Shown: piece by piece, positions 1 to 46,992 of the stretch
Layout: every line of letters begins with the position of its first letter
Numbering within the stretch: position 1 is the first letter of the stretch
DNA from: Clostridiales bacterium
GTDB lineage: Bacteria > Bacillota > Clostridia > Oscillospirales > Oscillospiraceae
DNA: 46,992 bases
Assembly (NCBI GenBank): GCA_021205695.1
Contig: JAJPXB010000033.1
Coordinates: forward strand, 1-46,992
Direction of reading: 5' to 3'
The notes under the pieces: generated by a model
Database searches by the model: none
What the model saw: the letters and a program-made list of their open reading frames with translations, nothing else
Told to the model about the DNA's origin: nothing
Position numbers and translations under genes: made by a program

Positions 1-2
1 CG

Positions 3-113
3 CTGCTCAGTTTGCTCAAGCAGGGCGGAGCGTCAAAGGAACAGGTCCAGCAGGTCAACCGGGTGCTGCAGACCATTCCAAAGCCGGAAGATCCGGAGAA
101 ACAGGCAAGATAG
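3..113 (+). CDS. C-terminal end of an unidentified protein (partial)
   Basis: An open frame runs from the window edge to a TAG at 111-113 and gives 36 residues ending in PKPEDPEKQAR. It is hydrophilic and rich in Gln, Lys and Glu, like the cytoplasmic tail of a larger protein. The stop lies 16 bases before the next gene, which suggests one operon. The family cannot be named from this tail. A sugar transporter would suit the neighbours, but that is only inference. Confidence 0.45.
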   Translation: MLSLLKQGGASKEQVQQVNRVLQTIPKPEDPEKQAR

Positions 114-129
114 CGAGGAGGGAAATGCA

Positions 130-966
130 ATGCCCATCAAAGCGGTGCAGCAGTTCCAGCTGGGAACCGTGCTGAGCAGCGAAAGACAGGCGCTGGAAAC
201 CATGACCGCCATGAAGGCGGCCGGGTATCAGGGGATCGAGCTGTGCTCCTTTATGATTCACCCGACGCCGTTTCTGGTCAGGGCGCTGACGCGGGCGGCG
301 GGAATGCCCACGGGCAGCGGCGGCAGGCTGGATTGGCCCGGGCTGATTCGGGCGTCCGGCTTACAGGTGCCCAGCCTCCACCAGTACCTGAACGCGATTG
401 AGGAGGACCCCCAGGCGGTGGCAGAGGAGGCGGCCTCTTACGGGGCAAGGTATGTGACCCTCACCGGTATGTACCGCTTCGACTATGGCGATGCAGCGCA
501 GGTTCATGCACTGGCACAGCGGCTGAGCCGGGCAAATGAAGCGTTAAACGCCTGTGGCGTGGAACTGCTGTACCACAATCACAACATCGAGTTTCTAAAG
601 CCGGAGCCGAACAGGACGGCCTATCAGATCCTGGTGGAGGAGACCGACATCGGCTTTGAGTTTGACAGCTATTGGGCCATCGACGCAGGCGTGGACGCCC
701 TCGCGCTGATGCGCGCTCTGGGGGACCGGCTGAAGCTCTATCACATCAACGACCGGGGCTGTCGGGTCAGGGGGACGCCCATGACCCCCATCCTGAAAAT
801 GGACAGCATGGAGCTGGGGGCAGGGACGCTGGACCTGGACAGCCTGCTGAAAGCGGCGCTTCCGCATGTGGACGCCGTCATCCTGGAGAGCCACAGGAAC
901 TGGGTAGACGGCAGCCCCGTCAAGAGCTTCCAGCAGAGCGCGGAATTTTTGAATCGTTACCTATAA
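130..966 (+). CDS. Sugar phosphate isomerase/epimerase-like TIM barrel protein
   Basis: 278 residues, matching the AP endonuclease 2/xylose-isomerase-like TIM barrel family that isomerises or epimerises sugars and inositol derivatives in the cytoplasm. The pattern of candidate metal ligands is visible: YHNHNIEF in the middle, then GFEFDSYW, then LYHINDRG and finally ILESHRNW, each at the end of a predicted beta strand. The ATG at 130 follows a GAGGAGGG site. The next gene, a GH78 rhamnosidase, starts 10 bases after the stop, so the enzyme probably acts on a sugar released by that hydrolase. The exact substrate cannot be read from the sequence. Confidence 0.8.
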   Translation: MPIKAVQQFQLGTVLSSERQALETMTAMKAAGYQGIELCSFMIHPTPFLVRALTRAAGMPTGSGGRLDWPGLIRASGLQVPSLHQYLNAIEEDPQAVAEEAASYGARYVTLTGMYRFDYGDAAQVHALAQRLSRANEALNACGVELLYHNHNIEFLKPEPNRTAYQILVEETDIGFEFDSYWAIDAGVDALALMRALGDRLKLYHINDRGCRVRGTPMTPILKMDSMELGAGTLDLDSLLKAALPHVDAVILESHRNWVDGSPVKSFQQSAEFLNRYL

Positions 967-976
967 GGAGGCAGGT

Positions 977-3145
977 ATGGAATCCCTGAGAGAATGCTTT
1001 ATCACGTCCCCGCAGCCCTTCCGGGAGGGGCGGGTAGACGTGTTCCGTCAGAAAATCACCGTACAGGAGGCGGAGACGGCCACCCTCGCCATCACCGCCC
1101 TCGGCGTGTATGAGGCAAACCTGAACGGCCAAAAGGTGGGGGACCGCTTCCTCGCGCCGGGCTACACCTATTATCCCCGTGACCTCCAGGTGCAGCGCTA
1201 CGAGGTGGCGCTGTCCGCCGGGGAGAACGAGCTGGTGGTGTTCCTGGGCCAGGGCTGGTACTGCGGGCGGTACACCTACGAGAATCAGGTGCAAATTTAC
1301 GGGAAAACGCCTGCCGTGGCCTGGATTCTGGAGGCCGCAGGGGTTCGCCTCACCTCCCGTCAGGGGGTGGAGGAGCTGGAAAGCCCCTATGAATACGCCG
1401 GGCTCTACGACGGCGAGATCTACCACGCAGAGGAGCTGACCCCCTCGGCGCGCAGGCCGGTGCCCTTTGACGGCGCAGTTCCAGACGTGCTGGAGGAGCA
1501 GCCCTGCGCGGTGCGGCTGCGGGAGGAGCTGCCGGTGCGGAAGGTCATGTCCAGCGGGGACAGCACCATCCTCGACTTTGGTCAGAATTTTGCGGGCGTG
1601 CTCACCATCGACCCCGGCAAGCTGGAGGGCGACTGCCTCCGGCTGCGCCACGGGGAGCTGTTGAATCCCGATGGCAGCCTGTACACCGCCAACCTGCGCA
1701 AGGCAAAGCAGGAGCTGGTCTATTACAAAGGCCGGGACACACGGCCCTACACGCCGAGGTTTACCTATATGGGATTCCGGTATGTGGAGCTGACCGGCGC
1801 AGCCTATGTCCCCGGCCTGATCACCGCCCACGCCATTTACAGCGATATGGAGCGCACAGGCGCGTTTTCCTGTGAAAATCCCCTGGTGCAGAAGCTGTAT
1901 GAAAATCAAATCTGGGGGCAGAAGTCCAACTATATCGACGTTCCCACCGACTGTCCCCAGCGGGACGAGCGGATGGGCTATCCCGGCGACGGCCATGTAT
2001 TTGCCCGCACCGGCGCCTATAACTTCGACACGTCCGCCTTCTGGCGCAAGTTCCTGAAGGACATCCGCTATACCCAGATGGACAACAGCGAGGGCTATGT
2101 GCCCCCGGTAGTACCGGCCACAGGGCCGACAGGAATCGGCTTTATGAATATGCTGGGCTGGGGCAACGCCGTGACCCTGCTGCCGGAGCAGCTCTACTGG
2201 CAGTATGGGGAGGAAAGCTTTCTGACCGACCAGTATGAGAGCATCCGGCTGTTTGTGGAGTGCGAGATGCGGCATCTGGAGCAGGCGGACCTCTGGCTGG
2301 GGGCCAATCTGGGGGACTGGCTGGCGCTGGGGAAGGATGTCAGGTTCATGGCAATGCACAATGGGCCGGTGTCCAACGCCTTTGTGGTGCATGACCTGAA
2401 GATGGCCTCCGCCCTGGCGGAGAAGCTGGGCCGCCATGAGGACGCCCGGCGCTGGGGCGCACAGCTGGAGAAGACCAGGGCGGCGTATCTGCGCACCTTT
2501 GTGACAGAGGACGGCCGCATGACGGATGACTATCAGGGGGCCTATGTCATGGCGCTGGCCCATGTGCTGCCGGATGGCGCACTGCGGGACAGAGTCTTTG
2601 CCAACCTGGTGGCGTCGGTCCGGGCGGAAGGAATGCAGACCGGTTTCTTCGCCACACAGCACATCCTGCCCCTGCTGGCAGAGGGCGGCGAGGCGAAGCT
2701 GGCCTTTGACCTTCTGCTCCAGGAGGAGTGCCCCGGCTGGATGTACCAGGTCATACGCGGCGCGACGACAACCTGGGAGCGCTGGGACGCCCTGCGCCCG
2801 GACGGCACCGTCAATGAGAGCAAGATGTCCGACGACAACATGGTGTCCTTTAACCACTATGCCTTTGGAAGCGTGGGCGCGTTCTACTATCGGTATATCC
2901 TCGGCATCCAGCCCGCCCTGCCCGGATTCCGGAAGGTGCGGATTCGCCCCTTCGTTGACCGGCGTCTGGGAAGCGTCAAGGGCAGCTACCGCTCCCGCCA
3001 GGGGCTCATCTCCGTGGCATGGCAGGTGACGGAGGGCAGCGCCGCCATCTCGATCACGACCCCCACTGAAACAGAGGTCCTCTTGCCGGACGGCACCCGA
3101 CATGCCGTAAGCGCGGGCAGCTATTCGTATCAGTGCGCAGTGTGA
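977..3145 (+). CDS. Alpha-L-rhamnosidase, glycoside hydrolase family 78
   Basis: 722 residues. GH78 enzymes remove terminal alpha-L-rhamnose from pectin side chains and plant glycosides. The N-terminal 300 residues are beta-sandwich-like and include GDRFLAPGYTYYPRDLQ and FDFGQNF-type motifs. The (alpha/alpha)6 catalytic domain carries the family signature DCPQRDERMGYPGDGH near residues 325-340 and GATTTWERWDA near 595. A small C-terminal beta domain follows FNHYAFGSVGAFYYRY. There is no signal peptide, so it is probably cytoplasmic and acts on imported oligosaccharides or glycosides. The ATG follows AAGGAGGCAGGT, 10 bases after the isomerase-like gene. Family assignment is firm; natural substrate is inferred. 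Confidence 0.9.
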   Translation: MESLRECFITSPQPFREGRVDVFRQKITVQEAETATLAITALGVYEANLNGQKVGDRFLAPGYTYYPRDLQVQRYEVALSAGENELVVFLGQGWYCGRYTYENQVQIYGKTPAVAWILEAAGVRLTSRQGVEELESPYEYAGLYDGEIYHAEELTPSARRPVPFDGAVPDVLEEQPCAVRLREELPVRKVMSSGDSTILDFGQNFAGVLTIDPGKLEGDCLRLRHGELLNPDGSLYTANLRKAKQELVYYKGRDTRPYTPRFTYMGFRYVELTGAAYVPGLITAHAIYSDMERTGAFSCENPLVQKLYENQIWGQKSNYIDVPTDCPQRDERMGYPGDGHVFARTGAYNFDTSAFWRKFLKDIRYTQMDNSEGYVPPVVPATGPTGIGFMNMLGWGNAVTLLPEQLYWQYGEESFLTDQYESIRLFVECEMRHLEQADLWLGANLGDWLALGKDVRFMAMHNGPVSNAFVVHDLKMASALAEKLGRHEDARRWGAQLEKTRAAYLRTFVTEDGRMTDDYQGAYVMALAHVLPDGALRDRVFANLVASVRAEGMQTGFFATQHILPLLAEGGEAKLAFDLLLQEECPGWMYQVIRGATTTWERWDALRPDGTVNESKMSDDNMVSFNHYAFGSVGAFYYRYILGIQPALPGFRKVRIRPFVDRRLGSVKGSYRSRQGLISVAWQVTEGSAAISITTPTETEVLLPDGTRHAVSAGSYSYQCAV

Positions 3146-3196
3146 ACCCCGCATTTGCGCCAGCTACTGCGTGGTAAAAAGGATAACTTAAAAAGG

Positions 3197-3235
3197 AAAG
3201 GGCAGGATGCTGGAACCATCAGCTCCCTGCCCTTT
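3197..3235 (+). terminator. Hairpin after the rhamnosidase gene, possible terminator
   Basis: AAAGGGCAGG pairs with CCTGCCCTTT around a 19-base interior, about 50 bases past the GH78 stop. Only three T residues close the stem and no longer U-tract follows, so it may be a weak terminator or a processing hairpin. Confidence 0.4.
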
Positions 3236-3239
3236 GGCA

Positions 3240-3568
3240 TTGTCGGAGAAGGTTTTAGAAAATCAAGCAGCGTTCAAAATTCCCTTTGACAAAGCGCGTT
3301 CCAAGAATTGGCGTTCTCCTAAAGATGTTCTTTTCTCCTTCCCAGATTGTAAAGTATGACTGATGGGCCTATATTTTTTGATAACTCCCGGTCACCATGT
3401 AAATACACCAGGCGTTATGGCGGTACCTTGTCTTTCGTCTCTGCTTTTATTACCGGCAGCCTCGTTGGTTTATCCTTCCAAAAATGGTTTTAACTGGAAA
3501 ATACAGTCTTTTGGCGCCTGCTTACGGGAGCTATTTTTAAGGCAATTTTAGAGAATATTCACAGATAA
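3240..3568 (+). pseudogene. Degenerate AT-rich gene remnants, family unknown
   Basis: This stretch has no credible intact gene but reads like decayed coding sequence. One frame from TTG 3240 runs about 39 codons (ending FSFPDCKV) to a TGA. A second frame from ATG 3356 gives 45 residues including GGTLSFVSAFITGSLVGLSF, a membrane-like segment. It meets TAA at 3491 and then continues in frame as LENTVFWRLLTGAIFKAILE before a second stop at 3566. The hydrophobic pattern across the stop suggests a fragment of a former membrane protein. I do not recognise the family, and chance open frames in AT-rich DNA are a real alternative. Confidence 0.25.
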
Positions 3569-3673
3569 TTCACGGGGAAAACACACGATTCGCGTAAATT
3601 AAAATTTGTAGCGCAGGCTCCGGCAGTATCTGCGTTCAGCGTTTCATCCCATTATGGTCAGAAAGGAAAACCC

Positions 3674-5392
3674 ATGAAAGCAAATATCTGCAAAAAGACT
3701 CTGCTTCTGCTTTTGGCTTTGGTTGCCATGGCCTTTTTTATGTGCAGCTGTGCTACAGTTGAGAAGACAGAGGAAGATTCGCAAAATACAGAAAGTGCGA
3801 ATGTGACGGAAGATACAGGCGAAACGGAGGATACAGGCCTAACGGGGGGTATGAATGTGATTGAGGATGCAACGATCCTCACCCTCAGCGACGAGACAAA
3901 TGTAAAGACGATTTACACGACTGAATTTCAGGATAGCATTTACAACCAGATCCAGGATCTCAAGCGCTCAGATTACACGTTTGCCTCGCCTCTTATCATC
4001 GCGAATCCTTACTGTACGAACACAACAAGCCTTTATGTTTACTTCTGCACCGATACCCCTGTTGAAATCTCTTACACGATATCGACGGACGGCTACAGCG
4101 ATTTCAGCTATACGACCTCTGGCGGCTATGCTACCGAGCACGAATATCAGCTGATAGGTCTGGTCGGCGGCTGCGTCAACACCGTGACGCTCACCGCTAC
4201 TGATGAAAACGGGAATACCGAAAGTACGCAGTGGACATATGAAGCTCCTGAAATACAAAATCAGGACGAGTATATTCAGCTTGACCTGACCGATGGCACA
4301 AGCACACAGGAAGTCAGCGACGGCTTGTATACCGTCCTTGGCAACGATCAGGATATGGATGAAGGGGCTGACGAGGATGCGGCATACCGGTATATTTATA
4401 TTTACGACAGCGACGGCGTCTGCCGCAGTGAAATCCCCGTCATGAGCTATCGGGCGCACAGGCTAATCTTTGAAAATGGGATCATGTACTATTCGGCATC
4501 GGCGCGGTATTTTGTCGGCATGGACGCCACAGGGCATATCTCGGAAATTTATGACCTTGGCGACTACAGGTTACATCACGATTATATTTTCGGCACGGAG
4601 GGAAACGTCCTTCTCCTCGGTACAGAATATGGCGCTGATACGGAGGAAGACCGCGTCCTGAGTCTTGACCTCGAGACGGGCGAGGTTACTGAAATTATCG
4701 ACCTGCGCGATCTCTTTGCCGACTACCTCGCCTTGCTGGATTATTCCGAGGGCGATACCCTTGATTGGATGCACCTCAACACGCTTTCCCTTGTGGATGA
4801 CGATTCTCTCATTTTAAGCGCGCGCGAGACTTCCACGATTATGCGCATAGACAATATCTATGACAATCCCACGGTGGCATGGATCATCGGCTCTGACACC
4901 TTCTGGGAGGGTACAGGATATGAGGATCTTCTCCTTGACCAGATCGGTGAATTCTCCCTTCAGGCAGGGCAGCACTGCGTAGAGGTGGTAGAGGACGAGA
5001 GCCTTGAGGAAGGTCAGTATTACCTGTATATGTTCAACAATAATTTTACCAAGTGCTCCAGCCGGGGGTATGATTACAGTCAGGATGATAATTATTACGG
5101 GACATATTCCGCAGTCAGCGAAAGCGACGCCGAGTCATACGTATATGTTTATCTCATTGACGAAACCGAGGGCACGTTCGAGCTTGCCTGTTCTCTGCCG
5201 GTCGCCTATTCGGCCTATGTGAGTTCGGTTCAGCTTTTGGATAACGGAAATATTCTCGTTGACAGCGGCTTCTCCTTCACGGCTGCGGAATATGACAGCG
5301 ACGGAGAACTGATACAGTCTCTAAACGGCACGGGCGATAAATGGTGGTACAGGGTGCTCAAGTATGATTATTCCGGCTTTTGGTTCAAATGA
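3674..5392 (+). CDS. Arylsulfotransferase (ASST)-family lipoprotein
   Basis: 572 residues. The N-terminus has a Lys-rich start, a Leu/Ala core and a Cys in FMCSCATV that fits a lipobox, followed by an acidic Thr/Glu linker, so it is probably anchored outside the membrane. The body has the ASST propeller pattern: LHHDYIFGTEGNVLLLGTE, then DWMHLNTLSLVDDDSLILSARETSTIMRID and VAWIIGSD. The His in DWMHLN lies where ASST enzymes carry a conserved catalytic-region His. ASST proteins move sulfate from one aryl ester to another phenol. Codon use is less G+C-rich than in neighbours, and gene remnants flank it on both sides, suggesting transfer. ATG 3674 follows AGAAAGGA. Activity is inferred from the family. 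Confidence 0.75.
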   Translation: MKANICKKTLLLLLALVAMAFFMCSCATVEKTEEDSQNTESANVTEDTGETEDTGLTGGMNVIEDATILTLSDETNVKTIYTTEFQDSIYNQIQDLKRSDYTFASPLIIANPYCTNTTSLYVYFCTDTPVEISYTISTDGYSDFSYTTSGGYATEHEYQLIGLVGGCVNTVTLTATDENGNTESTQWTYEAPEIQNQDEYIQLDLTDGTSTQEVSDGLYTVLGNDQDMDEGADEDAAYRYIYIYDSDGVCRSEIPVMSYRAHRLIFENGIMYYSASARYFVGMDATGHISEIYDLGDYRLHHDYIFGTEGNVLLLGTEYGADTEEDRVLSLDLETGEVTEIIDLRDLFADYLALLDYSEGDTLDWMHLNTLSLVDDDSLILSARETSTIMRIDNIYDNPTVAWIIGSDTFWEGTGYEDLLLDQIGEFSLQAGQHCVEVVEDESLEEGQYYLYMFNNNFTKCSSRGYDYSQDDNYYGTYSAVSESDAESYVYVYLIDETEGTFELACSLPVAYSAYVSSVQLLDNGNILVDSGFSFTAAEYDSDGELIQSLNGTGDKWWYRVLKYDYSGFWFK

Positions 5393-5396
5393 TCCG

Positions 5397-5567
5397 TCAG
5401 GTAATGACAGAAGGCGTACATTTCTCTGCAATTTTCAGCGCCAGGTCGGATTCCGCCTGCGCCACCGCGCTGTCCAGGCCGGTCTCCCCCAGGCAGAGCC
5501 GACTGGCGGCGTCACAGAGGATATCCTGTGCCCTTGAATGCTGAAAAAGCGGTTCCCCATCCGTCGA
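5397..5567 (-). pseudogene. Remnant: C-terminus of a sugar ABC transporter solute-binding protein
   Basis: Read on the minus strand, this stretch gives STDGEPLFQHSRAQDIL, then CDAASRLCLGETGLDSAVAQ, then AESDLALKIAEK and a few residues to a TGA at 5397-5399. It resembles the last helices of family 1 extracellular solute-binding lipoproteins, where a residual strand is followed by a helix with GE(K/T)..E/D.A and a closing amphipathic helix. No start or upstream domains remain, because the frame runs into the promoter region of the next plus-strand gene. It is most likely a scar of a deleted transporter gene. Confidence 0.45.
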
Positions 5568-5617
5568 CCGGTCTGGTCTTGATTTTCCAGAAAGCTCTGG
5601 CCGGTGGGGGTCGCCGC

Positions 5618-5646
5618 TTGCAGGGACGGCGGAGCTGTGCTATCCT
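5618..5646 (+). promoter_or_regulatory. Promoter of the ybaK-like gene
   Basis: TTGCAG and TATCCT are separated by 17 bases and lie just upstream of the ATG at 5667. The downstream GGGGCGAGGTGAG serves as ribosome binding site. The match to sigma-A consensus is moderate. Confidence 0.4.
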
Positions 5647-5666
5647 TAGGGGCGAGGTGAGAAACC

Positions 5667-6152
5667 ATGAAGAACAAGCCGGAGAAAACCAATGTAATGC
5701 GGATTTTAGATCAGAAGAAGATCCCCTACCAGGTCAAAACCTACCCCCACGGAGAGGAGGCGGTGGATGGGGCCGAGGTGGCCAGACTGCTGGGGCAGGA
5801 TCCCAGAACGGTATACAAGACGCTGGTGACCCGGGGCGCCAGCCGGCAGTACTATGTATTCGACATCCCCGTAGAGGCGGAGCTCGATCTGAAAAAGGCT
5901 GCCAGGGCCGTGGGGGAGAAGTCTGTCGCCATGCTCCATGTGAAGGAGCTGCTGCCGCTCACCGGCTACGTCCGGGGTGGGTGCAGCCCGGTGGGCATGA
6001 AAAAGGCGTTTTTCACCACCTTCCATGCCGAGGCGGAAGAGCTGGAGCAGATTGCCGTCTCCGCCGGTAAGATCGGTTTTCAGGTCGTGCTGGCCCCAAA
6101 GGAGCTGGTCAGGCTGGTCAGAGGACAGTTTGCGGACATCGTCAGCGATTAA
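5667..6152 (+). CDS. ybaK: Cys-tRNA(Pro)/Cys-tRNA(Cys) deacylase, YbaK/EbsC family
   Basis: 161 residues, the usual length for YbaK. This family clears mischarged Cys from tRNA-Pro in the cytoplasm. Visible features: the N-terminal NVMRILDQKKIPYQVKTY segment, VYKTLVTRG with the conserved Lys at residue 51 (equivalent to the essential Lys of Escherichia coli YbaK), and GYVRGGCSPVGMKK followed by an FTTF strand. ATG 5667 has GAGGTGAG upstream. It stands alone, with its own promoter and the regulated bioY promoter following. A tRNA-Pro gene lies 1.2 kb downstream, which is probably coincidence. Confidence 0.9.
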   Translation: MKNKPEKTNVMRILDQKKIPYQVKTYPHGEEAVDGAEVARLLGQDPRTVYKTLVTRGASRQYYVFDIPVEAELDLKKAARAVGEKSVAMLHVKELLPLTGYVRGGCSPVGMKKAFFTTFHAEAEELEQIAVSAGKIGFQVVLAPKELVRLVRGQFADIVSD

Positions 6153-6160
6153 GACAGCGA

Positions 6161-6193
6161 ATTGTAAACCTCAAAAATAAACGGGTTGACAAT
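6161..6193 (+). promoter_or_regulatory. BirA-type biotin operator
   Basis: ATTGTAAAC and GTTGACAAT are separated by 15 bases, matching the known BirA operator architecture of two inverted 9-bp arms in biotin genes. The right arm contains the -35 hexamer of the promoter, so bound BirA would block RNA polymerase. The gene controlled is bioY, which fits. birA itself is not in the window. Confidence 0.75.
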
Positions 6194-6214
6194 CGGCCGA
6201 CTCTGTGCTATCAT
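6186..6214 (+). promoter_or_regulatory. bioY promoter
   Basis: TTGACA at 6186-6191 and TATCAT at 6209-6214 are separated by 17 bases. The start site would fall about 40 bases ahead of the bioY ATG. The -35 box overlaps the BirA-like operator. Confidence 0.75.
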
Positions 6215-6258
6215 CACAGGCGAGTCGGGCGTATGCCCGGATGAGGGAGGTTTTTACA

Positions 6259-6870
6259 ATGAGCGAGGGAACTGTTATCGTAAAGAAAAACGGCCTCAAG
6301 ACCCGGGACATGGTGCTGATCGCCCTGTTCGCGGCGCTGATGGCCATTTGCTCCTGGATTTCCGTCCCGACGACGGTGCCGTTTACCCTCCAGACCTTTG
6401 CGGTTTTTGTGACGGTGGGGCTGCTGGGCGGCAGGCGGGGGACGCTGGCCGTGCTGGTGTATATCCTGCTGGGGGCCGTCGGTCTGCCGGTGTTCGCCGG
6501 ATTCAGCGGCGGTTTGGGCAGCCTGCTGGGCAGCTCTGGTGGCTACATCATCGGCTTTCTGTTCTCTGCCCTGGTGATGTGGGGGATGGAGGCGCTGTTC
6601 CACATCCCCGCCGCCGGAGCGGACGGGTCCGGGAAACGCCTGCTCACCAGGCGCAACGGGGTGCTGGTGCTGTCCATGGTGCTGGGGCTGCTGGTGTGCT
6701 ATCTGTTCGGGACGGTCTGGTTCATGGCAGTTTATACCAGCGCCAGCGGAGCAGTGACCTGGATGACCGTGCTGGGCTGGTGCGTGTTCCCATTTATCCC
6801 CTTTGACCTGTTGAAGATCGCTCTGGCTATGGCGGTCACCATGACCCTGGGAAAACATGTGCCGAGATGA
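6259..6870 (+). CDS. bioY: Biotin transporter BioY, substrate-binding (S) subunit of an ECF transporter
   Basis: 203 residues. BioY binds biotin in the membrane and, with ECF energising subunits encoded elsewhere, imports it. The signature is clear: a first helix DMVLIALFAALMAICSW, then PTTVPFTLQTFAVFVTVGLLGGRRG, and GLPVFAGFSGGLGSLLGSSGGYIIGF, with about six membrane segments in total. I chose ATG 6259 (MSEGTV) because GGGAGG lies upstream and the promoter would leave no room for upstream in-frame starts. The gene is preceded by a BirA-like operator, so biotin repression is likely. It overlaps the next gene by 14 bases. Confidence 0.92.
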   Translation: MSEGTVIVKKNGLKTRDMVLIALFAALMAICSWISVPTTVPFTLQTFAVFVTVGLLGGRRGTLAVLVYILLGAVGLPVFAGFSGGLGSLLGSSGGYIIGFLFSALVMWGMEALFHIPAAGADGSGKRLLTRRNGVLVLSMVLGLLVCYLFGTVWFMAVYTSASGAVTWMTVLGWCVFPFIPFDLLKIALAMAVTMTLGKHVPR

Positions 6871-7273
6871 CCTGCGGTCGGCCCTTCCCCTGCGGCCCCA
6901 TCACGGGATGTGCCTGGCCTACTACCAAGGGGAGGGCTACAGCCCGGCGTTTACCCGAGCGGCAGACAGGCTGCTGTCCCGGCTGACAGAGGAGAACCCC
7001 ACCGTCCGGCTAACGGTGGCGGCGGACGTGATGTGCGCCACCTGCCCCAACCGCCGGGGGGACGAGTGCGCCGGGACGGGGAACGCCTCCCGCTATGATC
7101 GGGCCGTACTGGAGCTGTGTGGCCTGGAGGACGGGGTGGCGCTTCCTTTTCGCACCTTCGCCGCCCTGGTGCAGCGCCATATCCTGGCTCCCGGAAAGCG
7201 GGAGACGATCTGCGGCGGCTGCCGGTGGGACAGGCTGTGCCACGGCCCGGGCCGGTGGGCAGACAAAGAATAA
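6857..7273 (+). CDS. DUF1284 family cysteine-rich protein
   Basis: 138 residues with the DUF1284 pattern: LRPHHGMCLAYYQGEGYS near the start, then VMCATCPN (Cys 60 and 63), GDEC (71), YDRAVLELCGL, and ICGGCRWDRLC (Cys 119, 122, 128). The paired Cys clusters and the His-His at 15-16 suggest a metal or Fe-S site, but the family's function is not established. The start overlaps the end of bioY by 14 bases, implying translational coupling and the same biotin-responsive transcript. Whether it has a role in biotin metabolism is unknown. Confidence 0.85.
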   Translation: MCRDDLRSALPLRPHHGMCLAYYQGEGYSPAFTRAADRLLSRLTEENPTVRLTVAADVMCATCPNRRGDECAGTGNASRYDRAVLELCGLEDGVALPFRTFAALVQRHILAPGKRETICGGCRWDRLCHGPGRWADKE

Positions 7274-7314
7274 AATACGCTGCCGGGATCTGACGAACGC
7301 TTCCGGCAGAGCAG

Positions 7315-7348
7315 AAGGCCAGACCGCCCCTTCGGGGATCTGGCCTTT
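7315..7348 (+). terminator. Terminator after bioY-DUF1284
   Basis: AAGGCCAGA pairs with TCTGGCCTTT, with an inner CCCC-TTCG-GGGG tetraloop stem. It lies about 40 bases after the DUF1284 stop. A smaller CTGCCGG/CCGGCAG dyad at 7280-7310 precedes it. Confidence 0.65.
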
Positions 7349-7358
7349 GACCGTCCAA

Positions 7359-7394
7359 AAGCCCCTCTGCGACCCAGCGGTCACAGAGGGGCTT
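7359..7394 (-). terminator. Terminator of the tRNA-Pro gene
   Basis: Read on the minus strand, AAGCCCCTCTG pairs with CAGAGGGGCTT and is followed by TTGG. It begins 5 bases past the tRNA 3' end. Confidence 0.65.
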
Positions 7395-7398
7395 AACC

Positions 7399-7471
7399 TC
7401 CGAGTAGTGCGACTCGAACGCACGGCCTGATGCTCCCAAAGCACCCGCGCTACCAACTGCGCTATACCCGG
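7399..7471 (-). tRNA. tRNA-Pro (anticodon UGG)
   Basis: The minus strand folds into a full cloverleaf. The acceptor stem CCGGGTA pairs with TACTCGG (one G-T). The D arm contains AGTTGGTAGC, the anticodon loop TTTGGGA has TGG in the middle (plus-strand 7436-7438), and the T loop reads GTTCGAGTC. The discriminator base is A at 7399. CCA is not encoded, so it must be added after transcription. It has its own promoter and terminator. Confidence 0.95.
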
Positions 7472-7516
7472 ACAATTTACCGTCCCGGAGGCGACAGTGC
7501 GCTCCGGAACGGTCAC

Positions 7517-7545
7517 ATTATACCGGGTCTCCCCGGAATTTTCAA
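7517..7545 (-). promoter_or_regulatory. Promoter of tRNA-Pro
   Basis: On the minus strand TTGAAA is followed after 17 bases by TATAAT, about 45 bases before the tRNA 5' end. It is near-consensus and lies immediately after the tyrA stop codon. Confidence 0.7.
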
Positions 7546-7556
7546 GGGTAATTTTG

Positions 7557-8426
7557 TCACAGCATGACCTGGCCCGGGCCGGGCAGATTCATCTGGCGCT
7601 TGCGGTTGGCGGACCAGGTCAGCTTGTCCGACAGGGCCTGGGCATCTCCCCCGGCGATGGCGTCCCGGTAGGCGGAGAGATTCTGCACCAGGCGGTCGAT
7701 CTCCCGGGTGAGGGCCGGGGCATTCATGGAGAACAGCTGCGTCCACAGCTCTACGTCCAGGGCCGCCACCCGGGTGCAGTCCCGGAAGGAGCCGCCCTCA
7801 AAGCCCCTGCACTGGAACAACTCCTCATCGTCGCAGACAGACACGGCGACGATGTGCATCAGCTGACTGGTGTATGCGATGATGGCGTCATGCCGCTCCG
7901 GGGTGGTGGTCACCACATCGGAGCAGCCGATATAGGCGGAGACACGGCGCATCAGGGCGATGTGCTCCGGTGTACTGGACGCTCTGGGTGTCAGGATAAA
8001 GTGGGCCCGCTGGAACATGGTGGGAAAGGAGTGCTCGATACCTGAAAACTCCGTGCCCGCCATGGGGTGGCAGCCGATGAAGTCCACCGTCTCCGGCAGG
8101 ACCTCGGCCCCCTCCATAATGGCGGTCTTGATGCCGCCCACGTCGGTGACCAGTGCGCCTTCCCGGAACACGTCCCTGTACTGGGCCATATAGTCCACAA
8201 TGCCCTGGGGATTCATACAGAGCCAGACCATGTCCGCCTCCGGCAGCACCTCCATGGGGTCAAGGGTCACCCGGTCGCAGACCCCGTGGCTCATGGCATA
8301 GTCCGCCGTCTCCTGGCGGCGCACCACCCCCACCACGGTGAAGTCCTCAAATCCCCGGAGGGCGGCGGCCATGGAGCCGCCGATCAGCCCCAGGCCAACC
8401 ACTGCAATGATCTTTTCCCGTTGCAT
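7557..8426 (-). CDS. tyrA: Prephenate dehydrogenase
   Basis: 289 residues. TyrA oxidatively decarboxylates prephenate to 4-hydroxyphenylpyruvate for tyrosine synthesis, using NAD(P). The N-terminal Rossmann motif is VVGLGLIGGS at residues 9-18. The family motifs VTDVGGIK and HPMAGTEFSGIEHS (substrate-site His) are clear, followed by the all-helical domain with a TTPERHDAIIAYTSQLMH stretch. No fused chorismate mutase or ACT domain is present. ATG 8426 follows a GGAGG site. The gene stands alone with its own promoter at 8462-8490. Confidence 0.92.
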   Translation of the reverse strand: MQREKIIAVVGLGLIGGSMAAALRGFEDFTVVGVVRRQETADYAMSHGVCDRVTLDPMEVLPEADMVWLCMNPQGIVDYMAQYRDVFREGALVTDVGGIKTAIMEGAEVLPETVDFIGCHPMAGTEFSGIEHSFPTMFQRAHFILTPRASSTPEHIALMRRVSAYIGCSDVVTTTPERHDAIIAYTSQLMHIVAVSVCDDEELFQCRGFEGGSFRDCTRVAALDVELWTQLFSMNAPALTREIDRLVQNLSAYRDAIAGGDAQALSDKLTWSANRKRQMNLPGPGQVML

Positions 8427-8461
8427 ATCAGACGCCTCCTCTGCGGCCTCCTGTTTCGTAC

Positions 8462-8490
8462 ACTTTACCCCATTCCTGTGTGAAAGTCAA
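8462..8490 (-). promoter_or_regulatory. tyrA promoter
   Basis: On the minus strand TTGACT, a 17-base spacer and TAAAGT lie 35 bases before the tyrA ATG. The -35 box sits 4 bases after the stop codon of the upstream DUF975 gene. Confidence 0.6.
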
Positions 8491-8494
8491 GGAC

Positions 8495-9343
8495 TTACCA
8501 CTGCGGGGGCTGGCGGTCGCCTCCGTCGGGCTGCGCGGGCTGCTCTGCGGGGCGGACAGCCAGATACCACTGGGCATAGGTGAGCTCCTGATAGGGCAGG
8601 AGGAACAGATAGCAGAGGGTGGAAACGGCGGTGGTGGCAACGGTGTAGACGGCGTCGCTGCTGTTGATGAATACAAATCCAACCAGATCGACCAGGAGGC
8701 TCGCCCCCATCACCCACAGGATGAAGGAGAGATCCAGGGTGAACAGCTCCCACTTCCGGCCACGCATGGTGGCCTTGCTCCGGCGGAACGCCTCCATCAC
8801 GGAGATATCCGGGTCGTCCAGCAGGAAGTAGGGCACCAGCCGGTAACGGTAGGCGGCGATGATGCCGGGGATTATCAGCAGTAGGGACCACAGAAAAACG
8901 TAGCAGATCTCCAGGATGGCGGCCAGAATGATCTTCCCCGCCATGTAGAACCGGGAGAACAGCTCCCCGTAGCCCGGCTGCTCCCCCCGGACCACGCCCA
9001 GAGCGTAGCTGGTGTAGCCGTAACTCATCACTGTGGTGTACAGGGCCAGGATGATGGTGACAAAGAGGAAGAGGTACCCGGAGGTGCTCCGGAGCCAGGA
9101 GAGGATGGCCGCAGACGCCTGATAGATGGCGTTCACATCCTCCCCATAGCTGGCGGTATAGAACTGCGCATACAGCTCGGAAAATTCCGCCATCCACGGG
9201 CTCACCAGACTGATGACGGTGGACACCCAGTCTGTGACCAGCTGGTAGACCAGAGCTATCAGCCAGGCGGCGGGGATCGCCCGGCGCATCATGTCCTTTG
9301 AATTGGCCTTCAGCGCGGCGCGGTTGACAAATCCGTAATTCAT
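8495..9343 (-). CDS. DUF975 family integral membrane protein
   Basis: 282 residues starting MNYGFVNRAALKANSKDMM, the usual short cytoplasmic N-terminus of DUF975 proteins. About six membrane segments follow. The most conserved part is visible: LIIPGIIAAYRYRLVPYFLLDDPDISVMEAFRRSKATMRGRKWELFTLDLSFI. The family's function is unknown. I chose the ATG at 9343 rather than the in-frame ATG 66 bases upstream, because family members start at this residue and AAGGGAAG precedes it. The tail is Pro/Gln/Asp-rich (EQPAQPDGGDRQPPQW). It appears monocistronic. Confidence 0.85.
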   Translation of the reverse strand: MNYGFVNRAALKANSKDMMRRAIPAAWLIALVYQLVTDWVSTVISLVSPWMAEFSELYAQFYTASYGEDVNAIYQASAAILSWLRSTSGYLFLFVTIILALYTTVMSYGYTSYALGVVRGEQPGYGELFSRFYMAGKIILAAILEICYVFLWSLLLIIPGIIAAYRYRLVPYFLLDDPDISVMEAFRRSKATMRGRKWELFTLDLSFILWVMGASLLVDLVGFVFINSSDAVYTVATTAVSTLCYLFLLPYQELTYAQWYLAVRPAEQPAQPDGGDRQPPQW

Positions 9344-9375
9344 AACGATACACTTCCCTTTTTCGGAATAAAACC

Positions 9376-9381
9376 AGTATA
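9376..9381 (-). promoter_or_regulatory. -10 element of the DUF975 gene
   Basis: TGTGTTATACT on the minus strand gives a TATACT box with only a weak -35 (TTTCTC, 17 bases upstream). Confidence 0.35.
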
Positions 9382-9462
9382 ACACAGGCAGGGGGAAAGA
9401 GAAACCCACAAAACGGAAAAAACGGCGAAATGTCGGATGGGGAAATTTCCGCCGTCTCGCTC

Positions 9463-9491
9463 TTTACAGCCGCCGCAAGTTTCAGTATAAT
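9463..9491 (+). promoter_or_regulatory. prfB promoter
   Basis: TTTACA, a 17-base spacer and TATAAT lie 36 bases ahead of the chosen prfB start. Confidence 0.7.
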
Positions 9492-9527
9492 GTACTTTGA
9501 ATCGTAATGAAAGCGAGAGGAATTGCA

Positions 9528-10655
9528 ATGGCATCCATCAAGTTTGATGAATACAAGGGAAAGCTGAACAATCTCCAGCCCGTGCTGGAAAAGCTGGGAA
9601 AGAGCCTGAACCTGGAATCTGCGGAGCAGGAGCTTGAGATGCTCCAGGCCCAGGCCGCCTCCGACGGCTTCTGGGACGACATGGCAAAGGCCCAGAAGGT
9701 CAGCACCCGGATCAAGGTGCTCCAGGACAAGCTGGAGGCCCAGCGCCGCCGCCAGTCCCAGCTGGAGGATCTGCTGGTCCTCTGCGAGATGGGCCAGGAG
9801 GAGGACGACGACTCTATGGTAGAGGAGCTGGAGGAGGGCTTTGCCCAGCTGGAGCAAAATCTGGAAGCCGCCCGGATGCAGACCCTGTTCACCGGGGAGT
9901 ACGACAGCTCCAACGCCATCATCACCTTCCACGCCGGAGCCGGAGGCACCGAGGCCCAGGACTGGGCGCAGATGCTCTTTCGGATGTATGTCCGCTGGGG
10001 CGAGCGCCACGGCTTCACGGTAAAGACCATGGACTATCAGGACGGCGATGAGGCGGGCATCAAATCCGCCTGTCTCTCCATCGAGGGAGAGAACGCCTAC
10101 GGCTACCTCCGCTCGGAGCACGGCGTCCACCGGCTGGTGCGGGTATCCCCCTTTGACGCCAACGCCCGGCGGCAGACCTCCTTCGCCGCCATCGAGGTCA
10201 TGCCGGAGCTGGACGACGACATGGATGTGGAGATCCGCCAGGAGGACATCGAGATGCAGGTGTTCCGCTCCTCCGGCGCAGGCGGGCAGCACATCAACAA
10301 GACCTCCTCCGCCGTCCGCCTGACCCACCGGCCCACCGGCGTGGTAGTCTCCTGCCAGACCGAGCGGAGCCAGCTCCAGAACCGGGAGAACTGTATGCGG
10401 ATGCTCCGGGCCAAGCTGGTGGAGATGAAGATGCAGCAGCACGCGGAGAAGGTCTCCGACCTGAAGGGCGTACAGATGAAGATCGAGTGGGGCAGTCAGA
10501 TCCGCTCCTATGTTTTCATGCCCTATACCCTGGTAAAGGACACCCGTACCGCCTACGAGACCAGCAACGTCAACGCCGTCATGGACGGCGACCTGGACGG
10601 CTTTATCAACGCCTACCTGACCTGCGAGGCCACCGGCGAGTGGGCCACAAAATAA
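9528..10655 (+). CDS. prfB: Peptide chain release factor 2 (RF2), without programmed frameshift
   Basis: 375 residues from ATG 9528, chosen because GAGAGG lies 7 bases upstream. An earlier in-frame ATG at 9507 lacks a site. RF2 reads UAA and UGA stops and triggers peptide release on the ribosome. The codon-recognition tripeptide appears in RVSPFDANARRQTSF, and the catalytic GGQ in SSGAGGQHINKTSSAVRLTH. Most bacteria interrupt prfB near codon 25 with an in-frame UGA that needs a +1 shift. Here the region GKSLNLESAEQEL is read in one continuous frame, so the usual autoregulation is absent. Confidence 0.95.
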   Translation: MASIKFDEYKGKLNNLQPVLEKLGKSLNLESAEQELEMLQAQAASDGFWDDMAKAQKVSTRIKVLQDKLEAQRRRQSQLEDLLVLCEMGQEEDDDSMVEELEEGFAQLEQNLEAARMQTLFTGEYDSSNAIITFHAGAGGTEAQDWAQMLFRMYVRWGERHGFTVKTMDYQDGDEAGIKSACLSIEGENAYGYLRSEHGVHRLVRVSPFDANARRQTSFAAIEVMPELDDDMDVEIRQEDIEMQVFRSSGAGGQHINKTSSAVRLTHRPTGVVVSCQTERSQLQNRENCMRMLRAKLVEMKMQQHAEKVSDLKGVQMKIEWGSQIRSYVFMPYTLVKDTRTAYETSNVNAVMDGDLDGFINAYLTCEATGEWATK

Positions 10656-10691
10656 GCGCGCCCGTCCCCGCCCCCGGGCGGAGGACGGTCA

Positions 10692-10726
10692 GGCCCCCTG
10701 CCGGATGAGAAGTCCGGCAGGGGGCC
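10692..10726 (+). terminator. Terminator between prfB and the convergent histidine kinase gene
   Basis: GGCCCCCTGCCGGA pairs perfectly with TCCGGCAGGGGGCC around a 7-base loop, followed by TGTTGTCTT. It lies between converging genes and probably works in both directions. Confidence 0.75.
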
Positions 10727-10733
10727 TGTTGTC

Positions 10734-11993
10734 TTATACGGGCAGCGTCACCGTGATCAGCAGGGCGTTCCCGTCCTGGAGCGTGGCGACGATCTTTCCC
10801 CTGTGGGCGTTTACGATCATCTGGGCAATGGAGAGGCCGATGCCGTGTCCCTCCACCCGGTCGGAGCTGCGGGAAGGGTCTCCCCGGTAAAACCGGTCAA
10901 AGATGTGCTCCAGGCTCTCCTGCGTCACCCCCTCCGCCGTGTTGCGCACCATCAGCCGGAGGTTTCGTCCCGACTGCTCCAGGGTCAGGGCGATCTCTCC
11001 CCCCTCCGGGGAGTACTTCAGGGCGTTGTCCAGCAGGATGCCCGTGAGCTGGCGGATGGCGTTCTCGTCCCCGTGAAGGGTGAGCATGGGCTGGATGCGG
11101 CTTTCAAAGCGCTTGTTCTGGGTCTTTGCCAGAGCCTGGAAGGACTGGGCCGTCTCCCCCACCACGTCGGAGATGGGAAAGTCGATCATCTGGAACCGCT
11201 CCTCCCCCTCCTCCATACGGGCCAGGGCGATCAGGGCGCCAGTCAGCTCCGCCAGCCGCCCGGTCTGCCGCCGGATATCCTGGAGCCACTCGTTCTCGCC
11301 GATGTCCATCTCCAGCACCTCGGCGTCAGCGTCGATGATGGTCAGAGGAGTCTTCAGTTCGTGTCCCGCGTCGGTGATGAACCGGCGCTGCTTGTCGTAG
11401 CTCTCCGCCACGGGGCGGATGATGCGCCCGGAGAACAGGATCATCAGCAGCAGCACCGCCGCCATCCCCATAGCCGAGATGGCGCAGCTGGCCTTCAGGA
11501 AGGTGTAGAAGGTAGAGAGATTTCGCCCACAGTCCAGAAAGGTGACCAGGGTGCCGTTTTCATCGCTGGTGACGGCATAGCGGTAGGAGGAGATAAATCC
11601 CCGCTCTGCGCTCCGGCTCATCGCCTCCCGGGCGTACTCGATGGCGGCGGCGGTGTCCACGGCGGCAATTTTCCCCGTGTCCACCGTCTCCACCTCCCCT
11701 TCGCTGTTGAACTGTACGGAGAAGTACCTGGATTCATAGGGCAGTTCCGGAGACATCTCCCGCAGCTCGCCTTGAATACTGTCTGACGGAGAGCCGATCC
11801 CGTCTCCCTGCTTCAGGTCTCCCTGTCGGGGGAATTCGCCGTTGTTGTCCGCCAGGATGTCCAGCACCACGTCGGCGTCCTCCACGATCTCCCGGTAGTT
11901 CACCAGGTTGACGCTTCCCATAATGGCCAGCAGCACCGCCAGCAGAGAGAGCATGGACATGGCGATAAACTTCACCCGGAGCTTCCGGATCAT
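10734..11993 (-). CDS. Sensor histidine kinase (EnvZ/PhoR-like)
   Basis: 419 residues from ATG 11993, which overlaps the stop of the response regulator gene in an ATGA arrangement. One membrane helix spans residues 8-30 and another about 167-188, bracketing an extracellular sensing domain of roughly 135 residues. The cytoplasmic part has a short linker, the phospho-acceptor His 211 in ITDAGHELKTPLTII, the N box LLDNALKYSPEGGEI, and the G boxes including GHGIGLSIAQMIVNAHRGKI. It should phosphorylate the regulator encoded just upstream. The signal sensed is unknown and no obvious target genes are adjacent. Confidence 0.9.
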   Translation of the reverse strand: MIRKLRVKFIAMSMLSLLAVLLAIMGSVNLVNYREIVEDADVVLDILADNNGEFPRQGDLKQGDGIGSPSDSIQGELREMSPELPYESRYFSVQFNSEGEVETVDTGKIAAVDTAAAIEYAREAMSRSAERGFISSYRYAVTSDENGTLVTFLDCGRNLSTFYTFLKASCAISAMGMAAVLLLMILFSGRIIRPVAESYDKQRRFITDAGHELKTPLTIIDADAEVLEMDIGENEWLQDIRRQTGRLAELTGALIALARMEEGEERFQMIDFPISDVVGETAQSFQALAKTQNKRFESRIQPMLTLHGDENAIRQLTGILLDNALKYSPEGGEIALTLEQSGRNLRLMVRNTAEGVTQESLEHIFDRFYRGDPSRSSDRVEGHGIGLSIAQMIVNAHRGKIVATLQDGNALLITVTLPV

Positions 11994-12664
11994 GGCAGCT
12001 CCTCCAGAGAGTAACCGGCGTTCCGGGTGGCCTTGATCTGAATATTTGCGTGGAGGGCGGCGAGCTTTTTCCGCAGGTAGGAGATATACACCCAAACCAC
12101 GTTGATCTCCGCCTCGCTGTCGTAGCCCCAGATCTTCTCCAGGAACCGCTCGGTGGAGATGAGACGCTTCGGATTGGACATGAGCATCTCCAGCATCTGG
12201 AACTCCCGGTTGGCCAGCCGGAAGCTGCCCGTGGGAGAGGACAGCTCAAAGGTGGCCCGATCCAGGGTGATATTCCCCACCTGGAGCCGGGAGTCCGGCT
12301 GGGCGGTCTGGCTCCGGGTCATGACCCGGATGCGGGCCAGCAGCTCCCGGGAGTTGAAGGGCTTGGTCAGGTAGTCATTGGCCCCGCTGTCCAGGCCCAG
12401 CACCTTGTCGTCGATCTCCGATTTCGCCGTGAGGATGAGGATCGGCACCTGGTTCCCCGCCTCCCGGACGCGCCGGAGCACGGTGATGCCGTCCATCTTC
12501 GGCATCATCAGATCCAGGATGACCCCATCGTACTCCCCGTTTTCCAGCCAGGCCAGGGCCTCCGCCCCGTCATAGACCGCATCCACCGAATAATGGTTCT
12601 TCTCCAGGATGGCGACAACGGCCCTGGAGAGAGAGCGCTCGTCCTCCGCCAGCAGCAGGCGCAT
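11990..12664 (-). CDS. OmpR/PhoB-family response regulator
   Basis: 224 residues. The receiver domain (1-120) shows the acidic pocket LAEDE, phospho-acceptor Asp 51 in VILDLMMPKMDG, Thr 79 and Lys 101 (YLTKPF). The C-terminal winged-helix DNA-binding domain includes LANREFQMLEMLMSNPKRLISTERFLEKIWG and a VVWVYISYLRKKL recognition region. It is the first gene of a two-gene unit with its kinase. ATG 12664 is preceded by AAGGGGAGGGGAGC. Confidence 0.92.
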   Translation of the reverse strand: MRLLLAEDERSLSRAVVAILEKNHYSVDAVYDGAEALAWLENGEYDGVILDLMMPKMDGITVLRRVREAGNQVPILILTAKSEIDDKVLGLDSGANDYLTKPFNSRELLARIRVMTRSQTAQPDSRLQVGNITLDRATFELSSPTGSFRLANREFQMLEMLMSNPKRLISTERFLEKIWGYDSEAEINVVWVYISYLRKKLAALHANIQIKATRNAGYSLEELP

Positions 12665-12873
12665 AATGCTCCCCTCCCCTTCTTGATGATTTTTCAGTAT
12701 ATGCCGGATACCTTAAAGAGAGCTAAAACCCCCTTTTCATCAGAAATATTTTACCACATATCCCCCCGTATGTCACCTCTCCCCTCCGCCGATTTGCGGC
12801 GCCGGGCGTCACAAGTACCGGTTTTTTTCCTGCCGTGACACAGCGAAAATCATTCTGAATTTGCTCTCAGGTG
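12665..12873. other. Intergenic region between divergent units
   Basis: It separates the two-component operon (minus strand) from the Big_2 protein gene (plus strand). A TATACT box (CATATACTG on the minus strand near 12695-12705) may serve the regulator gene, but no convincing -35 is placed for it. Nothing else is recognised. Confidence 0.3.
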
Positions 12874-12902
12874 TTGACGAAGCGGGAAAAGCAAGGTATG
12901 AT
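12874..12902 (+). promoter_or_regulatory. Promoter of the Big_2 membrane protein gene
   Basis: TTGACG, a 17-base spacer and TATGAT. The transcript would carry a leader of about 108 bases before ATG 13018. Confidence 0.7.
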
Positions 12903-13017
12903 AGGGAGTAAGCACGAATCCTGCGGGACGCCGCTCCCCTGCCCGGAATCTCAGTGAACCGTCCCGGTCTGTCCGCCGGTTCTTCCATAACTCCACATCA
13001 GAAAGGAATATGCTCTC

Positions 13018-14352
13018 ATGGCTAACGACTCCAAAAACGGGACCCCGCTCGACCCCAGCCAGTCCGGCTCCGCCCGGTCCACCTCTGCAAACCGGTCGAG
13101 CTTCTCTCTGGACGATACGATCGACCTCTCCTTCACCGGCTCCACCGGCAAATCCGCCCCGGTGGACGATGCGGTCGTGGACGATATCCTGCGCTCCATC
13201 TCCGAGATGAGCGATACCCCCGTGCCGGACGCCGTCCGGACGGCCTCTCCGTCCGCCGCCAGTCAGACGCAGCCGACCTCCTCCCCCACCACCCGCTTTA
13301 CCCAGACCGCCTCCGGCCAGAAGACCGTCGGCGAGAACGAGTACCAGGCGGCGGCACGGCATCAGGGCGGTCAGGAGGCCACAGCCAACACAGCCGAGGG
13401 CGTTCAGGGCGTCGATCCCGCCTACTACGCCATGCGGGACCCCGCCCAGACCCAGTCCTTCCAGCCTGCCCGGCCCACCCACCGGGACACCGACCGCATC
13501 CCCACGCTGGTGGAGGAAAAGCCGGTGCGGAAAAAGACTGCTCTGGGCCGCGTTCTCACCTTCATCGTGGTCATTCTGGTCATTGTGGCCCTGTTTCTGG
13601 GTGTACGGATGCTCTATGTCATCGGCCCCTCCATGGGTCTTGACCTTCCCGACCTGACGCAGCTGCCGGTGATCTCCAGTCTGATCGATATGCTGCCCAG
13701 CGACGAAGAGGACTCCGCCCTGGCCACTGAGGAGACGGACAGCACCGAGGAGGAGACGGAGACGGTGACGCCCACCGCGCTCACCCTGAACTACGATGCG
13801 ATCATCCTCGCAGAGGGCGAGTCCGTAGTCATCACCGCCACGCCGGATGTGGACGGCTGGGAGGGCTCGATCACCTGGGGCACCTCCGATCAGGAGGGGG
13901 CCATCTTCTCCATCACCCAGCTCAGCGCCACTACCGCCGAGATCGCCTATGTGGGCGAGGGACGGGGCGCCGTCTCCGCCGTGGCAGGGGACGTGGTGGT
14001 CACCTGTCAGGTCACCTGCGAGGCCGCTGACGCCGAGGAGGACGATCTGGACGTCACCAGCGAGACAGAGGCGGAGACCGACGGCGCCGAAGCGGATACC
14101 ACAGAGGAGGATACCGCCGAAGCAGAGCACATCGACATCGTACTGAATAAGGACGACTTCACCCTGAATGTGGGCGAGAGCTACCAGCTGATGGACGAGA
14201 ACGCCGATCAGGTCACATGGACCTCCTCCAACACCTCGGTGGCCACCGTCAGCGACAGCGGCGTCGTCACCGCAGTCTCCTCCGGCTCTGCCACCATCAC
14301 CGCCACCGGCCCGGACGGCACCACCGCCTCCTCTATCGCACGGGTACGGTAA
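13018..14352 (+). CDS. Membrane-anchored protein with bacterial Ig-like (Big_2) domain
   Basis: 444 residues in three parts. Residues 1-170 are hydrophilic, Ser/Thr/Gln-rich and probably disordered, with no signal peptide. A single membrane helix lies at about 178-200 (LTFIVVILVIVALFLGV) after a basic VRKKTALGR, which predicts N-terminus inside and C-terminus outside. The exterior part has a first Ig-like repeat (LTLNYDAIILAEGESVVITA), an acidic Thr/Glu spacer, and a clear Big_2 domain with WTSSNTSVATVSDSGVVTAV. Such domains usually mediate surface contacts. The long cytoplasmic tail on a type II protein is unusual for an adhesin. AAAGGA precedes the ATG. Confidence 0.75.
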   Translation: MANDSKNGTPLDPSQSGSARSTSANRSSFSLDDTIDLSFTGSTGKSAPVDDAVVDDILRSISEMSDTPVPDAVRTASPSAASQTQPTSSPTTRFTQTASGQKTVGENEYQAAARHQGGQEATANTAEGVQGVDPAYYAMRDPAQTQSFQPARPTHRDTDRIPTLVEEKPVRKKTALGRVLTFIVVILVIVALFLGVRMLYVIGPSMGLDLPDLTQLPVISSLIDMLPSDEEDSALATEETDSTEEETETVTPTALTLNYDAIILAEGESVVITATPDVDGWEGSITWGTSDQEGAIFSITQLSATTAEIAYVGEGRGAVSAVAGDVVVTCQVTCEAADAEEDDLDVTSETEAETDGAEADTTEEDTAEAEHIDIVLNKDDFTLNVGESYQLMDENADQVTWTSSNTSVATVSDSGVVTAVSSGSATITATGPDGTTASSIARVR

Positions 14353-14379
14353 TCATAAGAGGACAGCTCCAAAATGTAC

Positions 14380-14420
14380 AACGCCTCTCTGAGACGGCAA
14401 AGCCGTTTCAGAGAGGCGTT
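14380..14420 (+). terminator. Hairpin 1 after the Big_2 gene
   Basis: AACGCCTCTCTGA pairs with TCAGAGAGGCGTT, with an inner ACGGC/GCCGT stem. It lies 27 bases past the stop codon. Confidence 0.6.
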
Positions 14421-14421
14421 T

Positions 14422-14452
14422 CAGCGTGTCAAAAATCCTTTTTGACACGCTG
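14422..14452 (+). terminator. Hairpin 2: perfect 14-bp inverted repeat
   Basis: CAGCGTGTCAAAAA and TTTTTGACACGCTG form a perfect 14-bp stem with a 3-base loop, directly after hairpin 1. The arm resembles a motif found at two other gene ends in this window. Confidence 0.6.
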
Positions 14453-14455
14453 AGT

Positions 14456-14496
14456 ACGATTTTTGAGCTTTAGAAAAGTTCTAAAAATCGTTTTTT
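14456..14496 (+). terminator. Intrinsic terminator (hairpin 3 with U-tract)
   Basis: ACGATTTTT pairs with AAAAATCGT and is followed by six T. With hairpins 1 and 2 it makes a triple stack downstream of the Big_2 gene. Confidence 0.6.
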
Positions 14497-14729
14497 CATT
14501 GCACGCGAAGGGGGTTTTTTGTCCCCTCCTCCGCACCCCTGCTACTCTTTTGACAGTCTACAACCCATCCCGGCTTCCCAAACGGGCTTTCCGCCCCCTT
14601 CTTGTCGGCGTCGCACTTGCCCCGACCTTTCCGATCTTCCGCAGCAGGTTGCTCTCCGGACGCCAGCGCAGCTGTGCCGGCGATACCTGTCCCTGTCCGG
14701 GCGTCTCCTTGTCATCCGTTCCATAAAGC
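14497..14729. other. Intergenic stretch, no gene seen
   Basis: C/T-rich on the plus strand, with short open frames of poor coding character only. A TTTTGACAGTCT element at 14548-14558 resembles the terminator-linked motif. Nothing else is recognised. Confidence 0.3.
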
Positions 14730-14770
14730 AGCACCCCCATTTCCGGTGCTATGCCGGAAATGGGGGTGCT
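14730..14770 (-). terminator. Terminator of the NlpC/P60 gene
   Basis: AGCACCCCCATTTCCGG pairs perfectly with CCGGAAATGGGGGTGCT around a 7-base loop, 65 bases downstream of the NlpC/P60 stop on the minus strand. The following bases are GCTTTATGG. Confidence 0.7.
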
Positions 14771-14835
14771 GTATGGCCTTTCGCCGACCTGGCCCGGAGA
14801 GCGGGCTTTCCGGGCCGTCAGACAGCTTATTCCTG

Positions 14836-15867
14836 TCACACAAGGCGGCGGATGGTGATGATCTTGGAAAAATTCACGTTGGTATAGCAAATACCCTTGC
14901 GGCTGTTGAGGGCGTTGATGATCTTGCCGTTGCCGGCATAGATGCCCACATGTCCGCTGTAGCACACCACGTCTCCCACCTGTATATCGCTGTAGGAGAC
15001 GGCGGTTCCGTAGCTTCGAATGGCGTAGGAGCTGTGGGGCAGGCTGACGCCGAAGGCGGCATAAATCTGCATGACGAAGCCGGAACAGTCACAGCCGTTG
15101 GTCAGGCTGGTGCCGCCCCAGACATATCGATTGCCCAGGAACTGCTGTGCATAGGCCAGCACCGCCTCTCCGACGGTCATCACCGGATTTTCTACGATGT
15201 ACTCCTCTGAAGCGGACAGGTAATCACAGGACACATACCCGGTCTCCCCCTCATAGGTCACCTGGAGCCATCCGTCCACTCCGGCCGTCTCCGGCTCCAG
15301 CTCGGTGCCGGCAGGCAACACGTCGCAGACCTTGCTCTTTGTGGAGGCCTCTGCCCGAAGGTTCAGTTTGGCGGTCGTGACCACCGTGGCGTCCACGTTC
15401 TCCAGCGGCAGGTACCCGGTTTCACCTCCCACAGAGACGAGATACCAGCCGTCCCCGTAGCCCAGGATCTCCAGCTCGTCCCCCTGGTTCAGCATCTCCA
15501 CCGGCGTGCCCTCCTCAGAGGGAGTCTCCCGCAGGACCGCTGCCACAGACAGCAGCCTGGCTGTGCCCTGAGATTCCAGCGTCACATTTTCCAGGGAGAT
15601 GTAGCCGGTATAAACCTCATCGCCATCCTCATAGGCTGCCTCTGCCAGCGCTCCGTCCCGGGAGAGGAGGACGATCTCGTCCCCGCATTCCAGGGCGACG
15701 ACCTCATCCGACTGGCTGTCCGCCTCTTCCAGCAGGGCGCAATCCGTGTTCAGCGTGGCCTCGCAGAGGATGTCGGCAGCATCGGCGGCCAGAGCCGCCG
15801 ATGTCATCACAGCCAGTGAAGCGCCGGTGAGGGCGAGGGTCATTAAAATCTTTCGTACGGGAACCAT
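14836..15867 (-). CDS. Secreted NlpC/P60 peptidoglycan hydrolase with SH3 domains
   Basis: 343 residues. A signal peptide ends near ALAADA (about residue 28). Residues 30-220 hold three bacterial SH3-like repeats (for example EILGYGDGWYLVSVGGETGYLPLENV and LNLRAEASTKSKVCDVLPAGTEL), which bind cell-wall peptides. The C-terminal NlpC/P60 domain has catalytic Cys 261 in GCDCSGFVMQIY, His 306 in SGHVGIYAG and a polar third residue Asn 318. It should cleave peptide bonds in peptidoglycan outside the cell. ATG 15867 follows TGGAGG. It is 42 bases downstream of the small gene at 15910 and probably shares its promoter. Confidence 0.9.
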   Translation of the reverse strand: MVPVRKILMTLALTGASLAVMTSAALAADAADILCEATLNTDCALLEEADSQSDEVVALECGDEIVLLSRDGALAEAAYEDGDEVYTGYISLENVTLESQGTARLLSVAAVLRETPSEEGTPVEMLNQGDELEILGYGDGWYLVSVGGETGYLPLENVDATVVTTAKLNLRAEASTKSKVCDVLPAGTELEPETAGVDGWLQVTYEGETGYVSCDYLSASEEYIVENPVMTVGEAVLAYAQQFLGNRYVWGGTSLTNGCDCSGFVMQIYAAFGVSLPHSSYAIRSYGTAVSYSDIQVGDVVCYSGHVGIYAGNGKIINALNSRKGICYTNVNFSKIITIRRLV

Positions 15868-15909
15868 AAAACCTCCAGGTAGTGCGGGGTGGTGCGGGGA
15901 AAGGAAAAA

Positions 15910-16203
15910 TCAGCGGTTGGCCAATGCCCGGGTGAGCCACACATGGGCCAGATCCATGGCCGCATACAGGCTGTTCTTCTCACTGGAGCGGACCACCCGA
16001 TCCCGGTTCTTCAGCTCGGCGTCGGTGTGCTGCAGCTGAACGGAAACCTTGGTGGCTAAGCTCATATCGTCCACGGGAACGCTGCTGAGCACCTGCAGCA
16101 TGATGATATAGGGATCGGTCATATTGCCGTAGTAGATGACGTTGTCCTTCCGACGGAGGGGATACCCCTTGTACTCCAGGGGCAGCTTTGCCTGATCTGC
16201 CAT
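15910..16203 (-). CDS. Conserved-looking small protein of unknown function
   Basis: 97 residues, MADQAKLPLEYKGYPLRRKD to the end, from ATG 16203 with an excellent AGGAGG upstream. No signal peptide or membrane helix is seen. The segment VIYYGNMTDPYIIMLQVLSS looks like a folded beta/alpha unit, and the C-terminal half is helical and charged. I do not recognise the family. It is the first gene after a consensus promoter overlapped by a perfect palindrome and is followed by the NlpC/P60 hydrolase gene. Confidence 0.75.
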   Translation of the reverse strand: MADQAKLPLEYKGYPLRRKDNVIYYGNMTDPYIIMLQVLSSVPVDDMSLATKVSVQLQHTDAELKNRDRVVRSSEKNSLYAAMDLAHVWLTRALANR

Positions 16204-16226
16204 TTTGTTACCTCCTGTGATTGAAC

Positions 16227-16243
16227 TGTTACAAATTGTAACA
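16227..16243 (-). promoter_or_regulatory. Palindromic operator over the promoter of the small gene/NlpC unit
   Basis: TGTTACAAATTGTAACA is a perfect 8+1+8 palindrome. It covers the -10 box and the likely start site of the promoter at 16235-16263, so a bound dimer would block transcription. The cognate regulator is not in the window. Confidence 0.55.
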
Positions 16244-16263
16244 CGCTGTTCTTTTCTTGTCAA
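16235..16263 (-). promoter_or_regulatory. Promoter of the small gene/NlpC unit
   Basis: On the minus strand TTGACA, a 17-base spacer and TACAAT, 32 bases before ATG 16203. Near-perfect sigma-A consensus. Confidence 0.8.
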
Positions 16264-16500
16264 CTTCTATTTCTGGGGGAAATGAGCGCTTTCACCACCC
16301 ATATATGGCAGGAAAGGCGTTTTTGCTCCCAGCTGGGAGAAAGACGTCGTCCCGTCGCCGGAAGGGCCGCCGCTGTCACCGCTGCCGGCTCCGGCGGGAA
16401 CCGGCGGTAATCCGGACTGTCGCCGCGGCGCTTTTGTGCTTTTGCCCAGAATCCGGCTCCAAAGTTGCCAAAAATTTAACAATGAATTCACGTTTTCCTC
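16264..16500. other. Intergenic region between divergent promoters
   Basis: A G+C-rich stretch with several overlapping GC dyads (around 16360-16425), then an AT-rich part leading into the crt promoter. No gene is supported. Confidence 0.3.
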
Positions 16501-16529
16501 TTGCGTCCCGAGAACAAAGCGAGTATACT
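16501..16529 (+). promoter_or_regulatory. Promoter of the crt-hbd-bcd-etfBA cluster
   Basis: TTGCGT, a 17-base spacer and TATACT, about 67 bases before the crt ATG. Confidence 0.65.
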
Positions 16530-16538
16530 ACAGTCGAA

Positions 16539-16554
16539 CGTTAAAAAAATAACG
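16539..16554 (+). promoter_or_regulatory. Rex-like operator at the butyrate operon
   Basis: CGTTAAAAAAATAACG contains GTTA-N6-TAAC. That is the spacing and inner half-sites of the known Rex (NADH/NAD redox repressor) operator TTGTTAA-N4-TTAACAA; the outer TT/AA bases do not all match. It lies 10 bases after the -10 box, a position where a repressor would block the start. Rex is known to repress the equivalent crt operon in Clostridium. Confidence 0.5.
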
Positions 16555-16596
16555 AATCCACTTTCAGTATTTCCACAACGCTGAGGAGGAAACAAA

Positions 16597-17382
<786 letters not shown>

Positions 17383-17424
17383 GGGGCGGCAAAACGCCCC
17401 AAACGGGCGGGCAAACCCCGCCCG
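17383..17424 (+). other. Two tandem intercistronic hairpins between crt and hbd
   Basis: GGGGCG/CGCCCC (17383-17400) and CGGGCGG/CCGCCCG (17404-17424), without U-tracts. They may stabilise or process the transcript and set different crt and hbd levels. Confidence 0.45.
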
Positions 17425-17470
17425 CCGGATCAAAAGAAACACATCTCATATCAAACAGGAGGTCATTACA

Positions 17471-18340
17471 ATGAAGGTCGGCATTATCGGTGCAGGTACC
17501 ATGGGCCAGGGCATTGCCAAGGCGTTTGCCCAGTGCGGGATTCAGGTCGCCCTGTGCGACATCAAGCAGGAGTGGGCCGAGGGCGGCAAGGCCAAGATCG
17601 AGAAGGGCTACGCCCGTCTGGTGACCAAAGGCAAGTTGACCCAGGAGAAGGTGGACGGCATCCTGGCCGCCATCACCCCGGGTCTGAAGGAGGATCTGTG
17701 CGGGGACTGCGATCTGATCGTGGAGGCCGCTTTTGAGGATATGCAGGTGAAAAAGACCACCTTCTCCGAGCTGGACGCCATCTGCAAGCCGGAGTGCATC
17801 CTGGCCTCCAACACCTCCTCTCTGTCCATCACCGAGATCGGCAAGGGCATCAGCCACCCCGTCATCGGAATGCACTTCTTTAACCCCGCCGACCGGATGA
17901 AGCTCATCGAGGTCATCGCCGGGGCCAACACCGCCCCCGAGACGGTGGAGACCATCAAGGCCATCGCCGAGCAGATCGGCAAGACCCCCGTTCAGGTCAA
18001 CGAGGCCGCCGGATTCGTGGTCAACCGCATCCTCATCCCCATGATCAACGAGGCCGCTTTCATCAAGATGGAGGGCGTATCTGACATCGAGGGCATCGAC
18101 ACCGCCATGAAGCTGGGCGCCAATCACCCCATGGGCCCTCTGGAGCTGGGCGACTATGTGGGCCTGGACATCTGCCTGGCCATCATGGATGTGCTGTATC
18201 AGGAGACCGGCGACAGCAAGTACCGGGCCTGCCCGCTGCTGCGGAAGATGGTTCGGGGCGGCCAGCTGGGCGTCAAGACCGGCAAGGGCTTCTATGTCTA
18301 CAACGCCGACCGCACCAAGACCCCGGTGGATCAGCTGTAA
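17471..18340 (+). CDS. hbd: 3-hydroxybutyryl-CoA dehydrogenase
   Basis: 289 residues. It reduces acetoacetyl-CoA to 3-hydroxybutyryl-CoA. The N-terminal dinucleotide motif is GIIGAGTMGQGIA. Active-site residues are visible: Ser 117 in SNTSSLSI, His 135 in GMHFFNPADRMKLIEVI and Asn 138, with the paired Glu at the end of the KLIE helix region. The C-terminal dimer domain includes NEAAFVVNR-type and GANHPMGPLELGDYVGLD motifs. AGGAGG precedes ATG 17471. It is the second gene of the cluster. No thiolase gene accompanies it here. Confidence 0.93.
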   Translation: MKVGIIGAGTMGQGIAKAFAQCGIQVALCDIKQEWAEGGKAKIEKGYARLVTKGKLTQEKVDGILAAITPGLKEDLCGDCDLIVEAAFEDMQVKKTTFSELDAICKPECILASNTSSLSITEIGKGISHPVIGMHFFNPADRMKLIEVIAGANTAPETVETIKAIAEQIGKTPVQVNEAAGFVVNRILIPMINEAAFIKMEGVSDIEGIDTAMKLGANHPMGPLELGDYVGLDICLAIMDVLYQETGDSKYRACPLLRKMVRGGQLGVKTGKGFYVYNADRTKTPVDQL

Positions 18341-18346
18341 TATCAC

Positions 18347-18387
18347 TCCGACTGACCATGCAGTTCTGACGGGCTGCATGGTTCGGA
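18347..18387 (+). other. Intercistronic hairpin between hbd and bcd
   Basis: TCCGA...CCATGCAG pairs with CTGCATGG..CGGA around a 10-base loop. There is no U-tract, so it is more likely an RNA-processing or stability element than a terminator. Confidence 0.45.
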
Positions 18388-18420
18388 CTGTGGATCAGAT
18401 TATATTAGGAGGACTCTTTT

Positions 18421-19596
<1,176 letters not shown>

Positions 19597-19612
19597 GGAG
19601 GGTGTTGTTACA

Positions 19613-20401
19613 ATGAAAGCGATTGTTTGTGTCAAGCAGGTACCCGATACCTCCGGTAAGGTCGCCGTCAAGCCGGACGGCACGCTGGACCGCGCCTCCA
19701 TGGCGACCATCACTAACCCCGACGACCTGACCGCTGTGGAGGCCGCCCTCCAGCTCAAGGACAAGACCGGCTGCGAGGTCGTCGTCGTCTCTATGGGCCC
19801 CTTCACCGCGGAGGGGATGCTCCGCGAGCTGCTGGCCATGGGCGCTGACCGGGCCGTGCTGGTCTCCGGTCGGGAGTTCGGCGGCTCCGATACCTTTGCC
19901 ACCTCTCAGATCCTGGCCGCCGCCGTCAACAAGATCGGCGTGGACGAGGACGACGTGGTGTTCTGCGGCCGTCAGGCCATCGACGGCGACACCGCCCAGG
20001 TAGGCCCCCAGATCGCCGAGAAGCTCCATCTGCCCCAGGTGACCTATGCCGCGAGCATCGAGCAGCGGGAGGACGGCTCCCTGGTGGTCAAGCGTCTGCT
20101 GGAGGACGGCTATATGCTGCTCAAGGTCAAGACCCCCTGCCTCATCACCTGCGTCAAGGAGCTGACCACCCCCCGGTATATGTCCGTGGGCGGCATCTTC
20201 GAGTGCTACAGCAAGCCTCTGGAGGTCTTCGACTACGAGGCGCTGAAGGACGATCCCCTCATCGAGGTGGACACCATCGGACTGAAGGGCTCTCCTACCA
20301 ACGTGTTCAAGTCCTTCACCCCCCCTCAGAAGGGAGCGGGCACCATGCTGGAGGACGCCGGACAGCTGGTCGGCATCCTGAACGACAAGCATCTGATCTG
20401 A
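19613..20401 (+). CDS. etfB: Electron transfer flavoprotein, beta subunit
   Basis: 262 residues. EtfB carries the bifurcating FAD in the EtfAB-Bcd complex, taking electrons from NADH. Visible: KAIVCVKQVPDTSGKVAVKPDGTLDRA at the N-terminus, the nucleotide-binding VVVSMGPFTAEGMLRELLAMGADRAVLV, and DDVVFCGRQAIDGDTAQVGPQIAE. The C-terminal arm that wraps EtfA is also present. ATG 19613 follows AAGGAGGGTG, 16 bases after bcd and 16 bases before etfA. Confidence 0.94.
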   Translation: MKAIVCVKQVPDTSGKVAVKPDGTLDRASMATITNPDDLTAVEAALQLKDKTGCEVVVVSMGPFTAEGMLRELLAMGADRAVLVSGREFGGSDTFATSQILAAAVNKIGVDEDDVVFCGRQAIDGDTAQVGPQIAEKLHLPQVTYAASIEQREDGSLVVKRLLEDGYMLLKVKTPCLITCVKELTTPRYMSVGGIFECYSKPLEVFDYEALKDDPLIEVDTIGLKGSPTNVFKSFTPPQKGAGTMLEDAGQLVGILNDKHLI

Positions 20402-20417
20402 GAGAGGAGCGACAATC

Positions 20418-21527
20418 ATGTCTGACTATAATTTCACGGATACCGCCGCATTTCACGGCGTCTGGGTGTTCTGCGAGCAGCGGGACGGCGTGATCCAGTC
20501 GATCAGCTATCAGCTGCTCAGCGAGGGCCGCAAGCTGGCCGACGAAATCGGCGTGGAGCTGTGCGGCGTCGTTCTGGGCAGCAATGTCAACGAGAACTAT
20601 ATCAAAGCCCTGGGCGGCTACGGCGCAGACCGGATCTACTACTGCGACAGCCCTCTGCTCAAGGACTATACCACCGACGGCTATGCCAAGGTGCTGTGTG
20701 ACCTGGTGGTGGAGAAAAAGCCGGAGATCGTGCTGATCGGCGCCACCAACCTGGGCCGTGACCTGGGCCCCCGCTGCGCCGCCCGGCTGCACACCGGCCT
20801 GACCGCCGACGCCACCCATCTGGACATCGACACGGGCAAGTATGTGGAATTCCTTAAGGAGTCCTCCTCCCTGGATCTGTCCAAGCAGAAGTTTGACTAC
20901 GAGGACCGCAACCTGAAGATGACCCGTCCCGCCTTTGGCGGCCATCTGATGGCCACCATCATCTGCCCCCGGTTCCGTCCCCAGATGTCCACCGTCCGCC
21001 CCGGCGTCATGCAGACCCGGGAGTATGACGAGGCTGCCGCCGCCAGGGCTGTGGTGGAGAACGTGGCCGTGGAGCTGAAGCCCGAGGATATCGGCGTGGA
21101 GATCCTGGAGATCAAAAAGACCGCTGAGAAGATGGTCGATCTCATCGGCGCGGACGTCATCGTCTCCGTGGGCCGTGGCATCAGCGCCGATCCCAAGAAG
21201 GGCATCGCTCTGGCCGAGGAGCTGGCCGGTGTCCTGGGCGGCGTTGTGGGCGCCTCCCGCGCCGTGGTGGACGCCGGATGGATCTCCGCCGACCATCAGG
21301 TGGGGCAGACCGGCAAGACGGTGCATCCCCGCATCTATGTGGCCCTGGGCATCTCCGGTGCCATCCAGCATACCGCCGGTATGCAGGACTCCGAGACTAT
21401 CATCGCCGTCAACAAGAACGAGGACGCGCCCATCTTTGGCGTCGCCACTTACGGCATCGTGGGCGATCTGTTCAAGGTCGTTCCCCAGCTCATCTCCGAG
21501 ATCAAGGCCGTCAAGGCCGCCCGGTAA
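20418..21527 (+). CDS. etfA: Electron transfer flavoprotein, alpha subunit
   Basis: 369 residues. EtfA holds the electron-carrying FAD and passes electrons to Bcd. The N-terminal domain opens with GVWVFCEQRDGVIQSISYQLLSEGRKLAD. The C-terminal FAD domain has VSVGRGISADPKKG, GVVGASRAVVDAGWISADHQVGQTGKTVHPRIYVALGISGAIQHTAGM and the closing IFGVATYGIVGDLFKVVP. No extra ferredoxin domain is attached, unlike some clostridial EtfA forms. AGAGGAGCG precedes the ATG. It is the last gene of the cluster; butyrate-forming transferase or kinase genes are not in the window. Confidence 0.94.
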   Translation: MSDYNFTDTAAFHGVWVFCEQRDGVIQSISYQLLSEGRKLADEIGVELCGVVLGSNVNENYIKALGGYGADRIYYCDSPLLKDYTTDGYAKVLCDLVVEKKPEIVLIGATNLGRDLGPRCAARLHTGLTADATHLDIDTGKYVEFLKESSSLDLSKQKFDYEDRNLKMTRPAFGGHLMATIICPRFRPQMSTVRPGVMQTREYDEAAAARAVVENVAVELKPEDIGVEILEIKKTAEKMVDLIGADVIVSVGRGISADPKKGIALAEELAGVLGGVVGASRAVVDAGWISADHQVGQTGKTVHPRIYVALGISGAIQHTAGMQDSETIIAVNKNEDAPIFGVATYGIVGDLFKVVPQLISEIKAVKAAR

Positions 21528-21543
21528 GTCAAATCAACGTGTT

Positions 21544-21571
21544 GGCGCCCCGTCCTTGCGGACGGGGCGCC
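21544..21571 (+). terminator. Terminator hairpin after etfA
   Basis: GGCGCCCCGTCC pairs perfectly with GGACGGGGCGCC around TTGC, 16 bases past the etfA stop. Confidence 0.7.
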
Positions 21572-21617
21572 AGTCTGTCAAAAACGATGGGGGACGCCGC
21601 TGCGCGGCGCCCCCCAT
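21571..21617 (-). terminator. Terminator of the GH3-like lipoprotein gene
   Basis: On the minus strand a GC-rich hairpin (21587-21617, one mismatch) is followed by ATCG and TTTTTGACAGACTG, giving a U-tract. It starts 14 bases past the GH3 stop. Confidence 0.6.
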
Positions 21618-21630
21618 TTGGTTTGCAGGG

Positions 21631-24210
21631 TTAATCCTCTGTGCTGTAGGACGCAGCGTATGCGTCGTAGTCGATGTTCTGAACCTCGGTGAGCGGCTCA
21701 GCGGAGTAGGTGGCGACACGGTCGTCATCGATCACGCCGGACCAGTTCATACCAAAGGCGAAGTCATAGGTGTTGCCGGCGGAGTCCACATAGCACTCCA
21801 TGTCGCGCGGCACGTCCTCGAGCTGCTCCTCGACAGCCTCCATGGAGGCGGGCTGCTGGAAGACCAGCAGACCGTTGGGCTCTGTCTCGCCCAGGATGAT
21901 CTCGGAGACCACCTCGGTGCGCTGGCTGTTGTAGCAGACCAGGATGACGTCGGCCAGAGGCTCCACCTCAGACCAGACCATCCCGCGCTCCATGCACATG
22001 GACACGATCACGGGAATGTCGCCGGCCACGGAAGCGGCATACTCCAGAGCCTCCAGATCGCCGTAGTTGGCGGCGGCGGCAGCGGTGTTGCCCTGATAGG
22101 AGCGGTTCTCCTTGGTGCCATCCTCCAGGGTCATACCGGAGATGGAGGGATCACGGGCGGTGGTGGCGGTGTACTCGCCATACTGCAGGGACACGGGATA
22201 CCAGATGTCGTCTGCAGTGACGAGGGTTCCGTCAGCATAGGCCTGCAGATAGTTCCATGCGCTCAGATAGTTGCTGTCATAGGACACAGTGTAGGGGTTA
22301 GTCATGCCCACCAGGATGTAATCGCATTCAGCGATCTCCTCGGCAGAGGCACGGATGATATCCTCGGAGGTGTAGGTGGCGTTGCCGTCGTCATCAGCCT
22401 CACCGGTGGGCTCGCCCACGGTATCAGTGACCACATTGAAGTACTCGCTCAGGACGTCCAGATCCATGCTGGCCTCCCAGGAGCCGGTGCCCTCGCTTAT
22501 GCCGCCAGACCAAGAGACGCTGTCGCCGGTGTTGTAGACATAGGGGACATAGACGGTGGGCTTCTCAGAGACGGCGCCGTTCTCGCTGATGGTGCCGTCG
22601 TTCTTGATCATGACCACGGAGGCTCTCTGAGACTCCATAGCCAGCTCGCTGGCAGAACCGGTGGAGATGATGGAATCAGCATAGGCGGAATCGTTGTAGG
22701 GCTGATCGAACATACCCAGGTTCATCATGACGATGATGTAGTTGTAGGCTGCGTGGCTGATGATCTCATCGGCAGTCTCCTGGCCGTTGCGCTCTACCAG
22801 AACGTCATAGGCCTCGGCGACGGTCTCCATGGTGCCGTAGCCGCCCAGCAGCTCGACGCCCTGCTCCCAGCCGTAGGCAATGCGCTCGGCTTCGCTCAAA
22901 TCCTCAGCGCCCCAGACGCCGGCGAAGGTGAACACGCCCCAGTCGGTGATCTTCAGGCTGTCATAGCCGTACTCGTCCAGCAGGCCGTACATATAGGCGT
23001 TGTAAGCACCGGCCAGCTCCTCGCCGCCATAGGCGTCGCCGTCGCCGTCCACGTTGATGGAGTACTGGGTCATGATGCCGGAGGAGCCGGTCAGACCGGG
23101 CAGATCGAACACGCCGTCAAAATAGGTGATCAGGTGTGCCTCCAGGTTGTCCCCGGGGAACACGGCGTAGCGGGCGGAGGTGCTGTGGTCGTTACGACCG
23201 GCCTCAGTGGCGCCAGCGCCGGCATAGTGCTTGGTGAAGCAGTAGACAGACTCGCTGCCCCAGCCCAGGTCGGTGCCGTCGTCGTCATAGGTGGACTGCA
23301 TGGCGTTGACATAGGCGGTGGCGATGTCCAGAGTCAGCTGCGGATCCTCGCCGTAGGTGCCGCCGGCACGCTCCATAGTGGCGCCAGCGATATCGACCTG
23401 GGGACCCAGCAGGGCGGTGACGCCGGCTGCACGGTACTCCTTGGCGGTCTCCTGGCCGATCTCAGCAGCCAGCTCGACATCCATGGTGGAGGCCAGGGAG
23501 ACAGACTCGACCATACCGGAGATATTGGACGGGTCGATGGAGATCATGGCGGGGATGCCATACCAGCAGCTCTCGGCTACGGCCTGGATCTGGTTGGTCC
23601 ACTGGGCGTGGGCGCCGCCGCCGTAGCCGATGTAGCGGGTGACGCCGCCGCGACCGCCGGCCATCAGGAAGGTGTAGGAGGTGTCGTCCTCAGTCAGAGG
23701 ATCGGTGGTGAAGCTGCCCCAGCCGCCGTGGGACAGGATGGCAGCCATCTCAGAGCCGGACATCAGGCTGACCAGGTTCTCAGACCGCTCCTCGCTGGTC
23801 AGACGCCAGTCCTCATAGGCGTCCAGCTCGCCGTTCTGGTTCAGGTCCTTGAAGGCGTAGCCGTCGTCCTCGATGATGGTGACGCCGGAGGTGGAGGACA
23901 GGCCAAGCGTTACGCCGTCCTCGTTCTCGATCTTGATCCAGCCGTCGTCTGTGACCTCGACGGTGTACTTCGCGTCGTCGCTGGGAACGGGGATGTAGCC
24001 CTCCTCAACGACCTCTTCGACGGCCTCCTCTTCCTCGGTGTCGTCGGCGGTCTCCTCGGTGTCGGCGTCGTCGGTGGTGGAGGTGTCGTCCGTGGTGGTG
24101 TCGGAATCGGTGGTGGTGTCAGAGTCGGACGAGCTGCTGCCGCAGGCTGCCATGCTCAGGACCATAGCCAGAGCCAGCAGAAGGGCCAGCAGTTTGTTCA
24201 TATGCTTCAT
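21631..24210 (-). CDS. GH3-family beta-glycosidase-like lipoprotein
   Basis: 859 residues from ATG 24210 (AAGGAGAACC upstream). A signal peptide with lipobox LSMAACGSS is followed by a 60-residue Ser/Asp/Thr/Glu linker, so it is tethered outside the cell. The GH3 barrel is recognisable in VTRYIGYGGGAHAQWTNQIQ, GIPAMISIDPSN, GVTALLGPQVDIA, CFTKHYAGAGATEAGRNDHS and the probable nucleophile Asp in LKITDWGVFTF. The C-terminal GH3 domain follows (SQRASVVMIKNDG and VPYVYNTGDS). GH3 enzymes usually release glucose, xylose or N-acetylglucosamine; the substrate here is unknown. It lies 90 bases downstream of the acidic lipoprotein gene. Confidence 0.82.
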   Translation of the reverse strand: MKHMNKLLALLLALAMVLSMAACGSSSSDSDTTTDSDTTTDDTSTTDDADTEETADDTEEEEAVEEVVEEGYIPVPSDDAKYTVEVTDDGWIKIENEDGVTLGLSSTSGVTIIEDDGYAFKDLNQNGELDAYEDWRLTSEERSENLVSLMSGSEMAAILSHGGWGSFTTDPLTEDDTSYTFLMAGGRGGVTRYIGYGGGAHAQWTNQIQAVAESCWYGIPAMISIDPSNISGMVESVSLASTMDVELAAEIGQETAKEYRAAGVTALLGPQVDIAGATMERAGGTYGEDPQLTLDIATAYVNAMQSTYDDDGTDLGWGSESVYCFTKHYAGAGATEAGRNDHSTSARYAVFPGDNLEAHLITYFDGVFDLPGLTGSSGIMTQYSINVDGDGDAYGGEELAGAYNAYMYGLLDEYGYDSLKITDWGVFTFAGVWGAEDLSEAERIAYGWEQGVELLGGYGTMETVAEAYDVLVERNGQETADEIISHAAYNYIIVMMNLGMFDQPYNDSAYADSIISTGSASELAMESQRASVVMIKNDGTISENGAVSEKPTVYVPYVYNTGDSVSWSGGISEGTGSWEASMDLDVLSEYFNVVTDTVGEPTGEADDDGNATYTSEDIIRASAEEIAECDYILVGMTNPYTVSYDSNYLSAWNYLQAYADGTLVTADDIWYPVSLQYGEYTATTARDPSISGMTLEDGTKENRSYQGNTAAAAANYGDLEALEYAASVAGDIPVIVSMCMERGMVWSEVEPLADVILVCYNSQRTEVVSEIILGETEPNGLLVFQQPASMEAVEEQLEDVPRDMECYVDSAGNTYDFAFGMNWSGVIDDDRVATYSAEPLTEVQNIDYDAYAASYSTED

Positions 24211-24300
24211 TTGTGGTTCTCCTTTCAAGTGCAAACCCCGACGCACATGCTTCCCTGTGTGCGCCGGGTGGGGTGGGGAGCATCAATGATGCATCAGAGA

Positions 24301-24657
24301 TCAGCCCTGGGTGTAAGGATCAGCATAGGGGTCGGTGTAAGGATCGGACGCGGTGGTGTCCTCCTCTTCTTCCTCTTCCTCGTCGTCGGTGGTATCGCCG
24401 GAGGTGTAAGGATCGGCATAGGGATCGGTGTAAGGATCGGATGTGGTGGTGTCTTCTTCCTCAGCCTCAGCCTCTTCTTCCTCAGCCTCAGCCTCTTCGG
24501 CCTCGGCTTCTTCCTCCTCGGTGGTGTCATCGGCGGTGTCGGAAGTGGAGCTGCTGTCGGAACTGCTGCTGGAGTCGTCAGACGAGGTGCATGCCACCAG
24601 GCTGAATACCAGCATCAGCGCCATCAACAGGGCCATCAGCTTCTTGCAGATTTTCAT
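24301..24657 (-). CDS. Small, highly acidic repeat lipoprotein
   Basis: 118 residues from ATG 24657 with AAGGAGGAAGG upstream. The signal peptide ends in the lipobox LVAC, then a Ser-rich stretch, then runs of Glu/Ala (EEEEAEAEEAEAEE). The motif TSDPYTDPYADPYT occurs twice, each copy after a Glu/Asp/Thr run, indicating an internal duplication of about 35-45 residues. It has no enzyme-like region, and the shared tail sequence suggests flexible, negatively charged surface material. It is the first gene after a consensus promoter and probably shares a transcript with the GH3 lipoprotein. Family not recognised. Confidence 0.7.
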   Translation of the reverse strand: MKICKKLMALLMALMLVFSLVACTSSDDSSSSSDSSSTSDTADDTTEEEEAEAEEAEAEEEEAEAEEEDTTTSDPYTDPYADPYTSGDTTDDEEEEEEEDTTASDPYTDPYADPYTQG

Positions 24658-24713
24658 GTGTGCCTTCCTCCTTGTGCAAAATGTATAAAATCTGCTCGCT
24701 TTGAGCAAAGTCC

Positions 24714-24742
24714 ATTATATATATATATATATAGAATGTCAA
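24714..24742 (-). promoter_or_regulatory. Perfect sigma-A promoter with a TA-repeat spacer
   Basis: On the minus strand TTGACA (24737-24742), a 17-base spacer and TATAAT (24714-24719), both exact consensus. The spacer and part of the -10 consist of the TA tract. Confidence 0.85.
24716..24733. repeat. (TA)9 dinucleotide tract inside a promoter spacer
   Basis: Eighteen bases of strictly alternating T and A between the -35 and -10 boxes of the acidic-lipoprotein promoter. Gain or loss of one unit would change the optimal 17-base spacing to 19 or 15. Confidence 0.95.
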
Positions 24743-24855
24743 TACTTTTCCAGTGAAAAACTGAAAAAATCTTCAGCCGCTCCGGATCGCCGCGCCCCCA
24801 TTTCCCCTTGTGATACCGGAAACGGGGGCCAGGCGTATTGCTCCTTGAAAACTGA

Positions 24856-24890
24856 GGAGCGCCCGGCGCAGCTTTGGCGTCAGGCGCTCC
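24856..24890 (-). terminator. Terminator hairpin after the DUF2798 gene
   Basis: GGAGCGCC pairs with GGCGCTCC across a 19-base interior, followed by TCAGTTTTC on the minus strand and CATTTTTC on the plus strand. It lies 23 bases downstream of the DUF2798 stop. Confidence 0.5.
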
Positions 24891-24913
24891 CATTTTTCAT
24901 TTGAGACGGCGTC

Positions 24914-25507
24914 TCAGGCGCGCTCCATGGTCCCCGCCGGGCCGGGCTGTGCGCTCTGTTCCTCCCGCTTTTTCTCTGCAAACAGGCGTCTGAACACCGT
25001 CCGCACCAGGGGCTGGATAAAGAACAGCTGGCTGAAACAGGCGAAGGGCAGGTTATAGCACACCAGTTTCAGCCAGTTGGCCAGCAGGGTGAGGACGTTG
25101 AAACCGCTGTAATACGGATAGTAGAAGCAGGCGGCCAGGAAGCTCATGGTGGGGCACATCAGGCCCACGGTGGCGCAGATGACGGCGGTCTCCACCAGCA
25201 TGGGATGGTCCTTCTTCGGGTCAAAGACCCTGCAGGCCAGCCGGAAGGAGCAGGGGCTCCCCATGACGCACTCCAGGCCGTAGGCGAAGCAGAACTCGAT
25301 GAGGATGACGGCCCAGATGGGGAGCATCCTGCCGAACATATAGACGCCACCCTGGGCGTTGATTGCCTGAAGGACATGATCGGCTCCGTTGACCTCCATC
25401 AGCGTGTCACCGTTTATCACATACAGGCTGTAAAACACATAGGCATGAACGGTCACCAACACGGTCAGGAAGGCAAATACCATCCGCTGAAATTGGTTTT
25501 TGGGCAT
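24914..25507 (-). CDS. DUF2798 family membrane protein
   Basis: 197 residues from ATG 25507 (AAAGGAGAATTC upstream). It starts MPKNQFQRMVFAFLTVLVTVHAYVFYSLY, as typical DUF2798 proteins do, and is followed by three more membrane helices. The conserved LECVMGSPCSFRLACRVFDP and the CATVGLMCPTMSFLAACFYYP helix are present. The C-terminal tail is basic then Pro/Gly-rich. Function of the family is not established; some members are described only as putative multidrug or membrane proteins. It is monocistronic with a strong promoter. Confidence 0.8.
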   Translation of the reverse strand: MPKNQFQRMVFAFLTVLVTVHAYVFYSLYVINGDTLMEVNGADHVLQAINAQGGVYMFGRMLPIWAVILIEFCFAYGLECVMGSPCSFRLACRVFDPKKDHPMLVETAVICATVGLMCPTMSFLAACFYYPYYSGFNVLTLLANWLKLVCYNLPFACFSQLFFIQPLVRTVFRRLFAEKKREEQSAQPGPAGTMERA

Positions 25508-25547
25508 AAGTGAATTCTCCTTTACATGATTGTCTGTTGACCTGGAG

Positions 25548-25576
25548 ATTATATTGGAAAAGTGAAGAGCCGTCAA
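25548..25576 (-). promoter_or_regulatory. Promoter of the DUF2798 gene
   Basis: On the minus strand TTGACG, a 17-base spacer and TATAAT, about 40 bases before ATG 25507. Confidence 0.75.
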
Positions 25577-25733
25577 CGGGCCCTTTATACGAAAAAGGGG
25601 GCGGGGGGATTTTGTACGTTCTGCGCAGCACCGGTATCGGTACCGGGGGCGCTAATCCCCTCAAAATTGAAAAACTGGGGTACAAAAACAGAAGCTTGTT
25701 CATCAAACGTTCATGTTTTCTCTCCCTGGTGGG

Positions 25734-25742
25734 TGCTATACT
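25734..25742 (+). promoter_or_regulatory. Extended -10 of the zinc-ribbon gene
   Basis: TGCTATACT gives an extended -10 about 35 bases before ATG 25777. No good -35 is seen. Confidence 0.45.
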
Positions 25743-25776
25743 TTTCTCATAGAAAACAGCAAAGGAGTGTTCCACT

Positions 25777-26070
25777 ATGGCCAGATATTGTGAAAACTGC
25801 GGAGCGGAGCTGTCCGAGAATGCCAAATTCTGCTCCAACTGCGGCGTCAGTGTCACCGGGACTGCCAACGACGACGGCGCTGGAGCAGCGGCGGAGAACG
25901 GCTCGTTCACCTCGTCCGACGCGGTCAAGATCGCCGGTACGGTGGCGGGCGTCGCTGCGGGGGCCAGTCTTCTGCGCTGGCTGACCCGGCCCCGCCGCCC
26001 CAGGCATCCCGGCCCCGGACCCATGGGCGGCCCCGGTGGCCCTGGCGGCCCTCACGGCGGCCGTTTCTGA
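25777..26070 (+). CDS. Small zinc-ribbon protein with Pro/Gly-rich tail
   Basis: 97 residues. Cys 5, 8, 19 and 22 in MARYCENCGAELSENAKFCSNCG form a standard zinc ribbon. A Ser/Asp/Gly-rich linker follows, then a weakly hydrophobic AVKIAGTVAGVAAGASLL segment that could touch the membrane, an Arg-rich patch and a Gly-Pro-rich end (MGGPGGPGGPHGGRF). Such short zinc-ribbon proteins are common in clostridia and mostly uncharacterised. AAGGAGTG precedes the ATG. Confidence 0.8.
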   Translation: MARYCENCGAELSENAKFCSNCGVSVTGTANDDGAGAAAENGSFTSSDAVKIAGTVAGVAAGASLLRWLTRPRRPRHPGPGPMGGPGGPGGPHGGRF

Positions 26071-26083
26071 CAGACGGACAGCG

Positions 26084-26118
26084 CAGGCCTGACGGGGGAA
26101 TTTTCCCCGGTGGGCCTG
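26084..26118 (+). terminator. Hairpin after the zinc-ribbon gene
   Basis: CAGGCC..CGGGG pairs with CCCGG..GGCCTG around GAATTTTC. There is no clear U-tract, so it may be an attenuating hairpin ahead of plsY. Confidence 0.4.
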
Positions 26119-26179
26119 TGCTCTGTTTTCCCATCGGGACGGGCCGCAAATTCAGAGAAACGGAAAGGAGAGATATGGG

Positions 26180-26803
26180 ATGGAACGGGCGATTTTTTAC
26201 ATCATTCTCGGCTATCTGTCCGGGTCAGTCCTGTTTGCCCGGCTGGGGGAGCGGCTGTTTCGCCGGAGAGACGCCATCGAGGAGAGCCCGGACCAGAATC
26301 CGGGGACGTTCAACGCCTTCCGCTATGGCGGCTTCTGGTGCGGCGTGTTCACCCTCTGCGGCGATCTGCTCAAGGGTCTGCTCCCCGTGGGGCTGTACCT
26401 CGCAGGCTCCGACGTCCTGCCGTGGAACGACCCGTGGCTGTCCCTGGTGATGGCGGCCCCCGTGCTGGGGCATATCCTGCCCGTGTTCTACCGTTTTCGG
26501 GGCGGCAAGGGGATTGCCACCACCTTTGGCTGTCTCCTGGGCCTGCTGCCGGAGTTTCGCCCGGTGGCGATCTTTGCGGCGTTTTTCCTTCTGTTCACGC
26601 TGGTGCTGCAGATCACGCCGAACTACCACCGGACGCTGGTGACCTATCTGTGTACGCTGTTTGCAATGTACCTGATCTGCGGGTCAACGGCGGTCAGCGC
26701 CGGATTTCTGCTCATCACCGGGATGGTATATGTCCGGCTGCTCACCAGCCAGGAGGAGAAGGAGAAGATGAAAGTGAAGGTGAAGCTGCTGTGGAGGCGT
26801 TGA
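26180..26803 (+). CDS. plsY: PlsY-like acyl-phosphate:glycerol-3-phosphate acyltransferase
   Basis: 207 residues, polytopic. PlsY adds the first acyl chain to glycerol-3-phosphate in phospholipid synthesis. Motif 1 is YLSGSVLFARL, motif 2 NPGTFNAFRYGGFWCGVFTLCGDLLKG, and motif 3 GHILPVFYRFRGGKGIATTFG, which covers the expected active-site segments. The usual motif-2 form is NxGatNt; NPGTFNAFR here is a divergent version, so it may be a PlsY paralogue. AAAGGAGA precedes ATG 26180. The end overlaps the following glycosyltransferase gene by 13 bases, indicating coupled translation. Confidence 0.82.
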   Translation: MERAIFYIILGYLSGSVLFARLGERLFRRRDAIEESPDQNPGTFNAFRYGGFWCGVFTLCGDLLKGLLPVGLYLAGSDVLPWNDPWLSLVMAAPVLGHILPVFYRFRGGKGIATTFGCLLGLLPEFRPVAIFAAFFLLFTLVLQITPNYHRTLVTYLCTLFAMYLICGSTAVSAGFLLITGMVYVRLLTSQEEKEKMKVKVKLLWRR

Positions 26804-27909
26804 TCCTGTCCTGCGGCACCGGCGGGGGCCACAACGCGGCGGCCGCCGCCATCCGGGACGAGCTGGAGCGCCGGGGCCACCGCTGTCGGCTGCTGAATCC
26901 CTACACCCTGGACGGGGCGCAGACCGCCAGGAACGTGGATCACGCCTATGTGGGCCTGGTGCAGCACGCCCCCGGGGTGTTCGGCCTGGTCTACTGCATC
27001 GGCGGGCTGTATCAAAAGCTGCCCTTCCGCTCCCCGGTGTACTACGCCAACGCCAAAATCGCCAGGGCCCTGGGGACTTACATCGCCCAACACGACTTCG
27101 ATGTGATCATCACCACCCACCTGTTCCCGGCGGAGATGCTCACCTGGCTGAAAAAGCGCTGGCCCGGCCTGCCCCCCACCGTCTTTGTGGCCACCGATTA
27201 CACCTGCATCCCCATGGTCGGGGAGACGGAGTGCGACTGCAATGTCATCCCCGCCCCGGAGCTGGCGGGCGAATTTGCCCGGCAGGGGCTGGACACGGAC
27301 AGCCTGTTTCCCCTGGGCATCCCGGTGAAGAGCGACTTTGCCGACGGAGCGGACAGGCAGGAGGTCCGTAGGGCGCTGGGGCTGGACCCGGATCGCCGTT
27401 ATATCCTGGTGGCCGGCGGCAGCATCGGGGCGGGCAGCGTAGAGCGCACCATCCGTCTGCTCCTGTCCCACTACCGGCGGGAGGAGGCAGAGCTGATCGT
27501 GGTCTGCGGCAACCGGCAGGCCCTCTATGAGCGGGTCCGGAGGCGGTACGGAGACAGGGCCACCGTGCTGGGCTTCACCGACCGGATGGCGGAGTATATG
27601 AAAGCCTGCGATCTACTCATCACCAAGCCCGGCGGGCTCTCCTCCACCGAGGCGGCGGTGGCAGGCATCCCCCTCATCCACACCTCCCCCATTCCGGGGT
27701 GTGAGACGTCTAATATGCGCTTTTTCCAGCGGCACGGCCTGAGCGTGGCGGTGCCCAACCCCGGGCGGCGGCTGATCGCCGCCTGCGACGCCCTGCTGGG
27801 AGACGACAGAGCCGACAGCGCCCCGGAGTCGCCCATCAATCCCCGGGCGGCCGCGGACATCTGCGACCTGGCGGAGCATCTGTCCGGCGCCGTCGAAGCC
27901 GCGGGATAA
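26791..27909 (+). CDS. MGDG-synthase-type diacylglycerol glycosyltransferase
   Basis: 372 residues from GTG 26791, chosen because AAGGTGA lies upstream and the protein then begins at the family start (EALILSCGTGGGHNAAAAAI). Residues 15-165 match the MGDG synthase N-terminal domain (the GGGH loop and ITTHLFPAEMLTWLKKR). The GT28-like C-terminal donor domain has ILVAGGSIGAGSV, LGFTDRMAEYMKACDLLITKPGGLSSTEA and GIPLIHTSPIPGCE. The family adds sugar to diacylglycerol to make membrane glycolipids and lipoteichoic acid anchors. Coupling to plsY suits a lipid role. The sugar donor cannot be told from the sequence. Confidence 0.87.
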   Translation: MEALILSCGTGGGHNAAAAAIRDELERRGHRCRLLNPYTLDGAQTARNVDHAYVGLVQHAPGVFGLVYCIGGLYQKLPFRSPVYYANAKIARALGTYIAQHDFDVIITTHLFPAEMLTWLKKRWPGLPPTVFVATDYTCIPMVGETECDCNVIPAPELAGEFARQGLDTDSLFPLGIPVKSDFADGADRQEVRRALGLDPDRRYILVAGGSIGAGSVERTIRLLLSHYRREEAELIVVCGNRQALYERVRRRYGDRATVLGFTDRMAEYMKACDLLITKPGGLSSTEAAVAGIPLIHTSPIPGCETSNMRFFQRHGLSVAVPNPGRRLIAACDALLGDDRADSAPESPINPRAAADICDLAEHLSGAVEAAG

Positions 27910-27925
27910 CATCTCAAAAGCATAA

Positions 27926-27957
27926 CGCCAGCCCACCGGTTCCCCGGCGGGCTGGCG
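27926..27957 (+). terminator. Terminator between convergent glycosyltransferase and GH2 genes
   Basis: CGCCAGCCCaCCGG pairs with CCGGCGGGCTGGCG around TTCC, followed by CTTAATTATA. Probably bidirectional. Confidence 0.65.
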
Positions 27958-27995
27958 CTTAATTATATCTCTGTCCCGGTTCCTCTCCGGATCAT

Positions 27996-30380
27996 TCAGT
28001 CCTGGCAGGTCACGGTGACCTGCGCGCTGCCGAAGGGGCTCTCTCCCCGGATTGTCACCGCTCCGGCCCCGTCCGGCTTTACGATGGCCAGGGCCTCGCC
28101 GTAATAGGTGTCGGTGGTGTCCGTCAAGTAGCCCCGCTCGTTGTAGGGGCAGGCGCTGCCCAGTCCTACCAGGGCGCCGCCCTGGACGGTGACGTGGATG
28201 TCTCCCCTCACCAGGGGCTTGACCTCTCCTTCCCCGTCGGTGTATTTCAGCCGGACATAGCACAGGCCGTCCGGTGCGACCGTCTCCGCCTCGGGAGCCA
28301 GGGTCAGCCGCGTCTCGTCCCCGGCGCTCCGGAGAGAGGTGCGGTACAGCTCCGCCCCGCTCCCGTCATAGGCCACGGCGGTCAGCTCTCCCGGCTGATA
28401 GGCCACCCGGAAGGAGGTGCGACAGTTTTTCGCCGTCTTTTTCCGGCCCAGCTCCTGGCCGTTCAGCAGCAGAGCCACCTCCGCACCCCGGCTGTAGACC
28501 TCCACCTGCGTCTCTCTGCCCTCGGCCCCGTTCCAGCTCCAGCTCTCAAAGGTGTTGGACATCCGCCAGGCGGAGGGGGAGTGCCGGTCGAAGGCGTGGT
28601 CCGCCGGGACGACGCCGATGCGGATGGGGGACAGCTCAAAGGCCACCTGGGTATAGGCCGCCTCGCCGGCGGGCTTGCCGGTGATGTCCAGCCGCCCGCT
28701 GCCTGCGGTCAACCAGCCCACTCCGTGGTCAAATTCGGGGGCGTAGTCGGCATACTCCCAGGCCCCGATGCCCAGCTCGCCCAGGTAGTCCATCCCGGCC
28801 CAGACGAAGTCGCCGATGAGGGCGGGATGCTCCTTGGCAATGTCCCAGAACCGGGCGGCGTCGGCGCAGAAGGTCTCGCTGCCCACAATGACCCGGTCGG
28901 GGTACCGCCCGAAGTCCCCCTCATAGCGGTTGATGCCGTAGTTGTACCCCGCCACGTCCAGCTTTGCGAAAGCCTCCCGGGTCTTGACGTTGCTCCCGTG
29001 GAGGGTGGCGCCGAACTTCATGAAGCCGGAGCCCATGAGCCCCGCCAGGTTGTTGAAGAACTCGCTGCCCACCGCCTTCTTTTTGCCGGACTTGCCCTGG
29101 TTCTTCTCCGCCTTTTCCGCCTCCTTCTTCGCCTTGTCGTCGCTGTAGACGCCAAAGCCCATGGAGCTGAGATAGTTGAAGAAGATGTTGATGCCGCAGG
29201 TCACAGGGCGGCTGTCCAGCTCGTGGAGCCAGTCCCGCATCTGGCCGGTCAGCTCGATGCCTCTTGGCTGGGCCGTCTCGGAGACCTCGTTGCCGATGGA
29301 GTACATCACCACGGACGGGTGGCTGAAATCCTTCTCCACGATGTCCGCCAGGTCCTGTCTCCACTGCTGCTCCATGCAGGAGGCGTAGTCATACTGGGTC
29401 TTGTGGATGTACCACATATCCACATACTCGTCCATGACCAGCATACCCAGCCGGTCGCAGGCGTCCAGCATGGCCTTGGAGCAGGGGTTGTGGGCGGAGC
29501 GGATGGCGTTGTAGCCGTTTTCCAGCAGCAGCCGGATCTTCCGCTCCTCCGCCTGGGGATGGGCCACCGCCCCCAGCAGGCCGTTGTCGTGGTGGATACA
29601 GGCCCCCCGGAGGATGACCCGCTCCCCGTTGATGCAGAAGCCCCGCCTGCTGTCGCACTCCACCGTCCGGATGCCGAAGGCCGTCTCCTGGACGTCCTCC
29701 CCGAAGATCGCCCGGCAGGTGTACAGCCTGGGATGCTCCGGAGACCAGAGCTGCGCCCCCCGGAGGGTGACGCTCGCCGTCCGGGTCGTGCCGGGCAGCT
29801 CCACCGTGGTCAGCAGCCGCTCCCCGTCCAGCAGCTGGACGGACAGAGGGGCCTCCCCCTCGGTGCGCACCTGGATCTGGACCTGGGGCGGGTCGATGGA
29901 ACGGGTGGACACCCGCACCCCGTCGGGGCAGATGTGGTCATGGGGCAGGACGTGGAGCCACACCGGGCGGTAGATGCCCGCGCCGGAGTACCAGCGGCTG
30001 TTGGGCTGGTCGGCGTTGCGGGCGATGACCCGCACCTCGTTCTCCTCCCCGTACCGGAGCCTGCTGTCCAGACTCACCCGAAAGCCGGTGTAGCCGTAGG
30101 GGTGGAACGCCGCCTGCTCCCCGTTGAGCCAGACCTCGGCGTTGTGATAGACCCCCTCGAATTCCAGAAGGACGTTTTTCTCCGCCCACTCCGCCGGGGC
30201 CTGGAACCGCTTTTCATAGCAGTAGTCGTGGCCCTCGAACCAGCCGGTATTCGTGCCGCCGGGGGCGTCCGGCGTCCGTTTCTCGGCCAGCATGGCGTCG
30301 TGGGGCAGGGTCACGGGCTTTGCGGCGTCCGCGACCCCCAGGCGGCGATAGCTCCAGTTGTCGTTAAACGCAAGTTTCAA
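27996..30380 (-). CDS. Glycoside hydrolase family 2 (beta-galactosidase-like)
   Basis: 794 residues from TTG 30380, chosen because GAGAGAGGG lies 9 bases upstream and the protein then begins KLAFNDNWSYRRL, as family members do. A GTG nine bases further upstream (30389) is an alternative but touches that site. The order is sugar-binding domain, Ig-like domain and TIM barrel. The acid/base Glu lies in MYSIGNEVSETAQP and the nucleophile Glu in VIVGSETFCADA. A Lys/Glu-rich insert (KKEAEKAEKNQGKSGKKKA) interrupts the barrel. A C-terminal Ig-like domain follows. No signal peptide, so cytoplasmic. Substrate linkage is uncertain. Confidence 0.88.
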   Translation of the reverse strand: MKLAFNDNWSYRRLGVADAAKPVTLPHDAMLAEKRTPDAPGGTNTGWFEGHDYCYEKRFQAPAEWAEKNVLLEFEGVYHNAEVWLNGEQAAFHPYGYTGFRVSLDSRLRYGEENEVRVIARNADQPNSRWYSGAGIYRPVWLHVLPHDHICPDGVRVSTRSIDPPQVQIQVRTEGEAPLSVQLLDGERLLTTVELPGTTRTASVTLRGAQLWSPEHPRLYTCRAIFGEDVQETAFGIRTVECDSRRGFCINGERVILRGACIHHDNGLLGAVAHPQAEERKIRLLLENGYNAIRSAHNPCSKAMLDACDRLGMLVMDEYVDMWYIHKTQYDYASCMEQQWRQDLADIVEKDFSHPSVVMYSIGNEVSETAQPRGIELTGQMRDWLHELDSRPVTCGINIFFNYLSSMGFGVYSDDKAKKEAEKAEKNQGKSGKKKAVGSEFFNNLAGLMGSGFMKFGATLHGSNVKTREAFAKLDVAGYNYGINRYEGDFGRYPDRVIVGSETFCADAARFWDIAKEHPALIGDFVWAGMDYLGELGIGAWEYADYAPEFDHGVGWLTAGSGRLDITGKPAGEAAYTQVAFELSPIRIGVVPADHAFDRHSPSAWRMSNTFESWSWNGAEGRETQVEVYSRGAEVALLLNGQELGRKKTAKNCRTSFRVAYQPGELTAVAYDGSGAELYRTSLRSAGDETRLTLAPEAETVAPDGLCYVRLKYTDGEGEVKPLVRGDIHVTVQGGALVGLGSACPYNERGYLTDTTDTYYGEALAIVKPDGAGAVTIRGESPFGSAQVTVTCQD

Positions 30381-30403
30381 TGAATGCACCCTCTCTCTAC
30401 GGG

Positions 30404-30429
30404 TTCGGGCCGCCTTGCGGCGGCCCGAA
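30404..30429 (-). other. Perfect intercistronic hairpin before the GH2 gene
   Basis: TTCGGGCCGCC pairs with GGCGGCCCGAA around a 4-base loop, between the small membrane protein and GH2 genes. On the minus strand it is not followed by a U-tract. It could lower or stabilise the GH2 part of the transcript. Confidence 0.5.
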
Positions 30430-30438
30430 AGGTGAATC

Positions 30439-30840
30439 TTACGCTAATTCCTTCTCCCGGGGAAGGAAGCCGGACACGGCGGACAGGAGGGCCGCCACGC
30501 CCATGACCATTGCGATGGAGATGATGGTCCCCACCTGGGTGGAGTCGCCGAACATCACGATGCCCTGATAGGCGTCCACGAAGGAGCCCACGTTGTCCGT
30601 GACGATGCGGACACAGCCCACCATATAGCAGGCGGAGGAGGCCACCACCAGGATGTCCAGGTCCTTCCAGACGGTCACCAGGTCGATGGCGATGCCCAAA
30701 ATCAGGGCCACGGTGATAACAGAGTCCGTAGCGCTGTGGTCAGGGGCCCAGCTGGAGAACTGAACCAACCCCACCACCGCCACGATGGCGGAGACCAGCA
30801 GGACATACCAGCCAAAGGATTTCTTTTTCAGTATCGACAT
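30439..30840 (-). CDS. Small four-helix membrane protein, unknown function
   Basis: 133 residues. Four hydrophobic helices can be placed: FGWYVLLVSAIVAVVGLVQF, VITVALILGIAIDLVTVW, ILVVASSACYMVGCVRIV and IISIAMVMGVAALLSAVSGF. The N-terminus is basic (MSILKKKS), and there is a short acidic/hydrophobic loop (DAYQGIVMFGDSTQ) before the last helix. It starts 3 bases after the stop of the permuted GH3 gene and is clearly in its operon. I do not recognise the family. It may serve as a membrane partner of the doubly anchored GH3, but this is inference. Confidence 0.75.
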   Translation of the reverse strand: MSILKKKSFGWYVLLVSAIVAVVGLVQFSSWAPDHSATDSVITVALILGIAIDLVTVWKDLDILVVASSACYMVGCVRIVTDNVGSFVDAYQGIVMFGDSTQVGTIISIAMVMGVAALLSAVSGFLPREKELA

Positions 30841-30843
30841 TTG

Positions 30844-33837
30844 TCACGCCTCCTTACCGGGGTTCTTTTTCAGGTTCTTCCGGAGCATCATCGCCAGGCA
30901 CAGAACCTCCAGCACGGCGCACACGGCGATGATGGCGTACATGGTGGGCTGCCACCAGGGGGTGATGGACTCGATCACCGAGTCTGCGCTGCTGCCGTTC
31001 ATAATGTTGCTGTTGACGGCAGCATAGAGGTTATCGTGGGCGGCCTTGCGCACCATGCCCAGCAGATCGCCGTCGTCATTCTCGGTGATGGCAGCCAGCA
31101 GAGTGCTGGAGCTGACACTGGTAAAGTCAAGACAGAAGGTGTCAGTCCCTGCCACGATGGCGTCCACATAGTGAGCCAGATAGGAGTCTGTTGCGCTGAT
31201 GACAGCATCCGTCTCCTGCAGACCAACAAAGCCCCATTCGTTCTCCAGCACCTGGGTACACAGGGCAGTGCTGGTGGAGCACCAAGTAAAGCCGATGCGG
31301 TTGAAGGCGTGCATGATGGCCATGCAGCCGGACTCAGAGACGGCCTTCTGGAACACCCGCAGAGCGCCCTCACGGAAGGTCTGCTCGTTGAAGAATACGG
31401 CGATGCCCTGCCGGTTCTCCTCCTGGTCGTTTCCGGCGAAGTGCTTCATGCCGGCGTGGACGCCCTTGGACTCCATAGCCTCCACCTCGATGGCGGCGCA
31501 GATATAGCCCACAGTGGAGTCCTCGGAGTAGTACTCGAAGTTACGGCCGCCAAAGGGGGTGCGGTGGACGTTGGAACCGGGCATCCAGGTCAGCTCGAAG
31601 CCCAGATACAGGCACTCCTCGGCCATCAGGTTGCCCCGGTTGTACAACAGCTCCTTGTTGAAGGTGGAGGCCAGGATTACCTGGCAGGGGAAGCAGCAGT
31701 CGTCCCGGTCGTCGCCGTACAGATCCGCGTCGAAGGTGCCGCCCACACCGTCGGGGCCGTCGCCCACCACGACAGCGGGCTTGCCCACGGAGGTAATCTC
31801 GGCTGTGCCGAAGTTGTCTGCCATCACAGCGCACAGCTCCTCAACGGTGAACTGATTCAGATAGGTGTCCCACTCCGGGTCGTCATAGTCCAGGCCGATC
31901 ATGGCCGCCAGGGGGATGCCCTGGTTGTCGCCCGTGGTGTAGTCGCTGACAGAGGCGGCGTCCTCCGCCTTCTCGTAATTATAACCGGCCAGGGCGTCGA
32001 TCATGGCGTCGTCCAGGGTAATCTGGGTGGCCTCGGTGGGATAGGTACCCTCCCAGTCCTGACGGGTCAGGTAGGTGACGGTGCCCTCCGCCCAGTAGTT
32101 GATGTCACAGTCGTCAAACTGGTTGGTGACCTCCTCGCCGGTGGCGGAGGAGTAGCGATAGGTCTCGGTATCCACGGCGTCCAGCGTCCAGGTATAGGTC
32201 TTGGAGGCGTCGCCGTCGGTCTCGGTGCCGTCCACGGCCACCATGCCGGTGGCGCCCTTGGCGGCCAGGACGTTGTTCAGGGCGTCATGGGCGTCGTCGC
32301 CAATGGAGATGTAGTAGTCTCCGGCGCTGAGGATGTATCCCTTGGCATTGGTGTAGTCGTAGCTGGCCAGGAGATACCGGTCACAGACGATCTCAAGGGT
32401 CTGGCTCTCCCCCGGCTCCAGGGTGTCGGTCTTGCCGAAGTCCAGGAGCTGGATGGCAGACTTCTCCACCAGGTTCTCCTTCTCATAGTCGCCGTAGGGG
32501 GTCTGGGCATAGACCTGAACCACGCTCTTTCCGGCCACGGTGCCGGTGTTGGTGACGGTCACGGTGACGGTGATGTCGTCCCCGTCCATGACCACGCTGT
32601 CCAGGGTCTGCTCAAAGGTGGTGTAGGACAGGCCGTAGCCGAAGGGATACTGCACCTCGTCGGTGTAGTTCCAGCTGCTGCCGGTGGAGGAGCCCACGGA
32701 GGAATCCGCCCCGCCCTGGCCCAGTACGGTGTCCTCGTACCGGGTCTCGTAATACTTATAGCCCACATAGATGCCCTCGGCCTGAACGTTGTAGTAGGAG
32801 ACGCCGGCGTCGGCATCCTCCACCGCCGCCAGGACCTCGTCCAGGTTGGTCCAGGTCTGGTTGTTATAGCTGGCGTTCACCACGGCGGGAGCAGACAGGG
32901 AGTTGACAGCGTAGGTGTCTACCAGGTGGCCGGAGGGGTTGGCCTCGCCGGTAAGAAGAGCCGCCACGCCCTCAAAGCCCCGCTGACCGGGCAGTCCGAT
33001 CCACAGGCAGGCGTCCACGTTGTATTCATCCAGCCAGTTCAGCTCCATGGCGTTGCCGCTGTTGATGAGGACGATGATCTTGTCAAACACGCCGGAGTCG
33101 TTGATCATCTGGAGCAGATCCTTCTCCTCCTGATGAAGGGCCAGGGAACTGATGCCCTCGTAGCTGTCTTCCTGCTCCAGCTCCATGCCCTCGCCTGCCT
33201 CACGGGCAAACATAACGATGGCCACGTCGTTGTAGTCGTCCGCCCAGGAAGCCTGCAGCTCGTCGGTATAGAAGGAGATGTCCTCCTCGCCCAGGGACGC
33301 CTCGCTGCTGGTACCGGTGGAATAGTCATAGCCGCCGGTGCCACGGGCGGTATCGCTGGCCACATAGGCGTCATACAAGGTGTCGTTGATGGCAAAGCCC
33401 GCATCCGTCAGGGCGGTGTACAGGTCTATGCAGTACTCCCCCTCATAGCCGCTGGAGCCTGCGGAGGAGTTCTTGTACAGAGGCTGGGCCACGGCGTGGC
33501 CGAACAGGGTCACCCGGGTCTCGTCGGAGGTCAGGGGCAGCGCATTGTCCTCGTTTTTCAGCAGGACAGCGCCCTCGGCCTCCTCGGTCACAGCCTCCTC
33601 ATAGGTGTCGGCGATAAGCAGCTGCAGGTTCTCCGCATTCAGCTCGCCGTACTCGCTCTCGTAATAGGTCAGGTCCTCGTCAGAATCGCCGCTGTTGACG
33701 ATCTGGCTGGTAGAGATGCCCAGCGCCTGGTTGATGGTGGACGCATAGTCAAGCATACACTGGGTCGCCAGGATAGAGACGACCAGCAGGATGGCGACTA
33801 CGGACGAAAGTCCGGTCCACAGCTTGGAATGTTTCAC
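30844..33837 (-). CDS. Membrane-anchored, domain-permuted GH3-family protein
   Basis: 997 residues. The domain order is reversed relative to standard GH3. The C-terminal-type sandwich comes first (EGAVLLKNEDNALPL at about 85-100, GYDYSTGTSSEASLGEED, IVLINSGNAMELNWLDEYNVDACLWIGLPGQRGFEGVA). A fibronectin-like domain follows (VTVTVTNTGTVAGKSVVQVYAQ), then the barrel (VGDGPDGVGGTFD, ELTWMPGSNVHRTPFGGRNFEYYSEDS, GMKHFAGNDQEENR). The nucleophile region reads EWGFVGLQETDAVIS: the Asp is kept but the usual Trp after it is missing. A membrane helix near residues 10-28 and another near 960-985 anchor both ends, with the enzyme outside. GAGGAATC precedes ATG 33837. Confidence 0.85.
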   Translation of the reverse strand: MKHSKLWTGLSSVVAILLVVSILATQCMLDYASTINQALGISTSQIVNSGDSDEDLTYYESEYGELNAENLQLLIADTYEEAVTEEAEGAVLLKNEDNALPLTSDETRVTLFGHAVAQPLYKNSSAGSSGYEGEYCIDLYTALTDAGFAINDTLYDAYVASDTARGTGGYDYSTGTSSEASLGEEDISFYTDELQASWADDYNDVAIVMFAREAGEGMELEQEDSYEGISSLALHQEEKDLLQMINDSGVFDKIIVLINSGNAMELNWLDEYNVDACLWIGLPGQRGFEGVAALLTGEANPSGHLVDTYAVNSLSAPAVVNASYNNQTWTNLDEVLAAVEDADAGVSYYNVQAEGIYVGYKYYETRYEDTVLGQGGADSSVGSSTGSSWNYTDEVQYPFGYGLSYTTFEQTLDSVVMDGDDITVTVTVTNTGTVAGKSVVQVYAQTPYGDYEKENLVEKSAIQLLDFGKTDTLEPGESQTLEIVCDRYLLASYDYTNAKGYILSAGDYYISIGDDAHDALNNVLAAKGATGMVAVDGTETDGDASKTYTWTLDAVDTETYRYSSATGEEVTNQFDDCDINYWAEGTVTYLTRQDWEGTYPTEATQITLDDAMIDALAGYNYEKAEDAASVSDYTTGDNQGIPLAAMIGLDYDDPEWDTYLNQFTVEELCAVMADNFGTAEITSVGKPAVVVGDGPDGVGGTFDADLYGDDRDDCCFPCQVILASTFNKELLYNRGNLMAEECLYLGFELTWMPGSNVHRTPFGGRNFEYYSEDSTVGYICAAIEVEAMESKGVHAGMKHFAGNDQEENRQGIAVFFNEQTFREGALRVFQKAVSESGCMAIMHAFNRIGFTWCSTSTALCTQVLENEWGFVGLQETDAVISATDSYLAHYVDAIVAGTDTFCLDFTSVSSSTLLAAITENDDGDLLGMVRKAAHDNLYAAVNSNIMNGSSADSVIESITPWWQPTMYAIIAVCAVLEVLCLAMMLRKNLKKNPGKEA

Positions 33838-33936
33838 AGTTTGATTCCTCCATTCTCGTTTTTGTGCTGTGCCGTCCCGGGCACTGCGCAGATGCCGGGA
33901 GAGCGGGTTGGGAGCGACGTCACTCCCGATGGATAC

Positions 33937-33966
33937 ATTTTACAGCACTTTGCCAAAACGATTCAA
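33937..33966 (-). promoter_or_regulatory. Promoter of the permuted GH3 operon
   Basis: On the minus strand TTGAAT, an 18-base spacer and TAAAAT. The weak -35 and long spacer fit a promoter needing an activator. The leader of about 95 bases contains GGGAGtGACGTCgCTCCC. Confidence 0.5.
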
Positions 33967-33974
33967 GCAATCCT

Positions 33975-34009
33975 GCACAACCTGTCATTTTTCCCGCACA
34001 CTTTGTCAT
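33975..34009 (-). promoter_or_regulatory. Direct repeat, candidate LytTR regulator binding site
   Basis: GCACAACCTGTCAT (33975-33988) and GCACACTTTGTCAT (33996-34009) match at 11 of 14 positions and start 21 bases apart, two helical turns. They end 9 bases upstream of the -35 box. LytTR regulators such as AgrA bind paired 9-bp repeats with 12-base spacers, the same 21-base period. The nearest regulator gene, immediately upstream, encodes a LytTR protein. Confidence 0.5.
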
Positions 34010-34053
34010 GGACGCCAAAAATCCGGGCTGGAGGCGGCCCGGATTTGGGGAGT

Positions 34054-35373
34054 TTACTCCTTCGGCACAGGGATCATCACCTGGAGGGAGAATCGCCCGT
34101 CTATGGCCCGGACGGTGACGCAGCCCCCGTACCGCTCGGCGATGGATTGGATGGTCTTCAGGCCGTAGCCGTGGTAGCTCCGGTCCTCCTTGGTGGTGAC
34201 CGGCAGGCCGTTTTCAAACTGGAGCCGTCCCAGAAAGCGGTTCTCGATCTGGATCATCAACAGGGCGTTGCGGGTGTACACCTTCACGTCGATGACCCGC
34301 CGCTGGATATCCGGGAGCTGACACACCGCCTCGATGGCGTTGTCCAGGGCGTTGCGAAAGATGAGGTACAGGTCGCCGGTCTGGATAAAGTCCAGGCTGG
34401 CCCCGTCCGCCACGCACATCCAGGAGACATGGTTGGCCCGGCAGAACAGGCTCCGCTCCTGAATGACGGTGTTCAGCGTCTCGTTTCTCGTGTCGATGTT
34501 CTCGTCATAGACGGTCAGGTTGTCGGCGATCTCGTCCAACAGCCTGTCCCGGTCGTCGTCGCTCTGTTCCTTGAGCATATCCGCCACCTGATGCTTCAGT
34601 TCGTGCATCAGGTGGGTGGTCAGCTCCATCTCCCCCCGGGCCTGTTGGGACTGCTCATGGCGGAGGTGCCGGAGATAATCCTGGATGTCCAGCTCGTGCT
34701 GGAGGCTGAGCGCCTCCTTCTGGCTGACCTGGAGCCACAGGAGGAAGCAGCAACAGAGGATCTCATACACCTGGCAGATGAGGAACAGCGGCTCCTGTCC
34801 GGTGGTATCCAGCCCCTTGGCGATGGTGCTGAAAAAAGCGGACACCAGGAAGATCAGCAGGGTGGCGGAGGTCAGGTTGAGCACGTTGAACTGGTAGGCC
34901 CCCTTCTCTCCAATGGGCTGGATACAGCCAAAATAGACCGCCACATAGGGCACCACGATGGTCACCAGCCACAGCGTCGCCCGGAACAGATCCCCCTCGC
35001 CGGGGATGATCGCCGCCAGCAGCAGGAGCAGGGCGGAGGATATGTGCTGCACCGTCATGCTCAGGGCCGTGCAGTACAGCGCCTCCCGCACCGTCACCGG
35101 ACACAGCAACAGGAAAAAGGCCAGGGCCAGGGCGAAAAACACCGCCATATAGATGAGGCAGCTCACGGTGGTATAGGCGGGGTCGGTCCAGATGGACTGG
35201 GCAGTGCCGCTGTTCATCACCAGCAGAGCGCCGCCCACTACCGCCAGACAGAGCAGCGCGGCCCGGAGGCCGAAGCCCTCCCGCTTCTTGTGGGGCAGGG
35301 CCACCAGGAAGCAGGACATCAGCATCTCGGTGACGAACCGGCCGCTCCACAGCAGCTCAAACAGCTCCATCAC
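34054..35373 (-). CDS. AgrC-like GHKL sensor histidine kinase
   Basis: 439 residues. Residues 1-215 contain six or seven membrane helices with short loops, forming the sensor. A coiled-coil-like stretch (QHELDIQDYLRHLRHEQSQQ) leads to the phospho-acceptor His 257 in LMHELKHQVADML. The GHKL ATPase domain has FRNALDNAIEAV (N box) and HGYGLKTIQSIAERYGG (G box). This class works with LytTR regulators. No peptide-signal or AgrB-like processing gene is adjacent, so the ligand is unknown. The start overlaps the regulator stop by 4 bases. Confidence 0.88.
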   Translation of the reverse strand: MMELFELLWSGRFVTEMLMSCFLVALPHKKREGFGLRAALLCLAVVGGALLVMNSGTAQSIWTDPAYTTVSCLIYMAVFFALALAFFLLLCPVTVREALYCTALSMTVQHISSALLLLLAAIIPGEGDLFRATLWLVTIVVPYVAVYFGCIQPIGEKGAYQFNVLNLTSATLLIFLVSAFFSTIAKGLDTTGQEPLFLICQVYEILCCCFLLWLQVSQKEALSLQHELDIQDYLRHLRHEQSQQARGEMELTTHLMHELKHQVADMLKEQSDDDRDRLLDEIADNLTVYDENIDTRNETLNTVIQERSLFCRANHVSWMCVADGASLDFIQTGDLYLIFRNALDNAIEAVCQLPDIQRRVIDVKVYTRNALLMIQIENRFLGRLQFENGLPVTTKEDRSYHGYGLKTIQSIAERYGGCVTVRAIDGRFSLQVMIPVPKE

Positions 35374-36095
35374 GCCCCGTCACCTCCCGGCTCCACGCCG
35401 CCGATGTAATCGGTCAGCGCCTGGAGAAACGCCTTGCGCCGGGGGCGGCTGATCTTCAGCAGATCCGGCCCGGCCTGCAGCTCCTTCTGCCCCACCCAGG
35501 TGACATAACGCAAATTCACCAGGTAACAGTTGTCGCACCGGGCAAAGGGGCAGCCCGTCAGCTGCTCCTCCGCCCGCTTCATGGTGTCGCTGGTCTCGTA
35601 GACCCCGTCCTCCGTGTGGTAGAGGAGCCGGTGCTTGATGACCTCCACATAGATCAGTCGGGAGACGGGCAGCTTGCGCATCCCGTCCTTGCCGGAGATG
35701 AGGATGTATCGCTCCTCCTGACTGCGGAGCCGGGGGAGCAGCTGGTCCATCCGCAGCTCAAAGGCGGCATAGCTCACCGGCTTGACCAGGAAATCCATGG
35801 CCTGCACCTCATAGCCGTTGACGGCATACTGGGCCATGCGGGTGACAAACACCAGGGTCACGTCTGCATCCACCTTGCGGATCTCCCGGGCGGTGGCCAT
35901 GCCGTCCTTGTTGGGCATCTCCACGTCCAGGAAGATCAGGTCATAGGTGGGCTGGAACCCGTCCAGCAGCTCCAGCCCGTCGCGAAAGAGGCTGACCTGG
36001 AACAGAAGGCCGTGCTCCTCCTGATATCGTTTCAAAAAATCGGCGATCTGCCGGGCCGCCGTCTCTGCGTTGTCCACCACTGCAATGCGGATCAT
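35370..36095 (-). CDS. LytTR-family response regulator
   Basis: 241 residues. The receiver domain has Asp 57 in LIFLDVEMPNKDGM and the Lys in FLVKPVSYAAF. The C-terminal LytTR DNA-binding domain (about 135-235) shows RLIYVEVIKHRLLYHTEDGVYET, CDNCYLVNLRYVTWVGQKEL and SRPRRKAFLQALTDYIGG. It should act on the direct-repeat site ahead of the permuted GH3 operon. AGGAGGAAGGCCC precedes ATG 36095. Its own promoter is at 36140-36168. Confidence 0.9.
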   Translation of the reverse strand: MIRIAVVDNAETAARQIADFLKRYQEEHGLLFQVSLFRDGLELLDGFQPTYDLIFLDVEMPNKDGMATAREIRKVDADVTLVFVTRMAQYAVNGYEVQAMDFLVKPVSYAAFELRMDQLLPRLRSQEERYILISGKDGMRKLPVSRLIYVEVIKHRLLYHTEDGVYETSDTMKRAEEQLTGCPFARCDNCYLVNLRYVTWVGQKELQAGPDLLKISRPRRKAFLQALTDYIGGVEPGGDGA

Positions 36096-36139
36096 GGGCC
36101 TTCCTCCTGTCTGTGCAGCATACCGTTTTCTCTGCTCTA

Positions 36140-36168
36140 ATTGTAACAGAATATATAGAAAAGTGCAA
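36140..36168 (-). promoter_or_regulatory. Promoter of the LytTR two-component operon
   Basis: On the minus strand TTGCAC, a 17-base spacer and TACAAT, about 40 bases before ATG 36095. No copy of the direct repeat seen upstream of the GH3 operon is evident here. Confidence 0.65.
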
Positions 36169-36239
36169 TCAAAACCGAGTGGAACCTGTCACAAAAGGGA
36201 AAGGTCCCTATTTAATGTGCTGTTTTTCAACGGTTTCGA

Positions 36240-36268
36240 TTGACGGGACGGACGTTTTCCGCTATGAT
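36240..36268 (+). promoter_or_regulatory. Promoter of the SDR-rluA unit
   Basis: TTGACG, a 17-base spacer and TATGAT, about 60 bases ahead of ATG 36335. The same hexamers as the Big_2 promoter at 12874. Confidence 0.7.
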
Positions 36269-36334
36269 AGGGGTAGGATCATCTCCCCTCACCGGCGGAG
36301 CGCATCCGCATCACATGACAGGAGGCACAGAACT

Positions 36335-37084
36335 ATGATGCTATTGGAGAACAAGGTCGCCATCGTCACGGGCGGCAGCCGTGGGATCGGCTTTGCCACA
36401 GTGCAGGCCTTTCTGGAGGAGGGCGCAGCCGTCGTCCTGTGTGCCAGCCGCCAGGAGACGGCGGATCAGGCCATCGCCCAGCTGAAGGAATCCGACCCCG
36501 ACGCGAAGGTGGAGGCCATCTGGCCCGACCTGGCCGATTATCAGGCTGTCAAGGCCGCCTTTGACGATGTGGCCGCCCGCTATGGAAGGATCGACATTCT
36601 GGTGAACAACGCGGGCATCTCGGAGAGCACCCCCATCACCTCCTACACGGAGGACACCTTCGACAAGGTGATGGACCTCAACGTCAAGGGCGTCTACAAC
36701 TGCACCCGGGCGGTGGTGGACGGCATGAAGGCCCAGGGCAGCGGCGTCATCCTCAACACCTCGTCCATGGTCAGCGTCTATGGTCAGCCCAGCGGCGTGG
36801 CCTATCCCACCTCCAAGTTCGCCGTCAACGGCCTGACCCTCTCCCTGGCCCGGGAGCTGGGGCCTGCGGGCATCCGGGTCAACGCGGTGGCCCCCGGCAT
36901 CACGCTGACCGACATGATGAAAGCGGTCCCCGAGGCGTATATCAAGCCCCTCGTCGCCCAGATCCCCCTGCGTCGCCTGGGGCAGCCGGAGGACATCGCC
37001 AACGCCTTCGTCTTCCTCGCCTCGGATAAGGCCTCCTATATCTCCGGCGTGGTCCTGCAGGTGGACGGCCTGGCCAGATGCTGA
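36335..37084 (+). CDS. Short-chain dehydrogenase/reductase (FabG-like)
   Basis: 249 residues from ATG 36335, with GGAGG 9 bases upstream. The same frame stays open further upstream, but a promoter lies there. The cofactor motif is TGGSRGIGF, followed by NNAG, the catalytic Ser in LNTSSMVSVYG and Tyr/Lys in YPTSKFAV, then the PGIT loop. These are NAD(P)H oxidoreductases. It resembles 3-oxoacyl-ACP reductases in length and motifs, but no fatty-acid genes surround it, so the substrate is open. The stop overlaps the next start by 7 bases. Confidence 0.85.
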   Translation: MMLLENKVAIVTGGSRGIGFATVQAFLEEGAAVVLCASRQETADQAIAQLKESDPDAKVEAIWPDLADYQAVKAAFDDVAARYGRIDILVNNAGISESTPITSYTEDTFDKVMDLNVKGVYNCTRAVVDGMKAQGSGVILNTSSMVSVYGQPSGVAYPTSKFAVNGLTLSLARELGPAGIRVNAVAPGITLTDMMKAVPEAYIKPLVAQIPLRRLGQPEDIANAFVFLASDKASYISGVVLQVDGLARC

Positions 37085-38046
37085 ACCCCTCCCCCCTTTC
37101 TGACAACAACTCCAGCCATCAGGGGCGCTGCATACCGGCAGCGCCCCGCTATCTGTCTGCGACAGTGGAGCCGGAGCGGGACGGGCAGCGGGTAGACCGG
37201 ATCGCCCGGGGGCAGTTCGGGCTCTCCAGCGCCCTCCTGCGCCGCATCAAGTGGCTGGCCGACGGCATCCGGCTGGACGGTATCCGGGTCACCACCCGGG
37301 ACCGGGCCCGGGCGGGACAGAGGCTCACTCTCCGGCTCTCCGACCCGGAGGGCGGGGAGGCCATGACGCCGACGCCCCTCCCGCTGGATATCCGGTACGA
37401 GGATCGGGACATCGTGGTGGTGAACAAGGCCCCGGGGATGTCCACCCACCCCGGCCCCGGACACTGGGAGGACAGCCTGGGCAACGCCCTGATCTGTCAC
37501 TGGCAGGACAGCGACCCCTTCGCCGCCTTTCACCCCGTCCACCGGCTGGATCGGGGCACCTCCGGCCTGATGGTGGTGGCGGCCCACCCCTTCGCCCAGG
37601 AGCGGCTGGGGCAGACCCTCCACACCGGAGACTTCCGGCGGCAGTATCTGGCGGTCTGCGACGGATATCTCTCCCCGCCGGAGGGGGTCATCAATCTCCC
37701 CATCGGCCGGTGCCCCGACTCCATCCAGAAGCGGCAGGTCTCCCCTGACGGGCAGCCCTCTGTGACCCGCTATCGGGTGCTGGCCCAGGCCCGGGGCCGC
37801 AGTCTGGTAGCCCTGGAGCTGGAGACGGGGCGCACCCATCAGATCCGGGTACACCTGTCCCACCTGGGGCATCCTCTGGTGGGGGATTTCCTCTATGGCA
37901 GGCCATGTCCGGAGGTCATCGACCGGCCCGCCCTCCACAGCTGGCGGCTAGCGCTGGTGCATCCCGTGACCGGGGAGCGGCTGGCCTTTGAGGAGCCGCT
38001 CCCGGAGGACATGGCAAAGCTGGTCAACGGCCCCCATTGTTCATAA
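37078..38046 (+). CDS. RluA-family pseudouridine synthase
   Basis: 322 residues. It converts uridine to pseudouridine in rRNA or tRNA. Residues 28-85 form an S4-like RNA-binding domain (RVDRIARGQFGLSSALLRRIKWLADGIRLDG). The catalytic motif is HPVHRLDRGTSGLMVVA with the essential Asp. Closing motifs are LETGRTHQIRVHLSHLGHPLVGDFLYG. The ATG overlaps the SDR gene by 7 bases (translational coupling). An extra 20-residue Ser/Asn-rich N-terminus could mean that a later start is used, though no better site is seen. The target uridine cannot be told from the sequence. Confidence 0.88.
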   Translation: MLNPSPLSDNNSSHQGRCIPAAPRYLSATVEPERDGQRVDRIARGQFGLSSALLRRIKWLADGIRLDGIRVTTRDRARAGQRLTLRLSDPEGGEAMTPTPLPLDIRYEDRDIVVVNKAPGMSTHPGPGHWEDSLGNALICHWQDSDPFAAFHPVHRLDRGTSGLMVVAAHPFAQERLGQTLHTGDFRRQYLAVCDGYLSPPEGVINLPIGRCPDSIQKRQVSPDGQPSVTRYRVLAQARGRSLVALELETGRTHQIRVHLSHLGHPLVGDFLYGRPCPEVIDRPALHSWRLALVHPVTGERLAFEEPLPEDMAKLVNGPHCS

Positions 38047-38127
38047 ATTGACCATAGATTTCCCGGGAAAAATTGGATAGAATAAGGGCAGCTTGAACTA
38101 TGCCGCGTTATGTAAGGAGGCCCTCCC

Positions 38128-38973
38128 GTGAACAGGCTGAACAATCTCATTGAACGCTTCTGCTATCAGCACCCCCGGTTCGGTATCCCCAACCTGGTGT
38201 ACTACCTCATTGGCGGCAGCGCCATCGTCTATGTACTGGATCTCATCTCCTACAGCGGGGTGGCGGTGTCCAGTATGCTCTCTTTTGACCGGGCGCTGAT
38301 CTTCCAGGGGCAGGTCTGGCGGCTGATCACCTTTGTCTTTACCACCTGGGGCGAGAACGTGATCTACTTCCTCCTGGGGATGTACTTCCTCTGGTTCATC
38401 GGGACCAATCTGGAGCGAGAGTGGGGGACCGCGAAGTTCAACTGCTACTACTTCCTGGGTCTGGCGCTCACCGTCGTCATGGGACTGTTCACCGGCTCGG
38501 CCAGCACCTCCTATCTGGAGATGACCCTGTTTTTGGCTTTCGCCACCCTCTATCCCGACGCCCGGTTCCTGCTGTTCTTCTTTATCCCCATCAAGGCCAA
38601 GTGGCTGGGCTACATCGAGGGCGGTCTGCTGGCCATCTCCCTGGTGATGAGCCTGATCTCCCTGGACGTCGGCGGGGCGCTGTCCATCGTCGTCTCGGTG
38701 CTCAACTATCTGATCTTCTTCTGGCCGGAGCTGGTCTACCAGGTGAACCGCCTTCGGGGCCGGGCCAATCACGCCCGTCAGCCCAATGTCATCCAGTTCA
38801 AAAAGGCCTCCCGCGACCTGAAAAAGCAAAATTACACCCACAAATGCACCGTCTGCGGCCGTACCGATGTGGACTGGCCCGATCTGGAGTTCCGGTACTG
38901 CTCCCGGTGCGTGGGGTATCACTGCTACTGCATCGACCACATCAACAACCACGTCCACATCACGGAGGAGTGA
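38128..38973 (+). CDS. Rhomboid-like membrane protein with C-terminal zinc ribbon, catalytic residues apparently missing
   Basis: 281 residues from GTG 38128 with a strong AAGGAGG. Residues 20-200 hold six membrane helices. The region WRLITFVFTTWGENVIYFLLGMYFLWFIGTNLEREWGTAKFNCYYFLG follows the rhomboid pattern. The GxSG serine and the C-terminal helix His of active rhomboid proteases are not seen, so it looks like a pseudoprotease. The cytoplasmic tail carries CTVC at 240-243 and CSRC at 258-261 plus further Cys/His (YHCYCIDHINNHVH), a probable zinc site. A weak TAGAAT box lies about 45 bases upstream, near a TTTCCCGGGAAA palindrome. Confidence 0.75.
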   Translation: MNRLNNLIERFCYQHPRFGIPNLVYYLIGGSAIVYVLDLISYSGVAVSSMLSFDRALIFQGQVWRLITFVFTTWGENVIYFLLGMYFLWFIGTNLEREWGTAKFNCYYFLGLALTVVMGLFTGSASTSYLEMTLFLAFATLYPDARFLLFFFIPIKAKWLGYIEGGLLAISLVMSLISLDVGGALSIVVSVLNYLIFFWPELVYQVNRLRGRANHARQPNVIQFKKASRDLKKQNYTHKCTVCGRTDVDWPDLEFRYCSRCVGYHCYCIDHINNHVHITEE

Positions 38974-39054
38974 GCGGGCGAAGGAGCACGCCCTGCGCCA
39001 GAGCGCACAGCGCTGTTCCCTTTCATCCGCACAGATCCGTGTTTTTGACAGACT

Positions 39055-39093
39055 GAGGCCGGAGCCGCTGGAAAAGCGGCTCCGGCCTGTTTT
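39055..39093 (+). terminator. Terminator between the rhomboid-like and beta-glucuronidase genes
   Basis: AGGCCGGAGCCGCT pairs perfectly with AGCGGCTCCGGCCT, followed by GTTTTTC. It lies between convergent genes and can act in both directions. TTTTTGACAGACTG abuts its 5' side. Confidence 0.8.
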
Positions 39094-39101
39094 TCACGTT
39101 T

Positions 39102-40895
39102 TCATCCCTTGTAGCCAAAATCCGGTATCCCCTTCCACCGCCGGCGGAAGTAATGGGCGGCCAGCTTGGGGCGGCGGTCCCGGGTCAGCAGGCCCTTCCT
39201 GTTCCCGTCCACCCGCATGGGGCCCTGGATGGTGGCGAAGTCCGCGAAGTTCCACACGTGCTCCCCGATAAAGAAGGGCCGCCTGTCCAGCTCCGCGTTC
39301 AGCCGGGCGTAATAGTCCCTCTGGTACTCCTCGCTGAACATCTCCCCGTTGGTGTTGTGGATGCCGGGATAGGTGTCCGCCCCGTACTCGGTGAACATCA
39401 CCGGCTTGCCCTGCTCCGCCCAGAAGTCCAGCTCGGTGTTCAGCGCGTCGCAGGCGGCGTCCAGGTCGCCGCACAGGTTGTACCAGCCATAGTACCGGTT
39501 CAGACACACCACGTCCATGGTGCGGGTGATGATGTCCTTTTCGTAGTTGTTCTGGCAGCAGACCAGGGTGACGGGCCGGTTCTGGGGGTCCTGGGCGTGG
39601 GCCTGGTCATAGAGGGGGCGGAAGTAGTCGTAGGCGGACTGGGGGAAGTGCTCCGTGTCCGGCTCGTTGGCGACAGACCACATGACCACCGAGGGGTGGT
39701 TCTTGTCCCGGTCGATCATGTCCCGCAGCACGTCCCGGTGATGCTGACGGATGCGCATGACCCGGTAGGGGTCCTCGCTGCCACCTGCGTTGATGCCCAC
39801 GGCGGGGGTCTCGTCGATGATGACGATGCCCTCCCGGTCGCACAGGTCGTACATCTCCTCGGCGTAGGGGTAGTGGCTGGTGCGGAAGGAGTTGGCCCCC
39901 AGCCAGCGGATGAGAGACACGTCCTTCACGTTCAGGCAGGAATCCGTCCCCCGCCCGTGGAAAAAGCTGTCCTCGTGCTTGCCGAAGCCCTTGAAGTAGA
40001 AGGGTCGGCCGTTGATGAGGAACTGCGTCCCCCGCACCTCCACCGTGCGCACGCCGAAGGTCTGCTCGTACACATCCTCCCCGAAGCTCACCCGGGCGGT
40101 GTAGAGATAGGCCCTTCCCGGCTGCCACAGGACGGCGTTGGGGATGCGGCACCGGCCCTCGGCTCCGTCCGCCTCAGCCACGGCGCGGCGCTGCTCGTCC
40201 AGGATGGTCACATGGACGCTGCCCGCGCCCACCGTCTCCACCCGCCAGTCCACCAGGCCGTCCGCCCCGTCCAGGCCGGGCGCCAGGCTGATGTCCCGGA
40301 TGTAGTCCCTGGGGGTGGTGTAGAGGTACACGGGCCGGATGATGCCCGCATAGTTGAAGAAGTCGAAGTTGGGTCTGTTGGCGGGCCTGCAGCGGGTCTT
40401 GGCCAGCTCGATGGAGGGGATGCCCGGGTTGTCCGAGCCGAAGAAGGCCACGGTGCTCTCGTTGCCCACCGGCAGGGTGGCGTAGTTCACCCGATTGTCC
40501 ACCGCCACGGTGAGCAGATTGTCCCCGGCGGTCAGGGCGTCGTTCACCTCGAACTCAAAGGGCAGGAAGCCGCCTCTGTGGCTCCCCAGCCTCCGGCCGT
40601 TCAGGTACACGTCGGCGGTATGGGTCACCGCCCCGAAGCGGAGAACGATGCGCTCCCCCAAAAGGCTCCTGGGGACGGAAAAGCGCCGCTGATACACCGC
40701 CCAGCCGTAGTGGCTGCGGAGGTTCACGTCGTCCTTCTGGTCGTTGTAGGAGGCGGGCACCGCCATGGTCAGGGCGTCCTCCATGGGCGCCGCCGTCCAC
40801 TCCCGGGGATAGTCCTCCGCCCCCGCCGTCCGGAAGGCCCATACGTCGTTCAGTCCCATCAGGGTGCGGGCCTCGCTCAGTTTTGGGTAAAGCAT
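39102..40895 (-). CDS. uidA: Beta-glucuronidase (GH2)
   Basis: 597 residues, typical length. It hydrolyses beta-D-glucuronides. The GUS hallmark RPNFDFFNYAGIIRPV is at 174-189. The acid/base is Glu 411 in MWSVANEPDTE and the nucleophile Glu 503 in MFTEYGADT. The N-x-K pair that recognises the glucuronate carboxylate is present as Asn 565 and Lys 567 in GNRKGLL, which separates GUS from other GH2 enzymes. The active-site loop after DETPAVGIN is short, matching the no-loop gut class. No signal peptide. The start overlaps the upstream GH78-like gene by 19 bases. It is the last gene of the uronate run. Confidence 0.92.
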   Translation of the reverse strand: MLYPKLSEARTLMGLNDVWAFRTAGAEDYPREWTAAPMEDALTMAVPASYNDQKDDVNLRSHYGWAVYQRRFSVPRSLLGERIVLRFGAVTHTADVYLNGRRLGSHRGGFLPFEFEVNDALTAGDNLLTVAVDNRVNYATLPVGNESTVAFFGSDNPGIPSIELAKTRCRPANRPNFDFFNYAGIIRPVYLYTTPRDYIRDISLAPGLDGADGLVDWRVETVGAGSVHVTILDEQRRAVAEADGAEGRCRIPNAVLWQPGRAYLYTARVSFGEDVYEQTFGVRTVEVRGTQFLINGRPFYFKGFGKHEDSFFHGRGTDSCLNVKDVSLIRWLGANSFRTSHYPYAEEMYDLCDREGIVIIDETPAVGINAGGSEDPYRVMRIRQHHRDVLRDMIDRDKNHPSVVMWSVANEPDTEHFPQSAYDYFRPLYDQAHAQDPQNRPVTLVCCQNNYEKDIITRTMDVVCLNRYYGWYNLCGDLDAACDALNTELDFWAEQGKPVMFTEYGADTYPGIHNTNGEMFSEEYQRDYYARLNAELDRRPFFIGEHVWNFADFATIQGPMRVDGNRKGLLTRDRRPKLAAHYFRRRWKGIPDFGYKG

Positions 40896-43021
40896 TCCAG
40901 TTCCGTCCTTTCCAATGTGGGGGCGCAGCCCCTTCGCTTCGTCACCGTCAGCAGCGAGCCCCGGAACGGGGCCCGAAGGGTAAAGCCGTCCAGCTCCTCC
41001 GGCAGATGGGGCTCAAACCGGAACCCCGACCGGCTGTACGGGTCGGGCCGCAGCCCCGCCAGCTCCTCCACAATGAGGGGGATGGCCCCGCTGGCCCAGG
41101 GGTGGCACAGGCTGGTGTTCCACTTCTGCTCCTTCCCCCAGGCCTCAAAGCAGGCCGTGGCCCCCTCCCGGAGCATATTGCGCCAGCCGTATGCGTCCGT
41201 TCGGGTCAGCAGGCGGTAAAGGGCGTCATATTTCCCCATGCGCCCCAGGCCCCGGAGGGCGAAATACATGGGCAGCACGCCGCACACCCGCCCGGGGGTG
41301 CAGAGCAACCGCTCATAGGCGTCCCACCCCTCCTCCGGCAGCAGGCCGAAGAATGCGGCGTAGAGGTTGGCGTGGAGGGAGCAGTGGCCGCTGACGGCGC
41401 TGTCGGCAAAGAGCCGTTGCGGCCGCCGGTAGAAGGCCCGCAAAAAGGCCGCCTTCACCCGGTCAGACCGGTTTTCCGCCGGCAGGCCCAGCGCGGCCTT
41501 CATCCGCTCCTCCGTGGCCAGCGCCCCGTACCACAGGGCGTTGATGACGTTGTGGACGCCCTGGCCCACGATGGGCCGGGGCAGGGGGAAGTCATAGTCG
41601 TCCCGGAGGTTGTCCGGCCAGTCCACCAGGTTCCACAGCTCATCCACCGTCTCCAGCAGGCCGTCGGGCCGCTGCCACTTCCGGGCGAACGTGTCCAGCA
41701 GGGACGACACGGCGGGGAGACACCGGGCCAGGAAATCCCTGTCCCCGGTAAATTCCCAGTCCGTCCACACCAGCAGGGGGAACAGCAGGGAGTAGTCCCC
41801 GATCTCCTGCATGAGAGAGCCGGGGGCCACCGCCATCAGGGTGGGGGAGATGCGGGCAGAGGCCAGAAAGTCCCCGATGCACTTGCGGAGCATGGCCGGG
41901 TCCCCGGTGAGCCACAGGTGGGAGCGGGCGGTGATGACCGCGTCCCCCAGGTACTGCCCCTTCTCCCGGGTGCAGCAGTCCACAAAGCCCTCCTGGGTGC
42001 AGCAGCGGACGGCGTTTTTGCAAATGGCAAAGATGTCCCCCAGCTCGTCTGTGGGACAGCGGAGATCGGACAGGCGCTCGTCCATGGGGTAGTGCCGCTC
42101 CTCTGCGTGGAGATCGCTGACCTCCACATCCCTTGGATACAGCACCTCCGCATAGCGGAACGCCCTGTAGTCGTAGGGGTGGAGGATGTTCTCCCCCTCG
42201 TCCAGGGTCCAGCGCTCCTCATAGCGGCAGTTGCACCGCAGCTCGCAGCGCACCCGCCCCTTCTCCAGCTCCTCCCCCAGACGGAGGATGACCGTCTGTC
42301 CGGCGTGTCCCCTGGCGGAGAGATGCAGCGTCCCCGCCAGCTCCCGGCCAAAGTCCAGGAGCAGGCCGCCGGGGACGGGGCGCACGCTCTCCGGCAGCCT
42401 TTCCCCCTCCCACAGTGGCTCCGTCTCCTGGGGAATCAGGCGATAGTCCGCCCAGAGGGCGGGGACGAGACGGCCCCAGTCCCTGTCGTCAAAGCCGGGG
42501 CGCTCCCAGCCCTCCGGGTACTGCCGGGCGTCGAAGTCCTCCAGGAACTGCGTCTCATACCCCACCGGCGCGCCGGAATAGGCGGTGCAGATCCGGTATC
42601 TCCACTCGATGGGGCAGACCGCCCCATTTGGGCCCACCGCCTCCGCCCACAGGCCGAAGCGTCCGTCGCCGCTGTTCCACACCCGGTTCACCAGGCCCTG
42701 ATAGTACAGGTGGAGGGCGACGGTGACGGTCTGCTCCCCCGCCAGGGGGTAGGTCAGGTAGGGATACCGCTCCGGGTAGGCGGGGGCGGGGCCCTGTCCG
42801 GCATAGACGCCATTCAGCCACAGCTGGTAGTGGTCGTCGGCGGTGAGGCGGAGCCGATGCTCCCCCGGCCCCAGGGTCAGCGCCCCCCGCGCCAGCACGT
42901 GGAGGTTGGCGGGCGCTCCCGTGGGGGGCAGAGGGGAGTTGTCCTGCTCCCGGCGGAACACGTCGATCTGCCGGACGTGCGCCCACTCCGGGACGGTCAG
43001 CCAGCCGGTGTGCGGGGACAT
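40877..43021 (-). CDS. GH78-like alpha-L-rhamnosidase family protein
   Basis: 714 residues. The N-terminal part is beta-sandwich-like with LTADDHYQLWLNGVYAGQGPA. The (alpha/alpha)6 domain contains FVDCCTREKGQYLGDAVITARSHLWLTGDP, the GH78-type signature in which Glu follows CxxR. Later come NLVDWPDNLRDDYDFPLPRP and TACFEAWGKEQKWNTSLCHPWASGAIPLI. It lacks a signal peptide. It differs strongly from the other GH78 at 977, so the substrate may not be a simple rhamnoside. In this operon it would act with beta-glucuronidase, for example on rhamnosyl-uronate glycans. GGGAGGGAGC precedes ATG 43021. Confidence 0.85.
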   Translation of the reverse strand: MSPHTGWLTVPEWAHVRQIDVFRREQDNSPLPPTGAPANLHVLARGALTLGPGEHRLRLTADDHYQLWLNGVYAGQGPAPAYPERYPYLTYPLAGEQTVTVALHLYYQGLVNRVWNSGDGRFGLWAEAVGPNGAVCPIEWRYRICTAYSGAPVGYETQFLEDFDARQYPEGWERPGFDDRDWGRLVPALWADYRLIPQETEPLWEGERLPESVRPVPGGLLLDFGRELAGTLHLSARGHAGQTVILRLGEELEKGRVRCELRCNCRYEERWTLDEGENILHPYDYRAFRYAEVLYPRDVEVSDLHAEERHYPMDERLSDLRCPTDELGDIFAICKNAVRCCTQEGFVDCCTREKGQYLGDAVITARSHLWLTGDPAMLRKCIGDFLASARISPTLMAVAPGSLMQEIGDYSLLFPLLVWTDWEFTGDRDFLARCLPAVSSLLDTFARKWQRPDGLLETVDELWNLVDWPDNLRDDYDFPLPRPIVGQGVHNVINALWYGALATEERMKAALGLPAENRSDRVKAAFLRAFYRRPQRLFADSAVSGHCSLHANLYAAFFGLLPEEGWDAYERLLCTPGRVCGVLPMYFALRGLGRMGKYDALYRLLTRTDAYGWRNMLREGATACFEAWGKEQKWNTSLCHPWASGAIPLIVEELAGLRPDPYSRSGFRFEPHLPEELDGFTLRAPFRGSLLTVTKRRGCAPTLERTELECFTQN

Positions 43022-43039
43022 GGCAGCTCCCTCCCTCTG

Positions 43040-43843
43040 TTACGGCTGCTTGCCGATATAGGCCAGGATGCCGCCGTCCACATACAAGATCTGTCCGTTG
43101 ACGAAGTTGGAGGCGTCGGAGGCCAGGAACACCGCCGGGCCGGTCAGGTCGTCCACCGTGCCCCAGCGCTCCGCCGGGGTCTTGGCGCAGATGAACTGGT
43201 CGAAGGGGTGGCGGCTGCCGTCGGCCTGTAGCTCCCGCAGCGGGGCAGTCTGGGGGGTGGCGATATACCCCGGGCCGATGCCGTTGCACTGGATGTTCTG
43301 CCCGCCGAACTCGGAGCAGATGTTTTTGGTGAGCATCTTCAGCCCGCCCTTGGCGGCGGCGTAGGCGGAGACGGTCTCCCGCCCCAGCTCGCTCATCATG
43401 GAGCAGATGTTGATGATCTTGCCGTGTCCCTTGGCGATCATCCCCGGCAGCACCGCCTTGGAGACGATGAAGGGGGCGTTCAGGTCCACGTCCACCACCT
43501 GACGGAATTCGGCGGCGGACATCTCGCACATGGGGATGCGCTTGATGATGCCGGCGTTGTTCACCAGGATGTCGATGACGCCGACCTCCTCGCGGATTTG
43601 GGCCACCATGGCCTGCACCTGCTCCTCGTCGGTGACGTCGCAGAGATAGCCCCTGGCGTCGACGCCCGCCGCCCGGTAGGCCGCCTCCGCCTGGGCCAGC
43701 CGCTCCGCATTGTGGCCGTTAAAGACGATTTTGGCCCCCGCCTCGCCGAAGGCCTTTGCAATGGCGAAGCCGATGCCGTAGGTGCCGCCGGTGACCAGCG
43801 CCAGCTTTCCCTCCAGGGAGAATGCGTCCAGAATGTTGCTCAT
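43040..43843 (-). CDS. kduD: 2-dehydro-3-deoxy-D-gluconate 5-dehydrogenase / gluconate 5-dehydrogenase
   Basis: 267 residues from ATG 43843, chosen because TGAGGTGA lies 6 bases upstream; a GTG nine bases earlier overlaps the previous stop. It is an SDR with VTGGTYGIGFAIA, NNAGIIKR, the catalytic Ser in INICSMMSELG and Tyr/Lys in YAAAKGG. KduD reduces 2,5-diketo-3-deoxygluconate to 2-keto-3-deoxygluconate (KDG), the step after KduI. The adjacent kduI gene supports this over a general gluconate dehydrogenase. No kdgK or kdgA is in the window. Confidence 0.88.
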   Translation of the reverse strand: MSNILDAFSLEGKLALVTGGTYGIGFAIAKAFGEAGAKIVFNGHNAERLAQAEAAYRAAGVDARGYLCDVTDEEQVQAMVAQIREEVGVIDILVNNAGIIKRIPMCEMSAAEFRQVVDVDLNAPFIVSKAVLPGMIAKGHGKIINICSMMSELGRETVSAYAAAKGGLKMLTKNICSEFGGQNIQCNGIGPGYIATPQTAPLRELQADGSRHPFDQFICAKTPAERWGTVDDLTGPAVFLASDASNFVNGQILYVDGGILAYIGKQP

Positions 43844-43848
43844 GCCGC

Positions 43849-44691
43849 TCACCTCAGATCGGGGATGTCGATGTTGTCCATGTCGTCAAAGGCCTGGTTT
43901 TCCCCGCCCATGGCCCAGATGAAGGTGTAGTTGCTGGTGCCCGCTCCGGCGTGGATGGACCAGGAGGGGGAGATCACCGCCTCCTCGTTGTGCATGACGA
44001 TGTGGCGGGTCTCCTGGCCCTCCCCCATCATGTGAAAGACCACGTTGCCCTCCGGGATGTCGAAGTAGGTGTAGATCTCCATCCGCCGCTCGTGGGTGTG
44101 GGCGGGCATGGTGTTCCACACGCTGCCCGGCTCCAGGACGGTCATGCCCATGGAGAGCTGGCAGGTGGGGAGCACGTCGGGATGGATGAACTGGTTGATG
44201 ACCCGCTTGTTGGAGGTCTCCATACTGCCCAGGGGCCGCTTGGCGGCGTCGGCCAGCTTGATGAGCCGGGTCTCATAGGAGCAGTGGGCCGGGGCGGACA
44301 CCATGTAGAACTTGGCAGGGGCCTCCGGGCTGTCGCTGGAGAAAAGCACCTCCTTCGCCCCCCGGGTGATGTACAGGCAGTCCTTGTTCCCCATGGGGTA
44401 GACCGTGCCGTCCACCCGGATCTCGCCGGGCGCGCCGATGTTGAAGATGCCGATCTCCCGGCGCTCCAGGAAGTAGTTCGTGCCGAAGCTGGCCCAGACG
44501 TCGATGCCCTTGTCGATGGACACAGTCTCGTGTACCGGCATACAGCCCAGCGTGACCATCCGGTCCACATGGCTGTATACCGCCGTCACCCGGTCGGGCT
44601 GGTACAGGTTTTGGATCAGAAACTCGTCCCGCAGCTCCTGGGTGGTGTAGCGTTTGACGTCTCTCTGGTTGGCAGAATAGCGGATGTCCAT
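43849..44691 (-). CDS. kduI: 5-keto-4-deoxyuronate isomerase
   Basis: 280 residues. KduI isomerises 4-deoxy-5-hexulose-uronate, made from unsaturated uronates of pectin or glycosaminoglycans, to 2,5-diketo-3-deoxygluconate. The start MDIRYSANQRDVKRYTTQELRDEFL is highly typical. The cupin metal ligands are visible as HTHERRMEIYTYFD (His, His, Glu) and a later His in ETRHIVMHNEE, and the C-terminus FIWAMGGENQAFDDMDNI is conserved. AAAGGAGAAACTG precedes ATG 44691. It lies 28 bases after the chimeric gene and 5 bases before kduD. Confidence 0.95.
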   Translation of the reverse strand: MDIRYSANQRDVKRYTTQELRDEFLIQNLYQPDRVTAVYSHVDRMVTLGCMPVHETVSIDKGIDVWASFGTNYFLERREIGIFNIGAPGEIRVDGTVYPMGNKDCLYITRGAKEVLFSSDSPEAPAKFYMVSAPAHCSYETRLIKLADAAKRPLGSMETSNKRVINQFIHPDVLPTCQLSMGMTVLEPGSVWNTMPAHTHERRMEIYTYFDIPEGNVVFHMMGEGQETRHIVMHNEEAVISPSWSIHAGAGTSNYTFIWAMGGENQAFDDMDNIDIPDLR

Positions 44692-44719
44692 AATAGCAGT
44701 TTCTCCTTTACATTGAATT

Positions 44720-45523
44720 TCAAAGATAGTCCACCTGGGTCCGGATCGTCTGCACGCCCTTCCGGATGGCGTACACCGCCATGGGGATGGAGGTCTTGGT
44801 GGCGATCAGGTTGGTGTTGGGGTCGGGGATGAGCACCTCTCCCCTGCCGTCCCCGGACAGAGAGGTGACGGCGCAGCGGTCGCCCCGGCTGACCACCTCG
44901 GACACAGGCCCCTCCGCCCTCCGGGAGAAGGAGATGCGGTCGTCGGTGGAGAGGGCGAAGCCGCAGTCATAGGCGGTGCAGTCGAAGCCGCTCTCGATCG
45001 TGTGGATGCGCAGATGGCCCCGCTCGTTGGGGACGAGCCGGGTGCGCACCCGGATGCCCTCCAGGGGCGACCAGCGGAAGTCCAGCCCGTCCTCCCCGAC
45101 GCGGTATCCCGGCTCCACCAGGTCCTTCACATAGAAGTAGCCCCCCACCCGGAAGCAGAGCATGCTGTCCGGAGCCATCTCCCCCAGGGTCACGGGGGTG
45201 CGGGAGATGCTGAAGGCGAACCGGCTGGAGTAGGCGAACTTGCTGTACTTCTCCACCGTATGGCTGTGGCCGTCCGCCTGCAGACGCCCCGGCACCAGGG
45301 CCACCACGTTGTCCCGCCCCCGCTGGAGGAACATCCCGGCGTGGGCCAGGTAATGCTGCCGCTCCGCCTTCCGGCAGATCTTGTCGTAGATCTTCCGGCA
45401 GCAGGCCTCCGGGTCGGGGTCGGCGCAGGAGAGCAGGGAGATGCCCATGGTGATGGTGCGGATGTCCAGGTGCTGCTGGTCGATCATCTCGATGGTCTGC
45501 ATGATCTCATTTCTACTCAGCAT
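44720..45523 (-). CDS. Chimeric gene: N-terminus of DUF711 (UPF0210) fused in frame to the C-terminus of DUF2264
   Basis: 267 residues. Residues 1 to about 54 (EIMQTIEMIDQQHLDIRTI then TMGISLLSCADPDPEA and KIYDKICRKAER) match the start of UPF0210/DUF711, a protein normally about 450 residues long and encoded right after an ACT-domain gene, as here. From about residue 55 (QHYLAHAGMFLQRG, then HSHTVEKYSKFAYSSRFAFS, MAPDSMLCF and NLIATKTSIP) it matches the C-terminal beta domain of DUF2264, a polysaccharide-lyase-like family of about 600 residues. The joint lies near 45350-45370. Both catalytic cores are missing, so the product is probably non-functional or altered. The promoter side comes from the housekeeping gene. 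Confidence 0.7.
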   Translation of the reverse strand: MLSRNEIMQTIEMIDQQHLDIRTITMGISLLSCADPDPEACCRKIYDKICRKAERQHYLAHAGMFLQRGRDNVVALVPGRLQADGHSHTVEKYSKFAYSSRFAFSISRTPVTLGEMAPDSMLCFRVGGYFYVKDLVEPGYRVGEDGLDFRWSPLEGIRVRTRLVPNERGHLRIHTIESGFDCTAYDCGFALSTDDRISFSRRAEGPVSEVVSRGDRCAVTSLSGDGRGEVLIPDPNTNLIATKTSIPMAVYAIRKGVQTIRTQVDYL

Positions 45524-45532
45524 GGCAGTCCC

Positions 45533-45802
45533 TCAGATCCGGTGCATGGCGTTGAAGATGTCTTCCCGCTGGACGTGGATGGTCAGGCCCAGGCCCCTGC
45601 CCTCCTCCTGGAGGTACTGGACCAGCCGGGCAAAGGGCAGCTCCGTCTGCTCCGCGTCCACCATCATGATCATGGTGAAGTAGTCCTGCATGACGGTCTG
45701 GCTGATGTCCAGCACGTTGACCTGGTTCTTGGCCAGCAGAGCGCAGACGTCCGCGATGATGCCCACTCTGTCCTGTCCCACGACGGTTACGATTGCGCGC
45801 AT
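45533..45802 (-). CDS. ACT domain protein (UPF0237 family)
   Basis: 89 residues: MRAIVTVVGQDRVGIIADVCALL, then NVLDISQTVMQDYFTMIMMVD. This is a single ACT domain of the UPF0237 type. In many Bacillota this gene is paired with UPF0210 (DUF711). Here only the first part of that partner remains, 9 bases downstream. It probably binds a small effector, but its physiological role is not settled. ATG 45802 lies within the last codons of the HD gene (16-base overlap) and follows AGAGAGGTCATCGCC. Confidence 0.88.
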   Translation of the reverse strand: MRAIVTVVGQDRVGIIADVCALLAKNQVNVLDISQTVMQDYFTMIMMVDAEQTELPFARLVQYLQEEGRGLGLTIHVQREDIFNAMHRI

Positions 45803-46413
45803 GGCGATGACCTCTCTTCTGTGATATCGTATCCCTGCAGCTCGTCCAGGGTCAGACGGAAGCTGGGGAGATAGTGCTCCATAAAGTAGTGCAGGGCGGG
45901 GAGGGGGTTCTCCTCCAGGGCGGCGTAGGTCTGCTCCCCCGCCCGGTTGAACTCGTCGTTGCCCGCCTTCCGCTCCTCCACGCACTTGAGGTAGGCGGAG
46001 AGCTTGTCCGCCGCCTTGACCACCGCCTCCACCTCCGGGTCGGTGGGCTGCAGGAGGGGCTGGAACTGGCCGCGCAGCTCCTCCGGCAGCATGGACAGCA
46101 GCTGCTCCGCCGCCCTGTCCTCCACCTCCTGATAGGAGGCCCGGAGGGTGCGGTTGTAGTATTTGATGGGGGTGGGCATATCCCCGGTGATGATCTCGGT
46201 GGCGTCGTGGTACAGGGCGGTGAGGGCCACCTGCCCCGGGTCGATCTGTCCCCCGAAATACTGGTTCTGGATGACCGCCAGGGCGTGGGCCAGGACCGCC
46301 ACCTGATGAGAGTGCTCCTGGACGTTCTCCCGGTCCGTGTTGCGCATGAGCGCCCAGCGGTCGATGTACCGCATGCGGGAGATGAGGGCGAAAAAGGCGT
46401 GGTCGTTTGCCAT
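45787..46413 (-). CDS. HD-domain 5'-nucleotidase-like protein (YfbR family)
   Basis: 208 residues from ATG 46413, 2 bases after the HPr-like gene. The metal-binding HD pattern is His 34 in QEHSHQVAVLAHALA, His-Asp in TALYHDATEIITGDMPTPIKYYN, and a later Asp in KAADKLSAYLKC. YfbR-type enzymes dephosphorylate deoxynucleoside 5'-monophosphates. A long frame upstream of this start is not coding. It is coupled to the ACT gene by a 16-base overlap. Confidence 0.88.
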   Translation of the reverse strand: MANDHAFFALISRMRYIDRWALMRNTDRENVQEHSHQVAVLAHALAVIQNQYFGGQIDPGQVALTALYHDATEIITGDMPTPIKYYNRTLRASYQEVEDRAAEQLLSMLPEELRGQFQPLLQPTDPEVEAVVKAADKLSAYLKCVEERKAGNDEFNRAGEQTYAALEENPLPALHYFMEHYLPSFRLTLDELQGYDITEERSSPCAQS

Positions 46414-46415
46414 GG

Positions 46416-46664
46416 TCAGTCCTCCGCCTCCACCTGGAACCGCCTGCTCAGCCGGTCGAACTGCGCAATGTCCTCCGGCGCGCCCTGGACCGCGATCTCC
46501 ACCGGATTGGACAGGTCGATGGAGAACAGGCCCAGGATGGACTTGCCGTCCACCACATAGCGGCCGGAGCGCACGTCGATCTCGCAGGCCGACTGTCCGG
46601 CCACGGCGACGAATTCCTTCACGGTGTCTATGGAGTTCAGGTTTGCCCGGAACTGCTTTTTCAT
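46416..46664 (-). CDS. HPr-like protein lacking the phosphotransfer histidine
   Basis: 82 residues with the HPr fold pattern: SIDTVKEFVAVAGQSACEIDV, VDGKSILGLFSIDL and the closing PVEIAVQG strand. The regulatory serine region is kept (Ser 42 in KSILG, equivalent to Ser 46 of HPr). The GLHARPA segment with His 15 is replaced by NLNSID, so it cannot carry phosphate in the sugar PTS. In that respect it resembles Crh, an HPr paralogue used only for regulation. AAAGGAAATCGACC precedes ATG 46664. First gene of the long minus-strand run. Confidence 0.82.
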   Translation of the reverse strand: MKKQFRANLNSIDTVKEFVAVAGQSACEIDVRSGRYVVDGKSILGLFSIDLSNPVEIAVQGAPEDIAQFDRLSRRFQVEAED

Positions 46665-46737
46665 GGTCGATTTCCTTTCCGGGGCGTCCGCCGCCCCGTC
46701 CGTTCGTTGTGACCCGGCCCCGCGCCGGTCGGCCCCC

Positions 46738-46767
46738 ATTATAGCGTGCCTCCCCGGGCGTTTGCAA
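46738..46767 (-). promoter_or_regulatory. Promoter of the HPr-like/HD/ACT/uronate run
   Basis: On the minus strand TTGCAA, an 18-base spacer and TATAAT, about 75 bases before ATG 46664. It is the only convincing promoter seen ahead of the nine-gene run. Confidence 0.6.
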
Positions 46768-46992
46768 GGGGGAGAGGGCCACAAAGTCCGTCCCCCGCCG
46801 CCGTCCTTTTTTCATGGATATACAAAAAGAAATATGATTCACATATTAGGGGCGCGGAGCCGTCCCCGCCCCTCCCTGCAAGTATACCCGAATCCGTCCC
46901 CGATTGCAAGACCAACGCGGCCCGGCGGGGCCTCAGATCTGTAGCATTACAATAGATGTGAGACCAGAGGATAGAAAAAGGCGATTGAGTTT
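46768..46992. other. Intergenic end of the window
   Basis: No coding frame is supported. GGGGCGcgGAGCCGTCCCCGCCCC forms a GC dyad near 46850-46872. TACAAT at 46948-46953 could be the -10 of a plus-strand gene beyond the edge. Confidence 0.3.

Follow-up and report, generated by a model that had tools for sequence, protein, structure and literature searches.

The window analysed here, a 46,992-nucleotide stretch of DNA from a Clostridiales bacterium, carries near one end an open reading frame (ORF) of 267 aa on the minus strand (44720..45523), which starts with ATG, lacks internal stops and is composed of parts of two genes. The 5' part (45359..45523, minus strand) is a DUF711/UPF0210 fragment comprising codons 1-55 of about 452 (Pfam PF05167), and the 3' part (44720..45358, minus strand) is a DUF2264 fragment corresponding to the complete C-terminal beta-sandwich domain (Pfam PF20938, AlphaFold2 model). 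Both domains were recognized by Pfam in the one protein: residues 12-57 match DUF711 (E 3.9e-12, model positions 1-46 of 413), residues 88-256 match DUF2264_C (PF20938; E 1.2e-18), and separate searches with residues 1-54 and 55-267 returned the respective expected family for each part. Residues 1-56 share 96% amino acid identity with the whole DUF711 gene of the relative G007, and the DUF2264 side is 92% identical to residues 375-586 of the DUF2264 parent in the relative G020. An earlier note on this DNA had assigned the first 54 residues to DUF711 and the rest to DUF2264_C; the two families stand, but the joint is located one codon later, dividing the protein into residues 1-55 and 56-267. 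The intact frame described there agrees with the open ORF.

The parents of the chimera are considerably longer in the relatives, with about 452 aa for DUF711 and about 586 aa for DUF2264 (GH154-type). Codons 56-452 of DUF711, amounting to 88% of the gene, are absent from the chimera, and the NCBIfam model NF003700, which we take to be of the UPF0210 type, matched residues 2-56 with only 56.7 bits (cut-off 440), short of a full-length DUF711/UPF0210 protein. No Pfam match to the catalytic domain PF10022, which occupies residues 13-368 of the G020 parent, was found in the chimera. Solved structures, namely BcGDH (PDB 9o4u and 9nwf) and 8oi4 (deposited as a beta-galactosidase), align to residues 48-370 of the DUF2264 parent only, and the dehydratase domain is therefore wholly lost. 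The earlier reading that neither catalytic core is kept is thus confirmed.

The neighbouring genes are likewise encoded on the minus strand. An ACT-domain gene of 89 aa (45533..45802; NCBIfam NF001220, 128 bits vs 74) lies directly upstream of the chimera, and kduI, encoding 5-dehydro-4-deoxy-D-glucuronate isomerase (43849..44691; NF002091, 429 bits vs 250), lies directly downstream, followed by an SDR gene of the gluconate 5-dehydrogenase type (43040..43852; NF005488, 496 bits vs 369). Since this SDR fell below the cut-offs of the NCBIfam KduD models (241 bits vs 369 and 223 vs 339), the kdu genes previously placed downstream are reduced to kduI. The retained part of the cassette continues with an alpha-L-rhamnosidase-like gene (40877..43021; Pfam PF17389, E 5e-32) and has at its distal end a GH2-type gene (39102..40895; PF02836), where homology to the cassette stops at 39091-39108 in seven of nine relatives and at the relatives' own contig ends in the other two. 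Beyond the ACT gene there is a 204-aa stretch without a Pfam match, which from its motif is presumably an HD hydrolase, and then an HPr-like gene; the contig continues just 1.6 kb past the joint. The ACT-HPr neighbourhood was also seen in G008 and G010, unlike the flanks of the ACT-DUF711 pair of G007 (L032:8501-10138), which map to three other places in the source genome (contigs C63, C15 and C72).

A match to the chimera was detected in 50 of 59 genomes searched, the source genome included, and every match outside the source genome belongs to one parent only. The N-terminal-side matches mostly cover residues 1-53 to 1-56, some extending past the joint and the furthest reaching 1-97 (45% identity, G056), while the C-terminal-side matches span residues 52/54-267, apart from a 24-residue piece in G026. 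An end-to-end relative of the 267-aa protein was found neither in the 59 genomes nor among the best 80 of 210 related stretches, drawn from a collection that may leave out the source genome's own records. Five of these 80 stretches match from residues 26-38 onward; the overhang was considered as end-to-end homology and rejected as chance, because the first 55 residues alone gave a significant match in none of the five. A family conserved over the whole length, which the earlier note had named as evidence against a fusion, was accordingly sought and not found in these two sets.

Within the genus, DUF711 was matched in 25 of 32 genomes, including the source genome by its fragment only, and DUF2264 in 13 of 32, again with the source included; three of the 13 matches are short and weak (E 2.6e-5 to 4.6e-4), leaving the source fragment and nine relatives. 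Both genes are whole in G007, and other relatives hold one or both, some broken by contig ends or frame breaks. ACT and DUF711 are contiguous in all 11 of the longer retrieved loci that include the 5' side, to which this count is confined, and DUF2264 and kduI are contiguous in 9/9 relatives. The proposal that ACT and kduI are the usual partners of two genes that exist separately in related genomes was therefore borne out.

The joint was mapped to 45358..45359 (no strand assigned) and features a microhomology of 1-2 nt. The ORF agrees with the DUF711 DNA of relatives to nt 166 and with their DUF2264 DNA from nt 165 or 166, and these limits of parental agreement place the transition from DUF711 codon 55 to DUF2264 codon 375 at window position 45358/45359, just past the DUF2264 dehydratase domain, with that domain lost and the second domain kept. 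No long shared word was found at the joint when five DUF711 genes were compared with four DUF2264 genes, the longest word common to any pair being 10-13 nt. The DUF711 and DUF2264 loci are adjacent in none of the relatives seen: in G007 each is situated on its own contig of about 50 kb, well away from the contig ends, and in G020 DUF2264 occupies 91.6-93.4 kb on a contig of 136 kb without DUF711, a fragment of which is carried on a 5.8-kb contig. A simple small deletion between neighbours is not supported, as the loci are on different contigs in both genomes, and a rearrangement was probably needed as well.

The source genome (2.24 Mb, 82 contigs) is rated 99.74% complete, and its assembly lacks the inner part of each parent: neither DUF711 beyond codon 56 nor any other DUF2264 sequence, N-terminal part included, was found. 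When 18 kb of G020 with DUF2264 and its surroundings were compared, the segment from DUF2264 codon 375 through the GH2 gene (L035:8740-14984) matched this contig and the parts past the GH2 gene matched other source-genome contigs, while the 8.7 kb before L035:8740 gave scattered weak matches only in the source assembly (best 121 bits over 204 bases). About 4 kb or more of the cassette upstream of DUF2264, in which a GH88 gene immediately precedes DUF2264, is conserved in eight of the nine relatives, the exception being G029, whose contig starts at DUF2264. The GH88 gene was not found in the source genome by a search that matched 3 of 14 control genomes. What is gone is thus 88% of DUF711 and, from a conserved GH88-DUF2264-kduI cassette, the portion ahead of the joint, which measures 8.7 kb on G020. 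The single deletion of several hundred codons that had been proposed is only partly right, since the loss is far larger and a rearrangement was probably involved. As to the stretch following DUF711 in G020, its best source-genome match (74%) is on contig C1; the end of C1 was considered as the missing DUF711 flank and rejected, as it carries the same repeat end as the window and no DUF711.

The explanation that accounts best for these observations, with a probability of roughly three in four, is that a recent illegitimate rearrangement made the chimera by removing the inner sides of both parents, the product being a by-product. The two loci would first have been brought close by rearrangement, after which an illegitimate join at 1-2 nt of microhomology would have connected DUF711 codon 55 to DUF2264 codon 375 in this lineage, removing most of DUF711, the GH88 gene, the DUF2264 dehydratase domain and further upstream cassette DNA. 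The joint would then be real in the cell, and the chimera, if expressed, would be read from the ACT-DUF711 transcript, on which kduI may be included as well. Loss of GH88 and the dehydratase would have deprived the lineage of a pair of steps able to supply the KduI substrate. The chimera is thus a real-looking but ordinary chimeric remnant, probably left over from a recent chance rearrangement rather than a new working protein.

The main competitor, though improbable, is an assembly chimera, in which an ACT-DUF711 end was linked to a DUF2264-kduI contig by a chimeric read or during scaffolding, while the genes themselves are intact in the cell and their other halves unbinned. The nine nearest named records are all metagenome assemblies called Clostridiales bacterium, just 1.6 kb of contig lies on the far side of the joint, and DUF711 lies in a tangled stretch. 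At five of six contig ends examined inside DUF711 (G008, G022 twice, G031 and G004), words of 55-80 nt are identical in another species, and the sixth (G020) has a 47-nt shared word; the 55-80 nt words look like the product of a de Bruijn graph with k near 55. Among 25 other genus genomes with completeness of at least 90% and contamination of at most 5%, DUF711 is whole in 16, absent from four, present only as a contig-end fragment in four and split over two contig ends in one. As DUF711 assembles poorly in the genus, the absence of its 3' part alone is weak evidence. The DUF711 5' part of the source genome also has an 83-nt exact word in common with G007 (nt 67-149), and the assembly path there could therefore be mis-phased between species, although the joint itself is not made thereby. 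The contig ends of related assemblies at such words of 55-80 nt inside DUF711 are those of L034, L126, L127, L128 and L129, and the gene is thus often incomplete in these assemblies.

Against an assembly error, no shared word is present at the joint, and both other halves plus most of the 8.7 kb of cassette would have to be missing from a 99.74%-complete assembly. The two sides of the joint are equally distant from G008 (88.6% identity for the flank beyond ACT and 88.4% for the cassette side), and a true upstream DUF2264 path in the reads would be expected to interrupt the contig there. The nearby contig end is accounted for by a repeat, since the window terminates in the end of a multi-copy element (46940..46992, plus strand), identified by its matches in the source genome; all 21 matches listed there are at contig ends or no more than 2 bases from one. 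The repeat at the contig end and the lack of a long word at the joint make misassembly less likely, and the indirect evidence is on balance mostly against it. The element has a sharp outer border (TGTAGC...) and two end types, it was matched in five genus relatives (G005, G019, G027, G029 and G031), and a serine-recombinase ORF was seen near one copy in G027 (L166).

A working new protein under selection, with the C-terminal beta-sandwich freed from the dehydratase and placed behind the ACT-DUF711 promoter, is a much weaker candidate. The joint is in frame and just past the catalytic domain, the second domain is kept whole and confidently modelled, and neither side of the chimera shows decay. 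However, about a third of same-strand joins would be expected to fall in frame, no homologue of the chimera was found in the 59 genomes or the best 80 of 210 stretches, the C-terminal domain follows the catalytic domain in the DUF2264 of nine relatives, and a recent event would be just as likely to show no decay. DUF2264 is moreover split by frame breaks in three of the nine relatives (L041, L132 and L133, from G028, G031 and G029, respectively), with one TGA in G031, reflecting either decay in progress or sequencing errors; the gene may hence be expendable, or the assemblies erroneous. Retention for a new role, as suggested previously, is not supported, and the particular version in which a stand-alone DUF2264 beta-sandwich under the ACT-DUF711 promoter was retained for a new carbohydrate-binding or regulatory function, encoded immediately ahead of kduI, is very improbable.

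Substitution patterns were in line with a recent event. The dN/dS of the DUF2264 side, for a segment started two codons before the joint, was 0.10-0.16 against each of nine relatives (median among relatives 0.134), and that of the 5' side was 0.03-0.15 against 11 relatives; relatives were used where they covered more than 80% of a segment, which gave 9, 11, 9, 8 and 6 for five segments. The DUF2264 side has six private residues and no gaps, compared with two to six private residues in eight relatives, G031 having been dropped from this comparison and from the trees as its alignment is one base short. In small DNA and protein trees of the DUF2264_C segment the longest terminal branch is that of the source genome, and some faster change is thus possible. 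Decay by substitutions was sought on both sides of the chimera and not found, which indicates that the event is recent or, less likely, that the chimera is selected or an assembly artefact.

The AlphaFold2 model showed pLDDT values of 71-99 in blocks from residue 61 on and of 47-58 at residues 1-50. A fold search with the model returned polysaccharide lyases as the best matches, the first being HepC (PDB 4mmh, E 1.4e-6, TM by query 0.55), and gave no pointer to a new function. On the rearrangement reading, the likeliest product is an inactive by-product, in which a loosely ordered N-terminal tail would precede a folded beta-sandwich and the activities of both enzymes would be lacking.

Chimeric genes arising from multigene deletions have been reported in Mycobacterium tuberculosis, where whole-genome sequencing data served to call the fusions and mass spectrometry demonstrated one of the products (Gallant et al. 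2020, PMC7671302). As in the cases described there, the loss of several genes fuses the 5' part of one gene with the 3' part of another and is recognized by genome comparison, while the parents here are non-neighbours in the relatives seen and the chimera is known from an assembly. BcGDH (9o4u, 9nwf) is described as a beta-D-glucuronate dehydratase that makes a substrate for GH88, and the pairing of DUF2264/GH154 with a GH88 gene is reported as frequent for the family (PMC12269599). Likewise, the DUF2264 parent aligns to BcGDH over residues 50-365 and stands beside a GH88 gene; in contrast, the chimera lacks the whole catalytic domain and retains the second domain only. The same report gives BT3677 a second domain that BcGDH does not have, which probably corresponds to DUF2264_C. 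No paper on DUF2264 by that name was found in a literature search. For DUF711/UPF0210, the structure of SP0239 (PDB 2ha9) is listed in ECOD as a ten-stranded beta/alpha barrel (PMC4390871), with residues 6-54 of which the chimera aligns through its own residues 6-54, about 88% of the protein being missing.

If real, the joint means that GH88 and the glucuronate-dehydratase domain were lost from a sugar-acid cassette of which kduI and its neighbours remain, and it would illustrate cleanly how open chimeric frames can arise from illegitimate joins. Annotation may name such an ORF after either parent, though neither enzyme is present. G026, a genome that lacks the DUF2264 gene, has a stretch (C89:3415-3486) encoding 24 residues with 83% identity to the extreme C-terminal end of DUF2264, which may be a further cassette remnant.
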